Positions 1 to 64,000 of a stretch of DNA of 64,000 bases are shown in pieces. The stretch spans positions 1 through 64,000 of the forward strand of contig NZ_JAABLQ010000002.1 of NCBI RefSeq assembly GCF_009915765.1, read 5' to 3'. A model generated the notes under the pieces. That model saw only the letters and a program-made list of their open reading frames with translations. It did no database searches and was not told the origin of the DNA. Source of the DNA: Pannonibacter sp. XCT-53. GTDB lineage: Bacteria; Pseudomonadota; Alphaproteobacteria; Rhizobiales; Stappiaceae. Within the stretch, counting starts at the first letter, position 1. Each line of letters opens with the position of its first letter. A program made the translations under genes and the position numbers.

Positions 1-354
1 TGTGAAAGAGAACAAAAAGTGAACATAAAAGGGGCGAAGGGAGACAGGGGCCAGCGCGGAAACAAAGATCACCAAACAGGCAGCTCGCGAAAGGCGCCCT
101 GAAAGCCTGACCGTTCTGGTCCGGTTGCGCCAGACACCTGCCTCCCAGTCCGCGCGGAGGCGCCAGGGCCGGCACACGCACCAAAACGGCAAACAAAGAC
201 ACACAGCCGGCAGAAACCACCCTGGACGAGACCGCTTCGCAGACCCTGACACATCGTCTCAAGGCCAGTGCCGAACGCCCCCGCGCACATGACCGCCCGC
301 GGATAACCACAGCCGCTGCATCCCCTCATGTCCAGTCCGGACCCGTGGCGCGCC
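1..354. other. Intergenic / left-edge region without a convincing gene
   Basis: I see no credible coding region here. The first 40 bases are A-rich and carry a LexA-type direct repeat (listed separately), suggesting the promoter of a gene lying to the left of the window and transcribed leftward. The rest is GC-rich spacer downstream of the XRE-cupin regulator, with no U-tract terminator that I can identify. Reading frames through it are low-complexity and arginine/serine-rich, as expected of non-coding frames. Confidence 0.6.
10..24 (-). promoter_or_regulatory. Candidate LexA (SOS) box
   Basis: GAAC at 10-13 and GAAC at 21-24 are separated by exactly seven bases. On the minus strand this is GTTC-N7-GTTC (GTTCACTTTTTGTTC), the direct-repeat LexA operator known from Alphaproteobacteria. 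The surrounding AT-rich stretch in an otherwise GC-rich window fits a promoter. The controlled gene would lie beyond position 1 and read leftward, so it cannot be identified here. Confidence 0.6.
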
Positions 355-960
355 TCAGAACGTCGGCGGTGTGCAGACCCACAGGATGCTGGCCGGTTCG
401 CTGCCGATGTTGCGGTAGGAATGCGGGATGTTGGAGCGGAAGCAGAACCCGTCACCGGCCTCGAGTGCATAGGTCTGGTCGTTGAGATCGAGGGCCACCT
501 GGCCTGCGAGCACGTAGCCGACTTCCTCGCCTTCATGGGTGATGGAGCCGCCGGAGCGGCCGCCGACCTCGAGATGATGGATGTTGCATTGCAGGAGGTG
601 GCCCTCCTTGTAGGGAATAATCCGCTCGAGCATGACGCCGGTGGTGTGCCCGGTGCTCCCCTCGAGCGAGATGAACGGGCGTTGCCCCTTGCGGAACACC
701 ACGTTGTCCTGCGGGCCCTGCTCCTCGAACAGCCACGAGATGTTGGTCTCGAGCGCATGCACCAGCCGGTGCACCAGCGGCAGCGACGGCATCACCTTGC
801 CGTTCTCGATCTTTGACAGCAGGCTCTCGGAACAGTCGCCGCGCTCGGCAAGCTCCTTCAGCGTAAAGCCCTTGGTCTGGCGCGCCAGCCTGAGCTTGAT
901 GCCCAGATTGCGGCGCGCGTCGTCGAGATCCACCGCTGAAGCCGCCTTGCTTCGTGTCAT
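355..960 (-). CDS. XRE-family transcriptional regulator with C-terminal cupin domain
   Basis: A 201-residue regulator with an N-terminal helix-turn-helix of the Cro/C1 type (about residues 15-70, with LKELAERGDCSESLLSKIENG) and a C-terminal cupin-2 sensor (about 110-195, with HEGEEVGYVLAG and a following LEAGDGFCFRSNIPH). This architecture is common in regulators of catabolic and polyamine-related operons, where the cupin binds a small effector. The ATG at 960 is chosen because AAGGGGA lies just upstream and homology begins soon after; a longer in-frame extension upstream is arginine-rich and unconvincing. The gene is last in the leftward block that carries the peptide importer, 183 bases after the SDR, so it may have its own promoter. 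The effector is unknown. Confidence 0.85.
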   Translation of the reverse strand: MTRSKAASAVDLDDARRNLGIKLRLARQTKGFTLKELAERGDCSESLLSKIENGKVMPSLPLVHRLVHALETNISWLFEEQGPQDNVVFRKGQRPFISLEGSTGHTTGVMLERIIPYKEGHLLQCNIHHLEVGGRSGGSITHEGEEVGYVLAGQVALDLNDQTYALEAGDGFCFRSNIPHSYRNIGSEPASILWVCTPPTF

Positions 961-1143
961 GCCCCTGTCCCCTTGCGGAGATGATGATGCCCGGCGCGCC
1001 GCTGCGCCGCCTTCACGTCCAGCGGCGGCCCGAGCCGGTGTCGCCCCGGGCTGCCACAGGCCGCGATATAAGCGCAGATGCGCGCGGCGGCGCAACTGCC
1101 CTTACGCGAGGTCGCTGCCGCTTTCCCCGGGCTTGTGCCCACC

Positions 1144-1902
1144 TCAGTGCGCCATGCCGCCGTCGACCATCATCGATTTTGCCGTGATGTAGCGCGCTTC
1201 CTCCGAGGCGAGGAAGACATAGATCGGCGCCACATCTTCCGGCGTGCCCTGCCGGCCGAGCGGCACGACGCGGCGCACGATCTCGGCATGGGCCTCGACA
1301 CCGCCCATCAGGTCGATGGCAGGGGCGTTGAACGGCGTGTCGATCCAGCCCGGCAGCACCGAGTTGACGCGGATGTTGTGCGGGGCCAGCTCCTGCGCAA
1401 GCGCCACCGTGAAGGCGATCACCGCGCCCTTGGCCGCGGCATAGGACGCCATGCCGGCAGCGCCGCGCAGACCCGCCAGCGACGAGGTGGTTATGATGGC
1501 GCCACCGCCCGCCCGCGCGATCGCCGGACCTGCATATTTGGCGGCAAAGAACGTGCCGCGGGCATTGACGTCGAAGATCGCGTCCCAGGTCTCCGCATCG
1601 AACTGTTCGATCAGCCCGGTGCGCTGCAGGCCGGCCAGATAGACCAGCGTGTCGAGCCCGCCGAGGGTCGCTCCGGCCGTCTCGACGACGGACCGCACCG
1701 AGGCCTCGTCGCGGACGTCGCACTGGAGCGCGATGGCCGCGCCGCCGGCCGCGCGGCACAGCGCCGCGCAGTCTTCGGCCGCGTCCTTGTTGATGTCCGC
1801 GATCACCTGGCTTGCGCCGTTGCGGGCGAACTCGATGGCCGTGGCCCGGCCGATGCCGGTCGCTGCACCGATGAGGAGGGCTCGCTTGCCGGAAAGTCTC
1901 AT
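1144..1902 (-). CDS. SDR family NAD(P)-dependent oxidoreductase
   Basis: A classical 252-residue short-chain dehydrogenase. The cofactor motif GAATGIG sits at residues 12-18, the active-site Ser is at 140/141 (TTSSLAG), and the catalytic YxxxK is Tyr154-Lys158 (SYAAAK); Asn113 of the tetrad is present. The usual NNAG motif is replaced by YLAG. AAGGAG stands seven bases before the ATG. It lies 26 bases after the M20 hydrolase gene, so it probably belongs to the same leftward operon as the peptide importer and would oxidise or reduce a product of the imported compound. The substrate cannot be told from sequence. Confidence 0.88.
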   Translation of the reverse strand: MRLSGKRALLIGAATGIGRATAIEFARNGASQVIADINKDAAEDCAALCRAAGGAAIALQCDVRDEASVRSVVETAGATLGGLDTLVYLAGLQRTGLIEQFDAETWDAIFDVNARGTFFAAKYAGPAIARAGGGAIITTSSLAGLRGAAGMASYAAAKGAVIAFTVALAQELAPHNIRVNSVLPGWIDTPFNAPAIDLMGGVEAHAEIVRRVVPLGRQGTPEDVAPIYVFLASEEARYITAKSMMVDGGMAH

Positions 1903-1928
1903 GTCCTGTCTCCTTGAACCGGGTTGGG

Positions 1929-3122
1929 TCAGGTGCGTGTGCCGGCACCTGGGGCGTCCAGTGCCTCGCTGGCGACCTCGATCCAGTAGCGTGCGCCGAT
2001 CGGGATCAGGTCGTCGTTGAAGTCGAAGTCGGGATTGTGCAGCGCCGTGTCGCGGCCGTTGCCGATCCAGGCATAGGCGCCGGGCCGGGCCTGCAGCATG
2101 AAGGCGAAGTCTTCCGACGCCGTGCTTGGGGTGAACTGCTCGACAATGTCCAGACCACCGGGCAGCCGCCGGGCGGCCCTGACCATCGTCGCCGTGGCGG
2201 TTGTCTCGTTCAGCGTCACCGGATAGGCCGGCTTGATGTCGAGATCGATGGCCACGTCGTGGCTGCGGGCGATGCCCTCGGCGATCTCGCGCATGCGCCG
2301 GTGGGCGATGGCGCCGGCCGTGTCGTCGAAGTAGCGCAACGTTCCCTGCAGGTCGACCTGGTCGGGCAGGGCATTGAGCGACTGGCCGCCATGGATCTGG
2401 GTCAGTGACAGCACCAGCGGATGGTGCGGGTCGATGGCGCGCGAGACGATGTTCTGCAGGCTTCCGGCCAGCGCGCCGGCCGCGACGATGGAATCCGTGC
2501 CGAGATGCGGCATGGCCGCATGCACGCCCCGCGCCCGGATCCGGAAGGAAAACAGGTCCATCGCCGCCATCATGGCACCCGGCCGCACGGCGACCTGGCC
2601 CAGCGGCAGGCCCGGCCAGTTGTGCAGCCCGAAGATGCTGTCCATCGGATAGCGGTCGAAGAGGCCGTCCTCGACCATCTTCTGCCCGCCGCCCGCGGCC
2701 TCTTCCGCCGGCTGGAACACGAAGTGGATGGTGCCGGCCAGACCTGCCTGGCGGCTCAGATAGTCGGCGGCGGCCAGAAGCATCGTCATGTGGCCATCAT
2801 GGCCGCAGGCATGCGAGACCCCGGGCCGGAGCGACCGCCAGGGCACGGTGCCCGTCTCGGGGATCGGCAGCGCGTCCATGTCGGCGCGCAGGCCGATCGT
2901 GCGGCCCGGCCCGGTGCCCCGCAGCGTGGCGACAAGGCCGGTGCCCGCCAGGCCTTCGGCCACCTCGAGCCCCATGTCGCGCAACCGTCCGGCGACGAAG
3001 GCGGCGGTCTCATGCTCGGCGAAGGCCGTCTCCGGGTGGCGGTGCAGATGCTGGCGCCAGTCCCGGTAGATCGGGAGACGCTCGGTGAGGAAGCGGGTCG
3101 GATCCGGGGTTTCTCGGGTCAT
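1929..3122 (-). CDS. M20 family amidohydrolase (M20D, hippurate hydrolase / IAA-amino acid hydrolase-like)
   Basis: A 397-residue cytoplasmic metallohydrolase with the M20D metal-site motifs: DMDALPIPE near residue 80, HACGHDGHMTMLL near 105, QPAEEAAGGG near 135, and a late STASEDFAFML with the C-terminal metal-ligand region. Members cleave N-acyl amino acids or amino-acid conjugates. The ATG at 3122 is two bases after the stop of the upstream ABC ATPase gene, so translation is probably coupled. Its place in a Dpp-type importer operon suggests it hydrolyses the imported amide or peptide-like compound. A longer in-frame upstream reading overlaps the ATPase gene and is proline/arginine-rich, so it was not used. 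Confidence 0.88.
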   Translation of the reverse strand: MTRETPDPTRFLTERLPIYRDWRQHLHRHPETAFAEHETAAFVAGRLRDMGLEVAEGLAGTGLVATLRGTGPGRTIGLRADMDALPIPETGTVPWRSLRPGVSHACGHDGHMTMLLAAADYLSRQAGLAGTIHFVFQPAEEAAGGGQKMVEDGLFDRYPMDSIFGLHNWPGLPLGQVAVRPGAMMAAMDLFSFRIRARGVHAAMPHLGTDSIVAAGALAGSLQNIVSRAIDPHHPLVLSLTQIHGGQSLNALPDQVDLQGTLRYFDDTAGAIAHRRMREIAEGIARSHDVAIDLDIKPAYPVTLNETTATATMVRAARRLPGGLDIVEQFTPSTASEDFAFMLQARPGAYAWIGNGRDTALHNPDFDFNDDLIPIGARYWIEVASEALDAPGAGTRT

Positions 3123-3124
3123 GG

Positions 3125-4987
3125 TCACGTCTCGAGGCAGGCGGCGGTGCGCCCGGCGGGGGCGGGCAGCAGGGAGGACGGCGGCAGGTGACCGGGCTCG
3201 AGATGGCAGGCCGCCCCGTTGCCCTCGGCAGTGGCAACAAGATGCGGGTCCTCGGTCGCACAGCGGGCGGAGGCGAACGGGCACCGCGTGCGGAACGTGC
3301 AGCCGGCCGGGATATGGATCGGATCCGGCGGCTCGCCTTCCATCAGGTAGGTCTCCGGCAGGAAAGGCTTGGGCTCGACCGTCAGGACGGAGCTCAGCAA
3401 CGTGCGGGTATAGGGATGGGCAGGGTTCTCGAAGATCGTGTGATTGTCGGCAAGCTCGACGATGCGGCCGAGATACATCACGCCGATGCGGGCACAGACG
3501 CGCCGCACCATGGCAAGATCATGCGAGATGTAGAGATACGTGATGCCGTGGCGCTTCTGCAGCGTCTCGAACAGGGCGAGAAGCCGCGCCTGCTCCACCT
3601 GGTCGAGCGCCGACAGCGTCTCGTCCAGGATCATCAGGCTTGGTTCCAGGATCAGGGCGCGGGCAATGTTGATGCGCTGGCGCTGGCCGGCCGACAGCCC
3701 CACCGGCAGGTTGTCATAGAGATCCGGTGACAGTCCCACTTCGGTCATCACGTCGCGCACGCGCTGTTTCAGCGCCGTGCCGCGCGCCAGCCCGTGGATG
3801 CGCAAGGGCTCCTCGATGGTGCGGCCGATCGAGGCATGGGCGGGGATGGCGTTGTAGGGGTCCTGCAGCAGCAGCTGGAACCGCCGCCGCATCTCCAGCA
3901 GCGGCGTGCCCTTCAGCCCGGCAATGTCGCGGCCCTCGACCTTGATCGAGCCCTTGTCCGGCTGCTCGATGGAGGACAGGAGCCGGGACAGGGTGGACTT
4001 GCCGCAGCCCGATTCCCCGATCAGGCCGAAGCTCTCGCCGCGCCGCACATCGAAGCTGACGCCGCGCACGGCGCGCACGCGGTTCTCGCCGAAGAGCCGG
4101 GTGCGGTCGCGCACGACATAGGTGCGCTCGACGTCGCGCACTTCCAGCACGATGTCGTTGCCCGGGCTCGGTTCCGGGGTTTCGGCCTCGGCCCACAGCC
4201 GGGGCACCTTGGCGATCAGCTCACGGGTGTAGGCATGCTCCGGCGCGGCCGTGAGGCGTGCTGCCGGCTGCCGTTCGACGATGCGGCCGGCATTGATGAC
4301 GATGACATCGTCGGCCGTGTCGGTGACGACGCCGAGCGACGAGGAGATGAAGACGATCGACGTCTCGAAGGCGCTCTGCAGGTCGCGCAGCAGCCGGATG
4401 ATCTGCGCCGCCACCGTCACGTCCAGCGGCTGGGTGATGTTGTCGGCGATCAGGAGCTTCGGATTGGACACCAGCGCGTCGACGATCATCGCCCGCTGCA
4501 TCATGCCGCCGGAGAACTGGAACGGGTACTCGTCGAACCGGCGAACGGCCGAGGGGATGCGCACCGCGTCGAGCGTGTCGATGACGCGCTTGCGGGCATC
4601 CGCCTCGGAGATGCCGGGCTCGACTTCCTTGAGTTTCTCGACGATCTGGTGGCCGACCGGAATGGTCGGATCGAGCGCGATGGTCGGGTTCGCGCCGATA
4701 TAGGCGATCTCGCGGCCGCGCAGGTTCGCCATCGCCTGTTCCGGCAGGGCGAGAAGGTCGCGGCCCTGATAGAGGACGCGGCCGGAAGTCAGGCGCAGCG
4801 GCTTGTGGATCCAGTTGATCAGCGCGTTCGAGAGCACCGTCTTGCCCGAGCCGCTTTCGCCGATGATGCCGAGCACGGAGCGCGGCGCCACGTCGAAGCT
4901 GACATCGGAGAGGATCGGGCGGGATCCGGCCGCGCTGTCGAGCACGACCGACAGGCTCTCCACCCGCATGATTGGTTCGGTCGCCAT
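3125..4987 (-). CDS. Dipeptide-type ABC transporter, fused double ATP-binding protein (DppD-DppF-like), with degenerate first domain
   Basis: A 620-residue protein with two ABC domains in tandem, energising the permeases just upstream. Domain 1 has a normal Walker A (GESGSGKT, 43-50) and signature (FSGGM, 158-162), but the Q-loop Gln is Ala99 (YIGANP), the catalytic Glu after Walker B is Asn183 (IADNITQPLDV) and the H-loop His is Ser216 (FISSSLG). Domain 2 keeps Walker A (GESGCGKST, 324-332), Q375, D455-E456 and H489, but its signature is LSAGQ (431-435). A Cys-rich tail (C563, C569, C576) is typical of Opp/Dpp ATPases. ATG 4987 shares one base with the stop of the preceding permease gene. 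The pattern predicts one canonical and one degenerate ATP site in the head-to-tail sandwich. Confidence 0.9.
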   Translation of the reverse strand: MATEPIMRVESLSVVLDSAAGSRPILSDVSFDVAPRSVLGIIGESGSGKTVLSNALINWIHKPLRLTSGRVLYQGRDLLALPEQAMANLRGREIAYIGANPTIALDPTIPVGHQIVEKLKEVEPGISEADARKRVIDTLDAVRIPSAVRRFDEYPFQFSGGMMQRAMIVDALVSNPKLLIADNITQPLDVTVAAQIIRLLRDLQSAFETSIVFISSSLGVVTDTADDVIVINAGRIVERQPAARLTAAPEHAYTRELIAKVPRLWAEAETPEPSPGNDIVLEVRDVERTYVVRDRTRLFGENRVRAVRGVSFDVRRGESFGLIGESGCGKSTLSRLLSSIEQPDKGSIKVEGRDIAGLKGTPLLEMRRRFQLLLQDPYNAIPAHASIGRTIEEPLRIHGLARGTALKQRVRDVMTEVGLSPDLYDNLPVGLSAGQRQRINIARALILEPSLMILDETLSALDQVEQARLLALFETLQKRHGITYLYISHDLAMVRRVCARIGVMYLGRIVELADNHTIFENPAHPYTRTLLSSVLTVEPKPFLPETYLMEGEPPDPIHIPAGCTFRTRCPFASARCATEDPHLVATAEGNGAACHLEPGHLPPSSLLPAPAGRTAACLET

Positions 4988-5886
4988 CACAGTTGTCCCT
5001 GGAGCACGAGGTTGCGCGAGCGCTCGAGCACGCCGCCCATCAGGTTGAGGCTGGTGAGGGCGAGGGCGAGCAGGAAGCCCGGCACGATGGTGATCCACCA
5101 GGCGTTGAGCAGATACTGGGTGCCGGCCGAGATGATCGTGCCGAAGGTCGGCGTCGGCGGCTGGATGCCGATGCCGATGAAGCCGAAGATCGCCTCGAAG
5201 ATCATCATCCGCGCGATGTCCAGCACGGCAACGAAGGCAATCGACGGCAGGATCGACGGGGCAATGTGCAGCGCCATGATCCGCAGGTCCGATGCGCCGA
5301 GGATCTTCGCCGCGCGCACATACTCCTTCTGACGCTCGGCGAGCGTGACCGAGCGCGCGACACGGGCGTAGGCAGGCCAGCTGGCAAGCACCAGAACGGC
5401 GATCACCGTGAAGGCGTTCGGCCGCGACATGCCGAGGATGGTGATGGCGAGGATGACCACCGGGATCGACATCTGCACGTCGGTGATGCGCATCAGCACC
5501 ACATCGACCCAGCCGCCGCGATAGCCGGAGTAGATGCCGATGGCGCAGCCGATCACGAACATGATGACCACCGAGACGATGCCGATGGCGAAGGCGTTGC
5601 GCAGGCCGATCAGCGAGCGCAGCAGCAGGTCGCGGCCGAGCTGGTCGGTGCCGAGCAGATAGGGATAGCGCCCGCCCTCCATGAAGATTGGCGGCAGGAA
5701 GCGGTCGGCCACCGTGATCTTCGTGGCCGACGCGTCGATGACGAACGGGGCGACCACGGTCAGCACGGCGAGGGCTGCGAAGATGAAGAAGGCCACCTTC
5801 ATCTCGGTCGTCGCCCAGGCGCCGGCAAGGATGCGGTGGGCGACCGAACGGCTGCGGGGCCGGGCAGAGAGAGCGATGTCAGTCAT
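4987..5886 (-). CDS. Peptide-type ABC transporter permease (DppC/OppC-like)
   Basis: A 299-residue inner-membrane permease with an N-terminal OppC-type segment, the LLGTDQLGRDLL motif (about residues 77-88) characteristic of DppC/OppC/GsiD, and the EAA loop region (KEYVRAAKILGASDLRIMALHI) that docks on the ATPase. Multiple hydrophobic segments follow. It is the second permease in the operon, nine bases after the DppB-like gene, and its stop overlaps the start of the fused ATPase. It would form the translocation channel with the DppB-like subunit. Confidence 0.92.
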   Translation of the reverse strand: MTDIALSARPRSRSVAHRILAGAWATTEMKVAFFIFAALAVLTVVAPFVIDASATKITVADRFLPPIFMEGGRYPYLLGTDQLGRDLLLRSLIGLRNAFAIGIVSVVIMFVIGCAIGIYSGYRGGWVDVVLMRITDVQMSIPVVILAITILGMSRPNAFTVIAVLVLASWPAYARVARSVTLAERQKEYVRAAKILGASDLRIMALHIAPSILPSIAFVAVLDIARMMIFEAIFGFIGIGIQPPTPTFGTIISAGTQYLLNAWWITIVPGFLLALALTSLNLMGGVLERSRNLVLQGQL

Positions 5887-5895
5887 CCGGGGTCC

Positions 5896-6882
5896 TCAGA
5901 ACTTCAGGCGGCGGTCGATCGTCGTCGAGGCGAAGTCGACGAGGATGTTGATCAGCACCAGGACGGCGCTGGCGAGGATGGCAACCGCCTGGATGATCGG
6001 GAAATCCCGCTGGAACACGGCGTTGATGGTCAGCAGCCCGATGCCCGGGAACGAGAAGATGTATTCGACCACGAACAGGCCGCCGAGCAGCATGCCGATC
6101 ATCTGCGCGCTGAAGACATTGAGGAGCGGCACGGCTGCGTTGCGGACCACGTGCCGGTAGATCATCTTGCTGCGCGGGATGCCGCGCACCTGGCCGACGT
6201 TGAAATAGCCTTCCTGCACGTTCGCGGCGATCGACACGGCGATGGCGCGGATCAGGACCGGCGACATCTCGATGGCCACGACGATGGCCGGGATGATCGC
6301 ATAGGCGATGCCGCGATAGCCGATGGCCGGAAGCAGCCCGGATTTCGCCGACAGCAGGTAGATCAGCACCACCCCGACCCAGATGTTGGGCAGCGAGACG
6401 AAGAAGGACGAGATATAGAGCCCGAGCTTCTGTTGCCATCGTCCGGCATTGAGGCCGGCGGCGAGCCCGATCGGGATGGCGATTAGGAAGGCGAAGACAA
6501 GGCCGAGGCTGGCGAGGATCAGCGTGTAGGGCAAGGCGGTGAGGATGAGGTCCATCACCGGGGCGCGCTGCGACAGGTCCGGCGCGCCGTCCTGAGAGCC
6601 GCCGCTCGCCCCGCCCTGCTTGCCGCGAATGAAGGAGTGGCCGAAGTCGCCGCTGGCGACCTGCACGATGAAGCGGCCGAACTGCACGGGAATGGGGTCG
6701 CGCAGGCCAAGTTCGCGCGCCGTCTCCTCCATGGCCGTCGCCGTCGCCATTGGTCCGAGAATGATGCGGATCGGGTCACCCGGCGCGATGCGCAGCAGCG
6801 TGAAGATGACGAAGGCAACGAGCAGGACGATCAGCAGTCCCTGGCTCAGGCGCCTGACGAAGAACTCGATTGCAAATGCCAT
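5896..6882 (-). CDS. Peptide-type ABC transporter permease (DppB/OppB-like)
   Basis: A 328-residue permease. The N-terminal segment (RRLSQGLLIVLLVAFVIFTLL) and the following RIAPGDPIRIILG are hallmarks of the DppB/OppB family; the EAA-like loop (GYFNVGQVRGIPRSKMIYRHVV) and the C-terminal transmembrane helices are present. An insertion of about 25 hydrophilic, Gly/Ser/Gln-rich residues (around 85-110, FIRGKQGGASGGSQDG) sits in a periplasmic loop. It follows the binding-protein gene after a 102-base gap that holds a strong hairpin (6934-6960). Confidence 0.92.
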   Translation of the reverse strand: MAFAIEFFVRRLSQGLLIVLLVAFVIFTLLRIAPGDPIRIILGPMATATAMEETARELGLRDPIPVQFGRFIVQVASGDFGHSFIRGKQGGASGGSQDGAPDLSQRAPVMDLILTALPYTLILASLGLVFAFLIAIPIGLAAGLNAGRWQQKLGLYISSFFVSLPNIWVGVVLIYLLSAKSGLLPAIGYRGIAYAIIPAIVVAIEMSPVLIRAIAVSIAANVQEGYFNVGQVRGIPRSKMIYRHVVRNAAVPLLNVFSAQMIGMLLGGLFVVEYIFSFPGIGLLTINAVFQRDFPIIQAVAILASAVLVLINILVDFASTTIDRRLKF

Positions 6883-6933
6883 AGACGGGGTTCCTGGCAG
6901 GGCCGGGGCCTGAAACGGACACGACGGGGTATG

Positions 6934-6960
6934 CTGCCGGCCGGATGATCCGGCCGGCAG
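6934..6960 (-). other. Intercistronic hairpin after binding-protein gene
   Basis: CTGCCGGCCGG and CCGGCCGGCAG form a perfect 11-bp stem around the loop ATGAT, starting 25 bases downstream (leftward) of the stop of the solute-binding protein gene and before the DppB-like gene. There is no U-run after it, so it is more likely a 3'-end stabiliser or partial attenuator that raises binding-protein mRNA relative to the membrane subunits. Confidence 0.55.
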
Positions 6961-6984
6961 TCCGCTGTCTGGCGAGAGACAGGC

Positions 6985-8547
6985 TCAGGAAAGGGTCGCC
7001 TTGCTCAGGTCGACCGGCCCGTTCGGGAAGAACGTCACGCCGTCGAGCTTGCTGCTCATGGCGCGCAGGAACACGCTCGAGAACAGGGAGATGCTCGGTG
7101 CCTTGGCGGCGATCAGCGGCAGCGTTTCGGTCTGCAGCACCTTCAGGCGCTCGTCCTGCGTCAGGGCATTGCGCTGCTTGTCGAGCGAGGCATCAATTTC
7201 GGCATCGTTGATGCCGTTGATCAGCGCGAAGCTCGAATGGTAGTTCGGGCGCAGCACCAGATCAGGCTCCGGCGACCCGGTGAGCCAGCCGACATCGACG
7301 ATATGGCCGGGCCCCTGGCCGTCGGCGCGGCGGTAGAGCTGCTCTTCCCAGGCGGCGGGCTCCAGCGTGGTGAGCTTCACCGGGAAGCCCTGCTCCTGCA
7401 GCATCGCCGAGATGAGCTCGCCGTATTCGCGCGTCTTCGGATAGAAGCCGACCGAGGTGATGTACTCGATTTCCGGCAGGCCCTGGCCGTTCGGGTAGCC
7501 GGCCTCGGCCAGCAGCGCCTGCGCCTTCTCCGGGTTGTATTCCGGGTAGCCCTCGACGTCGGTGAAGCCGAACTTCACCGGCGACAGGTGGCAGTTGGAC
7601 GCCTGGCCTGCCTCGCCGACAATGGCGAGAACCTGATCGCGGTCGATCGAGTGGAAAGCGGCGAGGCGCACGCGCACATCGTCGAACGGCGGCTTGTTGC
7701 AGCGGAAGTGCAGGTACTTGTTCTCGCTGGACAGCGAGCGGTCGGTCTTGATGCCGGCTTCCTTCGACAGCGAGACATACTGCTCGGGCTCGAGGCGTTC
7801 GGTCAGGTGGTACTGGCCGTTCAGCAGGCCGAGCACGCGGGTGTTGGCGTCCGGCACATAGGCCCAGACCAGGTTCTCGATCGCCGGCTTGCCGCCGTGA
7901 TAGCCGTCGAAGGCCTGGAAGTTGATCTGGTCGCCGGTGGTGCTGACATACTTGAACGGGCCGGTGCCGTTCGGGCGCTGCTTCAGCTTCTCCGGGTTGG
8001 CGACGTCGTCCGCGCACAGGATCGGCAGGAACGAGGACACATACCAGAAGTTCAGCGCAGGATAGCCGTGCGCCTTGGTGGACAGCCGCACGGTGAGATC
8101 GTCGACGACCTCGACATCGACGCGGCCCGGATACCAGGCCGAAGCCGGGCGGCTCGGGTCGGAGGCGTATTCGTAGGTCGCCTTCACGTCCCTTGCGGTG
8201 AACGGCTGGCCGTCATGGAAGGTGACGCCGGCGCGCAGCTTGTACTCGAGCGTGTGCGCGTCGACCTGGCTCCACGACACCGCGAGATCAGGCAGGATTT
8301 CGCCCGGATTCTCGGGTGTCATCGGGCAGCGGGTCAGCCGGCCGAACAGGAAGCCCTCCGCCGTGATCTGGGGCGCGACCGTGTGCGAGCTCGGGTCCCA
8401 CGAGCCCGTCACCGTGCCGGCGGCCGCAAAGACCAGCGTGTTGGAGGCCTGTGCAAAGGCCTGCGAGAACAGGTTGGGCGCGCCGATGGCTCCCGCGACG
8501 CCGATCGCCGCCGTGCCCGCGAGAAATTGTCGCCTGGTCGTCTTCAT
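6985..8547 (-). CDS. ABC transporter substrate-binding protein, SBP_bac_5 (peptide/nickel type), Tat-exported
   Basis: A 520-residue periplasmic binding protein of the DppA/OppA family. The N-terminus MKTTRRQFLAGTAAIGVAG is a twin-arginine signal with likely cleavage near SQAFAQA; family blocks such as the AVSWSQVDAHTLEYKLRAGVT region and GTGPFKYVS follow. The start at 8547 is fixed by GGAGGGAG upstream and the Tat motif; an upstream in-frame extension is not protein-like. It heads the importer operon (SBP, DppB, DppC, fused ATPase, M20, SDR). Ligand unknown; the operon's M20 enzyme hints at an acylated amino acid or short peptide. Confidence 0.92.
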   Translation of the reverse strand: MKTTRRQFLAGTAAIGVAGAIGAPNLFSQAFAQASNTLVFAAAGTVTGSWDPSSHTVAPQITAEGFLFGRLTRCPMTPENPGEILPDLAVSWSQVDAHTLEYKLRAGVTFHDGQPFTARDVKATYEYASDPSRPASAWYPGRVDVEVVDDLTVRLSTKAHGYPALNFWYVSSFLPILCADDVANPEKLKQRPNGTGPFKYVSTTGDQINFQAFDGYHGGKPAIENLVWAYVPDANTRVLGLLNGQYHLTERLEPEQYVSLSKEAGIKTDRSLSSENKYLHFRCNKPPFDDVRVRLAAFHSIDRDQVLAIVGEAGQASNCHLSPVKFGFTDVEGYPEYNPEKAQALLAEAGYPNGQGLPEIEYITSVGFYPKTREYGELISAMLQEQGFPVKLTTLEPAAWEEQLYRRADGQGPGHIVDVGWLTGSPEPDLVLRPNYHSSFALINGINDAEIDASLDKQRNALTQDERLKVLQTETLPLIAAKAPSISLFSSVFLRAMSSKLDGVTFFPNGPVDLSKATLS

Positions 8548-8866
8548 GGTGTGGCTCCCTCCGCTTGTAACGCACGAATTCACTTCCCCTCCGATGAGGG
8601 AACGTGCGGTGCAACGCGCGTGAGCAAGCGATGGCGCGCCATGCCCGTGACCCTCCCCCAGCACCTGACGAGCGAGCGCTGCGGCAGGTACATCCCGCAC
8701 GGTAAAGAGGCTTGCAATGAAGTTCAAGTAACTTGAACAGGCTGAAACTTGACTGAATGTGCAGTTTCTGACGGTGCCGGCCAAGTGCCGGCATGGCCCG
8801 CCGCAGGGGCGGGGCGGAGGGGCGAGGCACAGGGGCGAGACACAGGGGCGGGTGCAGGGCGCTGCC
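8548..8866. other. Promoter region of the peptide-importer operon
   Basis: This 319-base gap between the LysR gene and the binding-protein gene has no credible ORF. It contains the 17-bp palindrome described separately at 8722-8738 and, nearer the start codon, the strong Shine-Dalgarno of the binding-protein gene. A TTGAAC hexamer inside the palindrome could serve as a -35 element on the minus strand, but I see no clear matching -10. Confidence 0.5.
8722..8738. promoter_or_regulatory. 17-bp perfect palindrome, candidate operator
   Basis: GTTCAAGT-A-ACTTGAAC is a perfect inverted repeat with 8-bp arms around one base. It contains a T-N11-A core (TCAAGTAACTTGA), compatible with LysR-type binding, and stands 175 bases upstream of the binding-protein start codon. 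The adjacent LysR regulator (8867-9763) or the XRE-cupin regulator could bind it; sequence alone does not decide. Confidence 0.45.
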
Positions 8867-9763
8867 TCACACCAGGCCCACCACCCGGACAAGGTCGCCG
8901 CAGAACATTTCCACGCCGAGCCCGCGGACACGGCGTTCACGGCAGACGACATGGAGCACGTTCCAGGCGAAGTCGCCGTCGCGCACCGGCAGGTGGACCA
9001 GCAGTCCGCGCCGGATGTCCTCGGCCACGTCGAAGCGGCTGAGAAAGACGATGCCGTCGCCGCTGGCCGCGATCTGCTTCATGGCCTCGATGGAGTTCGT
9101 CTGGAAGGCCGGCTCGGCGGTCAGGCCGGCGGCGGTGAAGCTGCCGGCAATCAGGTCGTGCATCACCATCCGGCGGTCCGGGAAGATCAGCGGATGGGCG
9201 AGGCAGGCTGCCAGCGTTACGCTGTCCTGCCCGGCGAGAGGGTGGGCCGGCGAGACCACGGCACCAAGCCTGGCATCAAAGGCGGCCACCGTTTCCAGCG
9301 CCGCATGGGCCGGAAGGTTGAAGGCAAGGCCCAGATCGGCCTCGCCCGCCGCCACGGCCGCAACGATGTCCGTGCGGGCCATCACCCGGATCGTGATGCG
9401 GATGCGCGGGTGACGGCCGGCGAACAGCGCGGCCGCCTTCGGCACGATGCCGCCGGCCAGCCCGTTCATCGTCGCCACGATCACCTCGCCGCTCTCCAGC
9501 GTCGTCAGGTCACGGATTTCCGCTTCCACCTCGCTGTACTCGCGCAGGGTGCGCCGGATGTGGGCAAGGAGGATCTCGCCGGCCGGTGTCAGGCGCAGGC
9601 CGCGCGGCAGGCGCTCGAACAGCGGCGCGCCGATCACTTGCTCCAGCTGCAGCACATGCTTGTTGATGGCCGATGCCGCCACGTTCAGCCGGTCGGCCGC
9701 CGCGCGGATCGACCCGCTGCGGGCCACTTCGTCGATGTAGCGCAGGACCCGCGAGTGCAGCAT
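8867..9763 (-). CDS. LysR family transcriptional regulator
   Basis: A 298-residue LysR-type regulator: N-terminal winged HTH (about 1-60, with GSIRAAADRLNVAASAINKHV) and a periplasmic-binding-protein-like effector domain (about 90-290). AGGAGG lies six bases before the ATG at 9763. It is co-directional with the peptide importer downstream and divergent from the adenine-deaminase-like gene, so it could control either. A LysR-type inverted repeat (9777-9797) lies directly in front of it, suggesting autoregulation. Confidence 0.9.
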   Translation of the reverse strand: MLHSRVLRYIDEVARSGSIRAAADRLNVAASAINKHVLQLEQVIGAPLFERLPRGLRLTPAGEILLAHIRRTLREYSEVEAEIRDLTTLESGEVIVATMNGLAGGIVPKAAALFAGRHPRIRITIRVMARTDIVAAVAAGEADLGLAFNLPAHAALETVAAFDARLGAVVSPAHPLAGQDSVTLAACLAHPLIFPDRRMVMHDLIAGSFTAAGLTAEPAFQTNSIEAMKQIAASGDGIVFLSRFDVAEDIRRGLLVHLPVRDGDFAWNVLHVVCRERRVRGLGVEMFCGDLVRVVGLV

Positions 9764-9776
9764 GTCGCCTCCTTTT

Positions 9777-9797
9777 GCGTTCTGAAAAAGCGAACGC
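9777..9797. promoter_or_regulatory. Candidate LysR-type operator
   Basis: GCGTTC (9777-9782) and GAACGC (9792-9797) are perfect inverted 6-bp arms separated by nine bases, giving the T-N11-A core expected for LysR-family boxes. The site is 14 bases upstream of the LysR start codon in the divergent spacer with the adenine-deaminase-like gene, a typical place for an autoregulatory site. Confidence 0.45.
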
Positions 9798-10046
9798 TCC
9801 GCGCAGAAAATACTGCTTTCAGGAAGCGGTGCAATCTTCTTTTATGACGGCGACGGCGCGCCGGCACACAGCGGCCCGCCTGGGGGAGGATCATTCAGGT
9901 CATCGGGATCCGTCCGGCTGACCGCCCGTCGGGGCGGGTTCGGCGACGGAACATGTCCGGCTGCCGGGCCCTGTCCGGCGGAAGGAGCCCGTCTGCCCGA
10001 AGCCCGGTTCTCTCCGTGCCCACACACCACCGACCGGAGGTCCGCC

Positions 10047-11774
10047 GTGAACGCCCTGGAAACGCAGCACTACGCCAAGGTCCGCACCATTTTCGACATC
10101 CTGCATGGCAGGGCCGAGGCGGATCTGCTCATCAAGAACCTCAACATCCTCGATGTGCATGGCGAGACCGTCTATCAGGGCTCCATCCTGGTGCATGACA
10201 AGCGCATCGTGGCGCTGTCGCCGGACGAAAGCATCCTCAAGGTGCGCGAGGTTTTCGACGGCGAGGGGCTCTACGCCATTCCGGGCCTGATCGACGCCCA
10301 CATCCATTTCGAATCGCAGCTGGCCCATCCGACGGCGCTGGCGGAGGCGATGGTGCCCTGCGGCACCACAACGATCTATGCCGAGTGCCTCGACCTCCTG
10401 AGCGCGGCCGGCGAGGAAGGCGTCGAGGCGGCAACGGCCCTGTTCAAGGACCATGACAAGCTGCCCTACCGCCTGTTCGCCTTTGCCCCGGGCAAGAAGA
10501 CGGCCGCCCATGTCACCCAGGCGGTGCTGCAGATGGAACCGGTGATCGGCCTCGGCGAGTTCGAGCATTTCACCTATTCCTCGGGCGACGACGACGACTT
10601 CCGCAAGGCGGCCTGGGTGCGGGCCAAGGGCGGTTTCATGAACGGCCACTGGGGTGTCACTGCCCTGTCCGACATGGTGCTGAACTACCTGCCGGCGATC
10701 GGCGTCTCCAACAACCACGACGTCTGGAACGAGGACGACATCGAGAAGTCGATCCGCTACGGCTTCCCGACCCACATCAAGTTCGGCGTCGGCTCCGCAG
10801 AAGTGATCAAGGTGCTGCTGCGCGCCATCGTCGACCGCAAGTGGCCGACGGACAACTTCATGCTCTGCACCGACAACATCTCGGTCGAGCGGCTGCTGAA
10901 GTCGGGCCACATGGACTGGATCATCGGGGTCTGCGCCGACATGGGCATCAACCCGATCCATGCCATCAAGATGGCCACCTACAACACCGCCCGCTCCTTC
11001 CACATGGAGGACCAGATCGGCTCGCTGACGCCCGGCAAGTTCGCCGACATCGTGCTGACCGACAGCCTGTCGCGCATCAATCCCCGCTACGTGTTCAAGG
11101 ACGGCGAGCTGGTCGCGAAGGACCGCAAGCTGCTGAAGAATGCCGAGATCGACTACTCGGGCATGTGCAAGGCCGGGGTTCCGGGGCTCGACACGCTCCG
11201 GGCGGAGCAGCTCGACATCGTGCCGCTGGAGATCTCGGCCGACGGCACGCAGGCCAAGGTCTATCTGTTCGATGTCTACGGTCGCGGCCACGCCCGGTTC
11301 TTCCAGGAAGTCTGGGTGCCCTATCGTGATGGCCAGGTCGTGCCCGAGCTGGACGGCGTCCGTTACAGCCGCATCTCGGTCGTGCAGCGTTACCCCAGGG
11401 GCGAGCGGCATGTGGTCAACGGCCTGTTCAAGGGCGTGCGCATCGACCGTGGAGCAGTGGCGACCTTCTGGCCGGCACCCAAGCCCTATTTCGTCGCCAT
11501 CGGCAACGACAGCGCGGAAATGTGCCATTGCCTGAAGCAGGTCGACGGCTATTCCGGCGCCTGCGTGGTCACCGAGAACCTGCAGCAGAAGGCCGTCATG
11601 CCGCTCGAGATCTATGGCGTCATGGCCAACATGACCGTCGCCGAGCTCACCGCTGCTGCCGGCGCCATCGACGCGGCGCTGGAGGAGATGGGCAACCGCA
11701 ACGAGGGCGAGCCGGTCGTCAACAAGCTGCTCAGCCTGTTCATCTCGCTGCACCGCTTCCGCTTCATGGCGTGA
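10047..11774 (+). CDS. Adenine deaminase-like amidohydrolase
   Basis: A 575-residue metal-dependent hydrolase of the adenine deaminase family (normal length 550-600). The first metal motif is DAHIHFES (near 88), a Glu/His region GEFEH follows, then NNHDVWNEDD aligning with the DHE region of Ade, LCTDNIS near 275 for the late metal Asp, and IKMATYNTARSFHMEDQIGSLTPG with the ADIVLTD end of the barrel. The C-terminal half matches the adenine deaminase C-terminal domain. The start is GTG at 10047, six bases after CGGAGG. Motif spacing differs from classical Ade (FES for IESS, TDN for TDD), so the true substrate may not be adenine. It pairs with the membrane protein gene downstream. Confidence 0.8.
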   Translation: MNALETQHYAKVRTIFDILHGRAEADLLIKNLNILDVHGETVYQGSILVHDKRIVALSPDESILKVREVFDGEGLYAIPGLIDAHIHFESQLAHPTALAEAMVPCGTTTIYAECLDLLSAAGEEGVEAATALFKDHDKLPYRLFAFAPGKKTAAHVTQAVLQMEPVIGLGEFEHFTYSSGDDDDFRKAAWVRAKGGFMNGHWGVTALSDMVLNYLPAIGVSNNHDVWNEDDIEKSIRYGFPTHIKFGVGSAEVIKVLLRAIVDRKWPTDNFMLCTDNISVERLLKSGHMDWIIGVCADMGINPIHAIKMATYNTARSFHMEDQIGSLTPGKFADIVLTDSLSRINPRYVFKDGELVAKDRKLLKNAEIDYSGMCKAGVPGLDTLRAEQLDIVPLEISADGTQAKVYLFDVYGRGHARFFQEVWVPYRDGQVVPELDGVRYSRISVVQRYPRGERHVVNGLFKGVRIDRGAVATFWPAPKPYFVAIGNDSAEMCHCLKQVDGYSGACVVTENLQQKAVMPLEIYGVMANMTVAELTAAAGAIDAALEEMGNRNEGEPVVNKLLSLFISLHRFRFMA

Positions 11775-11982
11775 ACCGGACCTTCAGGCTCGCCGGTCGG
11801 CGGAGGAGGCGTCCGGCGGTCTTTTGCACCGAAATCCCGGCGGGGGCGGCAGCTCCCGCTGGCGGGGAACGCGGCGCGGCTGCATGACGGACCCACCGGT
11901 CCCGGCCCCGCATCCGCAGACATCAACAAGGAGGGTCCGGCCCGTTGCTCAGGCGGTCCGGACAGGAACTGGGAGGAAAAGC

Positions 11983-12690
11983 ATGGCACACAAACCCGGC
12001 GAGGCCGATGTTCTCGACACCGGCAGTCTCACCCGGCGCTGGATCATGTATGTGGTCGGCATCTACATCCTGACCTTCGGCGTGAGCCTCGCGATCCGCG
12101 CCGGCATCGGCATCTCGCCGCAGTCGAGCCTGACGCGCACCATGACGCTGGTGTTTCCGCCGCTGACGCAGGGCACCTACAATTTCATCCTTGAGCTGAT
12201 CATGCTGGCGCTGACCTATCTGGTCATGCCGAAGGACTTCAAGATCACGGCGTTCTTCTCGCTGGTGCCCGCCTTCGTGCTGGCGGTGTTCCTCGATCTG
12301 AACCTGATGATGACCGAGTTCATCAAGCTGGAGCTTTACCAGGCCAAGGTGGCGCTGCTGGTGTTCGCCGATGCGGCTCTGGCCTTCGGCCTGTTCCTGA
12401 TGATCCGCGCCAATCTGGTGCTGATGCCGGTGGACATGTTCGTCAACACCATCTGCAAGCGCACCGGCTGGAAGTGGGGCAACATCAAGACCGGCTTCGA
12501 CTGCACCCTGCTGCTGACCTCGGCCTGCATCGGCCTGGCGTTCCTGGGCGAAGTGAAGTTCATCCGCGAAGGCACGATCATCAACGCGATCCTGATTGGC
12601 CAGTACATCCGCCTGTACTTCTTCATCTATCGCAAGATGAACGCCTCGAAGCTGGCGGCATCGGACGGGGTTCCGGCCAGCACCACCTGA
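11983..12690 (+). CDS. YczE/YitT-like integral membrane protein
   Basis: A 235-residue protein with five or six hydrophobic segments and the YczE/YyaS-type N-terminal signature: a first helix running through YILTFGVSLAIRAGIGISPQS, where the helix is followed by a 'GIS' turn. GGGAGGAAAAGC places the ATG at 11983; the in-frame extension upstream is Arg/Pro-rich and lacks homology-like character. It follows the adenine-deaminase-like gene by 208 bases and may export, import or sense a related compound. No transport function has been established for this family as far as I know. Confidence 0.7.
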   Translation: MAHKPGEADVLDTGSLTRRWIMYVVGIYILTFGVSLAIRAGIGISPQSSLTRTMTLVFPPLTQGTYNFILELIMLALTYLVMPKDFKITAFFSLVPAFVLAVFLDLNLMMTEFIKLELYQAKVALLVFADAALAFGLFLMIRANLVLMPVDMFVNTICKRTGWKWGNIKTGFDCTLLLTSACIGLAFLGEVKFIREGTIINAILIGQYIRLYFFIYRKMNASKLAASDGVPASTT

Positions 12691-12719
12691 CGCGGAGCCC
12701 CATCCTCCGCGTGCCCCCC

Positions 12720-12884
12720 GGAAGGCCGCCGCAGGCGGCCTTCCAACCCGTCTGGCACAGGCCGCCGCAGGCGGCCTTCCAACCCGTCTGGCACAGGCCG
12801 CCGCAGGCGGCCTTCCAACCCGTCTGGCACAGGCCGCCGCAGGCGGCCTTCCACCCCTTCAGGCACAGGCCGCCGCAGGCGGCC
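12720..12884. repeat. Tandem array of five 36-bp units, each with a terminator-like hairpin
   Basis: Units begin at 12724, 12760, 12796, 12832 and 12868, an exact 36-base period. Each starts with GGCCGCC-GCA-GGCGGCC, a perfect 7-bp stem with a 3-base loop; the first copy extends to 11-bp arms (12720-12744). Copies 1-3 are identical including the linker TTCCAACCCGTCTGGCACA; copy 4 has a diverged linker (TTCCACCCCTTCAGGCACA) and copy 5 only the hairpin. The array fills the gap between two convergent genes. It has no spacers, so it is not a CRISPR array; it looks like an amplified bidirectional terminator or REP-like element. Confidence 0.85.
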
Positions 12885-12914
12885 GTCCGTGTTTCGGCTC
12901 CGTGCGCCCGGGTC

Positions 12915-13997
12915 TCAGCGGCTCCGGCGCGGCAAGGCCAGGCCATTGTGGTCAAAGGCTTGCACGGTGCCGGGTCTTGCGTGCAGATGCAGCGCGTCGC
13001 CGGAGCGCACCGGGTGATGGCCATGCACGCGCAACACCAGCGTGCCATAGTCCTCTGTCCGGACATAGACATTGGTGTCCGAGCCCAGATGCTCGACCAG
13101 ATCCGCCGTGCCGCTGACCAGTGCGCCTTCAGCCGTACCCGGCACCAGATGTTCGGGCCGCAGCCCGATCTCGGCGATCCGCCCGGCCACGCCCTCCGGG
13201 GCAAGGCCGTCAAGCGGCACGGCCGCGCCGGTGGCCAGACGGGGCAGTCCCCGGTCATCCAGCGTCACAGGCAGGATGTTCATGGTCGGCGAGCCGATGA
13301 ACTGGGCGACGAACCGGTTGGCCGGCCGGTCGTAGAGATCGAGCGGCGAGCCGACCTGCTGCACGTCGCCGCCGTTCAGCACCACGATCCGGTCCGCCAG
13401 CGTCATTGCCTCCACCTGGTCATGCGTCACATAGATCATCGTCGCCGCCAGCCGCTTGTGCAGCCGGGCGATCTCCAGCCGCATGTCGACGCGCAAGGCC
13501 GCATCGAGGTTGGACAGGGGCTCGTCGAACAGGAAGGCGCGGGGCTGGCGCACGATGGCGCGGCCCATGGCGACGCGCTGGCGCTGCCCGCCGGAGAGCG
13601 CCTTGGGCAGGCGCGCCAGCAGAGGCTCCAGCGACAGGGTCGAAGCAGCAGCAGTGACGCGCGGGCGCCGCTCGGCCTCAGGTTTGCCGCGGATCTCCAG
13701 CGAGAACCCCATGTTCCGCGCCACATCCATATGCGGGTAGAGCGCATAGGACTGGAACACCATGGCGATGTCCCGGTCGCGCGGGGCCGTCTCGTTGACG
13801 CGCCGGCCGTCGATGCGCAGCTCGCCGCCGGATATCGGCTCCAGCCCGGCGATCATCCGCAGCAGCGTGGACTTGCCACAGCCCGACGGGCCGACAAGGA
13901 CGACGAACTCGCCGTCCTCGATGGTGAGGTCAATCTCGCGCAGCACCTCGACCTGACCATAGCGCTTGGCGAGAGAGGACAGTTCCATTCGGGCCAT
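12915..13997 (-). CDS. CUT1-type ABC transporter ATP-binding protein (MalK/UgpC-like)
   Basis: A 360-residue ATPase with all normal motifs: Walker [10 protein letters not shown] (36-44), Q-loop [12 protein letters not shown], signature [14 protein letters not shown], Walker [12 protein letters not shown] and H-loop VTHDQ. The C-terminal third is the TOBE/OB regulatory domain of the MalK family (GLRPEHLVPG). ATG 13997 has GGAGA upstream; a second ATG three codons in is possible. It is the last gene of the GntR/PLP-enzyme/CUT1 operon, 10 bases after the second permease. The downstream side faces the 36-bp hairpin array. Confidence 0.92.
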   Translation of the reverse strand: MARMELSSLAKRYGQVEVLREIDLTIEDGEFVVLVGPSGCGKSTLLRMIAGLEPISGGELRIDGRRVNETAPRDRDIAMVFQSYALYPHMDVARNMGFSLEIRGKPEAERRPRVTAAASTLSLEPLLARLPKALSGGQRQRVAMGRAIVRQPRAFLFDEPLSNLDAALRVDMRLEIARLHKRLAATMIYVTHDQVEAMTLADRIVVLNGGDVQQVGSPLDLYDRPANRFVAQFIGSPTMNILPVTLDDRGLPRLATGAAVPLDGLAPEGVAGRIAEIGLRPEHLVPGTAEGALVSGTADLVEHLGSDTNVYVRTEDYGTLVLRVHGHHPVRSGDALHLHARPGTVQAFDHNGLALPRRSR

Positions 13998-14007
13998 GTG
14001 ACGTCTC

Positions 14008-14847
14008 CTATCCCTTGACGGCGCCTGAGGTCAGGCCCTGCACGAGGTAACGCTGGATGAAGAGGAAGAAGAGGCAGGACGGCACCAGCGCCAGCACGCC
14101 GGCGGCCATCATCTGTCCCCAGTCGACGGAGAACTTCGACACGAAGGTGAGCAGCCCGACCGGGAAGGTCATCGCATCGTTGGAGTTGATCAGCATCAGC
14201 GCGAAGAGGAGTTCACTCCAGGCGGCGGTGAAGACGAAGCCGAGCGTCGCGCCAAGCCCGGGCAGGGTCAGCGGCACGATGATCCGCCTGAGCGCCTGGA
14301 ACCGGGTGCAGCCGTCGATCATCGCCGCTTCTTCCAGATCGCGTGGGATGCCGTCGAAGAAGGACTGCATCAGGAAGGTGGCGAAGGGGATGTTGAAGGC
14401 GGTGTAGACGACGATGAGGCTGGTCAGCGAGTTCAGCATGCCGAGCGCCGCCACCATCTTGTAGATGGGCGCGATGACCATCAGCAGCGGGAACATCTGC
14501 GTCACCAGCATGATGCCCACCAGCACCCGCTTGCCGGCGAAGTCGAAGCGCGAGAAGGCATAGCCGGCGCCGGCGGCGATCAGCGTCGTCACGCCCGCAG
14601 TGCCCAGCGACACGATCAGGCTGTTGCCGAAATAGGCCAGGAAGTCGGTCTGGGTGATGACCTTGGCGAAGTTGCCGAAGCTGGTTTCCGAGGGGAACAG
14701 CCGGGTGCCTTCGGTGAAGATCAGCTGGTCCGGCGTGATCGCGATCTTAACCAGCCAGTAGAGCGGAAACAGCGCGAAGGCGAGATAGGCGGCCAGGGCC
14801 AGATACCTGGCGGTCGAGAGGAGGGGCGAGGCTGTGCGGCGGGCCAT
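14008..14847 (-). CDS. CUT1-type ABC transporter permease (MalG/UgpE-like)
   Basis: A 279-residue permease with six hydrophobic segments, the EAA loop (IPRDLEEAAMIDGCTRFQAL followed by IIVPLTLPG) that couples to the ATPase, and a C-terminal end (YLVQGLTSGAVKG) very typical of MalG-type subunits. It is four bases downstream of the MalF-like permease gene and ten upstream of the ATPase gene, in one transcription unit. Confidence 0.93.
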   Translation of the reverse strand: MARRTASPLLSTARYLALAAYLAFALFPLYWLVKIAITPDQLIFTEGTRLFPSETSFGNFAKVITQTDFLAYFGNSLIVSLGTAGVTTLIAAGAGYAFSRFDFAGKRVLVGIMLVTQMFPLLMVIAPIYKMVAALGMLNSLTSLIVVYTAFNIPFATFLMQSFFDGIPRDLEEAAMIDGCTRFQALRRIIVPLTLPGLGATLGFVFTAAWSELLFALMLINSNDAMTFPVGLLTFVSKFSVDWGQMMAAGVLALVPSCLFFLFIQRYLVQGLTSGAVKG

Positions 14848-14851
14848 GGGC

Positions 14852-15781
14852 TCAGATCCTCACGAAGCGGCGGCGCAGCGCCAGCAGCACGACGGCATAG
14901 GCGAGCAGCAGGCTGAGCAGGGCAATGGCCAGCGCCGAGGCATAGCCGAAGTCGAGCTTCCGGAACGCCGTGGTGAAAATGTAGGACGATAGGATCTGCG
15001 TCGAGTTGGCCGGGCCTCCGCCGGTCATCACGAAGATCAGGTCCGCGAAATTGGCGATCCAGATCGTGCGCAGCATCACGGTGATGGCGATCATCGGCGC
15101 GAGGAACGGCAGGGTGATCTTGACGAAGGCCTGCCAGGGCGTCGCCCCGTCGATCTCGGCGGCTTCATACAGCTCTCCGGGGATCGACTGCAGCGCCGCC
15201 AGAAGCGTGATGGCGAAGAAGGGAATGCCGAACCAGACATTCGCCGTGATCGGTCCCCACATGGCCAGCGCCGGATCGCCGAGGATGTTGAAGGGCTCCG
15301 ACAGGATGCCGAGCGCGGCCAGCCAGTGCGGCAGCGGGCCGATCACCGGATTGAACAGCCACGACCAGGTCAGCGCGGTGAGGAAGGTCGGCACGGCCCA
15401 GGGCAGGAACACCAGCGCCTGCACCAGTCTTTTGCCGGCAAACTGCGTGTTGAGCAGCAGCGCCAGCCCGAGCCCGAAGGCGAACTGGAACACCAGCGAG
15501 CCGAAAGTCCACCAGAAGGTGTTGTTAAGCGCCCGCCAGAACCGGGCATCGCCCCACAGCTGCGCAAAATTCGCGAGCCCCACCCACCCGCCGGCCGAGG
15601 GCCGCAGCAGCACCACCGACTGGAAGGCATAGGACAGGCCGATGACGAGCGGCACCACCATCACCAGCGCGATCAGCACGAGGGCCGGGGAGATGTAGAG
15701 ATAGGGCTCGATCAGGTGGCGCCAGATGAAGTTGGGGCGTGCCCGGGTTTCCCCGGGCACGCGGCGCGCGCTGGCGCTCAT
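14852..15781 (-). CDS. CUT1-type ABC transporter permease (MalF/UgpA-like)
   Basis: A 309-residue permease. After a short hydrophilic N-terminus the first helix begins at LIEPYLYISPALVLIALVM, and the EAA loop reads GELYEAAEIDGATPWQAFVKI. The ATG at 15781 overlaps the binding-protein stop (ATGA), which fixes the start; the reading frame continues upstream through the binding-protein gene in another register but that part is not a fusion. The first codons also contain a perfect 11-bp hairpin (15737-15762). Confidence 0.92.
   Translation of the reverse strand: MSASARRVPGETRARPNFIWRHLIEPYLYISPALVLIALVMVVPLVIGLSYAFQSVVLLRPSAGGWVGLANFAQLWGDARFWRALNNTFWWTFGSLVFQFAFGLGLALLLNTQFAGKRLVQALVFLPWAVPTFLTALTWSWLFNPVIGPLPHWLAALGILSEPFNILGDPALAMWGPITANVWFGIPFFAITLLAALQSIPGELYEAAEIDGATPWQAFVKITLPFLAPMIAITVMLRTIWIANFADLIFVMTGGGPANSTQILSSYIFTTAFRKLDFGYASALAIALLSLLLAYAVVLLALRRRFVRI
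15737..15762 (-). other. Hairpin at the 5' end of the permease gene
   Basis: GCGTGCCCGGG and CCCGGGCACGC form a perfect 11-bp stem around TTTC. It lies 16 bases past the binding-protein stop codon but, because the genes overlap, inside codons 7-15 of the permease. Its position matches the post-SBP hairpins at other importer loci in this window, suggesting the same role in uneven subunit expression. Confidence 0.5.
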
Positions 15782-17040
15782 TGCTTGGCCTTCCACTTGC
15801 CGTACTCCTCGGTGAGGAACGCGGCCCATTCGTCGGCCAGCTCCTGCGCGGTCATGTCGCCAAGCAGCGCCTGCTGGCTGGTCTCCAGCGCGATGGAGTC
15901 GGCGAAATATCCGAACTGCTCCAGATAGGTCGGCATCGTCGTCGGCACGTACTTGTCGCTGTTCAGCTCCTCGAACCAGCCGGCGAACTGCGGCGTGCGG
16001 AAGAACGGATCCTGTTCCGCGCCCTTGTGGATCGGAATGACGCCGACACGCTTGGCCCAGGTGGCATTGGCGTCCGGGGCAGAGAGGGCGGCAACAAGCG
16101 CCCAGGCCTTGTCCGGCGACTTGGTCGTGTTGAAGATCGACCAGCCCGCGAAACCGATGGTCGGGAAAGCCTTGCCGGCGGAGCCAAGCGGCATCGGCGC
16201 CACGGCAAAGTCCTCCGGCTTCATGCGCTCCTGTACGGCGATCAGCGCGTCCGGATCCTGGTCGAGGAAGGCGCAGGTGCCGGAGTAGAAGCCGGCGACG
16301 ATCTCGTTGAAGCCCCAGCTGACGGAGTCCTTCGGGGCATAGCCCTTCTGGTACATGTCGATCAGGAACTGGAGCCCGGCGACAGAGCCCGGCTCGTTGA
16401 TGCGGCTCTTGCCATCGGCGGTGAAGAACTCGTTGGTGCCGTTCATCGTGGCAGCCATCATGATCCAGCCGTTGAGGCCGCCCGGACCGCCGCGCAGGCA
16501 GTAGCCCGACTTGCCCGGCAGCTTGGAGACCGCCGCCGAGGCGGCCATGAACTCCTCCATCGTAGCCGGCGGGTTGGCGACGCCGGCCTCGGCGAGCAGC
16601 TTCTTGTTGTAGAACATCGCCCGCAGATAGAAGCCGTAGGGCAGCATGTAGGCCTTGCCGCCAGCAAGACGGCCCATGTCGAGCGTCTTCTGGGTCAGGT
16701 TGCCGCCGTACTGCCACTTGGCAATGTTGTCCTCGAGGCTCATCAGCTGGCCGGAGCCGGCATAAAGCGCGGCCCAGCGGTCCGGCATCTCGACGACATC
16801 GGGAATGTCGCCACCGGCCACCATCGTCGCCAGCTTTTCAAAGGCCTGGCCCCAGGGCAGCGAGACGATCTCCACCTCTGTGCCGGGATTGGCCTTCTTG
16901 AACTCCTCCACCATGCCCTTCAGCACCTCGGTGCGCTCCGGGCTGGTGATCACTTCCACCAGTTTGAGGGTCTCGGCATAGGCTGCAGTGGACATGAGTA
17001 GTCCGACGAGGGCAGCGAGCCCCACGCTCTTTTTCATCAT
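15778..17040 (-). CDS. CUT1-type extracellular solute-binding protein
   Basis: A 420-residue family 1 solute-binding protein with a Sec signal (MMKKSVGLAALVGLLMSTAAYA, cleavage before ETLK). The mature part shows the usual sugar-binding-protein blocks: EEFKKANPGTEVEI, DIPDVVEMPDRWAALY, MFYNKKLLAEAGV and GFAGWSIF. GGAGG lies five bases before the first of two adjacent ATGs (17040 and 17037). It follows the PLP enzyme gene by 32 bases. Family type suggests a sugar or sugar-like ligand, yet the operon's enzyme is a Cys/Met-metabolism type, so the ligand is uncertain. Confidence 0.92.
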   Translation of the reverse strand: MMKKSVGLAALVGLLMSTAAYAETLKLVEVITSPERTEVLKGMVEEFKKANPGTEVEIVSLPWGQAFEKLATMVAGGDIPDVVEMPDRWAALYAGSGQLMSLEDNIAKWQYGGNLTQKTLDMGRLAGGKAYMLPYGFYLRAMFYNKKLLAEAGVANPPATMEEFMAASAAVSKLPGKSGYCLRGGPGGLNGWIMMAATMNGTNEFFTADGKSRINEPGSVAGLQFLIDMYQKGYAPKDSVSWGFNEIVAGFYSGTCAFLDQDPDALIAVQERMKPEDFAVAPMPLGSAGKAFPTIGFAGWSIFNTTKSPDKAWALVAALSAPDANATWAKRVGVIPIHKGAEQDPFFRTPQFAGWFEELNSDKYVPTTMPTYLEQFGYFADSIALETSQQALLGDMTAQELADEWAAFLTEEYGKWKAKQ

Positions 17041-17072
17041 ATTGTCCTCCAGTTCCCCAATCTGGCGCCGCT

Positions 17073-18227
17073 TCAGGCGGCGCTCTTCTCCAGGGCCGTC
17101 TGGAAATCGGCCCAAAGATCCTGTTCGTTCTCAAGTCCGAGGCTGAGCCGCACCAGGGTGCGCGGCACGCCGAAACGCTGCATCGAATTGAAGGGCATGG
17201 ACTGGGCAAGGCTGATCCCGGCCGGCAGGATCAGGCTCTCGAAGCCGCCCCAGGACACGCCAAGACGGAACAGCGACAGGCCCTCGGCGAGCTTGCGGAT
17301 ATCGACCGTCTCGTCGAACTCGATGGAGAGGAGCCCGGAGCGGCCGCCAAGGCCCGGCACGGAATTGGCTCCGGGAGAATTGACCCGCCGTACCTGCGGC
17401 AGCGCCGACAGACGGTCAACGAAGAGGTTCGCCGCCGCCTGGTGCTGGCGCATGCGGATCGGCAAGGTGCGCAACCCGCGCAGGAGCAGGAAGGCCTCGA
17501 AGGGCGCAAGTTTTGCGCCGAGCAGCGGCAAGGTCAGGTCGCGGATGTGGCCGATGTTGGCCTTGCTGGCAATGACGACGCCGGCCACGGTGTCGGAGTG
17601 ACCGCCGATGTATTTGGACGCCGAGTGGACGACGATGTCGATGCCCAGCTCGATGGGGCGCTGGAACACCGGCGTTGCCCAGGAATTGTCGATCATCGTC
17701 AGGACGCCGGCCTTGCGGGCGTGGCTCGCCACCTTCGGCAGGTTCATGGCCTGCAGCATCACCGACGTCGGGCTCTCCAGATAGGCGAGGGCCGCGCCGC
17801 GCAGGAGATCCGGGTTGTCCTCGAACTCCGCCACCGGGTGGTAGGTGATGTCGACACCGAAGGGCCGGAGCATCCGCTCGAACAGGCGGTAGGCGTCCGG
17901 ATAGACATGCTCGACGCAGGCGATGCGGTCGCCCGGCTTGACGAAGGCCAGCACCGTCGCCGAGATCGCGCCCATGCCGGAGGCAAAGCCCACGGCGGCC
18001 TCGCCGCCTTCTGCCTTCGCCATCATGTCCTCGAAGGCAGAGACGGTCGGGTTCTGCACCCGTGTGTAGAGCGGATCGTCGCTGAGCCCGGCCATGCGGT
18101 TCTCGAACTCGGCATAGCTGCCGAAGGTGAACAGCGACGTCTGCACGATCGGCGGGGTCACGGAGCCACCGGGGCCGGTGTGGGCGGCGGCGAACAGGGT
18201 CTCGAGGGTGGTGAAATCGTTACTCAT
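17073..18227 (-). CDS. Cys/Met metabolism PLP-dependent enzyme (cystathionine gamma-synthase / gamma-lyase-like)
   Basis: A 384-residue fold-type I PLP enzyme of the trans-sulfuration family. It has YTRVQNPT (phosphate-binding Tyr/Arg), FASGMGAI, the PLP Asp in MIDNSWATP, the Schiff-base Lys in HSASKYIGGHSD, and the carboxylate-binding Arg in LVRLSLGLEN. The usual YGGTxxL stretch is changed to VYPDAYRLF, so substrate preference may differ from classical MetB or MGL. Its ATG overlaps the GntR stop (ATGA, 18224-18227), and a CUT1 importer follows. This pairing suggests beta- or gamma-elimination or replacement on an imported amino-acid-like compound. Confidence 0.85.
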   Translation of the reverse strand: MSNDFTTLETLFAAAHTGPGGSVTPPIVQTSLFTFGSYAEFENRMAGLSDDPLYTRVQNPTVSAFEDMMAKAEGGEAAVGFASGMGAISATVLAFVKPGDRIACVEHVYPDAYRLFERMLRPFGVDITYHPVAEFEDNPDLLRGAALAYLESPTSVMLQAMNLPKVASHARKAGVLTMIDNSWATPVFQRPIELGIDIVVHSASKYIGGHSDTVAGVVIASKANIGHIRDLTLPLLGAKLAPFEAFLLLRGLRTLPIRMRQHQAAANLFVDRLSALPQVRRVNSPGANSVPGLGGRSGLLSIEFDETVDIRKLAEGLSLFRLGVSWGGFESLILPAGISLAQSMPFNSMQRFGVPRTLVRLSLGLENEQDLWADFQTALEKSAA

Positions 18228-18922
18228 TGCCCGTCCTCCACGACCCGGCGGGCCTCTTCGTGCGTGATGTCCAGAATGGCGGCCATGATTTCCTCGGCCT
18301 TGGCGGCGTCACCGGCGATCACCGCATCGGCCAGGTCCCGGTGGATCGGGATGCTGCTCTGCCCCAGGTGCGGCCGCCCGAAAGGCGCCTCGTAGAGCGT
18401 GTCGAAGGCCTTGTGCACCTGGCGGATGATCTGGGCGAACAGCGGGTTGTGGCTGGCGGCGTGGATCGCGGCGTGAAACCGGTGGTCGGCCGGGCGCCAG
18501 TCGAGGCCGGCGTGATAGTCGGCCAGCAGCTCGTTGGCGCGCTGGGCGATGTGGCGGCGATCCTCGTCGGTGCCGCGCAGGCAGGCGAGCCGGGCGGCCT
18601 CGATCTCCAGCGGCCGGCGCACCTCAAGGGTCCGGTAGAGGCTGTCGGCCTCGATCTTGACCGTCACCGGCAGCAGCAGCGACTGGTTGGAAATCTCCGC
18701 CGTGATCCGGGTGCCCGCGCCCTTGTTGCGCGAGACAAGGCCGAGGTTCTCCCAGCTTTTCAGGATTTCCCGGATGGTGGAGCGGCCACAGCCGAGGGCA
18801 GCGGCCAGGTCCAGCTCCGGCGGCAGACGGTCGCCGACGCCAAGGCCCCGCGCCTCGATCAGGGCAATCAGCGCATCAAGCGCTGCACGGGACCCTGTTT
18901 CCTGTTGCGATCCTGCTGCCAC
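18224..18922 (-). CDS. FadR-type GntR family transcriptional regulator
   Basis: A 232-residue regulator: winged HTH (about 10-75, with LGVGDRLPPELDLAAALGCGRSTIREI) followed by an all-helical FCD effector domain (about 95-220) with metal-site His residues in DHRFHAAIHAASHN and the later HRDLADAVIAGD. The start is taken as GTG at 18922, eight bases after AGGGAAGGA; no ATG lies between it and the conserved HTH, and the far-upstream ATG would run through the operators. It leads the PLP-enzyme/CUT1 operon, and two palindromes just upstream suggest autoregulation of the whole unit. Confidence 0.88.
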   Translation of the reverse strand: MAAGSQQETGSRAALDALIALIEARGLGVGDRLPPELDLAAALGCGRSTIREILKSWENLGLVSRNKGAGTRITAEISNQSLLLPVTVKIEADSLYRTLEVRRPLEIEAARLACLRGTDEDRRHIAQRANELLADYHAGLDWRPADHRFHAAIHAASHNPLFAQIIRQVHKAFDTLYEAPFGRPHLGQSSIPIHRDLADAVIAGDAAKAEEIMAAILDITHEEARRVVEDGQ

Positions 18923-18960
18923 GCGGTCCGTCCTTCCCTTGCACGCCTCCAAGGGAAGCG

Positions 18961-18994
18961 TCTTTGTCAGACAAAGATTGAACAATGTCTGACA
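18961..18994. promoter_or_regulatory. Two spaced palindromes, candidate FadR/GntR operators
   Basis: TCTTTGTC-A-GACAAAGA is a perfect 17-bp palindrome at 18961-18977. A second, shorter one, TGTC-T-GACA, lies at 18986-18994. Their centres are 21 bases apart, two helical turns. TTGTC-N-GACAA fits the operator type of FadR-subfamily GntR regulators. On the minus strand TTGCAA (-35-like) and TCAATC (-10-like), 16 bases apart, overlap the sites, 40-75 bases upstream of the GntR start. Confidence 0.65.
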
Positions 18995-19049
18995 AAGTTG
19001 CAAGGGGCTTTGCAGCGTCCCGCGTGCCTTTTTGCAGGGCGTGACCCGC

Positions 19050-20150
19050 TCAGATCGGCACGCGCTGCCAGGCGGCGTCGAGGGCGAGAAGGTCGCCCGC
19101 CGGCAGGCCAGTTGCAATGCCGAGCGGCGGCAGGTTCATCGCCGCGCGCGGCACGTCGGTGGCCATGGCAATCGCCTCTGCCAGCGGCAGGCCGATGTGG
19201 TGATGCGCGTTGGCAAGGCTCGTCACCATGTCGATATGCGCGCCGGCCAGCGAGCCCTCCGCATTCACCAGCGCTCCGTCGCGGACGAAGATGTCCTGGC
19301 CATAGAGCGTGAAATGCTCCGGCCCGCCCACGGTCGCCATGGCGTCGGAGACGAGGAAGGTCAGGTTCTTCTCTGACCGGGCGGCGCAGGCGATCTGGGC
19401 CATGCGCCAGTCGACATGGATGCCGTCGGCGATGAGCCCGACATGGGCGCGCGAGCGGATCGCTGCCGCCACGATCCCCGGCGCGCGGGAGGTCATCGGC
19501 GGCATGGCATTGAAGAGGTGCGTGAAGGCGGAAAGCCCCGCTGCCAGCGCCCTGTCCGTTGTTGCCGCGTCCGCCTCCGTGTGGCCGGCCGAGACGATGA
19601 CGCCAAGGTCGGCGAGCCGGGTGATGGTCTCGGGGGCCGTGCGCTCCGGTGCCAGGGTCAGCAACACGGGAATACCGGCCGCCCGCAGCCGCTCGCAGTG
19701 GTGGATCGTCGTGTCGTCCAGCGGCCGGATGAAGGCTTCCTTGTGCGTGCCGCGTCGCGCCGGGGCGATGTGCGGGCCCTCGATGTGCAGGCCGAGAAAG
19801 CCCGGCGTGCCCTTCATCTCCAGCGCCGCCTCGACCGTTCGGGCCAGCACCTCGGGCGCGTCGGTGATCACCGTCGGCAGGATCCAGCCCGTGCCGAGGC
19901 CACGGTGCGCGGCGATGATCGCCGCCATCCCCTCCGGCGTCGGTTCGGAGTTCAGCATCACGCCGCCGCCGCCATTCACCTGCAGGTCGGTCAGGGCCGG
20001 CAACAGCAGGTAAGGCTCGGCCTCCGGGCGGGCGTCATCGCTGCGGCGGGGCCGCACGGCGGTGACCCTGCCGTCGGTCACCTCCACGACTTGCCCGCGC
20101 AGCAGGTCGCCGTCCAGGTAGACAAGCTCGGGTGCAATCATCCGTGTCAT
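19050..20150 (-). CDS. nagA: N-acetylhexosamine-6-phosphate deacetylase (NagA/AgaA family)
   Basis: A 366-residue amidohydrolase that removes acetate from GlcNAc-6-P or GalNAc-6-P. Metal and substrate motifs are all visible: LTDLQVNGGGG, GLHIEGPHIAP (metal Glu), VSAGHTEAD (metal His), FTHLFNAMPPM (metal His) and FLVSDAMATVGG (catalytic Asp). Its ATG overlaps the stop of the GatZ-family gene (ATGA). With AgaS, a ROK kinase and GatZ in the same operon it most likely acts on GalNAc-6-phosphate (AgaA role), though GlcNAc-6-phosphate is not excluded. Confidence 0.93.
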   Translation of the reverse strand: MTRMIAPELVYLDGDLLRGQVVEVTDGRVTAVRPRRSDDARPEAEPYLLLPALTDLQVNGGGGVMLNSEPTPEGMAAIIAAHRGLGTGWILPTVITDAPEVLARTVEAALEMKGTPGFLGLHIEGPHIAPARRGTHKEAFIRPLDDTTIHHCERLRAAGIPVLLTLAPERTAPETITRLADLGVIVSAGHTEADAATTDRALAAGLSAFTHLFNAMPPMTSRAPGIVAAAIRSRAHVGLIADGIHVDWRMAQIACAARSEKNLTFLVSDAMATVGGPEHFTLYGQDIFVRDGALVNAEGSLAGAHIDMVTSLANAHHHIGLPLAEAIAMATDVPRAAMNLPPLGIATGLPAGDLLALDAAWQRVPI

Positions 20151-21412
20151 TGCGCGGTCAGCCAGCTCGTGCGGTCTTCCATGTAGGGCTCCAGCGCCAG
20201 CTTCACGCTCGCCAGCAGGATTGCCTTGCTCAGCGGTATGCCGCGCCGGGTCATGATCCCGGCCAGGGACGCCGTGAATTTCGGGATGTAGGCATGCAGC
20301 AGCGGCTCGGGGATGGTGGTCCCTGCCAGCCGCGTGAGCATGGCGTTGATCGCCTTCCGCGCCCTCGGGTCGTTCCAGTAATAGCGGATGCGGTCAGCAT
20401 AGCCGAAGTGGCGCAGAGCCCGGTCATCCGGGTAGTGCCCTTGCCACGGCTTCGGGTTTGCCAGCATCAGCTTTTCCATGGTCTGGCTGATATGCGGCTT
20501 GCCGTGCAGCCAGCTGTCGATATGCGACAGGCCGTACAGTGCCTCGCGCCAGGCAAAGGTCAGCGCCGGGCCGACCTTGAGGATGCCGAAGTGACGGCGG
20601 GCGAGATCCGGATAGACGTCTTTGCGCTGGTAGTCGGTCGAATGCGCCTCGAAGCAGAGATCCGGATAGCCGTCCAGCGCAGCACTCAGGAGGTCAGGCT
20701 GCATCCGGTCGAAATGGTCGACATGTGCGGGGCCGAACTCCAGTCCGGGCTGCACGACCAGCCCGCGCACACGGGCAAAGGCGGCGTCCAGACCCAGTGC
20801 GGCAAAGGCTTGCCGGTGCGCCTCCAGCGTGGCCCTCGCCCGTTCCGGCGAGGTCGGCGTGATGCCGTGCTCGTCGGCGCGGGCGCCGCCCGGAGGTGGC
20901 ACTTCGGTCCCGATGACATAGAGCACCTGACCCGGGGCGGTCTCCTCGCAGACCTTCGCCAGCTGTGCGGCGCGGGCGGCCGCCAGCGCGTCGCCCACCT
21001 GCGCCGGTTCGCCGGCACAGCCTTCCGAACAGTCGAGATGGATCTTGCGGAACCCGGCGTTCACATAGTCGCGGATCATGTCCGCCGCATGGCGCATGGC
21101 CACATCCGCCGGCTCGGACCGCCAGACCTGCGGGCCCAGATGGTCGCCGCCCAGGATCACCAGATCCATGTCCGCTCCGACCGCCTTGGCAACCCTCTCG
21201 ATGTAGTTCGCAAAGTCGATCGGCTCCATGCCCGTGTAGCCGCCGAACTGGTTCACCTGGTTGCTGGTGGCCTCGATCAGGATCGTCTGCTGATGGCTTT
21301 GCGCCATCATCAGCGATGCCATCAGCACATGTTCATGCGCGGAGCAGACGGAAGGCATGGCCTTCCCCGATCCCGCGCGGTTTGCGCGCAGGAAACTCGT
21401 CAGTTTGTCCAT
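20147..21412 (-). CDS. gatZ: GatZ/KbaZ family protein (PF08013), probable tagatose-6-phosphate 4-epimerase or aldolase accessory subunit
   Basis: A 421-residue TIM-barrel protein of the GatZ/KbaZ family, of normal length. Recognisable blocks are PSVCSAHEHVLMASL, EATSNQVNQFGGYTGM, ILGGDHLGP, FRKIHLDCSEGCAG, VQPGLEFGP, FEAHSTDYQ and HFGILKVGPALTFAWREAL. In enterobacteria the family assists the class II aldolase GatY/KbaY, but no GatY and no tagatose-6-phosphate kinase lie in this cluster. A PF08013 member from Agrobacterium tumefaciens has been reported as a D-tagatose-6-phosphate 4-epimerase giving fructose-6-phosphate; that role would complete the pathway here. Gap to the ROK gene is 26 bases. 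Confidence 0.85.
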   Translation of the reverse strand: MDKLTSFLRANRAGSGKAMPSVCSAHEHVLMASLMMAQSHQQTILIEATSNQVNQFGGYTGMEPIDFANYIERVAKAVGADMDLVILGGDHLGPQVWRSEPADVAMRHAADMIRDYVNAGFRKIHLDCSEGCAGEPAQVGDALAAARAAQLAKVCEETAPGQVLYVIGTEVPPPGGARADEHGITPTSPERARATLEAHRQAFAALGLDAAFARVRGLVVQPGLEFGPAHVDHFDRMQPDLLSAALDGYPDLCFEAHSTDYQRKDVYPDLARRHFGILKVGPALTFAWREALYGLSHIDSWLHGKPHISQTMEKLMLANPKPWQGHYPDDRALRHFGYADRIRYYWNDPRARKAINAMLTRLAGTTIPEPLLHAYIPKFTASLAGIMTRRGIPLSKAILLASVKLALEPYMEDRTSWLTAQ

Positions 21413-21438
21413 CTGTCAGTCCTCTGCTGGCGGGGCGT

Positions 21439-22350
21439 TCAGGCCGATGGGCTTGAGGCCGCGCGAAGAGCAATGAGCGCCATGCCGCGTCCGCCCGAGC
21501 TGTCGCCATGTCGGGCGACGCGCAGGGCAGGGGGCCGGCTGGTGCCGAGGCGCAGCCGCAGCAGTGCCTGCTCCAGCCGCGCAGCGAGGTCGGGCAGGCG
21601 GGAGACCCCGCCGCCGAAGGTGATGCAGTCCGGGTCGAACAGCAGCTGCAGCGTGTCGAGCGCCTCGGCCGTCACGTCGGCCCAGATGTCGAGCACCTCG
21701 CCGCCGCGCGGATGGGCGGCAATCTCGGCCGCGCTCACCTCTTGCCCCAGTTTCCAGCGGGCAAGGTTCGCAATCCCCTTGCCCGACATGTAGGGCTCGA
21801 AACAGGCGCTCCGGCCGCAGCCGCAACGCCACTCCGGCAGGCCGTGCCGTCGGAGCGTGCGCGCCGGAACACCGACATGCCCGATCTCGACGGCCAGCTG
21901 GTTGTGCCGTGGTGGCGTTGTCCCGTTGATGGAAATCCCCGCGCCGACGCCGGTGCCGATGATCAGCCCGACCACGCAGCCGAAGCCCTCGCCGGCACCG
22001 CCATTGGCCTCCGACAGCGCGAAGGACGCGCAGTCGTTGCCATAGACGAAGCTCCGGCCGACGCTTGCCTGCAGCGCGGCGGCAATGTCGCGGCCCGAGG
22101 TCGGGATGTTCGAGGCCGTCGAGGCCCCGCTCACCGGGTCGACGATGCCGGGCAGGCCGATGCCGATCGGCAGGTCGGCGCGGCCGGACTGGGCGATGAG
22201 CCAGCGCGCCTCCTCGGCGAGACCCGCGATGAAGGCGTCGAAATCCTCGTGCCGCGTCGGGCTGCGGCGGCTTGTGACGAGGCGCATCCCTTCATCGAAG
22301 AGCTGCGCCTCCATCTTCGTGCCGCCAACGTCGATGCCGCCGCAGATCAT
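21439..22350 (-). CDS. ROK family sugar kinase (probable N-acetylgalactosamine/N-acetylhexosamine kinase)
   Basis: A 303-residue ROK kinase. The phosphate-binding motif GGIDVGGTK is at the N-terminus, the catalytic Asp is in YGNDCASFALSEA, EIGHVGVP gives the metal His, and the zinc motif CGCGRSACFE follows. The C-terminal half is standard. Its start overlaps the AgaS stop (ATGA, 22347-22350). It would phosphorylate the amino sugar brought in by the non-phosphorylating ABC importer in the divergent operon, supplying the NagA substrate. Confidence 0.9.
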   Translation of the reverse strand: MICGGIDVGGTKMEAQLFDEGMRLVTSRRSPTRHEDFDAFIAGLAEEARWLIAQSGRADLPIGIGLPGIVDPVSGASTASNIPTSGRDIAAALQASVGRSFVYGNDCASFALSEANGGAGEGFGCVVGLIIGTGVGAGISINGTTPPRHNQLAVEIGHVGVPARTLRRHGLPEWRCGCGRSACFEPYMSGKGIANLARWKLGQEVSAAEIAAHPRGGEVLDIWADVTAEALDTLQLLFDPDCITFGGGVSRLPDLAARLEQALLRLRLGTSRPPALRVARHGDSSGGRGMALIALRAASSPSA

Positions 22351-23420
22351 CGGGCGAGCGCGTAGAGCTTCACGCCGGAGACGACGCGGCTGAGCGCGCC
22401 GCCGGCAAACGGGTTGTCGACGTTGAGGCCCAGGCTGTCCGACCAGCGGGTCGCCAGAACCTGCGCCACGCCGACATAGAGCACGGCATCGACAGCCGCG
22501 ACGCCTGTTCCGGCGATGCTGATGTCTCCGGCCGGACCGATCGTCAGCACCCGGTTGTCCGGAAACTGGCGGCGGATCTCGGCGGCGATGTCGGCGTCAT
22601 AACGCGCGGTGTGGTGATCGGGGTGCAGCAGCACGTAGATGTCGCTGCCCGGCGTGATCGCGGCCTTCGGACCGTGCCGGAAGCCGAGCGTGCTGTCCCA
22701 CTGCGTCATGGTCTGGCCAGCGGTGAGTTCCAGAACCTTCAGGGCGCATTCCCGGGCTGTACCGGTCAGCGCGCCGGAGCCGAGGAAGATCGCCCGTTCC
22801 GGCCGGGGCTGGTTCAGCGCCGCCGCGCGTGTCAGGACGCCTTCCAGCGCAGTGGCCAGATCGTCGAGGCGCTGCGGAACGCTCCCGTGGCCCAGGATCG
22901 CGGCCGCCGACAGCAGCATGGTGGAGAAGCTCGAGGTCATGGCAAAGGCACGGTCATGGGTTGCCTCGGGCAGCACCAGCACGCGCTGTTCGCCGGGCCC
23001 GGGAGCCGCCCGGGTTGCGAGCGCGCTGCCGGCGTTGCAGGTGATGTGCAGCCGGTCAGCCTCGGGCAACAGCTGGTCCATGAGGTCCAGCATGCCCACC
23101 GTTTCCGAGCTGTCGCCGCTGCGGCCGAACTGGACCACCAGCAGGCGCTGGCCCGTCGGGCGGATCGTTGTCGGCGCGGCCACGTAGTCCGTTGTGGCCA
23201 CCGCCACCAGGCGCGGGCCATCGGTCGTTTCTGCGGCGAGGATCTGGCCGATGAAGGCCGAGGTTCCCGCGCCGCACAGCCAGACCTCGTCGACGCCGCG
23301 GCGGCTGATCCACGCGGAGATCTCGCGGGCCCGGTCGGCCAGCGCGCCGGCAAAGCCGCGCCAGATGTCCGGCTGCGCGTGGATTTCGCGCCAGGTGTGC
23401 CAACGGGAGAGTTCGGTCAT
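22347..23420 (-). CDS. agaS: SIS-domain sugar isomerase/deaminase (AgaS-like)
   Basis: A 357-residue protein with two SIS domains, like AgaS and the isomerase half of GlmS. The first SIS domain shows VWLCGAGTSAFIG and VVQFGRSGDSSET; the second shows AIFLGSGALTGTARECALKVLELT and the AgaS-typical STLGFRHGPKA. AgaS converts galactosamine-6-phosphate to tagatose-6-phosphate plus ammonia. It overlaps the regulator gene by ATGA (23417-23420), so regulator and enzyme are translationally coupled. Confidence 0.9.
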   Translation of the reverse strand: MTELSRWHTWREIHAQPDIWRGFAGALADRAREISAWISRRGVDEVWLCGAGTSAFIGQILAAETTDGPRLVAVATTDYVAAPTTIRPTGQRLLVVQFGRSGDSSETVGMLDLMDQLLPEADRLHITCNAGSALATRAAPGPGEQRVLVLPEATHDRAFAMTSSFSTMLLSAAAILGHGSVPQRLDDLATALEGVLTRAAALNQPRPERAIFLGSGALTGTARECALKVLELTAGQTMTQWDSTLGFRHGPKAAITPGSDIYVLLHPDHHTARYDADIAAEIRRQFPDNRVLTIGPAGDISIAGTGVAAVDAVLYVGVAQVLATRWSDSLGLNVDNPFAGGALSRVVSGVKLYALAR

Positions 23421-24277
23421 GCTGCGGCTTCCTTGTCCTGGGCAAAGACGAGCTGGACCCCGAGGTCAGCGAGGGTCGCTGCCACCGGATCATCCGGGTC
23501 GAGATCGGTGACGAGCACGTCGATCTCCTCCCAGGTGCAGATCCGGTGCAGGCTCGGCTTCATGAATTTCGAGCGGTCGGCCAGCACGATCACGCGCTCG
23601 GCCACCTGCGTCATGGCTCTGGTCTGATGCGCCTCGTCCTCGCGGAAGGTGGAGAGGCCGTTGACGGGGTCGAGGCTGGTCGCCCCCATGATGAAGCTGT
23701 CGAAGCGCATCCCGGCGAGCGAGGCTTCCACCAGTCGTCCGGTCAGCGAGCGTGCATTCGGCCGGATGCGTCCGCCGGTCAGCATCACGTCGTGGCGGCC
23801 GTGCCCCATCAGCGTCTGGGCCACGTTCAGGTCCGTGGTCATCACCGTGAGCGGATCCGCCTTGTCCAGCAGCGCTGCGAGCAGTTCCACGGTCGAGCCG
23901 TTGTCGATGAGGATTGCCCTGTCGCCGGCGATCAGCGGCGCGGCAGCGCGGGCAATGCGGCGCTTGCTCTCCAGGTTGATCGTCCGGCGATCCTGCACGA
24001 CCGGCTCGATGAAGCGGGGTTCGCCACCGCTGGCGCCCGCCAGGGCAAGGGCCAGATCGATGCGGAACTCCGCCAGCCCGCTGTACCCGAAGTCCTTGCA
24101 GAAGCGGATCAGCGTCGGCTCGCTGGTGTCGAGCGCGGCGCAGATCTCGCGCGAGGTCAGGCGGATGAAGGATTCCGGCTCGGCGCGCACGTAATCGGCG
24201 ATCCGGCGCAGCTTGGGCGTCAGCCGGCCGTAGCCTGCCTCGATCTCCGCCAGAATGTCCCGCACTGGTCCCGCCAT
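23417..24277 (-). CDS. Hybrid transcriptional regulator: RpiR-type HTH fused to DeoR-type sensor domain
   Basis: A 286-residue regulator of unusual build. Residues about 5-80 match the RpiR/MurR helix-turn-helix (LTPKLRRIADYVRAEP, SREICAALDTSEPTLIRFCKDFGYSGLAEFR). Instead of the SIS domain expected after it, residues about 95-260 match the DeoR C-terminal sensor: ILIDNGSTVELLAALL, VMTTDLNVAQTLM, VMLTGGRIRPNARSLTG, DSFIMGATSLDPVNGLST and VIVLADRSKF. Both families respond to phosphosugars. It heads the left operon of the amino sugar locus and faces a divergent promoter with several inverted repeats, so it probably controls both operons. Confidence 0.88.
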   Translation of the reverse strand: MAGPVRDILAEIEAGYGRLTPKLRRIADYVRAEPESFIRLTSREICAALDTSEPTLIRFCKDFGYSGLAEFRIDLALALAGASGGEPRFIEPVVQDRRTINLESKRRIARAAAPLIAGDRAILIDNGSTVELLAALLDKADPLTVMTTDLNVAQTLMGHGRHDVMLTGGRIRPNARSLTGRLVEASLAGMRFDSFIMGATSLDPVNGLSTFREDEAHQTRAMTQVAERVIVLADRSKFMKPSLHRICTWEEIDVLVTDLDPDDPVAATLADLGVQLVFAQDKEAAA

Positions 24278-24331
24278 GTGTCCCGTCTCTCCCGGTCCGG
24301 CGCCCGTCTGGACGCTCTGGATTTGTGTAAA

Positions 24332-24394
24332 GCTAAAATAGGTACTTAAATTTTAGCCCGCAACAAAAAATATGTTGCGCGGTCCTAAAATTTA
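24332..24394. promoter_or_regulatory. Cluster of CTAAAAT inverted repeats, candidate operators of the amino sugar locus
   Basis: In the divergent spacer, GCTAAAAT (24332-24339) and ATTTTAGC (24350-24357) are inverted 8-bp arms with a 10-base gap. TAAATTTTAG (24347-24356) and CTAAAATTTA (24385-24394) are exact reverse complements, centres 38 bases apart. Between them CAACA-N7-TGTTG (24361-24377) forms another inverted repeat. The stretch is strikingly AT-rich against its surroundings, as expected for operators of RpiR-type HTH proteins and for two back-to-back promoters. Confidence 0.55.
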
Positions 24395-24492
24395 TGTTGG
24401 CTTTGCTCAAATTTCACGGAACCCTGTTGCGGGCAGCTCAAGGAATTGAAATCTCGGGTTGTTTCTTCGTGAAGGCATGAAGCGAGGGTGGA

Positions 24493-25647
24493 ATGAAGGT
24501 CGCTGTGATCGGGTTGGGGGCGCGCCTGGCGAAGCTGATGGCTGACTTCGTGTCGGTCGCGCCGGGGTTCGAGGTGGTTGCCTATGTGGATCCGAGCGCG
24601 GATCGCGTCGGAGTGCTCACGGCGCTGGGCATGTCGCCGAAGGCCTATGCCGATGCGCCGAGCCTCTATGCGGCCGAAGAGCTCGACATGATCATGATCG
24701 GCTCGCCCAATCATCTCCACCTCGGCCATATCCGCGAAGCGCTTGAGACTGACGTCCAGCACATCTTTGTCGAGAAGCCGGTGGTGATCAGCAAGGCCGA
24801 AACGCTCGAGATCGCCCGGCTGATGGCGAAGCACGACGGGGCCCGCCGGCTCATGGTCGGGCTCGTGCTGCGCTATGCCCCGCTCTACCGGGCGCTGCGC
24901 GAGGCGCAGGCCGCCGGGCAGATCGGCGAGATCATGTCGATCGAGGCGTCGGAGCACATCGCCCCCTATCACGGGTCGTTCTTCATGCGCGACTGGCGGC
25001 GCAATTCGGAACTGTCCGGCGGCTTCATGCTGGAGAAGTGCTGCCATGACCTCGACCTCTACCAGGGCGTGGTCGGCGCGCGGCCGATGCAGGTTGCAAG
25101 CTTCGGTGGGCGCAAGAAGTTCCTGCCGGCCCACCGTCCCGCGACCGACCCGTCCTATCTCAAGGTGATGTCCCCGCGCTGGAACGGCACCACCGATGCC
25201 TTTTCCGGCGAGGGGGACCTCATCGACTACCAGACCGCCATCGTCTCCTACGCCAATGGCGCGACCATGGCCTTCCACACCAACCTGAATGTCCCGGACG
25301 AGTTCCGCCGTTTCTGCGTCGTCGGGCGCGATGGCATGGCGGAAGGGGATTTCATCCGCAACACCTTCCGCGTGACAGCATCCGAAACCGGCGACCGGCT
25401 GACCGAGCTCGTCGAACTCGGCAGCGGCGGCAATGCGCATCACTATGGCGCCGATGTCGCCATGGCGCGCGACATCCTCGCCTATGTGCGCGGGGAAGAG
25501 ACCGGCCTGCCTGTGTCCGTCATTGACGCGCTGGAGGCCGGTGTCACCGCGCTCACCATGGATGAGGCCCGGCGCGAGGGGCGCGTCGTCGACCTTACCG
25601 GCTTCTGGCAGGACTTTGACGCCGCGCTGGCAGGGAAGGCCGCATGA
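24493..25647 (+). CDS. Gfo/Idh/MocA family oxidoreductase
   Basis: A 384-residue protein with an N-terminal Rossmann fold (MKVAVIGLGARLAKLM), the family EKP motif (FVEKPVVISKAE, near residue 95) and a C-terminal domain with LEKCCHDLDLYQGVVGARP, where His of CCHDLD is the usual catalytic position. It starts the right-hand operon, and its stop overlaps the first permease start (ATGA). In the amino sugar context it may oxidise or epimerise the sugar, or open a glycosidic bond by the NAD-dependent redox mechanism used by GH109 enzymes of this fold; sequence does not decide. Confidence 0.88.
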   Translation: MKVAVIGLGARLAKLMADFVSVAPGFEVVAYVDPSADRVGVLTALGMSPKAYADAPSLYAAEELDMIMIGSPNHLHLGHIREALETDVQHIFVEKPVVISKAETLEIARLMAKHDGARRLMVGLVLRYAPLYRALREAQAAGQIGEIMSIEASEHIAPYHGSFFMRDWRRNSELSGGFMLEKCCHDLDLYQGVVGARPMQVASFGGRKKFLPAHRPATDPSYLKVMSPRWNGTTDAFSGEGDLIDYQTAIVSYANGATMAFHTNLNVPDEFRRFCVVGRDGMAEGDFIRNTFRVTASETGDRLTELVELGSGGNAHHYGADVAMARDILAYVRGEETGLPVSVIDALEAGVTALTMDEARREGRVVDLTGFWQDFDAALAGKAA

Positions 25648-26528
25648 CCCGCCGGCGCGACGCCTTCCCCTATCTCCTGCTGCTGCCGGCGCTGGCGCTG
25701 ACCGTCGCCATCGTCGCCTGGCCGCTGGCGGAGACGTTCCGGCTGTCCTTCACCGATGCCTCGATGAAGCCGGTCACCACCTATGTGGGCCTTGCCAACT
25801 ACACCAAGATCTTCCGCAGCGGCTTTGAGGACATCATCGGCCGCACCCTCCTGTGGGCGAGCCTGTCGGTGGCGCTGAAGATCCTGCTCGGCCTCCTCGT
25901 GGCCGTGCTGCTGAACGCCGCCGTTCCCGGCCGTGCCCTGTTCCGCATCCTGGTGATGCCGCCGTGGATCGTGCCGATCGCCATCGGCGTGTTCATGTGG
26001 AGCTGGATGTACAACGGCCAGTTCGGGATGATCTCGGGCGTGCTGCAGCGTGTCGGGCTGATCAGCGAGCCCTTCGAGTTCATGGCCTATGGCACCAGCG
26101 CCTTCATCGCCACCATCGTCACGGATGTCTGGATCGGCGTGCCGCTTGTCTCGCTCTATTTCCTGGCTGCCATGCAGGGCATTTCCAAGGAGCTCTACGA
26201 GGCCGCCTGGGTGGATGGCGCGGGCCGCTTCTACCGCTTCCGCAGGGTGACGCTGCCGCTGCTCCTGCCGTCGATCGCCACCATGGCGCTGCTGTCGGCG
26301 ATCTGGACCTTCAACAGCTTCGACATCATCTGGATCCTCACCGAAGGCGGCCCGCGCGGGGCCACCACGACGATGATCATCGACACCTACAAGACCGCGA
26401 TCAGCCGCTTCCGCTACGGCGAGGGCGCGGCGCGGGCGGTGCTGATCCTCCTGTTCCTGTCGGCCTTCACCTCCGTCTACGTCTACCTGCTGCTGCGCCT
26501 GACGCGGAAGGGAGGCACCCATGATTGA
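25644..26528 (+). CDS. CUT1-type ABC transporter permease (MalF/UgpA-like)
   Basis: A 294-residue permease with N-terminal helix YLLLLPALALTVAIVAWPLAE, six hydrophobic segments and an EAA loop (KELYEAAWVDGAGRFYRFRRV) for contact with the ATPase. It is coupled to the Gfo/Idh gene by ATGA and overlaps the next permease by eight bases. Together with the following three genes it makes a complete importer, most likely for the amino sugar handled by the divergent operon. Confidence 0.93.
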   Translation: MTRRRDAFPYLLLLPALALTVAIVAWPLAETFRLSFTDASMKPVTTYVGLANYTKIFRSGFEDIIGRTLLWASLSVALKILLGLLVAVLLNAAVPGRALFRILVMPPWIVPIAIGVFMWSWMYNGQFGMISGVLQRVGLISEPFEFMAYGTSAFIATIVTDVWIGVPLVSLYFLAAMQGISKELYEAAWVDGAGRFYRFRRVTLPLLLPSIATMALLSAIWTFNSFDIIWILTEGGPRGATTTMIIDTYKTAISRFRYGEGAARAVLILLFLSAFTSVYVYLLLRLTRKGGTHD

Positions 26529-27363
26529 CCGTTACCGCTGGTACGAGCTGGTCCTCATCTACGCCGGCATTCTCTTGGTCCTGGCCTTCCTGCTGGCGCC
26601 GTTCCTGGAAGCCTTCATGGTCAGCCTCAGGCCGCTGGAGATGATCTTCCGCATTCCCTATCGCTTCTTCACCGACGACATGAGCTTCTCGGCCTATGTC
26701 TCCATGTGGAGCAGCGTGCCGGACCTGCCGCTCTACATCTTCAACAGCTTCTTCATCGCCGTGTCGGTGACGGTGCTGGCGCTCGCCTGCATCATTCCGG
26801 CCGCCTATGCGGTGTCGCGCTTCACCTTCTTCGGCCGCGACGCCATCCTGGCTGCGTTCCTTGGCATCAACATGATCGGCGCCGCCGTGCTGATCATTCC
26901 GCTCTACAAGCTGATGCTCGCTGCCGGGCTGCTCAACACCTATCTGGCGATGATCATTCCGGGCGCGGCCTTCTCCGTGCCCACCGGCATCTTCCTCATG
27001 CGCAGCTATTTCCTGCGCATCCCGCGCGAGCTGGAGGAAGCGGCCTATGTCGATGGCGCCGGGCGTCTCTACACCCTGTGGCGCGTGATCCTGCCTGTGT
27101 CCCTGCCGGGCATCATGGTCGTCGCCATCACCACCTTCATCGCCGCCTATGCGCAGCAGTTCCTGTTCGCCCTGACCTTCAACGCGGTCGACGAATACAA
27201 CCCGCTGCCCATGGGGCTCTACCAGTTCTTCGGCCGCGAACGCGTGCTGTGGAATGAACTGATGGCGGCGAGCCTGACCGGCATCCTGCCGGTGCTCCTC
27301 GTCTATCTGTTCCTGCAAAGACACATCGTGGCCGGGCTGACCTCCGGCGCGGTGAAGGAATGA
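26521..27363 (+). CDS. CUT1-type ABC transporter permease (MalG/UgpE-like)
   Basis: A 280-residue permease with the MalG-type EAA loop (IPRELEEAAYVDGAGRLYTLW followed by VSLPG) and the typical C-terminus HIVAGLTSGAVKE. It starts eight bases inside the preceding permease gene and is followed after 22 bases by the binding-protein gene, whose ribosome binding site (GGGAGGA) lies in that gap. Confidence 0.93.
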   Translation: MIDRYRWYELVLIYAGILLVLAFLLAPFLEAFMVSLRPLEMIFRIPYRFFTDDMSFSAYVSMWSSVPDLPLYIFNSFFIAVSVTVLALACIIPAAYAVSRFTFFGRDAILAAFLGINMIGAAVLIIPLYKLMLAAGLLNTYLAMIIPGAAFSVPTGIFLMRSYFLRIPRELEEAAYVDGAGRLYTLWRVILPVSLPGIMVVAITTFIAAYAQQFLFALTFNAVDEYNPLPMGLYQFFGRERVLWNELMAASLTGILPVLLVYLFLQRHIVAGLTSGAVKE

Positions 27364-27385
27364 CGGTCACATTCGGGAGGATGAT

Positions 27386-28594
27386 ATGAAACTCAAGACG
27401 CTTCTGCTCGCCGGCGTGCTCTCCGGCATCGCCTTCGCCGCTCAGGCCCAGACCACGCTCACCTTCATCAACTGCGGCGGCAAGGATGATCCGACCGCCC
27501 CGGTCCAGGCCAGGCACATTGCCGAATGGGAAAAGGCCAACCCGAACTTCAAGGTCGCCGAGGAATACCTGCCCTGGGGCCAGTGCCAGGAGCGCGCCAC
27601 CACGCTCGCCGGTGCCGGCAATGCCCCCGCTCTGGCCTACATGGGCTCGCGCACCGTGCGCATGCTGGGCGCGGCCGACATGATCATCCCGGTCAGCCTC
27701 TCGGCCGAGGAGAAGGCCTCCTATGAGCCGTCGGTTCTGGCCACCGTCACCTTCGACGGCAAGGAATGGGGCCTGCCGCGCGCCTTCTCCACCAAGGCGC
27801 TCTACTGGAACAAGGATCTCTTCGCCAAGGCCGGACTGCCGACCGACAAGGGCCCGCAGACCTTCGAGGAAGTCCTCGCCGCGGCCAAGGCGATCAAGGA
27901 AAAGACCGGCGCCGCAGGCTTCGGCATCCCGGCTGCCTCGTTCGACAACACGATGCACGAGTTCCTGAACTGGCTCTATTCCAACGGCGGCAGCGTCGTG
28001 GATGCCGAGGGCAAGGTCACCTTCGACAGCAAGGAAAGCGTGGAGGCGCTCGAGTTCTACGGCGAGCTGGCCAAGTACGCCCAGCCGGGGCCGGTTGCCT
28101 ATGACCGCGCCAAGCTGGAGCCGCTGTTCGCCGAAGGCGCGATCGCCATGTACACCAATGGCGGCTGGGGCCGGAAGAAGGCCGGCAACGTCAATTACGG
28201 TCTGGAAATGATCCCGGCCGGCCCGAGCGGCAAGAAGTCGACGCTGCTCATCACCGACAGCATCGTGGTGTTCAAGGGCACCGGCGTCGAGGACGCAGCC
28301 CTCAGCCTTGCCAAGTACCTGACGACGCCCGAGCGCCAGTTCGAGATCGACGTGGCCGGTGGCTGGACCCCGATCCGCAATGTCGCCGGCGTGAAGGACA
28401 TCGTCGCCAAGGATCCGTCGTGGAGCGTGTTCATCGACGCCATCCCGACCGGGGGCCCGGAGCCGCTGATGGTCGACTACATCGCCATGCAGGACGCCAT
28501 GAACGAAGCGATCCAGTCGGTCGTCACGGGGGATGTTGCCGCCAAGGATGCGGTCAAGAAGGCCGCCGAGGCGCTCGCCGACCTCAACAACTGA
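27386..28594 (+). CDS. CUT1-type extracellular solute-binding protein (probable amino sugar binding)
   Basis: A 402-residue periplasmic protein with a Sec signal MKLKTLLLAGVLSGIAFAAQA. The mature part has family blocks: EWEKANPNFKVAEEYLPWGQ, NAPALAYMGSRTVRMLG, ALYWNKDLFAKAGLP, GAIAMYTNGGWGRK and GGWTPIRNV. GGGAGGA stands before the ATG. It is fourth in the operon and is followed by a strong hairpin (28609-28635) before the ATPase gene. Ligand assignment to GalNAc or a related sugar rests on the neighbouring enzymes only. Confidence 0.92.
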   Translation: MKLKTLLLAGVLSGIAFAAQAQTTLTFINCGGKDDPTAPVQARHIAEWEKANPNFKVAEEYLPWGQCQERATTLAGAGNAPALAYMGSRTVRMLGAADMIIPVSLSAEEKASYEPSVLATVTFDGKEWGLPRAFSTKALYWNKDLFAKAGLPTDKGPQTFEEVLAAAKAIKEKTGAAGFGIPAASFDNTMHEFLNWLYSNGGSVVDAEGKVTFDSKESVEALEFYGELAKYAQPGPVAYDRAKLEPLFAEGAIAMYTNGGWGRKKAGNVNYGLEMIPAGPSGKKSTLLITDSIVVFKGTGVEDAALSLAKYLTTPERQFEIDVAGGWTPIRNVAGVKDIVAKDPSWSVFIDAIPTGGPEPLMVDYIAMQDAMNEAIQSVVTGDVAAKDAVKKAAEALADLNN

Positions 28595-28608
28595 TCCGCA
28601 ACCAGACC

Positions 28609-28635
28609 GGGACGGGAGGCTCTGCCTCCTGTCCC
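28609..28635 (+). other. Intercistronic hairpin after binding-protein gene
   Basis: GGGACGGGAGGC and GCCTCCTGTCCC pair as a 12-bp stem with one G-U pair around the loop TCT, between the binding-protein stop (28594) and the Shine-Dalgarno of the ATPase gene (28641). No U-run follows. It matches the post-SBP hairpins seen at other importer loci in the window. Confidence 0.5.
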
Positions 28636-28651
28636 CTCACGGGAGGAATGC

Positions 28652-29773
28652 GTGGGACAGCTCAAACTCAATGCCCTTGTGAAGCGCTTCGGCTCGGCCG
28701 AAGTCATCAGGAGCGCCTCGCTCGATATCGCCAATGGCGAGTTCGTCGTCTTCGTCGGACCGTCCGGCTGCGGCAAGTCCACGTTGCTGCGCATGATCGC
28801 CGGCCTCGAGGACGTCAGCGGCGGGACCATCGAGATTGATGGCCGGGTGGTCAATGATCTGGCGCCGGTCGAGCGTGGCATTGCCATGGTGTTCCAGTCC
28901 TATGCGCTTTACCCGCACATGACCGTCTACGAGAACATCGCCTTCCCGCTGCGCGTCGCCAAGGCGCCGCAGGCCGAGGTTGATCGCCGGGTCCGTCAGG
29001 CGGCCGAGGTGCTGCAGCTGACCACGCGGCTTGAGCATCGTCCGGGCCAGTTGTCCGGCGGTCAGCGCCAGCGCGTCGCCATCGGCCGGGCCATTGTGCG
29101 CGAGCCGCGCCTGTTCCTGTTCGACGAACCGCTGTCCAACCTTGACGCGGCCCTGCGCGCCGAAATGCGGCTGGAACTCTCCCGCCTGCATGCCCAGCTC
29201 GGCAACACGATGATTTACGTCACCCATGATCAGGTCGAGGCCATGACCATGGCCGACCGCATCGTGGTCCTGCAGGGGGGCGTGATCGAGCAGGTCGGCA
29301 CCCCGCTCGAACTCTATCACAAGCCGGCCAACCGCTTCGTCGCCGGCTTCATCGGCAATCCGAAGATGAATTTCCTGCCGGCGACCGGCATCGGCACCTG
29401 CGAGGCGGGCGCGCGCCTGCGTCTCTTCAACGGGCTGGAGCTGGTCGTTCCGGTGGATGGCGCGGTGGCCGAGGGCGAGAGCCTGACGCTCGGCATCCGT
29501 CCGGACGACCTGCATCCCTCGGATGTCCCGGGCCTCGGCGTCGTGCCCGAGGTCGTCGAGCGCCTGGGCAATGTCTCGATCTGCTATGCGGCGGCCGACG
29601 GCGGCACGGCTGTCACCCTCGTCGCCGGCGGGCTGGCGGATCTGGCACGCGGCAAGCCGGTCAACATCGGCATCGATCCGCACCACTGCCATGTCTTCCG
29701 GGCCGACGGACAGGCGCTGCCGCGCCGGTTCGACATCACGCTGGTGCGCGACAAGCCGCATGCGCTGGCCTGA
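28652..29773 (+). CDS. CUT1-type ABC transporter ATP-binding protein (MalK/UgpC-like)
   Basis: A 373-residue ATPase with canonical motifs: Walker [11 protein letters not shown]-loop [12 protein letters not shown], signature [14 protein letters not shown], Walker [13 protein letters not shown]-loop VTHDQ, and a C-terminal TOBE domain ([11 protein letters not shown]). The start is GTG at 28652, five bases after GGGAGG; the ATG four bases upstream is out of frame. Last gene of the right-hand amino sugar operon. It is closely similar in layout to the ATPase at 12915-13997 but clearly a different gene. Confidence 0.93.
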
Positions 29774-30091
29774 AACGGGCCTTGGCGGTCCAGGGGGCGG
29801 GGCGTGACCGGATCCGGTCCTGCGGCCTGGCCCCCCTGGTCTGGTCCTCTCTGGTCTGGCAGCGTCTCCTGCCCGGCCACAGCGCCTGATCCGTCGTGGC
29901 CCTAGTCCCATCGGGGCCCGTGGTCGGGTGTTCATGAACCGGCATGCGGCGCGGCGGACCCACACCGTCCGCGCTCGCCCCAAGGCCGGTCTCCTCCCGT
30001 GGTACCTGGCCCGGCGTCTCGCCGGGCCATTTTTTCAGGCGCCGCCTGGCGTTGGACCCATCGGCCAGCCGGGCAACCGGGGTCCGTCCGC
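29774..30091. other. Convergent intergenic region with terminator
   Basis: This 318-base spacer between the converging importer ATPase and the SH3 protein gene has no convincing ORF. Its one clear element is the rho-independent terminator at 30008-30035, far (235 bases) from the ATPase stop. The preceding stretch is GC-rich and shows nothing I recognise. Confidence 0.6.
30008..30035 (+). terminator. Rho-independent terminator of the amino sugar importer operon
   Basis: GGCCCGGCG and CGCCGGGCC form a perfect 9-bp stem around TCT, followed at once by ATTTTTT. Orientation of the U-run shows it serves rightward transcription, that is, the operon ending at 29773. It is the clearest intrinsic terminator in the window. 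Confidence 0.85.
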
Positions 30092-31456
30092 TCAGCCGCC
30101 GAAGGGCAGGGCATCGGCGATCTCGTAGCGTTCGCCGCCGATCCGGAGCAGGGTGAGGTCACCGGTCCGTTCGGCGGAAAAGCTCAGGCCCGGGTCCGTC
30201 GCAACCACCCGGCCGCCGCGGAACTCGACAGTGCGTTCCCTCCCCGTCGGCAGGGTGATCCGGATGGAGACGGTTCCGGGGTCACCGCGCAGGGCGCGGA
30301 ACGGGCAGGTCCGCATCGGCCGGCCCGGTCCGGGCGAGCAGGGCAGCAGGCCGGTGATCTCCTGTCCCGGCCGTGGCCGCTCCGGACGCACCTGCTCCGG
30401 ACGAACCGGCACCGGCGCACCGGGTCCGGCCGGGGAACCTGCCTCGACGAGGAACCGCCCGCTCACCCAGCCGATGATGCGGTCGTTCAGGCCCGTGGCG
30501 ACCTGGCACCAACGGCTGGCTCCGGCCATCCGGCAGCCGAGGTTGCGCACGACCATTCCGTTGGCGAGCTGGCCGACCACCGGGTTGCCGGTGCCGGGGG
30601 CGCTGCGCATGTTCAACGTGTCGCCGCCCGCAAGACCGGTCACCAGCCAGTGGTCCGGCCCTCCGGCCAGGCCGTCCGCGAAGTCCGGGCCAAGGTCAGG
30701 CATCGGGCCCGGAATCAGGCCAGGTACCGGACCTGGTATCGGACCGGGGCCGGGCAGTGGGGCCGGTTGCGGCGGCTGGCCCGGTGAGGTCCGCGCTTCC
30801 GCGATGAACCGCCGGTTCACCCAGCCGCTGATCCCCTCCTCGTTGCCGAGCGCGACCTTGCACCACTCCGTCTGGCCGCCGGCCTCGCAGCCGAGGTTGC
30901 GCAGCAGGGTTCCGTTCGGCAGCTCGTCGAGCACGGCAAAGCGCTGGCCCGGTCCGGCCCGCAGGTTCAGTCTGTCGCCGGCCTGAAGGCCCGTCACCAC
31001 CCACGTTCCCCGCCCGCCGATCTCCGGCGCGGGGCGCTGGGCGCCGTCGCCGCGCACCGCCACCGACAGGGAGAACCGCGTGGCTTCGTCGCGCCGGGCG
31101 GCGTTGCGCATCAGGAACACCTGGATGCGGTAGTCGCCGCTCTCGCGCAGCACGGCGGAGAAGCTGGTGCCGTCCGTCGGGCCGATGAAGATCGCGGTGT
31201 CACCGCGCGGCGGCAGGACATTGAAGTAGGTTGCCGGGTTGTCCGCGCTGAGGTCGACACTGAGCCGTTGCCCGGCGCTGGCGCCGAGCACGTAGTCGAT
31301 GCTTTCCCGTCCCCGCAGGCGTCCGGCAATCTCGGCCGAGGACTGACCGCGGGCAAACTCCACCCGCGCGCTGCGTGTCTCCTGCGCCAGGGCGGCGGGG
31401 TGGGGCGCTGCCAGCAGGCAGGCGAAACCGAGAAGAAGCAAGGCGGCACGTGTCAC
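30092..31456 (-). CDS. Secreted protein with lysozyme-inhibitor-like N-terminal domain and two bacterial SH3 domains
   Basis: A 454-residue exported protein with a signal peptide (MTRAALLLLGFACLLAAPHPAALAQ). Residues about 30-135 resemble the inhibitor of g-type lysozyme / PPC-like fold (YFNVLPPRGDTAIFIGP, GDYRIQVFLMRNAARR). Two SH3_3 repeats follow (about 150-220 and 265-340), each with the pattern LNLRAGPG or LNMRSAPG, NLGC and ISGWVNRRF or IIGWVSGRF, and each has two cysteines. A Pro/Gly-rich linker separates them and a second Pro-rich stretch leads to a small C-terminal domain. The start is GTG at 31456. Likely a cell-wall or lysozyme-interacting envelope protein; exact role unknown. Confidence 0.75.
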   Translation of the reverse strand: MTRAALLLLGFACLLAAPHPAALAQETRSARVEFARGQSSAEIAGRLRGRESIDYVLGASAGQRLSVDLSADNPATYFNVLPPRGDTAIFIGPTDGTSFSAVLRESGDYRIQVFLMRNAARRDEATRFSLSVAVRGDGAQRPAPEIGGRGTWVVTGLQAGDRLNLRAGPGQRFAVLDELPNGTLLRNLGCEAGGQTEWCKVALGNEEGISGWVNRRFIAEARTSPGQPPQPAPLPGPGPIPGPVPGLIPGPMPDLGPDFADGLAGGPDHWLVTGLAGGDTLNMRSAPGTGNPVVGQLANGMVVRNLGCRMAGASRWCQVATGLNDRIIGWVSGRFLVEAGSPAGPGAPVPVRPEQVRPERPRPGQEITGLLPCSPGPGRPMRTCPFRALRGDPGTVSIRITLPTGRERTVEFRGGRVVATDPGLSFSAERTGDLTLLRIGGERYEIADALPFGG

Positions 31457-31561
31457 GTCAGTCGCTCCGTTGCGCGGGGGCGTGGTCCGGCAAGCTTAGC
31501 GTCTCCGCCGGACCGGGGCTTGTGCGTTTCATCACGGATCGTCGTTTCGCGGCGACCGGCG

Positions 31562-32449
31562 TTACAGGCTGCTTTCCAGCTTCTGTCCGATGACCTCGCG
31601 CAGGAGCGGGTTGGGGAACCGCCGCGAGGCCGTGACTGCATAGAAGGTTTCCGTCAGTCCGGTCAGGCGCGCGGCCTCCTTCAGGACGCCCGAGGCGAGT
31701 TCGTCGCGCACCACGATCGGCGGCATCACTGCCAGGCCCGCGCCGGCCCGGGCGAGCAGGCGCATCATGGCCATGTCGTCCACCTCGGCGGCAATCTGCG
31801 GCGTCAGGCCCTTGCGCGCCATCAGCGCGTCGAAGCCGGTGCGTACGCTGCTGTCCACCGTCGGCAGGATCAGCGGTTCCCGGCCGAGCAGCGTCGCCAG
31901 GTCGTCGCCGTCGCGCAGACGGTCCGGGGTGCCGACCAGGCTCACCGGCTGTTCGGCGAGCCGGTGCGAGACGAAGGCCGTGGCCGCGTCGCTCGCGGGC
32001 GGCTGGGTCAGCAGCACCACGTCGAGCCCCAGGGTTTCGAGCTGCCGCAGCAGGTCGGACGGCGATCCCGACCGCAGGATGATCTCGACGTCGGCGCGGC
32101 CGATCAGCGGCCGCACGAAAGCCATCTGGAAGTTGCGCGACAGCGTCGCCATCGCACCGATCCGCAGCACCTGCCGCACCCGGCCCGTCTGGCGCAGCGT
32201 GCCGATCAGTTCCTCGCCGGCGGCAAAGATCGCGTCGGCATGGTCGAGCGTGATGCGCCCGGCCTCCGTCAGATGCAGCTGCCGGCCGCGCCGCTCGAAC
32301 AGCGCGTGGCCCAGCCGCTCCTCGAGCTGGCGGATCTGAACGGACAGTGCCGATTGCGACAGGTTCAGCCGTTCGGCCGTCCGGGTCAGGTTGCCGTCAT
32401 GGGCGACGGCCCAGAAATAGCGGAGGTGGTGGTAGTTCAGTTCAGGCAT
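31562..32449 (-). CDS. LysR family transcriptional regulator, divergent from dabBA
   Basis: A 295-residue LysR-type regulator with an NhaR-like N-terminus (YHHLRYFWAVAHDGNLTRTAERLNLSQSALSVQI) and a C-terminal effector domain (about 90-290). It diverges from dabB with a 96-base spacer holding two inverted repeats, so it probably regulates inorganic carbon uptake. No clear Shine-Dalgarno precedes the ATG: the LysR-type repeat begins one base upstream of it, so the mRNA leader may be very short. Confidence 0.88.
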   Translation of the reverse strand: MPELNYHHLRYFWAVAHDGNLTRTAERLNLSQSALSVQIRQLEERLGHALFERRGRQLHLTEAGRITLDHADAIFAAGEELIGTLRQTGRVRQVLRIGAMATLSRNFQMAFVRPLIGRADVEIILRSGSPSDLLRQLETLGLDVVLLTQPPASDAATAFVSHRLAEQPVSLVGTPDRLRDGDDLATLLGREPLILPTVDSSVRTGFDALMARKGLTPQIAAEVDDMAMMRLLARAGAGLAVMPPIVVRDELASGVLKEAARLTGLTETFYAVTASRRFPNPLLREVIGQKLESSL

Positions 32450-32450
32450 G

Positions 32451-32493
32451 GTTCATTTTTATCGAACGAAAAATCAAAAACAATGAATTTTTC
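32451..32493. promoter_or_regulatory. Candidate LysR operators between the LysR gene and dabB
   Basis: GTTC (32451-32454) and GAAC (32464-32467) form a TTC-N9-GAA repeat with the T-N11-A core of LysR boxes. Next to it GAAAAAT (32468-32474) and ATTTTTC (32487-32493) are perfect inverted 7-bp arms. The whole block is AT-rich, 53-95 bases upstream of dabB, and abuts the LysR start codon, fitting divergent control and autoregulation. Confidence 0.55.
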
Positions 32494-32545
32494 TGGCGAT
32501 CACAGGGTTGCTATTCCGTTGCCAGCGTCACTGCTGGAGGGTTCG

Positions 32546-34159
32546 ATGTCCACATTGCCTGTTCTTGCCGGAGTTGTCCCGGCGCTTGTCACCGGGATCG
32601 CCGGTCTTGCCGGTCCCCTGCTTCTCGGTCTCGTTGCCGTGTTCGCCCTCCGGCGCCCGGGCCGCCGTCCGCATCCGCTGCCGCTGGTCGCCGAAGCGGC
32701 GGGGGGACTGGCGCTGCTGACGGCGCTCGTCACCCTGGCAGGCTATCTGGCCAACGGGGCGATGACGCTGGTGATCGTCGGAACGGCGGACTGGCCGCTG
32801 CTGGCGCTGCGGGTGGATGTCATCTCCGTCACCATGCTGCTGCTGGTCGCCTTTGTCGGCTGGGCGGTGCTGCGCTACAGCCGCACCTACCTCGATGGCG
32901 AGGCCGTGCAAGGCGCGTTTACCGGCTGGCTGGCGGCGACGCTGGCGCTGGTGATGCTGCTGGTCACGGCCGGCTCGCTGGTGCAGCTCGTCCTCGCCTG
33001 GGCGGCGGTGTCCTACGGCCTGATCCGGCTGCTGCTCACCTATCCCGACCGGCCGGGCGCACAGCGTGCTGTCGCCAAGAAGCGCTTCACGGTGCTGATC
33101 ACCGAAGCCTCCCTGGTGGTCGCCGTGCTCTTCCTGGCGCTGGCCTACCAGACCACCGACATCGCCCGCATCCTGGCTGCGGCCGGCGAGGGGCAGGGCG
33201 GTGGCCTTGCCATCGCGGCGGCGGCCTTCCTGGCCCTGGCGGCGGTCATCAAGTCGGCCCAGTTCCCGCTGCATGGCTGGCTCACCGAGGTGATGGAGGC
33301 GCCGACGCCGGTCTCCGCGCTGCTGCATGCCGGCGTGATCAACGCGGGGGGCTTCCTGCTCATCCGCTTCGCCGATGTCCTGCTGCTCAGCCCCGGCGTC
33401 ATGGCGCTGCTGGTCATCCTCGGCGGCTTCACGGCCCTGTTCGCGGCGCTGGTCATGCTGACCCAGCCGATGGTGAAGACCGCGCTGGCCTGGTCGACGG
33501 TGGCGCAGATGGGCTTCATGATCCTGCAGTGCGGCCTGGGTCTCTTCCCGCTCGCCCTGCTGCACATCCTTGCCCACTCGCTCTACAAGGCCCATGCCTT
33601 CCTGTCCTCGGGAACGGCGGTGGCCGAAGTGGCGCGGTCGGCACGACCGGGCGCGGTGGCGGTTCCCTCCGGGGCGGCGGTCGGGCGCGCGTTCCTGCTG
33701 GCGGTTGCCGTCTATGCGGCGGCAGCTGCTGCCTTCGGCGTCGCCGACAAGTCGGTCCAGGCGCTGGCGCTCGGGGCGGTGCTGATCTTCGGCGTGGCCT
33801 ATCTCCTTGCCCAGGGGTTCGCCGGCGCGGCGCCGCGCGGCCTGATGCTGCGCACCATGGCTGCGTCGCTCGCGGCGGCCGTGTCCTACTTCGCCCTGCA
33901 GGCGCTCTCGGCCGCCGCCTTCGGGCATGCCCTGCCCGAGCCGCTCGTGCCCGGTCCGCTTGAGACGGCGCTCCTTGTCCTGATGCTGGCCAGCTTCGGC
34001 GCGGTTGCGGTGACCCAGGCGATGTTCCCCCTCTGGGGCGCGCATCCGGCGGCGGCAGGACTGCGGGTGCACCTGTCCAACGGCTTCTACGCCAACGCGC
34101 TGCTCGACCGCTGGCTCGGCCTGACCGGCCGCCCGCCGGTCGCGCGCCAGGCGGGCTGA
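32546..34159 (+). CDS. dabB: DabB, membrane subunit of DAB-type inorganic carbon transporter (NuoL/proton-antiporter-like)
   Basis: A 537-residue protein with about 13 hydrophobic segments, related to the proton-translocating NuoL/MrpA subunits. The core motif SAQFPLHGWLTEVMEAPTPVSALLHAGVINAGG appears in two parts around residue 240, and HILAHSLYKAHAFLSSG follows near 350, both typical of the antiporter fold. GGAGG five bases before ATG 32546 fixes the start; the long in-frame extension to the left is antisense to the LysR gene and not real. DabB couples cation flux to CO2 hydration by its partner DabA, encoded 68 bases downstream. Confidence 0.9.
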   Translation: MSTLPVLAGVVPALVTGIAGLAGPLLLGLVAVFALRRPGRRPHPLPLVAEAAGGLALLTALVTLAGYLANGAMTLVIVGTADWPLLALRVDVISVTMLLLVAFVGWAVLRYSRTYLDGEAVQGAFTGWLAATLALVMLLVTAGSLVQLVLAWAAVSYGLIRLLLTYPDRPGAQRAVAKKRFTVLITEASLVVAVLFLALAYQTTDIARILAAAGEGQGGGLAIAAAAFLALAAVIKSAQFPLHGWLTEVMEAPTPVSALLHAGVINAGGFLLIRFADVLLLSPGVMALLVILGGFTALFAALVMLTQPMVKTALAWSTVAQMGFMILQCGLGLFPLALLHILAHSLYKAHAFLSSGTAVAEVARSARPGAVAVPSGAAVGRAFLLAVAVYAAAAAAFGVADKSVQALALGAVLIFGVAYLLAQGFAGAAPRGLMLRTMAASLAAAVSYFALQALSAAAFGHALPEPLVPGPLETALLVLMLASFGAVAVTQAMFPLWGAHPAAAGLRVHLSNGFYANALLDRWLGLTGRPPVARQAG

Positions 34160-34227
34160 TGTCCGCCCCGCGCCCTGCGTCCCGCTCTGCCGTTCCGTCC
34201 CGTTTCTCCTGATCGAAAGACACGCCG

Positions 34228-36633
34228 ATGACCCTGCACACCCTGCCTGCCGAAGCCGAAGCGCTCGGATCCGCCGTTCCCCTGCTTGGCCTTGCCGATG
34301 TCGCAGGCGCAGCCCAGGCCGCGATCCGTCAGATCCCGCCCGCCTTTCCGCTCGCCGCCACCGTCGCCGTCAATCCCTTCCTCGGCCAGTCCGGGCTGAC
34401 CCTGGCCGAGACCGCGGCCCTGCTCGGCCGGCTCGGCGGTATCCCGGTGCTGCGGCCGCGGACCGAGCTGGCCGCCGAGGTTGCCTCCGGGCGGATCGAG
34501 GACTGCCATCTGGCCGCAGCGCTTGCGGCCAGTCCGCATCCGCTGCCGCTGGATCTTGCCGGTCTGAAGGCGGCGCTGCGGCGGCCGCATGTCGCCCGCA
34601 CGCCGCTGGCCTCGGTTGCGGCGCTGGCCGGGACCGCCGAGGGGCGCGACTGGGTCGGCCTGATCGACGAGCGGGTCGGGGCCTTCGCAGCCGCCCTGTT
34701 CGACGAGGGGCAGGCGCTGTGGCCGCTCGCCCGGGCCGGGTCGGTCTATGCCACCTGGCGGCTGGTCGCCAGCCATGACCTGACCACGGGCATTGCCGGC
34801 CTCACCGGCTTTGCTGCGCAGGTCGCCAATGCCCCGGATACCTCGCTGGGGCTCATCCTGCGGGCGGTCACCCGGATGGGTGTCCCGGGCCCGGCGCTCG
34901 CGTCCTGGTTCCACCAGCTGCTGCTGTCGCTCGGCGGCTGGGGCCAGGCGGCGCGGTACCGGCTGTGGCAGGCCGAGCTGGAGGGCGGCAGCGACGACAC
35001 GCTGCTCGACCTGCTGGCGATCCGGCTGGCGCATGAAGAAGCGCTGTTCCTGCGGCTGCAGCCCGAACAGGTGGCGCAGTGGCAGGACATTGTCGCAAGC
35101 CACGCGACCCCGGCCCTCCCGTCCGAGGACGAGGTGATCGACGCGGTCGTGCAGGAGGCGGCCGAGCGGGCGGCCCAGGCGCGGCTGGCGGCACGGATCG
35201 GTCCGGTGCTGCCGCGCGTCGGCGCGGTCCGGCCGGCGCTGCAGGCGGCCTTCTGCATCGATGTGCGCTCCGAGGTGTTCCGCCGGGCACTGGAAAGTCA
35301 GGACACGTCGATCCAGACGCTGGGCTTTGCCGGGTTCTTCGGCATCGGCGCGGCGCATCGTCGGTTCGCCTCCGATGTGGTGGAAAAGCGGCTGCCCGTG
35401 CTGCTGACGCCGGGCGTCTTCTCCTGTTCCGGAACGCCGGCCCAGTCCGACAAGGACCAGGACACCCGGATCCGGTCGCGGGCCGGCCGCGCCTGGCGCC
35501 GGTTCCGGCAGGCGGCGGTGTCCTCGTTTGCCTTCGTCGAGGCGGCCGGTCCGCTCTATGCCGCCAAGATCGCCCGGGATTCCCTGCGCCTTGCCGACGT
35601 GGAGACGGAGGAACCTGCGCCGTGCTTCAACCCGCCGCTGCCGCTGGCCGACCGGCTGGCGGCCGCCGCAAAGATCCTGCGGGCGATGTCGCTCACCGGT
35701 CCCTTTGCCCGGGTCGTGCTCCTGACGGGACATGGCGCCACGGCGGCCAACAATCCGCATCTCAGCGCCCTGCAGTGCGGCGCCTGCGGGGGCCATTCCG
35801 GCGAGGTCAACGCCCGGCTTCTGGTCAGTCTTCTCAATGACCTCGACGTCCGCAAGGGGCTGGTCGCCGAGGGGATCAGCATTCCGCTCGACACGCTCTT
35901 CGTCGCCGGGCTGCACGACACCACCACGGACACGGTGACCCTCTACGACAAGGATGTCGCCTTTGCCGGTCATGTGGCGGATCTCGCCCGGCTGCGTGGC
36001 TGGCTTGATGCGGCGGGGCGGATTGCCCGGGCAGAACGTGCGCCGCGGCTGCCGGGAGCCACCGACGGGGCCAGCGTGGTGGCGCGGTCGCGCAACTGGG
36101 CCGAGGTCCGGCCGGAGTGGGGGCTTGCCGGCTGCGAGGCGTTCATCGCCGCCCCGCGCGAGCGGACACAGGCGCACGCCCTGTCGGGGCGGGTCTTCCT
36201 GCATGACTATGTCTGGCAGAAGGATGAAGGCTTTCAGGTGCTGGAATTGATCCTGACGGCCCCGGTCGTGGTCGCGAGCTGGATCTCGCTGCAGTATTAC
36301 GGCTCCTCGGTCGCGCCCGGTGTCTACGGTGGCGGCAACAAGCTCCTGCACAATGTCACCGGCGGCATGGGGGTCGTCGAGGGCAATGGCGGCGCCCTGC
36401 GCGTCGGCCTGCCGCTGCAGTCCGTGCATGACGGCGTCGCCCTGCGCCACGAGCCGCTGCGGCTCACGGTGGTCGTCGATGCGCCCAGGGAGGCGATCAA
36501 CGACATCCTGGCCCGGCACGACGGCGTCCGCAGCCTCTTCGACAAGGGCTGGCTGCACCTCGTTCTCGTCGGCGAGACCGGCGGGCTGTCCGAGCGCTAT
36601 GCCGGCGACCTGCGCTGGGTGACGGTCGACTGA
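34228..36633 (+). CDS. dabA: DabA, beta-carbonic anhydrase-like subunit of DAB inorganic carbon transporter (DUF2309/UPF0753)
   Basis: An 801-residue cytoplasmic protein of the DUF2309 family. The zinc-site residues described for DabA are all visible: Cys343 and Asp345 in AAFCIDVRSE, His502 in LTGHGATAANNP, and Cys517 in LQCGACGGHSGE. The N-terminal AVNPFLG motif is also typical. With DabB it forms an energy-driven complex that turns CO2 into trapped bicarbonate. No Rubisco or carboxysome genes are in the window, so a role in anaplerosis at low CO2 is as likely as autotrophy. The stop lies only six bases from the converging selO stop, leaving no room for separate terminators. Confidence 0.92.
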   Translation: MTLHTLPAEAEALGSAVPLLGLADVAGAAQAAIRQIPPAFPLAATVAVNPFLGQSGLTLAETAALLGRLGGIPVLRPRTELAAEVASGRIEDCHLAAALAASPHPLPLDLAGLKAALRRPHVARTPLASVAALAGTAEGRDWVGLIDERVGAFAAALFDEGQALWPLARAGSVYATWRLVASHDLTTGIAGLTGFAAQVANAPDTSLGLILRAVTRMGVPGPALASWFHQLLLSLGGWGQAARYRLWQAELEGGSDDTLLDLLAIRLAHEEALFLRLQPEQVAQWQDIVASHATPALPSEDEVIDAVVQEAAERAAQARLAARIGPVLPRVGAVRPALQAAFCIDVRSEVFRRALESQDTSIQTLGFAGFFGIGAAHRRFASDVVEKRLPVLLTPGVFSCSGTPAQSDKDQDTRIRSRAGRAWRRFRQAAVSSFAFVEAAGPLYAAKIARDSLRLADVETEEPAPCFNPPLPLADRLAAAAKILRAMSLTGPFARVVLLTGHGATAANNPHLSALQCGACGGHSGEVNARLLVSLLNDLDVRKGLVAEGISIPLDTLFVAGLHDTTTDTVTLYDKDVAFAGHVADLARLRGWLDAAGRIARAERAPRLPGATDGASVVARSRNWAEVRPEWGLAGCEAFIAAPRERTQAHALSGRVFLHDYVWQKDEGFQVLELILTAPVVVASWISLQYYGSSVAPGVYGGGNKLLHNVTGGMGVVEGNGGALRVGLPLQSVHDGVALRHEPLRLTVVVDAPREAINDILARHDGVRSLFDKGWLHLVLVGETGGLSERYAGDLRWVTVD

Positions 36634-36639
36634 TCCCGG

Positions 36640-38136
36640 TCAGGTGCCGCAGAAGGTGCGGTAGGGACCAAACTCGAGCGGGGCCGGGACGGCATGGTCC
36701 TCCAGCCCCGGTCGCTCCGTGAAGGGGGCGGCGAGCACCTCCAGCAGCCGCTCGAACGGCTGCAGGTCGCCGGCAATCGCCGCCGTCAGCGCCTGTTCGA
36801 CCTTGTGGTTGCGCGGCACATAGACCGGGTTGACCGCCTCCATGGCCCGGCGGCGGTCGTCCGGCGCCTGGACATCCCGGCTCAGGCGCGCGGTGTACAG
36901 GACCGCGAAGTCGCGGGCCTTGTCCCCGGCAAGGCCAATCTCGTCAAGGGTCCCGATCTCGCCCGTGGCAAAGCGGGCGAGCGCGCGGAAGGTGCCGGTC
37001 ATGTCGGCTGCGACGCCGTCCCGTCCGGCCGCCATGGCGTCGAACAGCAGCGTTGCGAGCGCTTCGTCCGTCTCCTCGGCGTTGGTCAGCCCGAGCTTCC
37101 GGCGCATGCCGTCGAGCCAGGCGGTCTGGAACCGCGCCGGGAAGGCGTTGATGGCGGTCGTTGCCTTCTCGATGGCGGCGTCCTCGCTCGCGTCGAGAAG
37201 CGGCAGCAGGGTTTCGGCAAAGCGGGCCAGGTTCCACTGCGCGATTGCCGGCTGGTTGCCATAGGCGTAGCGGCCGTGGGTGTCGATGGAGCTGAACACC
37301 TGCCGCGGGTCATAGCGGTCCATGAAGGCGCAAGGTCCGTAGTCGATCGTCTCCCCGGAGACTGCCATGTTGTCCGTGTTCATCACGCCGTGGATGAAGC
37401 CGACCAGCATCCAGCGGGCGACAAGATCGGCCTGTCGACCGATCACGCGGTCCAGGAACGCCAGCACGGCGTCGCCGGTCACGGCACCGCCGGCAACCAG
37501 ATCCGGGTCGTGCCGGGTCATGGTGTAGGCCGTGAGCTGGCGCAGGCGCTCATGCTCGGACCGGGCTGCGAAGAACTGGAACGTCCCGACGCGGATGTGG
37601 CTCGCAGCGACCCGCGCGAGGACGGCGCCCGGCAGGATGGTGTCGCGCAGCACCTGCTCGCCCGTTGCCACCACCGCAAGGGCGCGGGTGGTGGGAATGC
37701 CGAGCGCGTGCATCGCCTCGCCGATGATGTACTCACGCAGCATCGGCCCGAGCGTCGCCTTCCCGTCACCGCCGCGCGAGAAGGGCGTGCGGCCGGAGCC
37801 TTTCAGATGGATGTCGCGGCGCCGGCCGTCCGGGGTGAGGATTTCCCCGATCAGCAGTGCCCGCCCGTCGCCGAGCTGCGGCGAGAACCCGCCGAACTGG
37901 TGCCCGGCATAGGCCTGGGCGAGGGGGCTGGCGCCGGCCGGCATCAGCGTTCCGGACAGGAGCCGCGCACCGGCCTCGCCCTCCAGCGCGGCCGCATCGA
38001 GACCCAGCTCCGTTGCCAGCGCCCGGTTCAGGCGCACCATGCGCGGCGCAGGCGCCGTGTCGCCCTGCCATGGCACGTAGAAACCCTCAAGGTCCCGGGC
38101 GTAGCTGTTGTCGAAGGAAAAAATGGCTTGCGACAT
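36640..38136 (-). CDS. selO: SelO-family pseudokinase, protein adenylyltransferase (YdiU)
   Basis: A 498-residue SelO/YdiU protein, which transfers AMP from ATP to Ser/Thr/Tyr of target proteins and is tied to redox stress. Motifs: YAGHQFGGFSPQLGDGRA, HLKGSGRTPFSRGGDGKA, REYIIGEAMHALGIPTTRAL, and the metal/catalytic region GFIHGVMNTDNM with TIDYGPCAFMD. The C-terminus ends in TFCGT, so a Cys (TGC) takes the place of the selenocysteine found in some eukaryotic members. ATG 38136 was chosen because MSQAIFSFDNSYA is the conserved beginning. It lies near msrA/msrB, another redox-repair pair. Confidence 0.93.
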   Translation of the reverse strand: MSQAIFSFDNSYARDLEGFYVPWQGDTAPAPRMVRLNRALATELGLDAAALEGEAGARLLSGTLMPAGASPLAQAYAGHQFGGFSPQLGDGRALLIGEILTPDGRRRDIHLKGSGRTPFSRGGDGKATLGPMLREYIIGEAMHALGIPTTRALAVVATGEQVLRDTILPGAVLARVAASHIRVGTFQFFAARSEHERLRQLTAYTMTRHDPDLVAGGAVTGDAVLAFLDRVIGRQADLVARWMLVGFIHGVMNTDNMAVSGETIDYGPCAFMDRYDPRQVFSSIDTHGRYAYGNQPAIAQWNLARFAETLLPLLDASEDAAIEKATTAINAFPARFQTAWLDGMRRKLGLTNAEETDEALATLLFDAMAAGRDGVAADMTGTFRALARFATGEIGTLDEIGLAGDKARDFAVLYTARLSRDVQAPDDRRRAMEAVNPVYVPRNHKVEQALTAAIAGDLQPFERLLEVLAAPFTERPGLEDHAVPAPLEFGPYRTFCGT

Positions 38137-38565
38137 GCGGTGGCGTCCAATCCCTAAAACTTGTCTCAAATCTATGTCGCCGACGGTGGCAGGTCACGCC
38201 GTTTGACGGACACAGCTCCGTGCCGGAGGGGTCGATCGGGGAAACCGGTTACCGAAGCATGAACCTGACTGACGAAACCCGGCCGGACGGGCCGTCGGGC
38301 GCCGCCGGGCCCCTGACGGGCCTGCCCGATGCTGCCCTGTGCTGGCCGATGCTGTCCGGTGCCTCAGCCCGGAGAAGAGCATCGGGACGGGTCCGCAGGC
38401 GTCCGGGATCGGTTGGACGCCTGCGCGGCGGTGCCGGCAGGCTGCGGACGCGCCTGCCGCGCATCACGAGGCCCTGATCACGAGGCCCGGATCTCGGGGG
38501 CCGGATCAGGGGGGCGGATCAGGGAGCGCACCGGGGATGGTGCAGGCGCGTGCCCGTTGTCCGGC
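38137..38565. other. Intergenic region between selO and msrA
   Basis: This 429-base stretch holds no gene I can support. A 72-codon frame on the plus strand (38260-38477) has no ribosome binding site and becomes almost pure Arg/Gly. An imperfect hairpin, CCCTGATC (38472-38479) with GATCAGGG (38504-38511) and an inner GGCCC/GGGCC stem, stands 55 bases past the msrA stop and could act as its terminator, though no U-run follows. The selO promoter should lie near 38137-38200. Confidence 0.5.
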
Positions 38566-39072
38566 CTATTCTGCCGCTGCTCGCTTCGGCAGAACCCAGT
38601 TGGGCCGCGGGAAGTGGCAGGTGTAGCCGTTGGGGTAGCGCACGAGATAGTCCTGATGCTCCGGCTCCGCTTCCCAGAAGGGGCCCGCCGGTTCCACTTC
38701 CGTCACCACCCGGCCGGGCCACAGACCGGAGGCGTTCACATCGGCAATGGTGTCGAGGGCCACCTGCTTCTGCGCGTCGTCGAGGAAATAGATTGCCGAG
38801 CGGTAGGAGGGGCCGATGTCGTTGCCCTGGCGGTTCGGGGTGGTGGGGTCATGGATCTGGAAGAAGAACTCCAGCAGCCGCCGGTAGCTGATCCGGGCCG
38901 GATCGAACACGATCTCGATGCCTTCGGCATGGCTGCCGTGGTTGCGGTAGGTCGCATTGGGCACATCGCCGCCGGTGTAGCCGACGCGGGTCGCCAGCAC
39001 GCCGGGCAGCCTGCGGATCAGGTCCTGCATGCCCCAGAAGCAGCCGCCGGCCAGAATTGCCTTTTCGGTCAT
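38566..39072 (-). CDS. msrA: Peptide-methionine (S)-S-oxide reductase MsrA
   Basis: A 168-residue MsrA. The catalytic motif GCFWG stands near the N-terminus ([15 protein letters not shown]), followed by [31 protein letters not shown] in two conserved blocks and [22 protein letters not shown]. It reduces the S epimer of methionine sulfoxide in proteins. ATG 39072 lies one base after the msrB stop, so the two genes are co-transcribed with msrB first. Conserved residues begin right at this start. Confidence 0.96.
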
Positions 39073-39073
39073 G

Positions 39074-39520
39074 TCAGATGTCCTCCACCTGGTCGAGATA
39101 GGCGCCATAGCCCTCGCGTTCCATGTCGTTGCGATGGATGAAGCGAAGGGCGGCCGAATTGATGCAGTAGCGCAGGCCGCCGCGGTCGCGCGGGCCGTCC
39201 GGGAAGACATGGCCGAGGTGGCTGTCGCCGTGGGCGGAGCGCACTTCCGTGCGGATCATGCCATGGGTCGTGTCGGTCAGCTCGGTCACGTGTTCCGGCA
39301 CGATCGGCTTCGTGAAGCTCGGCCAGCCACAGCCGGATTCATACTTGTCCGACGAGGCAAACAGCGGTTCGCCGGACACGATGTCGACGTAGATCCCCGG
39401 CTCCTTGTTGTAGAGATAGGTGCCCGTTCCCGGCCGCTCCGTGCCGTTCTGCTGGGTGACCCGGTACTGCTCCGGCGTGAGCCGCGCGATGGCCTCTTCG
39501 GACTTCTTGTAGGTCGGCAT
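39074..39520 (-). CDS. msrB: Peptide-methionine (R)-S-oxide reductase MsrB
   Basis: A 148-residue MsrB that reduces the R epimer. Conserved blocks are [45 protein letters not shown] and the active-site [12 protein letters not shown], where Cys is catalytic and the Cys of GCGWPSF is the likely resolving residue. The two zinc-binding CxxC pairs of the zinc form are absent, so this is the metal-free type. GGGAG precedes ATG 39520; an in-frame extension upstream is not conserved in character. First gene of the msrBA pair, divergent from the modE-like gene. Confidence 0.95.
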
Positions 39521-39543
39521 GGTCAGAAGACTCCCTTCATCAA

Positions 39544-39579
39544 TGGGCAAGATATGGTGCATTCGTGGCAATTTGCCCA
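39544..39579. promoter_or_regulatory. Inverted repeat in the msrB/modE divergent spacer
   Basis: TGGGCAA (39544-39550) and TTGCCCA (39573-39579) are perfect 7-bp inverted arms separated by 22 bases, 23-60 bases upstream of msrB. This could be a regulator site for msrBA; no known consensus fits that I can name. Confidence 0.3.
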
Positions 39580-39665
39580 GTTGCAGTCGTGACACCTCCG
39601 CGTGAGATCGTGGTGATGGGCGAAAACAGTTGCAAAGCCCGGACCGCCAGTAAAGGTTCAAGCGC

Positions 39666-40115
39666 ATGACCCATGATGAAGCCGCCCCCGTCGCAGTGCC
39701 AGCCCCAGCGCCCGTCTCCCGTCAGGATCTCGCCCCTGATCCGGTCACGGTCCCGGCGCCTTGGCCGCGGCTGCGCCTGCGTCTGGTCTTCGGCGACGAC
39801 GCCATGCTCGGTCCCGGCAAGGTCGAGCTTCTGGAGTTCATCCGCGAGGAAGGCTCGATTGCCGCCGCCGGCCGGCGCATGAACATGAGCTACAAGCGCG
39901 CCTGGATGCTGGTCGAGCATCTCAACGCCGCCTTTCGCGAGCCGCTGGTCGACAGCTCCCGCGGGGGGGCGAAGGGCGGTGGCGCCCAGCTGACCACCAC
40001 AGGCGAGCGGGTTCTCGCGGAATACCGCAAGCTGGAAGACCGGATTGCCGAAGCCGGGTCCTCGGAGATCGACACGATCCGCTCGCTCCTGAGGGATGTT
40101 TCCGGCGAGAAATAA
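39666..40115 (+). CDS. ModE-type winged HTH regulator lacking the molybdate-binding domain
   Basis: A 149-residue protein whose middle and C-terminal part is the ModE DNA-binding domain: [35 protein letters not shown], then [31 protein letters not shown]. The TOBE/molbindin domains of classical ModE are missing, so either molybdate is sensed otherwise or another protein takes part. A Pro/Ala-rich N-terminal tail of about 35 residues precedes the HTH. It lies 64 bases before modA and reads in the same direction. Confidence 0.88.
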
Positions 40116-40140
40116 CGCTTGCAGCACCTGTTGAACCTTG

Positions 40141-40164
40141 CGATGTTTCCGTGGAACCATAACG
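40141..40164. promoter_or_regulatory. Possible ModE box upstream of modA
   Basis: CGATGT (40141-40146) and ATAACG (40159-40164) form an imperfect inverted pair 12 bases apart, resembling the CGYTATAT...ATATARCG outline of ModE sites (four of six arm positions match between halves). It lies 16 bases upstream of the modA start. The match is weak and rests partly on context. Confidence 0.3.
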
Positions 40165-40179
40165 CCTGCGGAGGTGCCC

Positions 40180-40992
40180 GTGCGCCCGTTTTCCGATCTC
40201 GCCCTGCCATCTCTTCGCAAGACCCTCGCCGCAGCCTGTGCGCTTGCCGTCCTCACGCTCTCCGCGGGTCTTGGCGCCGTCCCGGCCGCCCGGGCAGCGG
40301 AAACCACGGTCTTTGCCGCAGCCTCGCTCAAGACGGCGCTCGACGAGATCACCGCAGCCTATGCCGCGGGGGGCGGCGGCAAGGTGACCGTCTCCTATGG
40401 CGGCAGCTCGACGCTGGCCAAGCAGATCGAGCAGGGGGCACCGGCCGACATCTTCATCTCGGCCAGCGTCGACTGGATGGACACGCTCGCGGAAGGCAAG
40501 CTGATCCGTCCGGACAGCCGGGTCGATCTGCTCGGCAACACGCTGGTTCTCGTGGCCCATGGGGCCGACGCGCCGAAGCTCGAGATATCCGGTCAGCTTG
40601 ATCTTGCGGGCCTGCTTGGCGACGGCCGGCTTGCCATGGCGCTGGTCGACAGCGTCCCGGCCGGGGTCTATGGCAAGGCTGCCCTGACCTCGCTCGGGCT
40701 TTGGCCGTCTGTCGAAGCAAAGGTGGTCCAGTCCAACAATGTCCGCATCGCCTTGTCCCTTGTGGCCTCCGGCGACGCGCCTTTTGGTATTGTCTACGCA
40801 AGTGACGCAAGGGCCGAAAGCAATGTCAGCGTTGTCGGCACTTTCCCTGCCGGAAGCCACGCCCCCATCGTTTTTCCGGTCGCCTTGACGGCGGATGCAA
40901 GGCCCGAAGCCGAGGCATTTCTCGCGTTTCTTCTCGGCGCCTCAGCTCGGGCCGCATTCGAGCGGCAGGGATTTCAGGTTCTGGCCAACTGA
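40180..40992 (+). CDS. modA: Molybdate ABC transporter substrate-binding protein ModA
   Basis: A 270-residue periplasmic molybdate-binding protein with a signal peptide (through PAARAAE) and ModA blocks: TVFAAASLKTALDEI, VTVSYGGSSTLAKQIEQGAPADIFISAS, WMDTLAEGKLI, NTLVLVA, ALVDSVPAGVYGKAAL and FGIVYASDA. I take GTG 40180 as start, five bases after GCGGAGG; an upstream ATG at 40138 would put the ribosome site inside the gene. First gene of modABC. Confidence 0.93.
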   Translation: MRPFSDLALPSLRKTLAAACALAVLTLSAGLGAVPAARAAETTVFAAASLKTALDEITAAYAAGGGGKVTVSYGGSSTLAKQIEQGAPADIFISASVDWMDTLAEGKLIRPDSRVDLLGNTLVLVAHGADAPKLEISGQLDLAGLLGDGRLAMALVDSVPAGVYGKAALTSLGLWPSVEAKVVQSNNVRIALSLVASGDAPFGIVYASDARAESNVSVVGTFPAGSHAPIVFPVALTADARPEAEAFLAFLLGASARAAFERQGFQVLAN

Positions 40993-41007
40993 GGGACGAA
41001 CCGGCTC

Positions 41008-41709
41008 ATGCAACCGGACTGGCTGAGTGCAGAGGAATGGCAGGCCGTGGTGCTGTCGCTCCGGGTGGCGTTCTGGGCCACGCTGGTCAGTCTGCCGCTG
41101 GGCATCGGTGTTGCGCTGGCGCTGGCACGCGGTCGGTTTCCGGGGCGCCAGCTGCTCAATGGTCTTGTGCACCTGCCGTTGATCCTGCCGCCCGTCGTGA
41201 CCGGCTATCTTCTTCTGCTCACCTTTGGCCGCCGGGCGCCGCTGGGCTCGTTTCTCTATGACACTTTCGGCGTCGTCTTCGCCTTTCGCTGGACGGGAGC
41301 CGCCCTGGCTGCCGGGGTGATGGCCTTCCCACTGATGGTCCGGGCCATCCGGCTGTCCATTGAGGCCGTGGATCCAAAGCTGGAACAGGCAGCCGCCACG
41401 CTTGGAGCCTCGCGGGTCTGGGTGTTCCTGACTGTGACATTGCCGTTGATCCTGCCGGGCATTCTGGCCGGGTCAGTCCTCGCCCTTGCCAAGGCGATGG
41501 GGGAATTTGGCGCGACCATCACCTTTGTGTCCAGCATTCCCGGCGAAACGCAAACCATGTCGCTGGCCGTGTACACGCTCTTGCAAGTTCCTGGCGGAGA
41601 CGCAGCCGCTTTCCGTCTTGTCCTCGTTTCCCTCGTGCTGTCGATTTCCGCGCTGCTCCTGTCGGAGGTGGTGGCCCAGCGTGTGGCGCGGAGGATTTCC
41701 GGACGATGA
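41008..41709 (+). CDS. modB: Molybdate ABC transporter permease ModB
   Basis: A 233-residue permease with five hydrophobic segments. ModB-typical stretches are LILPPVVTGYLLL, FRWTGAALAAGVMAFPLMVRAI, and the EAA loop LEQAAATLGASRVWVFLTVTLPLILPG, followed by AKAMGEFGATITFVSSIPGETQT. It begins 15 bases after modA, and its stop overlaps the modC start (ATGA). Confidence 0.95.
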   Translation: MQPDWLSAEEWQAVVLSLRVAFWATLVSLPLGIGVALALARGRFPGRQLLNGLVHLPLILPPVVTGYLLLLTFGRRAPLGSFLYDTFGVVFAFRWTGAALAAGVMAFPLMVRAIRLSIEAVDPKLEQAAATLGASRVWVFLTVTLPLILPGILAGSVLALAKAMGEFGATITFVSSIPGETQTMSLAVYTLLQVPGGDAAAFRLVLVSLVLSISALLLSEVVAQRVARRISGR

Positions 41710-42842
41710 CGCTCGATGTCCGCCTCACCCATCGCTTTCCCGGGTTCACGCTCGATGTCGCCTTCGCGGGCAGCGACGGGGTCACCGCGCTGTTCGGACG
41801 GTCGGGATCGGGCAAGACCAGCGTCGTCCAGGCGGTGGCCGGGCTGTTGCGGCCGGAGGCGGGGCGGATCCTGCTTGCCGGGGCGCCCCTGCTCGACACC
41901 GCGCGGCAGGTCGAGGTGCCGGTGCATCGCCGCCGCATCGGCTACGTGTTCCAGGAAGGGCGGCTGTTTCCCCATCTCACGGTGCGCCAGAACCTGCTCT
42001 ACGGACACTGGTTCACCGGCGGGGGCGCGGCAACCGGTCTGGCGCGGGTGGTGGACCTTCTCGGGATCGGGGCCTTGCTGGACCGGGCGCCCGCGGATCT
42101 CTCCGGGGGGGAGAAGCAGCGCGTGGCGATCGGCCGGGCGCTGCTCGCGCGCCCGCGCCTTCTCCTGATGGACGAACCGCTCGCCGCGCTCGACGAGGCC
42201 CGCAAGGCGGAAATCCTGCCCTATCTCGACCAGCTTGCCCGCGACAGTGCGGTGCCGATCCTCTATGTCAGCCATTCGCTGGCCGAAGTCCTGCGGCTGG
42301 CCTCGCATGTGGTCGTGCTGGAGGCCGGACGGGTGCTGCGTGCCGGGCCTGCCGCGATGGTGCTGTCCGATCCGGGGGCAGCCGGGTCGCTGGGGCCGGC
42401 CGGAGCCGGCGCGCTGCTCGAGGGCGTCGTCAGGACACACACGGCGGACGGCCTGACCGAAGTCGGCATTCCCGCCGGATCCCTGCTGTTGCCGCATGTG
42501 CCTGCCGCTGCTGGGGCGCCCGTGCGCCTGCGCGTTTCGGCCGAGGACGTGATCCTGTCGCGGACCGCGCCCGTCGGCCTGTCCGCGCTCAACATCCTGC
42601 CGGCCGAGGTGCTGGCGCTGGAGCCCGCCGGCCCGGGTCGCGTGCTGGTGCAGGTGCGGCTTGGGCCCGACCGGCTCCTGGCGGCGCTCACGGAACGGTC
42701 CGCCCTTGCGCTGGGCCTGGTGCCGGGCGAACCTTGCCACGTGGTGCTGAAATCCGTCGCGCTGGCCGCGTCGGGGGATGCGTCGGTCTGGATCCCGGCC
42801 GCGCCCGACCTCAGTCCTTCACCCGGCCGTGGCGGCGCATGA
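41706..42842 (+). CDS. modC: Molybdate ABC transporter ATP-binding protein ModC
   Basis: A 378-residue ATPase: Walker A GRSGSGKTS, Q-loop VFQEGRLFPHL, signature [14 protein letters not shown], Walker B LLMDEPLAALDE, H-loop VSHSLAE. The C-terminal part carries the TOBE/mop-like domain of ModC (VRLRVSAEDVILS, SALNILPAEV). Its last 32 bases overlap the converging DmpA-family gene tail to tail, so the two mRNAs are complementary at their 3' ends. Confidence 0.95.
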   Translation: MTLDVRLTHRFPGFTLDVAFAGSDGVTALFGRSGSGKTSVVQAVAGLLRPEAGRILLAGAPLLDTARQVEVPVHRRRIGYVFQEGRLFPHLTVRQNLLYGHWFTGGGAATGLARVVDLLGIGALLDRAPADLSGGEKQRVAIGRALLARPRLLLMDEPLAALDEARKAEILPYLDQLARDSAVPILYVSHSLAEVLRLASHVVVLEAGRVLRAGPAAMVLSDPGAAGSLGPAGAGALLEGVVRTHTADGLTEVGIPAGSLLLPHVPAAAGAPVRLRVSAEDVILSRTAPVGLSALNILPAEVLALEPAGPGRVLVQVRLGPDRLLAALTERSALALGLVPGEPCHVVLKSVALAASGDASVWIPAAPDLSPSPGRGGA

Positions 42843-43950
42843 CCTCGACCAGGGCGCCGTGGTCGATGGCCTTCACCAGCGCCACGTCATGCGCCGTGCC
42901 GCCGAGGTCGCGGGCAGCGATCATGCAGTTGAGCACGGCCTCCTCCACGCCCTCCACGGCCGCCTGATAGACTGGATCGAGCAGGTCGTCGTTCACCATC
43001 TCCAGCGCGTAGCGGGCCGGGGCCTTGTGCGGCAGCGGCCGGGCATTGGCCGTGGAAAAGGCAAGGAAGATGTCGCCCGACGAATTGCCGCCGGCGGTGC
43101 CGCCGCGCGCGATGCCGAGCGCTCCGCGCCGGGCCAGACGCTTCAGCTGATGCGGAGCGAGCGGCAGGTCGGTGGCGATGATGATGATGATCGAGCCGCG
43201 CTCGTGGTCTTCCGGGCCGTCGCTGTCTGCCATCGGCATGTGACGTCCGACGGGCACGCCGAGCGGGGAGAACCACTCGCGGATGCCGTGGTTCGCCTGC
43301 ACCAGCACGCCGACGGTGAAGTCGGTGCCGTCAAAGCTGATCCGCCGCGACGCGGTGCCGGTGCCGCCCTTGAAGCGGTAGGCGATCATGCCGGTGCCGC
43401 CGCCGACATTGCCCTCGGCGATGGGGCCCGGCCGGGCCGCGTCGAGGGCGGCGCGGGCGTCGGCCTCGGTCAGCGGCAGGCCGTTGATGTCGTTCAGCAC
43501 GCCGTCATAGGTCTCGGCGACGACAGGCATCAGCCAGAGATGGTCGCCCGCGGTGTAGGTCTCGGGATGGCTGTCCAGCATCCAGCGGATCGCCGCCTGA
43601 TGGCAGGCGCCGACCGCATGGGTGTTGGTGATCAGCACCGGCCCGACGAAGAACCCGCCGTCCTCGATCCAGTGGCTGCCGGTCATCTCGCCGTTGCCGT
43701 TGAAGCGGTGGATGCCGGCATAGACCGGGGACGGATCGGCCTCGCGCGGGCGGGGCAGGATCGCGGTCACGCCGCTGCGCACCGGCCGGTTGCGCCCGGG
43801 GCGCGGGGCATCCTCGATCACGGTGCGGTAGCCGACCGCGACGCCCGGCACATCGGTGATGGCGTTGAACGGGCCGGGCGTGCCGGGCAGGTCGAGGCCG
43901 AGGTCGCGGGCGCGGGGGCTGCGGAGCGCGGGGGACGCGGAATGGGTCAT
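42811..43950 (-). CDS. P1 family (S58/DmpA-BapA) aminopeptidase
   Basis: A 379-residue self-processing N-terminal nucleophile hydrolase. Family blocks: NAITDVPGVAVG, VRSGVTAILPRP, VAETYDGVLNDI, EGNVGGGTGMIAYRFKGGTGTASR, VGVLVQANHG, ERGSIIIIIATD and SSGDIFLAFSTAN. By alignment with DmpA the expected autocleavage is Gly252-Ser253, freeing Ser253 as nucleophile. Relatives release N-terminal Gly/D-Ala or beta-amino acids from peptides. It lies 29 bases after the last gene of a polyamine-type ABC importer and is probably in the same operon, so its substrate may be the imported compound. It overlaps modC convergently. Confidence 0.9.
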   Translation of the reverse strand: MTHSASPALRSPRARDLGLDLPGTPGPFNAITDVPGVAVGYRTVIEDAPRPGRNRPVRSGVTAILPRPREADPSPVYAGIHRFNGNGEMTGSHWIEDGGFFVGPVLITNTHAVGACHQAAIRWMLDSHPETYTAGDHLWLMPVVAETYDGVLNDINGLPLTEADARAALDAARPGPIAEGNVGGGTGMIAYRFKGGTGTASRRISFDGTDFTVGVLVQANHGIREWFSPLGVPVGRHMPMADSDGPEDHERGSIIIIIATDLPLAPHQLKRLARRGALGIARGGTAGGNSSGDIFLAFSTANARPLPHKAPARYALEMVNDDLLDPVYQAAVEGVEEAVLNCMIAARDLGGTAHDVALVKAIDHGALVEVMRRHGRVKD

Positions 43951-43979
43951 GGGCGTTTCCCTTGGAACGTCTTTGTGGT

Positions 43980-44804
43980 TCAGCGCTTGCGGTTGCGCAG
44001 GTAGAGCCCGGCGAAGGCGATGGCGAAGGAGAACACCAGCATCATCACGGCGAGGGCGTTGACCTCCGGCTTTATGCCGCGTCGCAGCATGCCGAAGATG
44101 TAGATCGGCAAGGTCTGGGTGTTCGTGCCGGAGATGAAGTAGGTGATCACCAGATCATCCATCGAGATGATGAAGGCCAGCAGCGCGCCGCCCAGGATGC
44201 CCGGCATCAGCTGGGGCAGCAGGATGCGCCGGAAAGTGGTCCATTCGCTGGCCCCGAGGTCGGCCGACGCCTGCTCGAGGCTGCGGTCCATGCCGGCCAG
44301 GCGTGCCGAAACGACGATGAAGACATAGGACGTGAGGAAGGTCGTCTGGCCGGTGATGATCGTGCCGAGCCCGAGCTGGGCGCCGGCACCGACAAAGAAG
44401 ATGAGCAGCGCGATGCCGAGCACGATGTCCGGCATCAGCATCGGCACGAACAGCAGGACCCGGTAGAAGCGCTGGCCGGCGAAGGGATGCCGGTAGAGCG
44501 CCATCGCCGCGCTGGTGCCGAGCACTGTCGACAGGGCCGTCGTGGAGAAGGCGACGATGAAGCTGTTCTTGACCGCCGCCAGCAGCTGTTCCGTCGTCTC
44601 GATGTAGAGCGCGGCCTCCGAGGCCGCGTTGCGCAGCCCGAAGATCTGGCGGTACCAGTCGAGCGTGAAGCCCGACCAGCGCATCATGTTCACCGGATCG
44701 GCGTTGAACGAATAGACGACGATCAGGGCGATCGGCACGTAGATGAAGGCGAAGAACAGCAGCGTGAAGGCCAGGAGCGCTTTCATGCCGAGGTGTCTGA
44801 ACAT
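43980..44804 (-). CDS. Polyamine-type ABC transporter permease (PotC-like)
   Basis: A 274-residue permease with N-terminal YVPIALIVVYSFNAD and the EAA loop LEQASADLGASEWTTFRRILLPQLMPG, close to PotC/PotI/YdcV. Six hydrophobic segments are evident. It is 12 bases downstream of the PotB-like gene and upstream of the DmpA-family gene. Confidence 0.92.
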   Translation of the reverse strand: MFRHLGMKALLAFTLLFFAFIYVPIALIVVYSFNADPVNMMRWSGFTLDWYRQIFGLRNAASEAALYIETTEQLLAAVKNSFIVAFSTTALSTVLGTSAAMALYRHPFAGQRFYRVLLFVPMLMPDIVLGIALLIFFVGAGAQLGLGTIITGQTTFLTSYVFIVVSARLAGMDRSLEQASADLGASEWTTFRRILLPQLMPGILGGALLAFIISMDDLVITYFISGTNTQTLPIYIFGMLRRGIKPEVNALAVMMLVFSFAIAFAGLYLRNRKR

Positions 44805-44816
44805 GGCGCGTCTCCC

Positions 44817-45716
44817 TCAGGCGCGACCGGAACCGGCCGGGTCGGCCCGCTCCTGACGGATGGCGAAGTAGAGCAGCAGCAGCACGACGGCCATCACCAG
44901 CATGGCCAGCGCCGAGCCGAAGGGCCAGTTGCGGGCGGCCAGGAACTGCTGCTCGATCAGGTTGCCGAGCATCATCGACTTGGCACCGCCGAGCACCGCC
45001 GGCACGATGAAGTTGCCGAGTGCCGGGATGAAGACGATGATGCAGCCGCCGGCGATCCCCGGCAGGGTGAGCGGCAGGATGATGCGGCGGAACGTGTCGA
45101 AGGGGCCGGCACCCAGATCCTGCGAGGCGCGGATCAGGGTCCAGTCGAGCTTCTCGACGCTGGCATAGAGCGGCAGGAACATGAAGGGGATGTAGATGTA
45201 GACCATCCCCAGGATCACCGCGCCTTCCGTGTAGAGCAGGTCCAGCGGCGCATCGATCAGGCCCAGCTCTTCCAGTGTCAGGTTGATGAAGCCGGTCGGC
45301 CGCAGGATCAGCACCCAGATGAACAGCCGCACGATCAGGCTGGCGAAGAACGGCAGCGTGATCAGGAACAGGGCAAAGTTCTTCCAGCGGTCCGGCAGGG
45401 CGGCGATCTGGAACGCGGCCGGGTAGCAGACCAGCAGCGTCAGGGCCACGGTGATCAGCGCGATCTTCACCGAGCGGGCAAAGATCGACAGGTAGACCGG
45501 GTCGAAGACCTCGAATTCCGGATCGGCGAAGCCGAGGATCCGGCCGTAATTGTGCGGGTAGTAGCTCCATTCCACCCCGCCGTAGAGGCCGGGCATGAGG
45601 AAGCTGTAGACGACCATGATCGCCAGCGGGAGCAGCAGGAACACCCCGAGAAACAGGGTGACCGGGCCGAGCAGCAGCGCAAGTTGCTGCCGCTTGCGGG
45701 AGCGCAGCGTGCTCAT
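44817..45716 (-). CDS. Polyamine-type ABC transporter permease (PotB-like)
   Basis: A 299-residue permease with first helix [20 protein letters not shown] and EAA loop [25 protein letters not shown], close to PotB/PotH/YdcU. The start overlaps the ATPase stop (ATGA, 45713-45716), so ATPase and permease are translationally coupled. Confidence 0.92.
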
Positions 45717-46834
45717 GCGGCCTCGCTGACGGCCGGGAAGAGATGCACCGAGGCCGGATCGTAGCCGAGCAGGGCGCTGCGCCGGCTTTCCGCCTCCGCG
45801 ATGCGCGCCTGCTGCGAGGCCGGCAGGGCGGCGACCACCTTCTGGCCGTCCGGCGTGTGGCCGTGGATCTCGAACAGCATGCCCATGAAGACCACCTGAT
45901 CGACCGAGACCTCCAGCGTTGCGAGCGCGTCATGCGCGCCGGGCGCGGTGAGCGAGAACTGTTCCGGCCGGATCAGCGCGGTGACCGCACCGGAGCCTGC
46001 GGCCGTGACCGGGCTGGGCATGCGGGCCTCGATCGTCAGGCCGGCCGTGGTCGTCAGCACCGTGCCCTGGCCCCGGGCCTCCGCCATCCCGGTGAAGAGG
46101 TTGCTGGCCCCGATGAAGGAGGCGACAAAGCCGTTCGACGGGCTGTTGTAGACCTCGCCCGGCGTTGCCAGCTGCTGGATGCGGCCGCCATTCAGCACCG
46201 CGATCCGGTCCGACATGGTCAGCGCCTCCTCCTGGTCATGCGTCACGAACACGAAGGCGATGCCCAGCTCGTGCTGCAGCGTCTTCAGCTCGATCTGCAT
46301 GGCCTGGCGCAACTTGCGGTCCAGCGCCGACAGGGGCTCGTCGAGCAGCAGCAGCTTCGGCCGGGCGACAATGGCCCGTGCAAGGGCGACGCGCTGCTGC
46401 TGGCCGCCGGACAGCTGGCGCGGCAGGCGCTTTTCCAGCCCGCCGAGGCCGACCATCTCCAGCGCCGCGGCCACCCGGCTGTCGCGCTCGGCCCGTGCCA
46501 CCCGGGCAATGTCGAGGGCATAGCCGACATTGTCGCCCACGCTCATGTGCGGGAACAGGGCATAGCTCTGGAACACGGTGTTCACCGGCCGCCTGTTGGG
46601 CGGCCTCTGCGTCATGTCCTCGCCGTCGATGAAGATGCGCCCGCCATCCAGCTCCACGAAGCCGGAGATGGCATGCAGCAGCGTGGTCTTGCCGCAGCCC
46701 GAGGGACCAAGAAGCGTCAGGAATTCGCTGGGCCGGACACTGAGGTCGATGCCGTCGAGAGCCGTGACCATGCCCCCTTCCGGTGAGGCAAAACTCTTCC
46801 GTGCCCCGTCAAGTCTGACGCTGCTCTGGTCCAT
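45713..46834 (-). CDS. Polyamine-type ABC transporter ATP-binding protein (PotA-like)
   Basis: A 373-residue ATPase with Walker [11 protein letters not shown]-loop [12 protein letters not shown], signature [14 protein letters not shown], Walker [13 protein letters not shown]-loop VTHDQ, and a C-terminal TOBE_2 domain ([10 protein letters not shown]) as in PotA. ATG 46834 follows GGAG by eight bases; an in-frame ATG further upstream would take the gene through the operator region. It is first in its operon and divergent from the binding-protein gene. Confidence 0.92.
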
Positions 46835-46878
46835 GCTTCGGACTCCGCCACTGATGTTCCCCGGAACAGGCTTTTTGT

Positions 46879-46916
46879 TATCAAGATACCTGTTCACTAT
46901 TTTGGTTATCATGATA
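46879..46916. promoter_or_regulatory. Paired TATCWWGATA palindromes, candidate operators
   Basis: TATCATGATA (46907-46916) is a perfect 10-bp palindrome and TATCAAGATA (46879-46888) a near-perfect one, centres 28 bases apart, in the divergent spacer between the PotA-like gene and the binding-protein gene. The RpiR-family regulator encoded just beyond the binding protein (48172-49026) is the likeliest ligand. The block is AT-rich against GC-rich surroundings, as expected for back-to-back promoters. Confidence 0.5.
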
Positions 46917-47039
46917 TCGTTCTGGTGCGGATGTCAATCCAGCGAGTGCCGCAAAGGTGCCAGCCGCCCGACGGGGAACAGGGGCGGGACAGCCGTGACG
47001 CAACCTGCGTGTCGCAGACAGCCAACAGGGGAGTTTGTC

Positions 47040-48092
47040 ATGAGAAGCGTGAAGAGCCGCATCCTTGCCGGAGCCGCCATCGGTCTTGCGCTGGTGGTGC
47101 AGGGAGCGACGGGCGCCGCCGCTGCCGGGGTGCTCAACCTCTACAACTGGGGGGAGTACATCAATCCGGAAGTGCTGAAGGCCTTCGAGGCCGAGACGGG
47201 CATCAAGGTCAATCTCGACACCTACGGGTCCAACGAGGAAATGCTGGCCAAGGTCCAGGCCGGCGGGACGAATTACGACATCGTCTTCCCGTCCGTGCAC
47301 ATGCAGGACATCATGGCCAAGCTCGACCTGCTCGAGAAGACCAACATCAACACCTATGAGGGTTTCAAGCACATCGACCCGCAGTTCCTGCGGGCGAAAT
47401 CCGATCCGAAGGGCGAGTACTGCCTGCCCTATGCCTGGGGCAGTGTCGGCATCGTGTACAACCGCGAGGTTCTCGGCAAGGACATCACCGGCTGGAAGGA
47501 TCTCGTTGCGACGGTCAGCGCCAAGGATCTCAAGTTCACGCTGCTCGACGACATGCGCGAGGTTCTGGGCGTCGGTCTCATCCTCAACGGCAAGTCGGTC
47601 AACTCCACCGATGCCGCGGACCTGAAGCTGGCCGCCGACACGATGATCGCGATGAAGCCGCATGTCGCCGCCTTCACCTATGATGCCCGGCCGATGGTCC
47701 AGGCCGGCGACGTGGCTGCGGGCCATTTCTTCGTCGGCGCCATGGTCGACGTGTTCGGGGCCCCGGAAAAGCTCGGCTACGTGATCCCGGAGGAAGGCGC
47801 GACGATGTACCAGGAAAACATCTGCGTGCTGAAGGGGGCGCCCAACAAGGAGAACGCCCTGCGCTTCCTGCAGTTCTACACCAAGCCCGAGATCGTGGCG
47901 CTCAACATCGCGCAGCAGACCAACGGCACCGCGAACGTGCCCGCCCGCGCCCTGACCCCCGACAACATCAAGAATTCCGAGGAAATCAATCCGCCGGCAG
48001 ACGTCATGGCGAAGCTGCAGATCTTCGAGGATCTGGGCGCCGACCTGCGCAAGATGGACCGGGTCTGGACGCAGGTGAAGACGGCGCAATAA
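47040..48092 (+). CDS. Polyamine-type ABC transporter substrate-binding protein (PotD-like)
   Basis: A 350-residue periplasmic protein with a signal peptide ending near ATGAAAA. The mature start VLNLYNWGEYINPEVLKAF is typical of PotD/PotF proteins, as are TGIKVNLDTYGSNEEMLAK, YDIVFPSVHMQDIM and LPYAWGSVGIVYN. AGGGGAG stands before ATG 47040. It is divergent from the rest of its transporter (45713-42811 leftward) and followed by a hairpin and the RpiR regulator. Ligand could be a polyamine or a related amino compound. Confidence 0.92.
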   Translation: MRSVKSRILAGAAIGLALVVQGATGAAAAGVLNLYNWGEYINPEVLKAFEAETGIKVNLDTYGSNEEMLAKVQAGGTNYDIVFPSVHMQDIMAKLDLLEKTNINTYEGFKHIDPQFLRAKSDPKGEYCLPYAWGSVGIVYNREVLGKDITGWKDLVATVSAKDLKFTLLDDMREVLGVGLILNGKSVNSTDAADLKLAADTMIAMKPHVAAFTYDARPMVQAGDVAAGHFFVGAMVDVFGAPEKLGYVIPEEGATMYQENICVLKGAPNKENALRFLQFYTKPEIVALNIAQQTNGTANVPARALTPDNIKNSEEINPPADVMAKLQIFEDLGADLRKMDRVWTQVKTAQ

Positions 48093-48113
48093 ACTTCCGC
48101 CATAACGGAAACC

Positions 48114-48143
48114 GGGGCTGCGGCGGCCTGCTGCCGCAGCCCC
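48114..48143 (+). other. Hairpin between binding-protein gene and RpiR gene
   Basis: GGGGCTGCGGC and GCCGCAGCCCC form a perfect 11-bp stem around an 8-base loop, 22 bases after the binding-protein stop. There is no U-run, so it may be a 3' stabiliser or partial terminator that keeps regulator expression low. Confidence 0.5.
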
Positions 48144-48171
48144 ATCACGACACAGGCACCGGGAGGGGGCC

Positions 48172-49026
48172 ATGACGCCGGTCGTCCTGACCCGTCTGCG
48201 ATCGCCCGAGGCGCGGCAGACGAAATCCGACATTCTCATCGCCAACTACATGGAGCGGAACCTGGCCGAGGTTCCGTTCGAGACGGCCAAGTCCATCGCC
48301 GAACGGGTCGGCGTCAGTCAGATGACCGTCGGCCGCTTCCTGCGGCGGCTGGGCTACAGCGGGCTTGAGGACCTGAAGCAGGACCTCAGGGAAGGCTCGG
48401 CGCGGACGGCCTGGGACGTGCGCGGCGGCTTTGACCGGCTGAAGGAGGACGCGCGCGAGGGCCGCCTGCTGGCGCAGCTCATCCAGCAGCAGGTCGACAA
48501 CCTGTCGCGCATGTATGACATCACCACCGCGCCCGAATGGCAGCAGGCGATCGAGGCGATCGTCGCGGCCGAGGAAGTCTATGTCGCCGCCTACCAGAAC
48601 GTGCGCGGGGTGGCGCAGTATTTCGCCGCACAACTGTCCTACGCCCGGCCGCGCGTGCAGTTCGTCGATGGCCTCAACGGCACCTATGCCGAGCTTCTCG
48701 ACGGCAGCGTGGACAACCGGCTGCTCATTCTCGCGGATGTGCGCCGCTTCGCGTCCAAGGCCCAGCCGCTGGCCCGCGCCGCCCGGGAGGCGGGGGTGAA
48801 GGTCGTGCTGATCTCGGACGATGCCTGCACCTTTGCCGACGAATGCGCCGACATCCCGATCATCATGCCCGGTGCACGCGGTCCGCTCTGGGACGGTGCG
48901 GTGACCATGGTCGCGGTCTTTGACCTGCTGGTCGCCAACCTGATCGTGGCGCTGGGCGACAGCGTCAATGCGCGGGTGGACCGGCTCACGGCCCTGCAGG
49001 ACCGGTTCGGCGATTTCGAGGACTGA
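48172..49026 (+). CDS. RpiR/MurR family transcriptional regulator
   Basis: A 284-residue regulator with an N-terminal RpiR HTH (about 20-80, ETAKSIAERVGVSQMTVGRFLRRLGYSGLEDLK) and a C-terminal SIS domain (about 125-260, VYVAAYQNVRGVAQYFAAQL, LLILADVRRFASKAQPLARAAREAGVKVVLIS). The SIS domain lacks the usual GxGxS sugar-phosphate loop, reading YQNVRG instead, so the effector may not be a phosphosugar. It lies 79 bases after the polyamine-type binding protein and probably controls the divergent importer operons. Confidence 0.88.
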   Translation: MTPVVLTRLRSPEARQTKSDILIANYMERNLAEVPFETAKSIAERVGVSQMTVGRFLRRLGYSGLEDLKQDLREGSARTAWDVRGGFDRLKEDAREGRLLAQLIQQQVDNLSRMYDITTAPEWQQAIEAIVAAEEVYVAAYQNVRGVAQYFAAQLSYARPRVQFVDGLNGTYAELLDGSVDNRLLILADVRRFASKAQPLARAAREAGVKVVLISDDACTFADECADIPIIMPGARGPLWDGAVTMVAVFDLLVANLIVALGDSVNARVDRLTALQDRFGDFED

Positions 49027-49144
49027 CCCTCCCGCCGGCCACGCCCCTCAGCGGCCGCACCCGACCTGCCGCAGCCTGACTGATCGCAGCCTGACTGGCC
49101 GCGCCCCTGACCGGGCGCAGCCGCCGGGGCAACGCCGGCGCCGG

Positions 49145-50494
49145 TCAGGCGCGGGCGAGACCCGCCGCCAGACCGTCCGCAATCGTGGCGACATCGGCAG
49201 AGGTGATCACCAGCGGGGGCGACAGGATGATGTTGTTGCCCGACACGCGGATCATGATCCCCGCCTCGTAGGCTCCGTCGGCAACGGCGGCCATCACCTT
49301 CTTGTCGACCGGCTTCTTGCTGGCGCGGTCGCTGACCAGTTCGAGCGCGGCCATCAGCCCCTTGCTGCGCACGTCGCCCACCACATCGAAGCGGGCCTTG
49401 AGGTCCGCCAGCACGGCGGCCAGCTCCTCGCCCCGGGCGGCGGCATTGCCGGCGAGGTTCAGGCGCTTCGTCTCGGCAAGGGCGGCGAGCCCCGCCGCGC
49501 AGCCGACCGGATGACCCGAATAGGTGTAACCGTGGCCGATGGCGCCGAAGGAGGTGCGGTCGGCCTCGAAGACGTCGGCGACCTTCTGGCTGATCAGGGT
49601 GGCGCCCAGCGGGAAGTAGCCGGAGGTGATGGCCTTGGCGATGGTCATCATGTCCGGCTTCACGCCCCACAGGCGCGAGCCCGACCAGGCCCCCGTGCGG
49701 CCGAAGCCGGTGACCACCTCGTCGGCAATCAGCAGGATGCCATGCCGGTCGAGCACCTCGCGCAGCATCGGCATGAATGTCTCGTGCGGGACGATGACGC
49801 CGCCTGCCCCCAGCACCGGTTCCATGATGAAGGCGGCAATCGTGTCGCCGCCCTGGAAGGCGATCTCGTCCTCCAGCGCGCGGATGCAGAGCCTGGCGAG
49901 TTTCGCCGGATCGGTCTCGTCAAAGGGATTGCGATAGGTCCAGGGGGCGGGGATGTGGAAGCAGCCCGGCAGCAGCGGCTCGTAGTTGCGGCGGAAATTG
50001 GCGTTGCCGTTGACGGAGGCCCCGCCGAAATGGGTGCCGTGGTAGCCCTTCTTCAGCGCGAGGAACTTGGTCCGGTCGGCCTCGCCCTTGATCTTCCAGT
50101 ACTGGCGGGCAAGACGCAGCGCGGATTCCACCGAATCCGAGCCACCGGAGGTGAAGAAGCTGCGCACCATGCCTTCGGGGGCGAAGAACTCCGCCAGCTC
50201 GTAGGCCAGCTCGATCGAGGGGCCGGTCGAGGTGCCGCGGAAGCCGGAGTAATAGGGCAGCTCTGCCAGCTGCCGGGCGATTGCCTCCTTCACCGGATCG
50301 CTGGAATAGCCGAGGTTGACGTTCCACAGGCCGCCGACCGCATCCAGCACCGACTTGCCGTCGATGTCGGTCACGGTGACGCCGTCGCCCTTCATGATGA
50401 CGCGGGGCGGGCTGGCCTGCATCTCGGCCGGATGGGCCATGGGATGCCAGATCGGCCGGGCGTTGTTTTCCGTCAGGAAGTTCATGTCGCGCAT
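49145..50494 (-). CDS. Class III aminotransferase (omega-amino acid/polyamine:pyruvate type)
   Basis: A 449-residue fold-type I PLP enzyme. Features: PIWHPMAHPAE at the N-terminus, FFTSGGSDSVESALRLAR, KKGYHGTHFGGASVNG, FIMEPVLGAGGVIVP, LIADEVVTGFGRTG (PLP Asp) and MTIAKAITSGYFPLGA (Schiff-base Lys). This set is typical of omega-amino acid, beta-alanine or putrescine:pyruvate aminotransferases. AGGAG lies seven bases before ATG 50494. Last gene of the IclR-UPF0261-HAD-aminotransferase operon, 20 bases after the HAD gene. Confidence 0.9.
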   Translation of the reverse strand: MRDMNFLTENNARPIWHPMAHPAEMQASPPRVIMKGDGVTVTDIDGKSVLDAVGGLWNVNLGYSSDPVKEAIARQLAELPYYSGFRGTSTGPSIELAYELAEFFAPEGMVRSFFTSGGSDSVESALRLARQYWKIKGEADRTKFLALKKGYHGTHFGGASVNGNANFRRNYEPLLPGCFHIPAPWTYRNPFDETDPAKLARLCIRALEDEIAFQGGDTIAAFIMEPVLGAGGVIVPHETFMPMLREVLDRHGILLIADEVVTGFGRTGAWSGSRLWGVKPDMMTIAKAITSGYFPLGATLISQKVADVFEADRTSFGAIGHGYTYSGHPVGCAAGLAALAETKRLNLAGNAAARGEELAAVLADLKARFDVVGDVRSKGLMAALELVSDRASKKPVDKKVMAAVADGAYEAGIMIRVSGNNIILSPPLVITSADVATIADGLAAGLARA

Positions 50495-50514
50495 GGCGCA
50501 CTCCTCTTGGAGGA

Positions 50515-51186
50515 TCAGAAGGGGGAGGGAAGGCCGAGGTGGCGGAGCGCCTCGGCGTAGGACTGGCCCGGGCGGGTGACATCGAAGTGCACGCAGATCA
50601 TGCCCGCCGCCTCGCCGCCGCGGATGTTGCGAAGCTGGTCGTCGACGAAGACACAGGCACCGGCCGGCAGCTGCAGCGCCTCCGTGATGGCGGCATAGGC
50701 GCGGGGATCGGGCTTCAGGATGCCGCTGTAGGTCGCGTCGACGATGACCTCGAAGTCGGCGAGGAACGGCAGCTTCTGCCGGAAGTCCGCGCCGTAGAAG
50801 AGATCCAGCTCGTTCGACAGGATGGCGAGCCGCTTGCCGGCGGCCTTGGCAAGGGCAATGGACGTCAGCGCCTCCGGCCGCATGACGGCTTCGGGATCAG
50901 CCCCCCGGGCGCGCTGGACGAAGGTTTCCATCTTCGTCCAGGTCTCGCCCAGCAAGGCCCCGGTCTCGCGGGTGCGCGTCATCCAGTAGTCGCGTTCGGA
51001 GATCTCGTCGCGCTGCATCGCCTGCCACAGCGCATCTGTCTCAGGTCCCTCGGCGGGCGCAAACGGTCCGCGCCAGGTCAGCGTGCCAGGCGCAAGGCCA
51101 AGCGCTGCCTCGGTCAGGTCATGGGTCTCGAACAGCGTCCGCGTCACCACGCCGCCGAAGTCGAGGACAAGAGCCTGGGCCGTCAT
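50515..51186 (-). CDS. HAD-IA family hydrolase
   Basis: A 223-residue haloacid dehalogenase-like protein. Motif I is LDFGGVVTR (nucleophile Asp, with Gly at the usual acid/base +2 Asp, as in the epoxide hydrolase N-terminal subfamily), motif II is LAILSNELDLFYG, Lys is in ILKPDPRAY and motif IV is CVFVDDQLRNIRGGEAAG. Its start overlaps the UPF0261 stop (ATGA). The Gly at +2 makes phosphatase activity less certain. Substrate unknown. Confidence 0.85.
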   Translation of the reverse strand: MTAQALVLDFGGVVTRTLFETHDLTEAALGLAPGTLTWRGPFAPAEGPETDALWQAMQRDEISERDYWMTRTRETGALLGETWTKMETFVQRARGADPEAVMRPEALTSIALAKAAGKRLAILSNELDLFYGADFRQKLPFLADFEVIVDATYSGILKPDPRAYAAITEALQLPAGACVFVDDQLRNIRGGEAAGMICVHFDVTRPGQSYAEALRHLGLPSPF

Positions 51187-52457
51187 GCAGCCGCTCCCTC
51201 TGCTGCCGGGGCGCCCGGTTCGATGAGGCCGGCCGCGACCCAGCGGTCGAACAGGGCGAGGGCGGAGTCGGAGAAGGCGGCGCTGTTGATGTGTCCGTCG
51301 ATCTCGACCAGCTCGGCATTGGCGGGAACCATCCGGCGCATCTCGTCAAGGAACGCGGCAAGGCTCTCGGGGTCGTGCAGCGGCTCGCCCTCCTGGTCCC
51401 ATTGCTGGATGCCGCCTGTCGGCAGCAGGATTGCGACCGGACCGGTTGCCGTTGCCAGCTTGCGGCCGATCTCGCGGGCCACCTCGCGCCGACCCTCGGG
51501 GCCGGTGGTGACGGAGGCCAGCAGGCGGTTGTGGGCGTGGTAGGGGCGGTCGGCGAACTGGGCCGGAACGGGTTGCCAGGTGGGGAAGTCGACCATGTCG
51601 ATGGCGCCGGGGGCAACGATCTGCGGAATGCCGGCAAGGCCGGCGCTTTCCAGCCGGTCGGCGCCGGAGGTCACGACGGAGCCGTTGAGGTGATTGGCCA
51701 CCTCCTGCAGGCTGAAATCGAGCACGGCGGCAAAGCGCTTCTGCGCGGCGAGGGCCTCAAGCGCGCGGCCGCCCATGCCGGTGGTGTGGAAGACCACGAC
51801 CTCGTAGCCGCGTTTCTCCAGCTCCGGGCGCAGCCGGACCATGTAGGACAGGCAGCTCTTGCCAAGCGAGGACATGGCGACCACCGGGCGCGACCGGCGC
51901 GGCGGCTGGGCGCTGCGGGCCGCGCCCACGACAGCGCCGCAGGCCTGTGACAGCACGGCGCGGCAGGTCTCGTTGAGGCCATAGAGCCCGCCGGCCCACA
52001 GGATCATCATCAGGTCGGCCGCCACCCGCTCCGGCGGCACCAGGTGGGAATAGGAAATCGTCGAGACGACGAACTTCGGCACGCCGAGCGGCAGGGCGAG
52101 CGCCACGTCCAGCGCCAGATCGGTGCCCATCGTGCCGCCGAGGATGAGCGCGCCGTCGACCTCGCCCCTGTCGTGCAACTGCCGGGCGAGGGTGGAGGCG
52201 CCGAGCGCCATGGCGGCCATGGCGGTGTTCTCGTCGCCGCTGTCGGCGATGGCCTCGATCGTGGTTCCCGCCGCGGCGGCGACCGCATGCTTGTCATGCT
52301 CGGGAATGTAGGGCGGGTTGCCGAGGACACTGACGTCCATCATGACCGGGCGTCCCCCGGCCTCCTGGATCTTCTCGGCCATGTAGGTCAGTTCGTCGGC
52401 CTTGGTGTCGCCGGTTCCGACAAGCAGGATCGCGGGCGCTCGCTCGCCTCTGGTCAT
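51183..52457 (-). CDS. UPF0261 / Tm-1-like ATP-binding domain protein
   Basis: A 424-residue protein of the UPF0261 family, related to the N-terminal domain of the plant virus-resistance protein Tm-1. Conserved blocks: LVGTGDTKADELTYMAEKI, GGTMGTDLALDVALALPLGVPK, MSSLGKSCLSYM, EVVVFHTTGMGGRALE, VVTSGADRLESAG and ILLPTGGIQQWDQEGEPLHDP. Molecular function in bacteria is not settled. Members often sit beside a PEP-hydrolase-like TIM-barrel gene, which is absent here; instead the neighbours are an IclR regulator, a HAD hydrolase and an aminotransferase. Confidence 0.88.
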   Translation of the reverse strand: MTRGERAPAILLVGTGDTKADELTYMAEKIQEAGGRPVMMDVSVLGNPPYIPEHDKHAVAAAAGTTIEAIADSGDENTAMAAMALGASTLARQLHDRGEVDGALILGGTMGTDLALDVALALPLGVPKFVVSTISYSHLVPPERVAADLMMILWAGGLYGLNETCRAVLSQACGAVVGAARSAQPPRRSRPVVAMSSLGKSCLSYMVRLRPELEKRGYEVVVFHTTGMGGRALEALAAQKRFAAVLDFSLQEVANHLNGSVVTSGADRLESAGLAGIPQIVAPGAIDMVDFPTWQPVPAQFADRPYHAHNRLLASVTTGPEGRREVAREIGRKLATATGPVAILLPTGGIQQWDQEGEPLHDPESLAAFLDEMRRMVPANAELVEIDGHINSAAFSDSALALFDRWVAAGLIEPGAPAAEGAAA

Positions 52458-52475
52458 GGTTCAAGGTCCCTCTGG

Positions 52476-53237
52476 TTATCTTTTTTGGCGGATGTCCAGT
52501 CCGTACAGGGCGGCAGCCAGCCGGCTGGCGGCTGCCTGCGCCGCCGCGCTCAGGGCGGCGAGGCGCGCGTCATCGACACGCACTTCCGGCGCGGCGATGG
52601 AAATCGTTCCGACCGGCAAGCCGTCGGGCGACAGGATCGGTGCGGCCGTGCTGATCACGCCCGGCTCGAGGCCGTTGCGGCTGACCGAGGCACCGCGGGC
52701 GCGGGTTTCCGCGATGCGGGCGCGCAGGGCGTCGGGATCGGTGACGGTGTGCGACGTGAAGGCCTTCAGCGGCTGCGCCAGAAACGCCTCGCGGCTTTCC
52801 TCGGGCAGGAATGCCAGCAGGGCAAGGCCCGACGCCGTTGCATGCAGCGGATAGCAGGAGCCGACATCGACGATGACGCGGTTGGCGCGGGGCGACGTCT
52901 CCACATGCACGGTCCACAGCTCGTGGCCGGAGAACTCGCTGAGGTGGCAGGTTTCCTCCGTTTCCTCGTTGAGCGCCTTCACCACAGGGATCGCGGTGCG
53001 CAGGAACGGGAACCGCGCCTCGCGAATCCGGGCAAGGCGCACCGGGGCGGCGCCGATGCGGTAGCGCTTGCTGGCCTTGTCCTGTTCGATGAAGCCATGC
53101 GCCTCCAGGTCGACCAGGAGCCGGCGCGCGGTCGCCTTGTCCAGGCCGGCCAGCCGGGCAATGTCCGACAGGCCCGTGTCCTCGCTGAGCGAGGCGACCA
53201 GATTGAGGAGCGACAGCGCCTTGCCGACCGTGCTCAC
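52476..53237 (-). CDS. IclR family transcriptional regulator
   Basis: A 253-residue IclR regulator: winged HTH (about 1-65, VGKALSLLNLVASL, LSDIARLAGLDKATARRLLVDLEAHGFI) and IclR effector domain (about 80-245, SGHELWTVHVETSP, LHATASGLALLAFLP, VISTAAPILSPDGLPVGTISIAAP). I take GTG 53237 as start, six bases after GGGAGG; the frame stays open far upstream but only as antisense of the tct genes. It heads the leftward operon and faces tctCBA, with inverted repeats between, so it likely controls both. Confidence 0.9.
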   Translation of the reverse strand: MSTVGKALSLLNLVASLSEDTGLSDIARLAGLDKATARRLLVDLEAHGFIEQDKASKRYRIGAAPVRLARIREARFPFLRTAIPVVKALNEETEETCHLSEFSGHELWTVHVETSPRANRVIVDVGSCYPLHATASGLALLAFLPEESREAFLAQPLKAFTSHTVTDPDALRARIAETRARGASVSRNGLEPGVISTAAPILSPDGLPVGTISIAAPEVRVDDARLAALSAAAQAAASRLAAALYGLDIRQKR

Positions 53238-53303
53238 CGTGATCCTCCCGAGATCAATAACATCGCAATTAACTTGACAGCAGCCGGATTCGTTTGCAAG
53301 TCT

Positions 53304-53333
53304 ATATTTGAAATGCAGGTTCAAATAATGAAC
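53304..53333. promoter_or_regulatory. Overlapping inverted repeats, candidate IclR operators
   Basis: TATTTGAA (53304-53311) and TTCAAATA (53319-53326) are perfect 8-bp arms 7 bases apart. Overlapping them, GGTTCA (53317-53322) and TGAACC (53328-53333) are 6-bp arms 5 bases apart. Both lie in the IclR/tctC divergent spacer, 45-75 bases upstream of tctC. A TTGACA hexamer at 53274-53279 could be a -35 element, but the TATATT at 53302 is 22 bases away, so the promoter is not clear. Confidence 0.55.
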
Positions 53334-53378
53334 CGATAAGGCCGAATGGCCACGGGAACAGCAAACGAGGACAGATCC

Positions 53379-54335
53379 ATGCAGAAGGCGCTTCTTGCCG
53401 CGCTGGCCGCGGCAGTGACATGTTCGAGCCCCCTCATTGCCGCCGGGCCGGCAGGTGCCGAGTACCCTGAAAAGCCGGTCAGTTTCGTCGTGCCCTTTCC
53501 TCCGGGCGATCTGGAAGACGTGCTGACGCGCATGATCGCGGAAGACTTCCAGGCGAAGTACGGCGTCGCCGCCGCTGTCATCAACAAGCCGAGTGACGGC
53601 GGCCCCTTCCCCGGGGCGGTCGATGTGGCCGGCAGCAAGGCGGACGGCTACACGGTCGGCTCCTTCGTCGTGGACATTCCGGTCATCGGGCCCGAAGTCG
53701 GCATTCCGGCGCTCAACCCCAATCCGTTCGAGCCGGTCGGCATCTTCCTGACCTATCCCTTCGTGATCGCCACCCTGAAGGATGCGCCCTACGACACGAT
53801 GGCCGAGCTTGCCAAACACGTGAAGGACACGGGCGACGGCGTCGCGCTCGGCCATTTCGGCGCCTTCCTGCTGCCGACCCAGGCGACGCTGGCGGCGGCC
53901 AAGGTGATGGGCTTCGAGTGGGGCGCGGAAGCCGCCAATGACGCGCTGGACTGTAACACGCTCGCCTCGGGCGATTTCGACGTCGTGACCACCACGATGC
54001 AGCAGCTGCTCCCCTGCCTCGACAAGGTGCAGATCCTGGCGACGATCACCGACAGCCCGATCCCCGTGATCCCGGATGCGCCGCAGCTGTCGTCCGTCGC
54101 GCCCGAGCTGAAACTGTCGCTCTGGAACGGGCTGTTCGTGCCGAAGGGAACGCCGCAGGACGTGAAGGACAAGCTCGCCGCCGTGGCGAAGGAGACCATG
54201 GTGTCGGAGCGGGCCCGCAAGCTGTCTGCCGATACCGGCGCCATCCTCTACTGGAAGGATGCGGCTGCCTCGGGGGCGCAGATCGAGGCTGACAAGGCCG
54301 TCGTCTCCCGCGTGAACACGCTGCTCGGCCAGTGA
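53379..54335 (+). CDS. tctC: Tripartite tricarboxylate transporter substrate-binding protein (TctC family)
   Basis: A 318-residue Bug/TctC-family periplasmic protein with signal peptide (MQKALLAALAAAVTCSSPLIAAG, cleavage near AGAEYP). Mature YPEKPVSFVVPFPPGDLEDVL is the family beginning, although PFPPGDLED replaces the usual PFxAGGxxD. Two Cys (in LDCNTL and LLPCLDK) may form a disulfide. GAGGA precedes ATG 53379; an ATG eleven codons earlier lacks a site. Ligand is probably a carboxylate. Confidence 0.9.
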   Translation: MQKALLAALAAAVTCSSPLIAAGPAGAEYPEKPVSFVVPFPPGDLEDVLTRMIAEDFQAKYGVAAAVINKPSDGGPFPGAVDVAGSKADGYTVGSFVVDIPVIGPEVGIPALNPNPFEPVGIFLTYPFVIATLKDAPYDTMAELAKHVKDTGDGVALGHFGAFLLPTQATLAAAKVMGFEWGAEAANDALDCNTLASGDFDVVTTTMQQLLPCLDKVQILATITDSPIPVIPDAPQLSSVAPELKLSLWNGLFVPKGTPQDVKDKLAAVAKETMVSERARKLSADTGAILYWKDAAASGAQIEADKAVVSRVNTLLGQ

Positions 54336-54344
54336 GCCCCCCGG

Positions 54345-54366
54345 CCGGCGCGGGGTGTCGCGCCGG
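54345..54366 (+). other. Intercistronic hairpin after tctC
   Basis: CCGGCGCG and CGCGCCGG form a perfect 8-bp stem around GGGTGT, ten bases after the tctC stop, followed by a pyrimidine-rich TCGTTCTTCC. Partial terminator or 3' stabiliser; similar elements follow the binding-protein genes of other importers in this window. Confidence 0.5.
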
Positions 54367-54404
54367 TCGTTCTTCCGTTGCGCTTTGATCAGGCAGGCCC
54401 GTCC

Positions 54405-54944
54405 ATGCAGCCGGACACACCGACCCCCCATGTCTTCCCCACTGCCCGGCGGCCGGGCGAACTTCTCTTCGCCATGCTGTTTCTCGGCCTGTCGGTGCTG
54501 CTGCTGGCCCAGATTGGCTGGCAGACCCAGTGGCTGCCCGGCAAGGGGCTCGCCGCGCAGCCGCGCACCTGGCCCTTCATCGGGCTGGCCGGCATGGTCC
54601 TGTTCGGTGCCCTGCATCTCCTCGCCACCCGGCGGGTCCGGCGCACGCCGGGGCGCTGGGCGGAGGCGCTCGTGTGGGTGCGCTCGCTGGAGTTCGTGGC
54701 CTGGTATCTCGCCTATGTCTTCAGCGTTCCGTATCTGGGCTATCTGCCGGCCACGCTGATCTTCTGCGTCAGCCTCACCTGGCGCTGCGGCTATCGCGGC
54801 CGCTTTGCCCTGGTGTCGGCGGCTGGCTTCGGGCTTGGCGTGGTGCTGTTCTTCCGCACGGCGCTTGCCGCCAAGATCCCCGGCGGCGCGATCTACGAGC
54901 TGCTGCCGGCGCCGCTCAACTCCTTCTTCCTCACCTACTTCTGA
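54405..54944 (+). CDS. tctB: Tripartite tricarboxylate transporter small permease TctB
   Basis: A 179-residue protein with four hydrophobic segments, as in TctB: GELLFAMLFLGLSVLLLAQ, TWPFIGLAGMVLFGALHLL, SLEFVAWYLAYVFSVPYLGYLPAT and FALVSAAGFGLGVVLFF. ATG 54405 is preferred; an in-frame TTG nine codons upstream is possible. It sits between tctC and tctA, 12 bases before the latter. Confidence 0.88.
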   Translation: MQPDTPTPHVFPTARRPGELLFAMLFLGLSVLLLAQIGWQTQWLPGKGLAAQPRTWPFIGLAGMVLFGALHLLATRRVRRTPGRWAEALVWVRSLEFVAWYLAYVFSVPYLGYLPATLIFCVSLTWRCGYRGRFALVSAAGFGLGVVLFFRTALAAKIPGGAIYELLPAPLNSFFLTYF

Positions 54945-54956
54945 CCGGGGCGGATC

Positions 54957-56444
54957 ATGGACCTGTTTCTCTCCAGCCTTGAGATCCTCGCGCGCTGGGA
55001 TGTGTTCGCCGCCCTTGTCGTCGGCTCGGTGGGCGGCGTCATCGTCGGGGCGATGCCGGGGGTCGGCGCGGCGGTCGCCATCGCCATCCTGTTGCCTGCA
55101 ACCTTTTCGCTCGAGCCGATCGTCGGCCTCACGGCCCTGCTTGGCATCTATGGCTCGTCGATGTTCGGCGGCGCGATCCCGGCGATCCTGATCAACACGC
55201 CGGGCACGCCGGTCAACGCGCTGACCACCTATGACGGCTATCCGATGACCCGCCGCGGCGAGGCCCGCCGCGCCCTCAGCCTGGCCTATGGTGCCAGCTT
55301 CTTCGGCGGCATCTTTGCCATCCTCTGCCTGATCCTGCTGGCGCCGGTGCTGGCCTCCATCGCGCCGATGTTCGGAGCGCGGGAGATCTTTCTCGCGGCG
55401 CTTCTCGGCATCGTGCTGGTCGTGCTCACCCACCGCGGCCAGATCCTTGCCGCCGGCATGCTGGTCTGCTTCGGCATCTTTCTGAAGACGGTCGGGCTGG
55501 AAGGCACCGCCTATACCCAGCGCTACACCTTCGGCCAGACCTGGCTTGCCTCGGGTGTCGACCTGATCGTGGTGGTGCTCGGCATCTTTGCCCTGTCGCA
55601 GGCCTTCTTCCTGCTGACCCAGCGCGACACGACCTACGAGCTGCCGCCGGTGAAGGGCAAGTTCCTGCAGGGCCTCACCGAGATCTTCAAGTACAAGCGC
55701 CTGGCCACCGTCGGCTCCGGCTTTGGCGTCATCTGCGGCATGATCCCGGGCGTCGGCGAGTTCATGTCGCAGTTCCTGTCCTACAGCTATGCCCAGCGGA
55801 CATCGAAGACGCCGGACCTTTTCGGCAAGGGCAACCCGGAAGGCATCGTCGCCTCGGAGGCCGCCAACAACTCGGTGCCGCCCGCCGCCATGATCCCGCT
55901 GCTCGCCCTCGGCATCCCGGGCGAGGAACTGACGGCGATGATGCTGTCGGTGTTCTATGTCCACAACGTCATCCCCGGGCCGCAGCTGTTCCGCGACCAG
56001 ATGGACTTCGTCCTCGCGCTCTACATCGCCCTCTTCGTGCTCAACGTGTTGGTCATCCTGTTCCTGATGACCTCCACCAACATCCTCATGCAGGTGATGC
56101 GCATCCCCAGCCGCTTCCTTGGCATGATGATCCTCACCTTCAGCCTCATCGGCGTCTATTCGCTGCGCAATTCACTGACGGACTGCGCCATCGCCGCCGG
56201 CTTCGGCGTCTTCGGTTTCATCCTGAAGCGGCTGGACCTGCCGACGTCGCCGGTGATCCTCGGCATCGTGCTGGGCGGGCTGATGGAAACCAAGCTGCGC
56301 ACGGCCATGACCCGGGTGAACTCCCCCCTCGACTTCATCGACCGTCCGATCGCCTTCATCCTCTTTGCCATGATCATCCTGGCGATCGGCCTGCACATCA
56401 CCACGCATCTGCGCAACCGCGCCAAGGACAAGGCCCATGCTTGA
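54957..56444 (+). CDS. tctA: Tripartite tricarboxylate transporter large permease TctA
   Basis: A 495-residue permease with about 12 hydrophobic segments and the TctA motifs GAMPGVGAAVAIAILLP, YGSSMFGGAIPAILINTPGTP and GMIPGVGEFMSQFLSYSYAQR, plus EGIVASEAANNSVPPAAMIPLLALGIPG. It overlaps the aldehyde dehydrogenase gene by eight bases, so uptake and catabolism are genetically linked. Confidence 0.93.
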   Translation: MDLFLSSLEILARWDVFAALVVGSVGGVIVGAMPGVGAAVAIAILLPATFSLEPIVGLTALLGIYGSSMFGGAIPAILINTPGTPVNALTTYDGYPMTRRGEARRALSLAYGASFFGGIFAILCLILLAPVLASIAPMFGAREIFLAALLGIVLVVLTHRGQILAAGMLVCFGIFLKTVGLEGTAYTQRYTFGQTWLASGVDLIVVVLGIFALSQAFFLLTQRDTTYELPPVKGKFLQGLTEIFKYKRLATVGSGFGVICGMIPGVGEFMSQFLSYSYAQRTSKTPDLFGKGNPEGIVASEAANNSVPPAAMIPLLALGIPGEELTAMMLSVFYVHNVIPGPQLFRDQMDFVLALYIALFVLNVLVILFLMTSTNILMQVMRIPSRFLGMMILTFSLIGVYSLRNSLTDCAIAAGFGVFGFILKRLDLPTSPVILGIVLGGLMETKLRTAMTRVNSPLDFIDRPIAFILFAMIILAIGLHITTHLRNRAKDKAHA

Positions 56445-57927
56445 TCAGGCCCGCATCGACGCCCTGAGACATCTTCCCGTTGCTCCGCAGCAGCTGTTCA
56501 TTGATGGCCGCGAGGAAGCCGCCGCCGATGGCCGCCGGATGGATGTGGTGTCTCCGCTCGACGGAAAAGTCTTCACCAGTCTGGCGCTGGCTGGCGCGGC
56601 CGACGTGAACCGGGCCGTCGCCAGCGCCCGCGCCGCCTTCGAGCGCGGCAGCTGGTCGCGGGCGGCGCCGGCCGAGCGCAAGAAGGTGATGCTGCGCATC
56701 GCGGAGGCCATCGAGCGCGAGGCGCTGGAGCTGGCCGTCCTCGGCGTGCGCGACAACGGCACCGAGATTTCCATGGCGCTGAAGGCCGAGCCGCTGTCGG
56801 CCGCCGCCACCTTCCGCTACTACGGCGAGGCCATCGACAAGGTCTATGGCGAGATCGCGCCGACGGCGGAAGGCGTCCTGGGCCTCGTCCGGCGGGAGGC
56901 GCTGGGCGTCATCGGGGCCATCGTGCCCTGGAACTTCCCGATGATGATCGGGGCCTGGAAACTGGCGCCTGCGCTTGCTGCCGGCAATTCCGTCGTGCTG
57001 AAGCCGGCCGAAAGCGCGTCGCTGACGCTGGTCCGTCTCGCCCGCATCTGCGTCGAGGCCGGGCTGCCGGAGGGCGTGCTCAATGTCGTCACCGGCGAGG
57101 GCGCGGTCGCCGGCGAGGCGCTCGGCCTCAGCATGGACGTGGACGCGCTTGCCTTCACCGGGTCGGGCGGCGTCGGCCGCAGGCTTCTCGACTATGCAGC
57201 CCGCTCCAACCTGAAGCGGGTGCATCTGGAGCTGGGCGGCAAGTCGCCCAACATCGTCTTTGCCGATGCGCCGGATCTCGGCAAGGCCGCGAAGGCGGCC
57301 GCCAACGCGATCTTCCGCAATGCCGGCCAGGTCTGCGTCGCCGGTTCGCGGCTTCTGGTCGAGAACAGCGTGCGCGAGGCCTTCCTTGGCGAGCTGGTGA
57401 AGGCGGCCGAGGCCCTGCGGGTCGATGATCCGCTTGCCGTGACCACCGACATCGGTGCCCTGTCGAGTGCCGAGCATCTCGCCCGCGTCGAGGCGCATCT
57501 GGCCCGCGCCAGGCAGGAGGGCGCCGAATGCCTCACCGGCGGCGCGCGCATCAGGACGGAAACGGGCGGCTATTTCCTGTCCCCAGCGGTGTTTGCCGGT
57601 GTCACGCCGGAGATGTCCCTGGCGCGGGCGGAGGTCTTCGGCCCCGTGCTGGCCGTGCAGGGCTTTGACAGCGAGGACGAGGCCGTGCGCCTTGCCAACG
57701 AGACCGACTATGGCCTCGCCGCCGGCGTCTGGACCGCCAACCTCGGCCGGGCACACCGGATGATCGCCCGGGTCCGTGCCGGCCTCGTGCATGTGAACAC
57801 CTACGGCGGCTCGGACCTGACCGTGCCGCTCGGCGGCTTCCGCCAGTCCGGCTTCGGCCGGGACAAGTCGCTGCATGCCTTCGACAGCTACACCGATCTC
57901 AAGAGCGCCTGGATTTCCCTGACATGA
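56437..57927 (+). CDS. NAD(P)-dependent aldehyde dehydrogenase
   Basis: A 496-residue aldehyde dehydrogenase. Catalytic Cys300 is in NAGQVCVAGS, general base Glu265 in HLELGGKSPN, Asn166 in VPWNFPMMIG and Lys189 in VVLKPAES. It resembles betaine aldehyde and gamma-glutamyl-aminobutyraldehyde dehydrogenases. Coupled to the following aminotransferase by ATGA (57924-57927), which suggests it oxidises the semialdehyde made by one of the two aminotransferases of the locus. Confidence 0.92.
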   Translation: MLDQARIDALRHLPVAPQQLFIDGREEAAADGRRMDVVSPLDGKVFTSLALAGAADVNRAVASARAAFERGSWSRAAPAERKKVMLRIAEAIEREALELAVLGVRDNGTEISMALKAEPLSAAATFRYYGEAIDKVYGEIAPTAEGVLGLVRREALGVIGAIVPWNFPMMIGAWKLAPALAAGNSVVLKPAESASLTLVRLARICVEAGLPEGVLNVVTGEGAVAGEALGLSMDVDALAFTGSGGVGRRLLDYAARSNLKRVHLELGGKSPNIVFADAPDLGKAAKAAANAIFRNAGQVCVAGSRLLVENSVREAFLGELVKAAEALRVDDPLAVTTDIGALSSAEHLARVEAHLARARQEGAECLTGGARIRTETGGYFLSPAVFAGVTPEMSLARAEVFGPVLAVQGFDSEDEAVRLANETDYGLAAGVWTANLGRAHRMIARVRAGLVHVNTYGGSDLTVPLGGFRQSGFGRDKSLHAFDSYTDLKSAWISLT

Positions 57928-59333
57928 CCATCGACTACGCCCCGACGCAAAAGGCCACCGACCGCGCCGCTGCCATCGACCGCCTGATCGAGGCGGAGCA
58001 GGCCCGGTTTGCCTCCCGGCATCCGAAGTCTGCCGCCGCCTGGGCCAGGGGGAGGGAGCATTATCTCTATGGCGGCCCCTCGCACTGGATGCGCCGCTGG
58101 GCCGGCGGCTTTCCCATCTATGCCGAGGCGGCCAGCGGCGCGCACATCCAGGACATCGACGGCCACGACTATGTCGACTTCTGTCTCGGGGACACCGGCG
58201 GCATGTGCGGCCATGCGCCGGAGCCGGTGACCCGGGCCGCCCTGCACCAGCTGCAGCGCGGTACGACGATGATGCTTCCGACGCTGGACAGTCTCTGGGT
58301 CGGCGAGGAACTCACCCGCCGCTTCGGTCTGCCCTACTGGACGCTGACCACCTCGGCCACCGATGCCAACCGCGGCGCAATCCGCATCGCCCGCATGATC
58401 ACCGGCCGCGACAAGGTGCTGGTCTTCTCCGGTTGCTATCACGGCGGCGTCGAGGAAGCCCATGTCGAGATCCGCAACGGCAAGATCGGCATGCGCAACA
58501 TGATCCATCCGAATGCGGTCGACCATGCGGCCGTGTCACGGGTGGTGGAGTTCAACGATGTCGCGGCCCTGGAACAGGCGCTGAAGGCCGGTGACGTCGC
58601 CTGCGTGCTCACCGAGCCGCTGATGACCAATTTCGGCATGATCCCGGTCGAGCCCGGGTTCCATGACGCGCTGCGGCGGCTGACGCGCGAGACCGGCACG
58701 CTGCTCGTGATCGACGAGACGCACACCATCTCCTGCGGCCCCGGCGGCTACACGGCCCTCAATGGCCTCGAGCCCGACATGTTGGTGGCCGGCAAGGCCA
58801 TCGCCGGCGGCATTCCGGCGGGCATCTTCGGCCTGAGCCAGGCGGTCGCCGAGCGCATGTGGCAGATCGTGCCCCATGCCAATCCGAAGCAGCGCCAGTC
58901 GGCGCATCTGGGCATCGGCGGCACGCTGGCCGGCAATGCGCTCACCGTCGCCACCATGAAGGCGGTGCTGGAGGAGGTGCTCACCGAGGCGAACTACGCC
59001 CGCATGATCGCGCTGGCGACGCGGCTGGCCGACGAGGCGCGGGCCCTGATCTCGCGCAGCCGCCGGCCCTGGCACGTCACCCAGATCGGCGCGCGCGCGG
59101 AGATCATGTTCACGCCGAAGGTGCCGCGCTCCGGCGCCGATGTGATTGCCACGCGGCAGGGCGATCTGGAGACGCTGCTGCATGCCTTCTACATGAACGA
59201 GGGCATCCTGGTGACGCCGTTCCACACCATGTTCCTGATGTGCCCGGCCAGCACCGAAGAGGATGTGGCGCGGCACACCGAGGTGTTCGCCCGCTTCATC
59301 GAGCTCCTTGAACGGGAGGGCATTGCCGGATGA
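57924..59333 (+). CDS. Class III aminotransferase / glutamate-1-semialdehyde aminomutase-like
   Basis: A 469-residue PLP enzyme of the class III group. Motifs: DIDGHDYVDFCLGDTGGMCGH, TLTTSATDANRGAIRIAR, VFSGCYHGGVEE, TLLVIDETHTISCGPGG (PLP Asp) and DMLVAGKAIAGGIPAG (Schiff-base Lys). The build is nearer glutamate-1-semialdehyde aminomutase-type enzymes than omega-transaminases, and hemL itself is unlikely in this catabolic operon. Start and stop overlap its neighbours by ATGA. Confidence 0.87.
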   Translation: MTIDYAPTQKATDRAAAIDRLIEAEQARFASRHPKSAAAWARGREHYLYGGPSHWMRRWAGGFPIYAEAASGAHIQDIDGHDYVDFCLGDTGGMCGHAPEPVTRAALHQLQRGTTMMLPTLDSLWVGEELTRRFGLPYWTLTTSATDANRGAIRIARMITGRDKVLVFSGCYHGGVEEAHVEIRNGKIGMRNMIHPNAVDHAAVSRVVEFNDVAALEQALKAGDVACVLTEPLMTNFGMIPVEPGFHDALRRLTRETGTLLVIDETHTISCGPGGYTALNGLEPDMLVAGKAIAGGIPAGIFGLSQAVAERMWQIVPHANPKQRQSAHLGIGGTLAGNALTVATMKAVLEEVLTEANYARMIALATRLADEARALISRSRRPWHVTQIGARAEIMFTPKVPRSGADVIATRQGDLETLLHAFYMNEGILVTPFHTMFLMCPASTEEDVARHTEVFARFIELLEREGIAG

Positions 59334-60142
59334 CGACGCCCCCCTTCCGCCTCGACGGACAGGTCGCGCTGGTCACCGGCGGCGCGCGCGGCATCGGCGC
59401 GGCCATCGTCACGCGGCTGGCCGAGGCCGGTGCGCTTGTCATCATTGCCAATCGCACGCTTGATGTTGCTGAAGACCTCGCCCGGACTCTCCGTGGACGA
59501 GGGCTTTCCGCCGCCGCCGTGCCTCTCGCCGACCTGTCGCGCGCCGGGCTCGCCCGGCTGGTGCAGGAGACCATGGCGCGCGCGGGCCGGCTCGACATCC
59601 TGGTGCACAATGCCGGCGGTTGTCCCTGGGCGGGCATCGAGGAGATGACCGAGGATCAGCTGGACGAAGCGCTCGACATCAACCTGAAGGCGGCTGTGTG
59701 GCTGACCCAGGCGGCTGCGCCGGGGATGCGGGCGGCCGGCCATGGCCGGCTCCTGTTCACCTCGTCCGTGTCGGCGCGGGTGGCCATGGCCGGCGGGGCG
59801 CATTACTCGGCGGCCAAGGCCGGGCTCAACGCCTTCATCCGGGGCGCGGCCTTCGAGCTGGCGCGCAGCGGCATCACGGTCAACGGCGTCGAGCCGGGCT
59901 TCATCGCCAAGCCGGGGCGCGGCACGCTGAGCACCCCGGAAAAGCAGGCCGAGATCGGGGCCGCGATCCCCATGGGCCGGATGGGCGAGGCCGACGACAT
60001 TGCCTGCGCCATGCTCTACCTCGCCTCGCGCGAGGCGAAATACATCACCGGCCAGACCATCGTCGTCGACGGCGGCTCCACCCTGCCGGAGACCGGCTAT
60101 GCGGTGACAAGCCATTTCGGGGCAGGGGAGGGCGCGGCATGA
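59330..60142 (+). CDS. SDR family oxidoreductase
   Basis: A 270-residue short-chain dehydrogenase with TGGARGIG at 16-23, NAGG at 94-97, Asn118, Ser145/146 and Tyr159-Lys163 (HYSAAK). It is coupled on both sides by ATGA overlaps (59330-59333 and 60139-60142). C-terminal blocks (YLASREAKYITGQTIVVDGG) are standard. One of two SDRs ending the IclR/TTT operon; substrate unknown. Confidence 0.92.
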   Translation: MTTPPFRLDGQVALVTGGARGIGAAIVTRLAEAGALVIIANRTLDVAEDLARTLRGRGLSAAAVPLADLSRAGLARLVQETMARAGRLDILVHNAGGCPWAGIEEMTEDQLDEALDINLKAAVWLTQAAAPGMRAAGHGRLLFTSSVSARVAMAGGAHYSAAKAGLNAFIRGAAFELARSGITVNGVEPGFIAKPGRGTLSTPEKQAEIGAAIPMGRMGEADDIACAMLYLASREAKYITGQTIVVDGGSTLPETGYAVTSHFGAGEGAA

Positions 60143-60912
60143 GCGGCGCACTGTCTGGTCTCACCGCCCTGATCACGGGGGCGGCCACCGGCATGGGCGC
60201 GGCGACGGCCGAGCGCTTTGCCGCCGAGGGTGCGCGGCTCGTGCTGTTCGGGCTCGGCGGTGCGGCGCTCGACCAGATGGCGGCGACGACCGGTGGCGTT
60301 GCCGTGCATGGCGACGTGACCAGCCCCGCCGACATCGACCGGGCGATTGCGGCCTGTGACGGGCGGCTCGACTGTCTCGTCAATGCTGCCGGCCTCATCG
60401 TCCCGGATCGTCCCGACAGCATCGAGGATGCCGTCTGGGCGCGGACACTCTCGGTCAATCTCACCGGCACCATGATGGTCTGCCGCGCGGCGCTGCACCT
60501 TCTGAAACGACAGGGCGGCAGCATCGTTAACATCGCCTCGGTCGCAGCCTTCAACGCCAGCCCGGACAGCGCCAGCTATGCCGCCAGCAAGGCAGGCGTT
60601 GTCGCCCTGACCCGGTCGCTCGCCTATGCCCATGGCAGTGACGGCATCCGGGTCAATGCCATCGCGCCCGGCTGGGTGCGCACGCCGATGAGCGAGATGG
60701 AGATGGACCTTGCGGCCAGGGCCGCCGGGACCACGCGCGAGGAGGAATTTGCCGCGCTCACCCGCCGGATTGCGCTTGGCCGCATTGCCGAGCCGGAGGA
60801 GATCGCGGCCTGCTGCCTGTTCCTGGCCAGCGCCCAGTCCTCCTTCGTCACGGGCACCGTGCTCGTGGCGGACGGCGGCGGGCGCTCGCCGACCCAGAAC
60901 AGGGCGGTCTGA
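60139..60912 (+). CDS. SDR family oxidoreductase
   Basis: A 257-residue short-chain dehydrogenase: TGAATGMG at 13-20, NAAG near 82, Ser134 (NIASVAAF) and Tyr147-Lys151 (SYAASK). The insert after NAIAPGWVRTPMSEMEMDLA is typical of the substrate-binding loop. It overlaps the previous SDR by ATGA and has AGGGGAGG upstream inside that gene. It is the last gene before a strong hairpin (60918-60953). Confidence 0.92.
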   Translation: MSGALSGLTALITGAATGMGAATAERFAAEGARLVLFGLGGAALDQMAATTGGVAVHGDVTSPADIDRAIAACDGRLDCLVNAAGLIVPDRPDSIEDAVWARTLSVNLTGTMMVCRAALHLLKRQGGSIVNIASVAAFNASPDSASYAASKAGVVALTRSLAYAHGSDGIRVNAIAPGWVRTPMSEMEMDLAARAAGTTREEEFAALTRRIALGRIAEPEEIAACCLFLASAQSSFVTGTVLVADGGGRSPTQNRAV

Positions 60913-60917
60913 TGGGC

Positions 60918-60953
60918 CCGCCGCGTCTCTTCCGGCTGGAGGAGACGCGGCGG
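60918..60953 (+). terminator. Possible terminator hairpin of the tct/SDR operon
   Basis: CCGCCGCGTCTC and GAGACGCGGCGG form a perfect 12-bp stem around a 12-base loop, beginning five bases after the SDR stop. No U-run follows, so it may be a Rho-assisted end or 3' stabiliser rather than an intrinsic terminator. Confidence 0.45.
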
Positions 60954-61201
60954 CTCCGGCCCTTGATGCCGGATGAACTTTTGCTTGATCCAGCGTGCAG
61001 GTCAGTCGAGCCTGCCTTGAGCTGGACGGGCGCTGCAAATACCGCTGGGCTGGGGTCTCTTACCCTCGGCCCCCAAAAGCGAAAACCATCCAGGCCACCA
61101 CTGACGCTGGCCTTCCAAAATCAAGACCAAGTCGCGGCACCGCTGCCGCCCCGGGGATCAGTCCGGGCCTGTTTCATCTTCAAGTGGGGGGAGGATCACC
61201 C

Positions 61202-62881
61202 ATGTCCGCAGTTCACGCCGTCGCCGATCTGGTTCTGACCAACGGCTGCATCTACACGGTTGACCCGGCGCGCAGCAGCGCCGAGGCGCTGGCCGTGCGC
61301 AATGGCCGGATCATCGCCGTCGGCAGCGACGCGGACGTGCGTCCGCACATCGGACCTGAGACGCGGGTCGTCGATCTCGGCGGCCGGCTGGCGATGCCCG
61401 GCATCGTCGACATCCACACGCACATGATGATGGGGGGGCAGGCGGATCTGTTCGAGCTGCGCTTCGGCAACACGCTGCGCCGCGAGGCCATTCTGGAGCA
61501 GGTGCGCGCAGCGGCGGAGACGACGCCCGAGGGCAAGTGGATCATCGGCGCGCAATGGGGCAGCGATCTCCTTGCCCTGTTCAACAGCGAGGAGTCCCTC
61601 GCCCTGCTGGACGCGGCCAGCCTCGGCCGTCCGGTGATGCTGCGCGACGACACCTATCACAACCGCTGGGTCAACACGGCGGCCCTGCGGCTGGCCGGCA
61701 TCACCGAGGACACCCCCGATCCGGACCAGGGCAGCTTCGGCCGCGACCCGTCGTCCGGCCGTCTCACCGGCATCATGATCGAGGCCGCGGCCGGTCTGAT
61801 CGAGCGCACCATCGTCGCCAGTGGCCATTACACCGAAGACATGGACCGGGCTGCCGTCGCCCATTCCATCGCCACGCTCAACCAGCATGGCGTGACGGCC
61901 TTTCTCGATGCGGCGGCGATGCAGCCCGTGCTGGCGGCGCTGAAGGGACTGGATGATCGCGGCCTGCTGACCGCCTGGGCCAGCGGCGCCATGCCGGTCA
62001 CCGAACCGTCCTTCCTGTTCGGCGTGGCGGGCGAGGAACTGTTTGCCCTGCGCGACACGTTCCGCAGCCGGCACGTGCGGCCCGACTTCACCAAGGTCTT
62101 CCTCGACGGCGTGCCCGGCGCGCGCACCGCTGCCTTCCACGAACCCTACACGCCCGATGCGGTCTTCGGCTGCTGCTTCCGTGGCACGACGCTGGCGACC
62201 GTACCGGAACTGGTGCGCTGGATCGGCCGCTGCGAGGACCTCGGCCTGTCGGTCAAGATCCACTGCGCGGGCGATGCGGCCGTGACCATGGCGCTGGATG
62301 CGCTGGACGTGGTGCGCTCCTTCAACGGCCCGACGCGGCTGACGCATCACATCGCCCATGCCAGCTACATCCGGGACGCGGACATCCCCCGCTTCCGCGA
62401 GCTGGGCATGGGAGCCGACCTGTCGCCCTTCATCTGGTTCCCGACCGCCTTCCTCGAGGGCCACAAGCAGACCATGGGCGTCGAACGCGCCACCCGCTTC
62501 TGGCCCAACCGCGACCTGCTCGATGCCGGTGCCCTGATGGCCGGCGGCAGCGACTGGCCGGTGATCCCGAACCCGAACCCCTGGACCGGCATCGAGGGGC
62601 TGGTGACGCGCCAGAACCCGCATGGCGATTTCCCGGGCGAGAGCCTGTGGCCGGAACAGGCGCTCGATATCGCCACCGTGCTCGAGATCTTCACCATCAA
62701 CTCGGCCCGCATGATGGGTCTGGGCGATGTGGTCGGCTCGCTGGAGATCGGCAAGTCCGCCGACATCATCGTCCTCGACCAGGACGTGCTGACCTGCCCG
62801 GCCGGTGCGATCGGCAAGACCCGGGTGCTGCAGACCTGGTTCGAGGGGCGGCTGGTGCATGGCGCGGAGGGACTGGCATGA
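61202..62881 (+). CDS. Amidohydrolase family protein (YtcJ-like, amidohydro_3)
   Basis: A 559-residue metal-dependent hydrolase. The start of the barrel reads MPGIVDIHTHMMMGG (HxH metal pair, near 70); VKIHCAGDAAV, THHIAHASY and MAGGSDWPV carry the later metal-ligand His and Asp; NSARMMGLGDVVGSLEIGKSADIIVLDQD is the standard amidohydrolase C-terminus. There is no signal peptide. GGGGGGAGGATCACCC precedes ATG 61202; an in-frame upstream extension is not protein-like. Its stop overlaps the start of a CobW-type GTPase (ATGA), hinting that the GTPase supplies its metal. Family members deacylate or deaminate varied amides; substrate unknown. Confidence 0.87.
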   Translation: MSAVHAVADLVLTNGCIYTVDPARSSAEALAVRNGRIIAVGSDADVRPHIGPETRVVDLGGRLAMPGIVDIHTHMMMGGQADLFELRFGNTLRREAILEQVRAAAETTPEGKWIIGAQWGSDLLALFNSEESLALLDAASLGRPVMLRDDTYHNRWVNTAALRLAGITEDTPDPDQGSFGRDPSSGRLTGIMIEAAAGLIERTIVASGHYTEDMDRAAVAHSIATLNQHGVTAFLDAAAMQPVLAALKGLDDRGLLTAWASGAMPVTEPSFLFGVAGEELFALRDTFRSRHVRPDFTKVFLDGVPGARTAAFHEPYTPDAVFGCCFRGTTLATVPELVRWIGRCEDLGLSVKIHCAGDAAVTMALDALDVVRSFNGPTRLTHHIAHASYIRDADIPRFRELGMGADLSPFIWFPTAFLEGHKQTMGVERATRFWPNRDLLDAGALMAGGSDWPVIPNPNPWTGIEGLVTRQNPHGDFPGESLWPEQALDIATVLEIFTINSARMMGLGDVVGSLEIGKSADIIVLDQDVLTCPAGAIGKTRVLQTWFEGRLVHGAEGLA

Positions 62882-64000
62882 CCGGTGCCACGCCTCTTCC
62901 CCTCACGGTCCTGACCGGCTTTCTCGGGGCCGGCAAGACGACGCTCCTCAACCGGCTGCTGCGCCAGCCGGCGCTGGACGGCACGCTGGCGATCATCAAC
63001 GAATTCGGTGCCATCGGCCTTGACCACCTGCTGGTGGAGACGAGCGAGGAGCGTTTCGCCCTGCTCGACAACGGCTGCATCTGCTGCACCGTGCGGGATG
63101 ATCTCGTCACCACCCTGACCGAAATCCTCGCCCGGCGCGACACGGGCGAGCTGGCGTCCGTCAGCCGCATCCTGATCGAGACCACGGGTCTCGCCGATCC
63201 GGTGCCCGTGCTGCATACGCTGCTGGTTGCCCCCGCGCTGTCGGGCCGGCTGGCGGTGGAGGGGGTCGTGACCGCCGTTGACGCCGTCAACGGCCTTGCC
63301 ACCCTCAACGCCCATCCGGAAGCCGTGAAACAGGTGGGCCTTGCCGAGCGCATCGTCATCACCAAGACGGACCTGGCGAGCGACGCCGAGCTGGAGCGTC
63401 TGCGCATTGCGCTGGGCCTCATCAACCCGGCCGCGCGGGTGCTGGAAGCCGACATGGGGCATGTCGCGGCCGCGCGTCTCCTCGGCACGGGTTTCGATCC
63501 GGATGCGCTCGGCCGGGCTGCAGCCGACTGGTTCGCGTCCGCCACAGCGCCGGCCGGCTTCGTCTGCAGCGATCCGCAGGCAAGCGACCCGGGCCACGTG
63601 CATGGCCCCGGCTGCGGCCATCATCTCCCGGCTGCCGTTGCCGGCGGCGGACATGCCGGCATCGAGACCCATGCCTTCGTCATCGACCAGCCGTTGTCGT
63701 CGCCCGCCTTCTCCCGCTGGCTGGAGTATCTGACCCTGCTCAAGGGCGAGAGCCTGTTGCGGATGAAGGGGCTCGTCGAACTGGACGACGACCGCGACCG
63801 TCCGCTGCTGGTGCAGGGCGTGCAGCATGTGCTGCATCCGCCCGTCCGCCTTCCGGCCTGGCCGGACCAGACCCGAGGCACCCGCCTCGTCTTCATCGTG
63901 CGCGGCATTCCGCGCGATGTGATCGAGCGAACCCTGGCCCGGTTCGCCGACGTGGATGCGGCCGCCATCAAGAACCCGGCAAGGGACGTGATGGCCGCAT
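62878..64000 (+). CDS. CobW/G3E family GTPase (metallochaperone), truncated by window edge
   Basis: At least 374 residues, open at the right edge. Walker A is GFLGAGKTT, the metal-binding CxCC is in NGCICCTV, the switch region reads ETTGLADP and the guanine motif is TKTD. A His-rich stretch (DPGHVHGPGCGHH) near residue 240 and the start of the CobW C-terminal domain (LLRMKGLVEL) follow. G3E proteins use GTP to load metals, often zinc, into client proteins. The start overlaps the amidohydrolase stop by ATGA. Most of the expected length (about 350-400 residues) is present. Confidence 0.92.
   Translation, partial: MTGATPLPLTVLTGFLGAGKTTLLNRLLRQPALDGTLAIINEFGAIGLDHLLVETSEERFALLDNGCICCTVRDDLVTTLTEILARRDTGELASVSRILIETTGLADPVPVLHTLLVAPALSGRLAVEGVVTAVDAVNGLATLNAHPEAVKQVGLAERIVITKTDLASDAELERLRIALGLINPAARVLEADMGHVAAARLLGTGFDPDALGRAAADWFASATAPAGFVCSDPQASDPGHVHGPGCGHHLPAAVAGGGHAGIETHAFVIDQPLSSPAFSRWLEYLTLLKGESLLRMKGLVELDDDRDRPLLVQGVQHVLHPPVRLPAWPDQTRGTRLVFIVRGIPRDVIERTLARFADVDAAAIKNPARDVMAA

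Follow-up and report, generated by a model that had tools for sequence, protein, structure and literature searches.

The window, that is, the whole 64,000-nucleotide stretch of Pannonibacter sp. XCT-53 DNA that was analysed, encodes a fused Dpp-type ATPase of 620 amino acids in which catalytic residues of one composite ATP site have been replaced and the other site is consensus. Comparison of the homologues indicates that the ATPases with this degenerate site are a selected, co-varying subfamily and represent neither decay nor a local oddity. We read the system as a PepT importer that would take up amide-linked compounds and run on one hydrolysing site, and we consider it likely that the composite sites of this PepT/Dpp-type, binding-protein-dependent importer ATPase are permanently unequal, with site 1 as an ATP-filled clamp and site 2 as the site of hydrolysis.

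Architecture of the ATPase and its operon

The ATPase gene lies in a tight row of minus-strand genes encoding a substrate-binding protein (SBP), DppB-type and DppC-type permeases, the ATPase, an M20 amidohydrolase, a short-chain dehydrogenase (SDR), and an HTH-cupin regulator (table 1). The best matches of domain 1 were OppD/DppD models (residues 7-278 or 6-266), and those of domain 2 were DppF/OppF models (277-589); therefore, the protein looks like a DppD-DppF fusion. PF00005 was found in two stretches, PF08352 scored 84.2 bits against a cut-off of 27.1, and NF008453 was passed with 462.5 against a cut-off of 408. The two ABC_tran domains and the oligo_HPY C-terminal region, together with the SBP family 5 protein and the two BPD_transp_1 permeases encoded alongside, place the protein among the Dpp/Opp (PepT) importer ATPases; homologues of these three partners adjoin the ATPase gene at 44 of the 45 related loci described below, and the exception, L045, lies at the end of a 5.9-kb contig. 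A single oligo_HPY stretch was found in the ATPase, with none after domain 1. The four cysteines Cys563, Cys569, Cys576, and Cys594 of the C-terminal region were invariant in 41/41 clade rows, and because of this invariance a [4Fe-4S] cluster is likely on the DppF-like half, by analogy with E. coli DppF.

Several better characterized ATPases were considered as possible identities. The protein failed the NCBIfam equivalog cut-offs of the microcin C (YejF) importer ATPase (425.1 vs. 834 bits) and of the glutathione (GsiA) importer ATPase (413.5 vs. 1077 bits). Fused ATPases of the RbsA/NupO type carry the label CUT2. They are marked by the absence of the second Walker A Lys, and this type was rejected because Lys330 is present in 64/64 rows of the clade and the degenerate domain is the first one. 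Other folds were set aside as well, since the best 50 rows of the fold comparison were ABC ATPases by title. The structure model of the ATPase (pLDDT 84.4, pTM 0.82) was made without nucleotide, and the composite-site geometry was taken instead from the available text of PMC7756269. The model aligned over both domains with M. tuberculosis DppD (8wd9; Z 36.5 over 516 residues, rmsd 3.6) and OppD Rv1281c (8j5q; Z 34.0 over 532 residues), which are also single-chain Dpp/Opp ATPases with two nucleotide-binding domains (NBDs) and were the best PDB sequence matches (E 1.9e-101 and E 1.3e-97, respectively). However, these two proteins (u154377 and u146659) differ from the Pannonibacter ATPase in having Gln, Glu, and His in both domains and SGG signatures. 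A second M. tuberculosis DppD entry (u154379) carries Gln at both Glu positions, which were presumably engineered.

Table 1. Genes of the importer operon and its flank, and motifs of the ATPase, in window coordinates
Feature	Position	Strand	Evidence or remark
HTH-cupin regulator, PuuR-like	355..960	-	start inferred
Short-chain dehydrogenase	1144..1902	-	recurrent neighbour in the window's branch
M20 amidohydrolase	1929..3122	-	TIGR01891; PF01546 + PF07687; start inferred
Two-domain fused Dpp/Opp-type ATPase, CDS from ATG to stop	3125..4987	-	domain 1 ~5-262, DppD/OppD-like; domain 2 ~279-536, DppF/OppF-like; then oligo_HPY C-terminal region
Cys563/569/576/594, probable [4Fe-4S] ligands	3206..3301	-	PF08352; invariance; role in a cluster by analogy with E. 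coli DppD/F (PMC12136057, available text)
His489, domain-2 H-loop, intact	3521..3523	-	64/64
Glu456, domain-2 catalytic Glu, intact	3620..3622	-	64/64
Domain-2 signature LSAGQ (431-435), Ala433 replacing Gly	3683..3697	-	A 55, T 9 among 64; G in 43/43 comparators
Gln375, domain-2 Q-loop, intact	3863..3865	-	64/64
Domain-2 Walker A, GESGCGKS (324-331), intact, Lys330	3995..4018	-	K330 in 64/64
Ser216 replacing domain-1 H-loop His	4340..4342	-	S 59, A 4, N 1 among 64
Domain-1 D-loop altered, QPLD (186-189)	4421..4432	-	Q 64/64, P 62/64; comparators T and A 42/43
Asn183 replacing domain-1 catalytic Glu	4439..4441	-	N 63, S 1 among 64
Domain-1 signature FSGGM (158-162), intact, belongs to the putative hydrolysing site	4502..4516	-	sequence alignment
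Ala99 replacing domain-1 Q-loop Gln	4691..4693	-	A 45, S 15, G 3, gap 1 (fragment) among 64
Domain-1 Walker A, GESGSGKT (43-50), intact, Lys49	4838..4861	-	K in 63/64 clade rows; exception is the fragment L109
DppC-type permease	4987..5886	-	last base of stop codon overlaps ATPase ATG
DppB-type permease	5896..6882	-	family models
SBP family 5 substrate-binding protein	6985..8547	-	probable Tat signal; start inferred
LysR regulator, upstream flank of operon	8867-9763	-	
Adenine-deaminase-like metallohydrolase, upstream flank of operon	10047-11774	+	

Residues of the two composite sites across the clade

When the sequence was re-read, A99, N183, S216, A433, and E456 were present exactly as the initial annotation had named them; domain 1 had the normal Walker A (GESGSGKT) and signature (FSGGM) that it described, and domain 2 kept Q375, E456, and H489 but carried the signature LSAGQ. 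To these we add the altered D-loop of domain 1, which reads Q186-P187-L-D in place of the T-A-L-D of nearly all comparators. The aromatic residue of the A-loop was dropped as a further lost element because the comparators also vary at that position. Each ATP site pairs the signature of one domain with the Walker A and B motifs, Q-loop, and H-loop of its partner (PMC7756269); therefore, the losses of Gln, Glu, His, and the signature Gly all fall on site 1, and site 2 retains consensus motifs. Thus, the proposed confinement of the changes to one composite site, made of the domain-1 Walker A/B, Q- and H-loop and the domain-2 signature, is upheld, with catalytic residues lost in one NBD, the signature altered in the other, and the second site consensus. 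The description of this site as fully degenerate was correct for the loss of Gln, Glu, and His but overstated, since Lys49 of Walker A and Asp182 of Walker B, which serve Mg-ATP binding, are kept. On a naive estimate, the Q, E, H, and signature changes would all fall on one of the two sites by chance in about 1 in 8 cases, and the geometry alone is modest evidence. The evidential weight lies in the conservation of the changes and in the altered domain-2 motif being the one that serves site 1.

Homologues were pooled from several searches, which gave 118 rows passing the length rule and 107 distinct rows, the query included, after eleven duplicates (L001, L031, L032, L085, L086, L087, L089, L092, L093, L101, and L116) had been collapsed. 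In 64 of the 107 rows (at least 47% identity; one a fragment), Gln, Glu, and His were missing from domain 1 and Gly from position 3 of the domain-2 signature, and the Q/E/H residues of domain 2 were kept. The other 43 rows (at most 43% identity), which are relatives returned by the searches and form no census of Dpp/Opp ATPases, were canonical, with Q/E/H in both domains and the signature Gly in 43/43. All seven paralogues recovered at E 1e-100 from the window's own genome were canonical. The positions of A99, N183, S216, and A433 co-vary: replacements at all four occur in 63/63 complete clade members and in 0/43 comparators, which exceeds what chance would give. The initial annotation had asked whether close homologues might be normal or the changes scattered over both sites, and neither was seen: every row with at least 47% identity was degenerate, and domain-2 Q/E/H was present in 64/64 rows, an intactness partly conditioned by the search for those loci that were recruited with the two of six peptide patterns that include Q375 and H489 (all six avoid positions 99, 183, and 216). 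The profile searches and the plasmid search were free of such patterns, but were modelled on the clade or the query. The fragment L109, which has non-homologous letters at the N terminus of domain 1, is within the 64-row count and outside the larger tree; L075 lacks the Walker A 1 column. By the length rule, L023, L073, L074, and L076, whose best ORFs are shorter than 500 aa, were excluded from the residue tables, and L078 and L079, for which no match was listed, are absent from them.

The same division appeared in trees and in search scores. A quick unrooted tree built from 106 rows placed all 63 complete degenerate rows on one side of a branch with an SH-aLRT of 100, and a smaller quick unrooted tree gave the same split (45 vs. 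29 rows); both trees were built with a simple model and had long branches flagged. The profile-search scores among 397 genomes of the order were likewise split, with 22 near-full-length matches at 859-1083 bits, one fragment at 640 bits, and the next match at 557 bits. A sequencing error or gene decay in this genome is refuted by the recurrence of these replacements across independent genomes from three classes of Proteobacteria and in 63/63 complete members, and we regard it as scarcely credible.

The strength of selection was compared between the two domains. Among 65 close pairs retained from 820 (pairs with dN of at least 0.13 or dS of at most 0.05 were dropped), the median dN/dS was 0.153 for domain 1 (range 0.027-0.229) and 0.110 for domain 2 (range 0.017-0.212). 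Distant pairs had higher ratios in the fuller pairwise table; they were excluded from these counts, and their ratios are put down to saturation and codon bias. Mean pairwise identity among 41 clade rows was 62% in domain 1 versus 66% in domain 2. Domain 1 is slightly freer than domain 2 yet clearly constrained, and the altered residues are among the constrained ones. Relaxed constraint, in which one working site would suffice and the domain-1 residues would have drifted without any benefit of asymmetry, agrees with the slightly lower conservation and slightly higher median dN/dS of domain 1 and with the variation of the Q-loop (A/S/G) and H-loop (S/A/N) positions among small residues. However, we consider this explanation rather unlikely, given that N183 is found in 63/64 and Q186 in 64/64 rows, that Walker A Lys and Walker B Asp are kept in all complete rows, that dN/dS is low in both domains, and that the altered domain-2 motif belongs to the same site. 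The 107-row table, the tree, and the low dN/dS agree with the earlier proposal that the asymmetry is kept under purifying selection within its own group.

Two side observations concern individual members and relatives. L099, an outlying member from the same order, has Ser in place of the Glu at position 183, the domain-2 signature LTASQ, and a domain-2 D-loop SALG, and is possibly a copy losing function. A distant fused paralogue group in Bradyrhizobium (L069-L072) has canonical Q/E/H residues with a domain-2 D-loop APLD and a Q-loop QHP; the Pro of this domain-2 D-loop resembles the Pro of the domain-1 D-loop in the clade.

Proposed nucleotide cycle and comparison with known transporters

Site 1 joins the LSAGQ of domain 2 to the Walker A and B motifs, Q-loop, and H-loop that the DppD-like domain 1 contributes. 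It should bind Mg-ATP because the Lys and Thr of Walker A and the Asp of Walker B are invariant (Lys49, Thr50, and Asp182 in 41/41 clade rows), and it should not hydrolyse it because the general base, the Q-loop Gln, and the H-loop His are missing; thus, site 1 probably binds Mg-ATP without hydrolysing it and would act as an ATP-filled clamp. Site 2, in which the FSGGM of domain 1 faces the Walker A and B motifs, Q-loop, and H-loop contributed by the DppF-like domain 2, is consensus and would be the hydrolysing site. From the motif residues, we infer that hydrolysis is asymmetric, as the initial annotation had suggested. In the proposed cycle, docking of the SBP would close the ATPase on two ATP molecules, hydrolysis would occur at site 2 alone, and site 1 would retain its ATP as a clamp across cycles. 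Because site 2 would do the hydrolysis, each cycle of closing and opening would cost one ATP. The altered domain-1 D-loop may carry cross-talk between the two sites; as a counterpoint, the alterations of the domain-1 Q- and D-loop may touch the coupling to the permeases or the neighbouring hydrolysing site, and not just hydrolysis at site 1. Loss of the Q-loop Gln is, to our knowledge, not typical of degenerate-site exporters.

Several features of site 1 have counterparts in exporters. In ABCC1, ABCC7, ABCB2/B3 (TAP), and Pdr5, as in the ATPase studied here, the catalytic Glu of NBD1, and in some of them also the H-loop His, is replaced and the signature of NBD2 is changed (PMC7756269, available text); TM287/288, another degenerate-site exporter, likewise combines a replaced NBD1 Glu with a changed NBD2 signature. 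The degenerate sites of human transporters are described in the same text as having a changed NBD2 signature in all cases and often changes in the Walker B Glu and H-loop of NBD1 too, and ATP hydrolysis is asymmetric in degenerate-site exporters (PMC7756269). Pdr5 shares the E-to-N replacement with the ATPase here at its degenerate site (PMC7756269), but its Walker A Lys is lost, whereas that of the present ATPase is kept.

Among importers, the E. coli DppD/DppF and OppD/OppF proteins resemble the ATPase domain by domain and have the C-terminal Cys motif in common with it, but are two chains there and one here. Both DppD and DppF of E. coli have functional motifs, and two ATP molecules have been proposed to be hydrolysed (PMC12136057, available text). 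Without DppA, nucleotide was found in DppF only of the DppBCDF complex, and both subunits bind it when complexed with DppA (PMC12136057); therefore, the DppD half would already be the weaker site in a canonical relative. The initial annotation held that such asymmetry would be unusual for a single-chain importer ATPase. This view finds no support, as RbsA and NupO of B. subtilis are also fused importer ATPases with one degenerate site (PMC11466899, available text), and a fused importer ATPase of this kind is not new. However, RbsA and NupO belong to type II importers and their second Walker A is without Lys (PMC11466899), whereas the degenerate domain of the present ATPase is the first one and retains its Lys. 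These proteins also provide a precedent for a domain 1 without any nucleotide chemistry, which would be a structural or regulatory half, with a single ATP bound at site 2 only, since one site of RbsA and NupO was judged incompetent for ATP binding or hydrolysis (PMC11466899). The invariance of Lys49, Thr50, and Asp182 in the clade, unlike in RbsA and NupO, argues against a nucleotide-free domain 1, which we find quite unlikely. A literature search of mainly open-access papers brought up no account of a Dpp/Opp importer with such a degenerate site. Returning to a clamp at site 1 and hydrolysis at site 2, it seems to us an evenly balanced question whether a subfamily of type I importers, independently of the exporters, has evolved a complete division of labour resembling that of ABCC/CFTR, with a permanent ATP clamp in the DppD half, a single hydrolysing site, and one ATP per imported molecule; such a subfamily would have fixed by mutation the DppF-filled/DppD-empty inequality of the canonical E. 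coli Dpp.

Gene neighbourhood, distribution, and possible cargo

Gene neighbourhoods were compared at 45 loci, comprising 39 loci from the pattern search and six plasmid stretches (L085 repeats the record of L050), with a match rule of at least 40% of the query, E 1e-15, and at most 10 kb of flank. Two sets of accompanying genes were observed. The set of the window included its M20 amidohydrolase at 14/45 loci, the SDR at 17/45, and the cupin regulator at 14/45; the window-type M20 gene was 1.5 kb downstream of the ATPase gene in L048, and upstream on the other strand in L049. The second set included a different M20-fold enzyme (PF01546; allantoate amidohydrolase / hydantoinase-carbamoylase type) at 21/45 loci, which in pRi1724 belonged to the allantoate amidohydrolase subfamily (622 bits vs. 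a cut-off of 424), an APH-type kinase and a choline/ethanolamine-type kinase at 23/45 each, a DeoR regulator at 21/45 (five of these, in L032, L035, L038, L061, and L065, being matches of 29-33% identity away from the ATPase), a HisN-type phosphatase at 14/45, and EutBC at 5/45. An M20 enzyme of one kind or the other was present at 35/45 loci, both kinds together at 0/45, and neither at 10/45 in the stretch examined; among these ten, the stretch of L054 ends soon after the ATPase, L045 is the short contig mentioned above, and L061 has an amidase instead. Pfam scans of guessed ORFs beside the gene left 3/10 without a family, and these three were set aside. Thus, the initially proposed link to M20 hydrolases is real, and the SBP, dppB, and dppC genes are nearly always retained, but the M20 hydrolase was rejected as the defining partner, since the window type accompanies the importer at less than half of the loci and M20 enzymes of either kind are not universal.

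The degenerate ATPase was patchily distributed. At E 1e-170 it was found in 6/398 genomes sampled across the phylum, and a search of the order gave 23/397 genomes, one of which carries a fragment; the genome of the window is counted in both. Within the genus, three of five genomes carry the gene (G000, G002, and G003, with 98-100% identity) and G001 and G004 do not, so that the distribution is patchy even at this level; the ATPase was 99% and 98% identical in the Pannonibacter records L031 and L032, respectively. Record titles assigned 31 of the 62 clade rows with a recorded origin to Alpha-, three to Beta-, and two to Gammaproteobacteria, with one lacking a class and the other 25 without a title-based class. 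Named carriers were Mesorhizobium, Rhizobium, Shinella, Kaistia, Methylobacterium, and Bradyrhizobium, and also Comamonas, Castellaniella, Spiribacter, and Vibrio, some of the records being metagenome-assembled or short contigs. The importer of the clade is also present on Ri and opine-catabolic plasmids, and in pRi2659 (L080), pRi1724 (L081), and pAoF64/95 (L082) it lies in gene clusters that closely resemble one another and also encode an M20-fold hydrolase, two kinases, a HisN-type phosphatase, EutBC, an amidase, and an N-formylglutamate amidohydrolase. The patchy spread would fit horizontally moved catabolic modules.

The common thread of these loci appears to be uptake followed by hydrolysis of an amide or ureido bond. 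The least secure step of our reading concerns the cargo, which is probably a small compound with an amide link that the accompanying M20-type hydrolase or amidase would cleave in the cytoplasm. The ethanolamine kinase and ethanolamine ammonia-lyase of the second set hint at an ethanolamine conjugate, which is perhaps the cargo in that branch, and the cargo of the three plasmid clusters is possibly opine-like or an ethanolamine conjugate. The available text of PMC3333776, PMC10410297, and PMC6341043 names no substrate for the importer genes of the clade; we do not equate the rhizosphere-induced PepT genes of pRL12 reported there with the clade locus.

The clade marks a module of uptake plus amide hydrolysis that is carried on plasmids as well, and the results suggest that an asymmetry of the exporter type has arisen again in importers of the peptide/opine type. 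Whether type I importers need two hydrolysing sites is an old question, which has been studied mostly with artificial mutants. The clade would provide a natural test of whether such an importer runs on one working ATP site, as it offers natural single-chain one-site variants beside canonical paralogues of the same genome, in which stoichiometry and coupling would be directly comparable.
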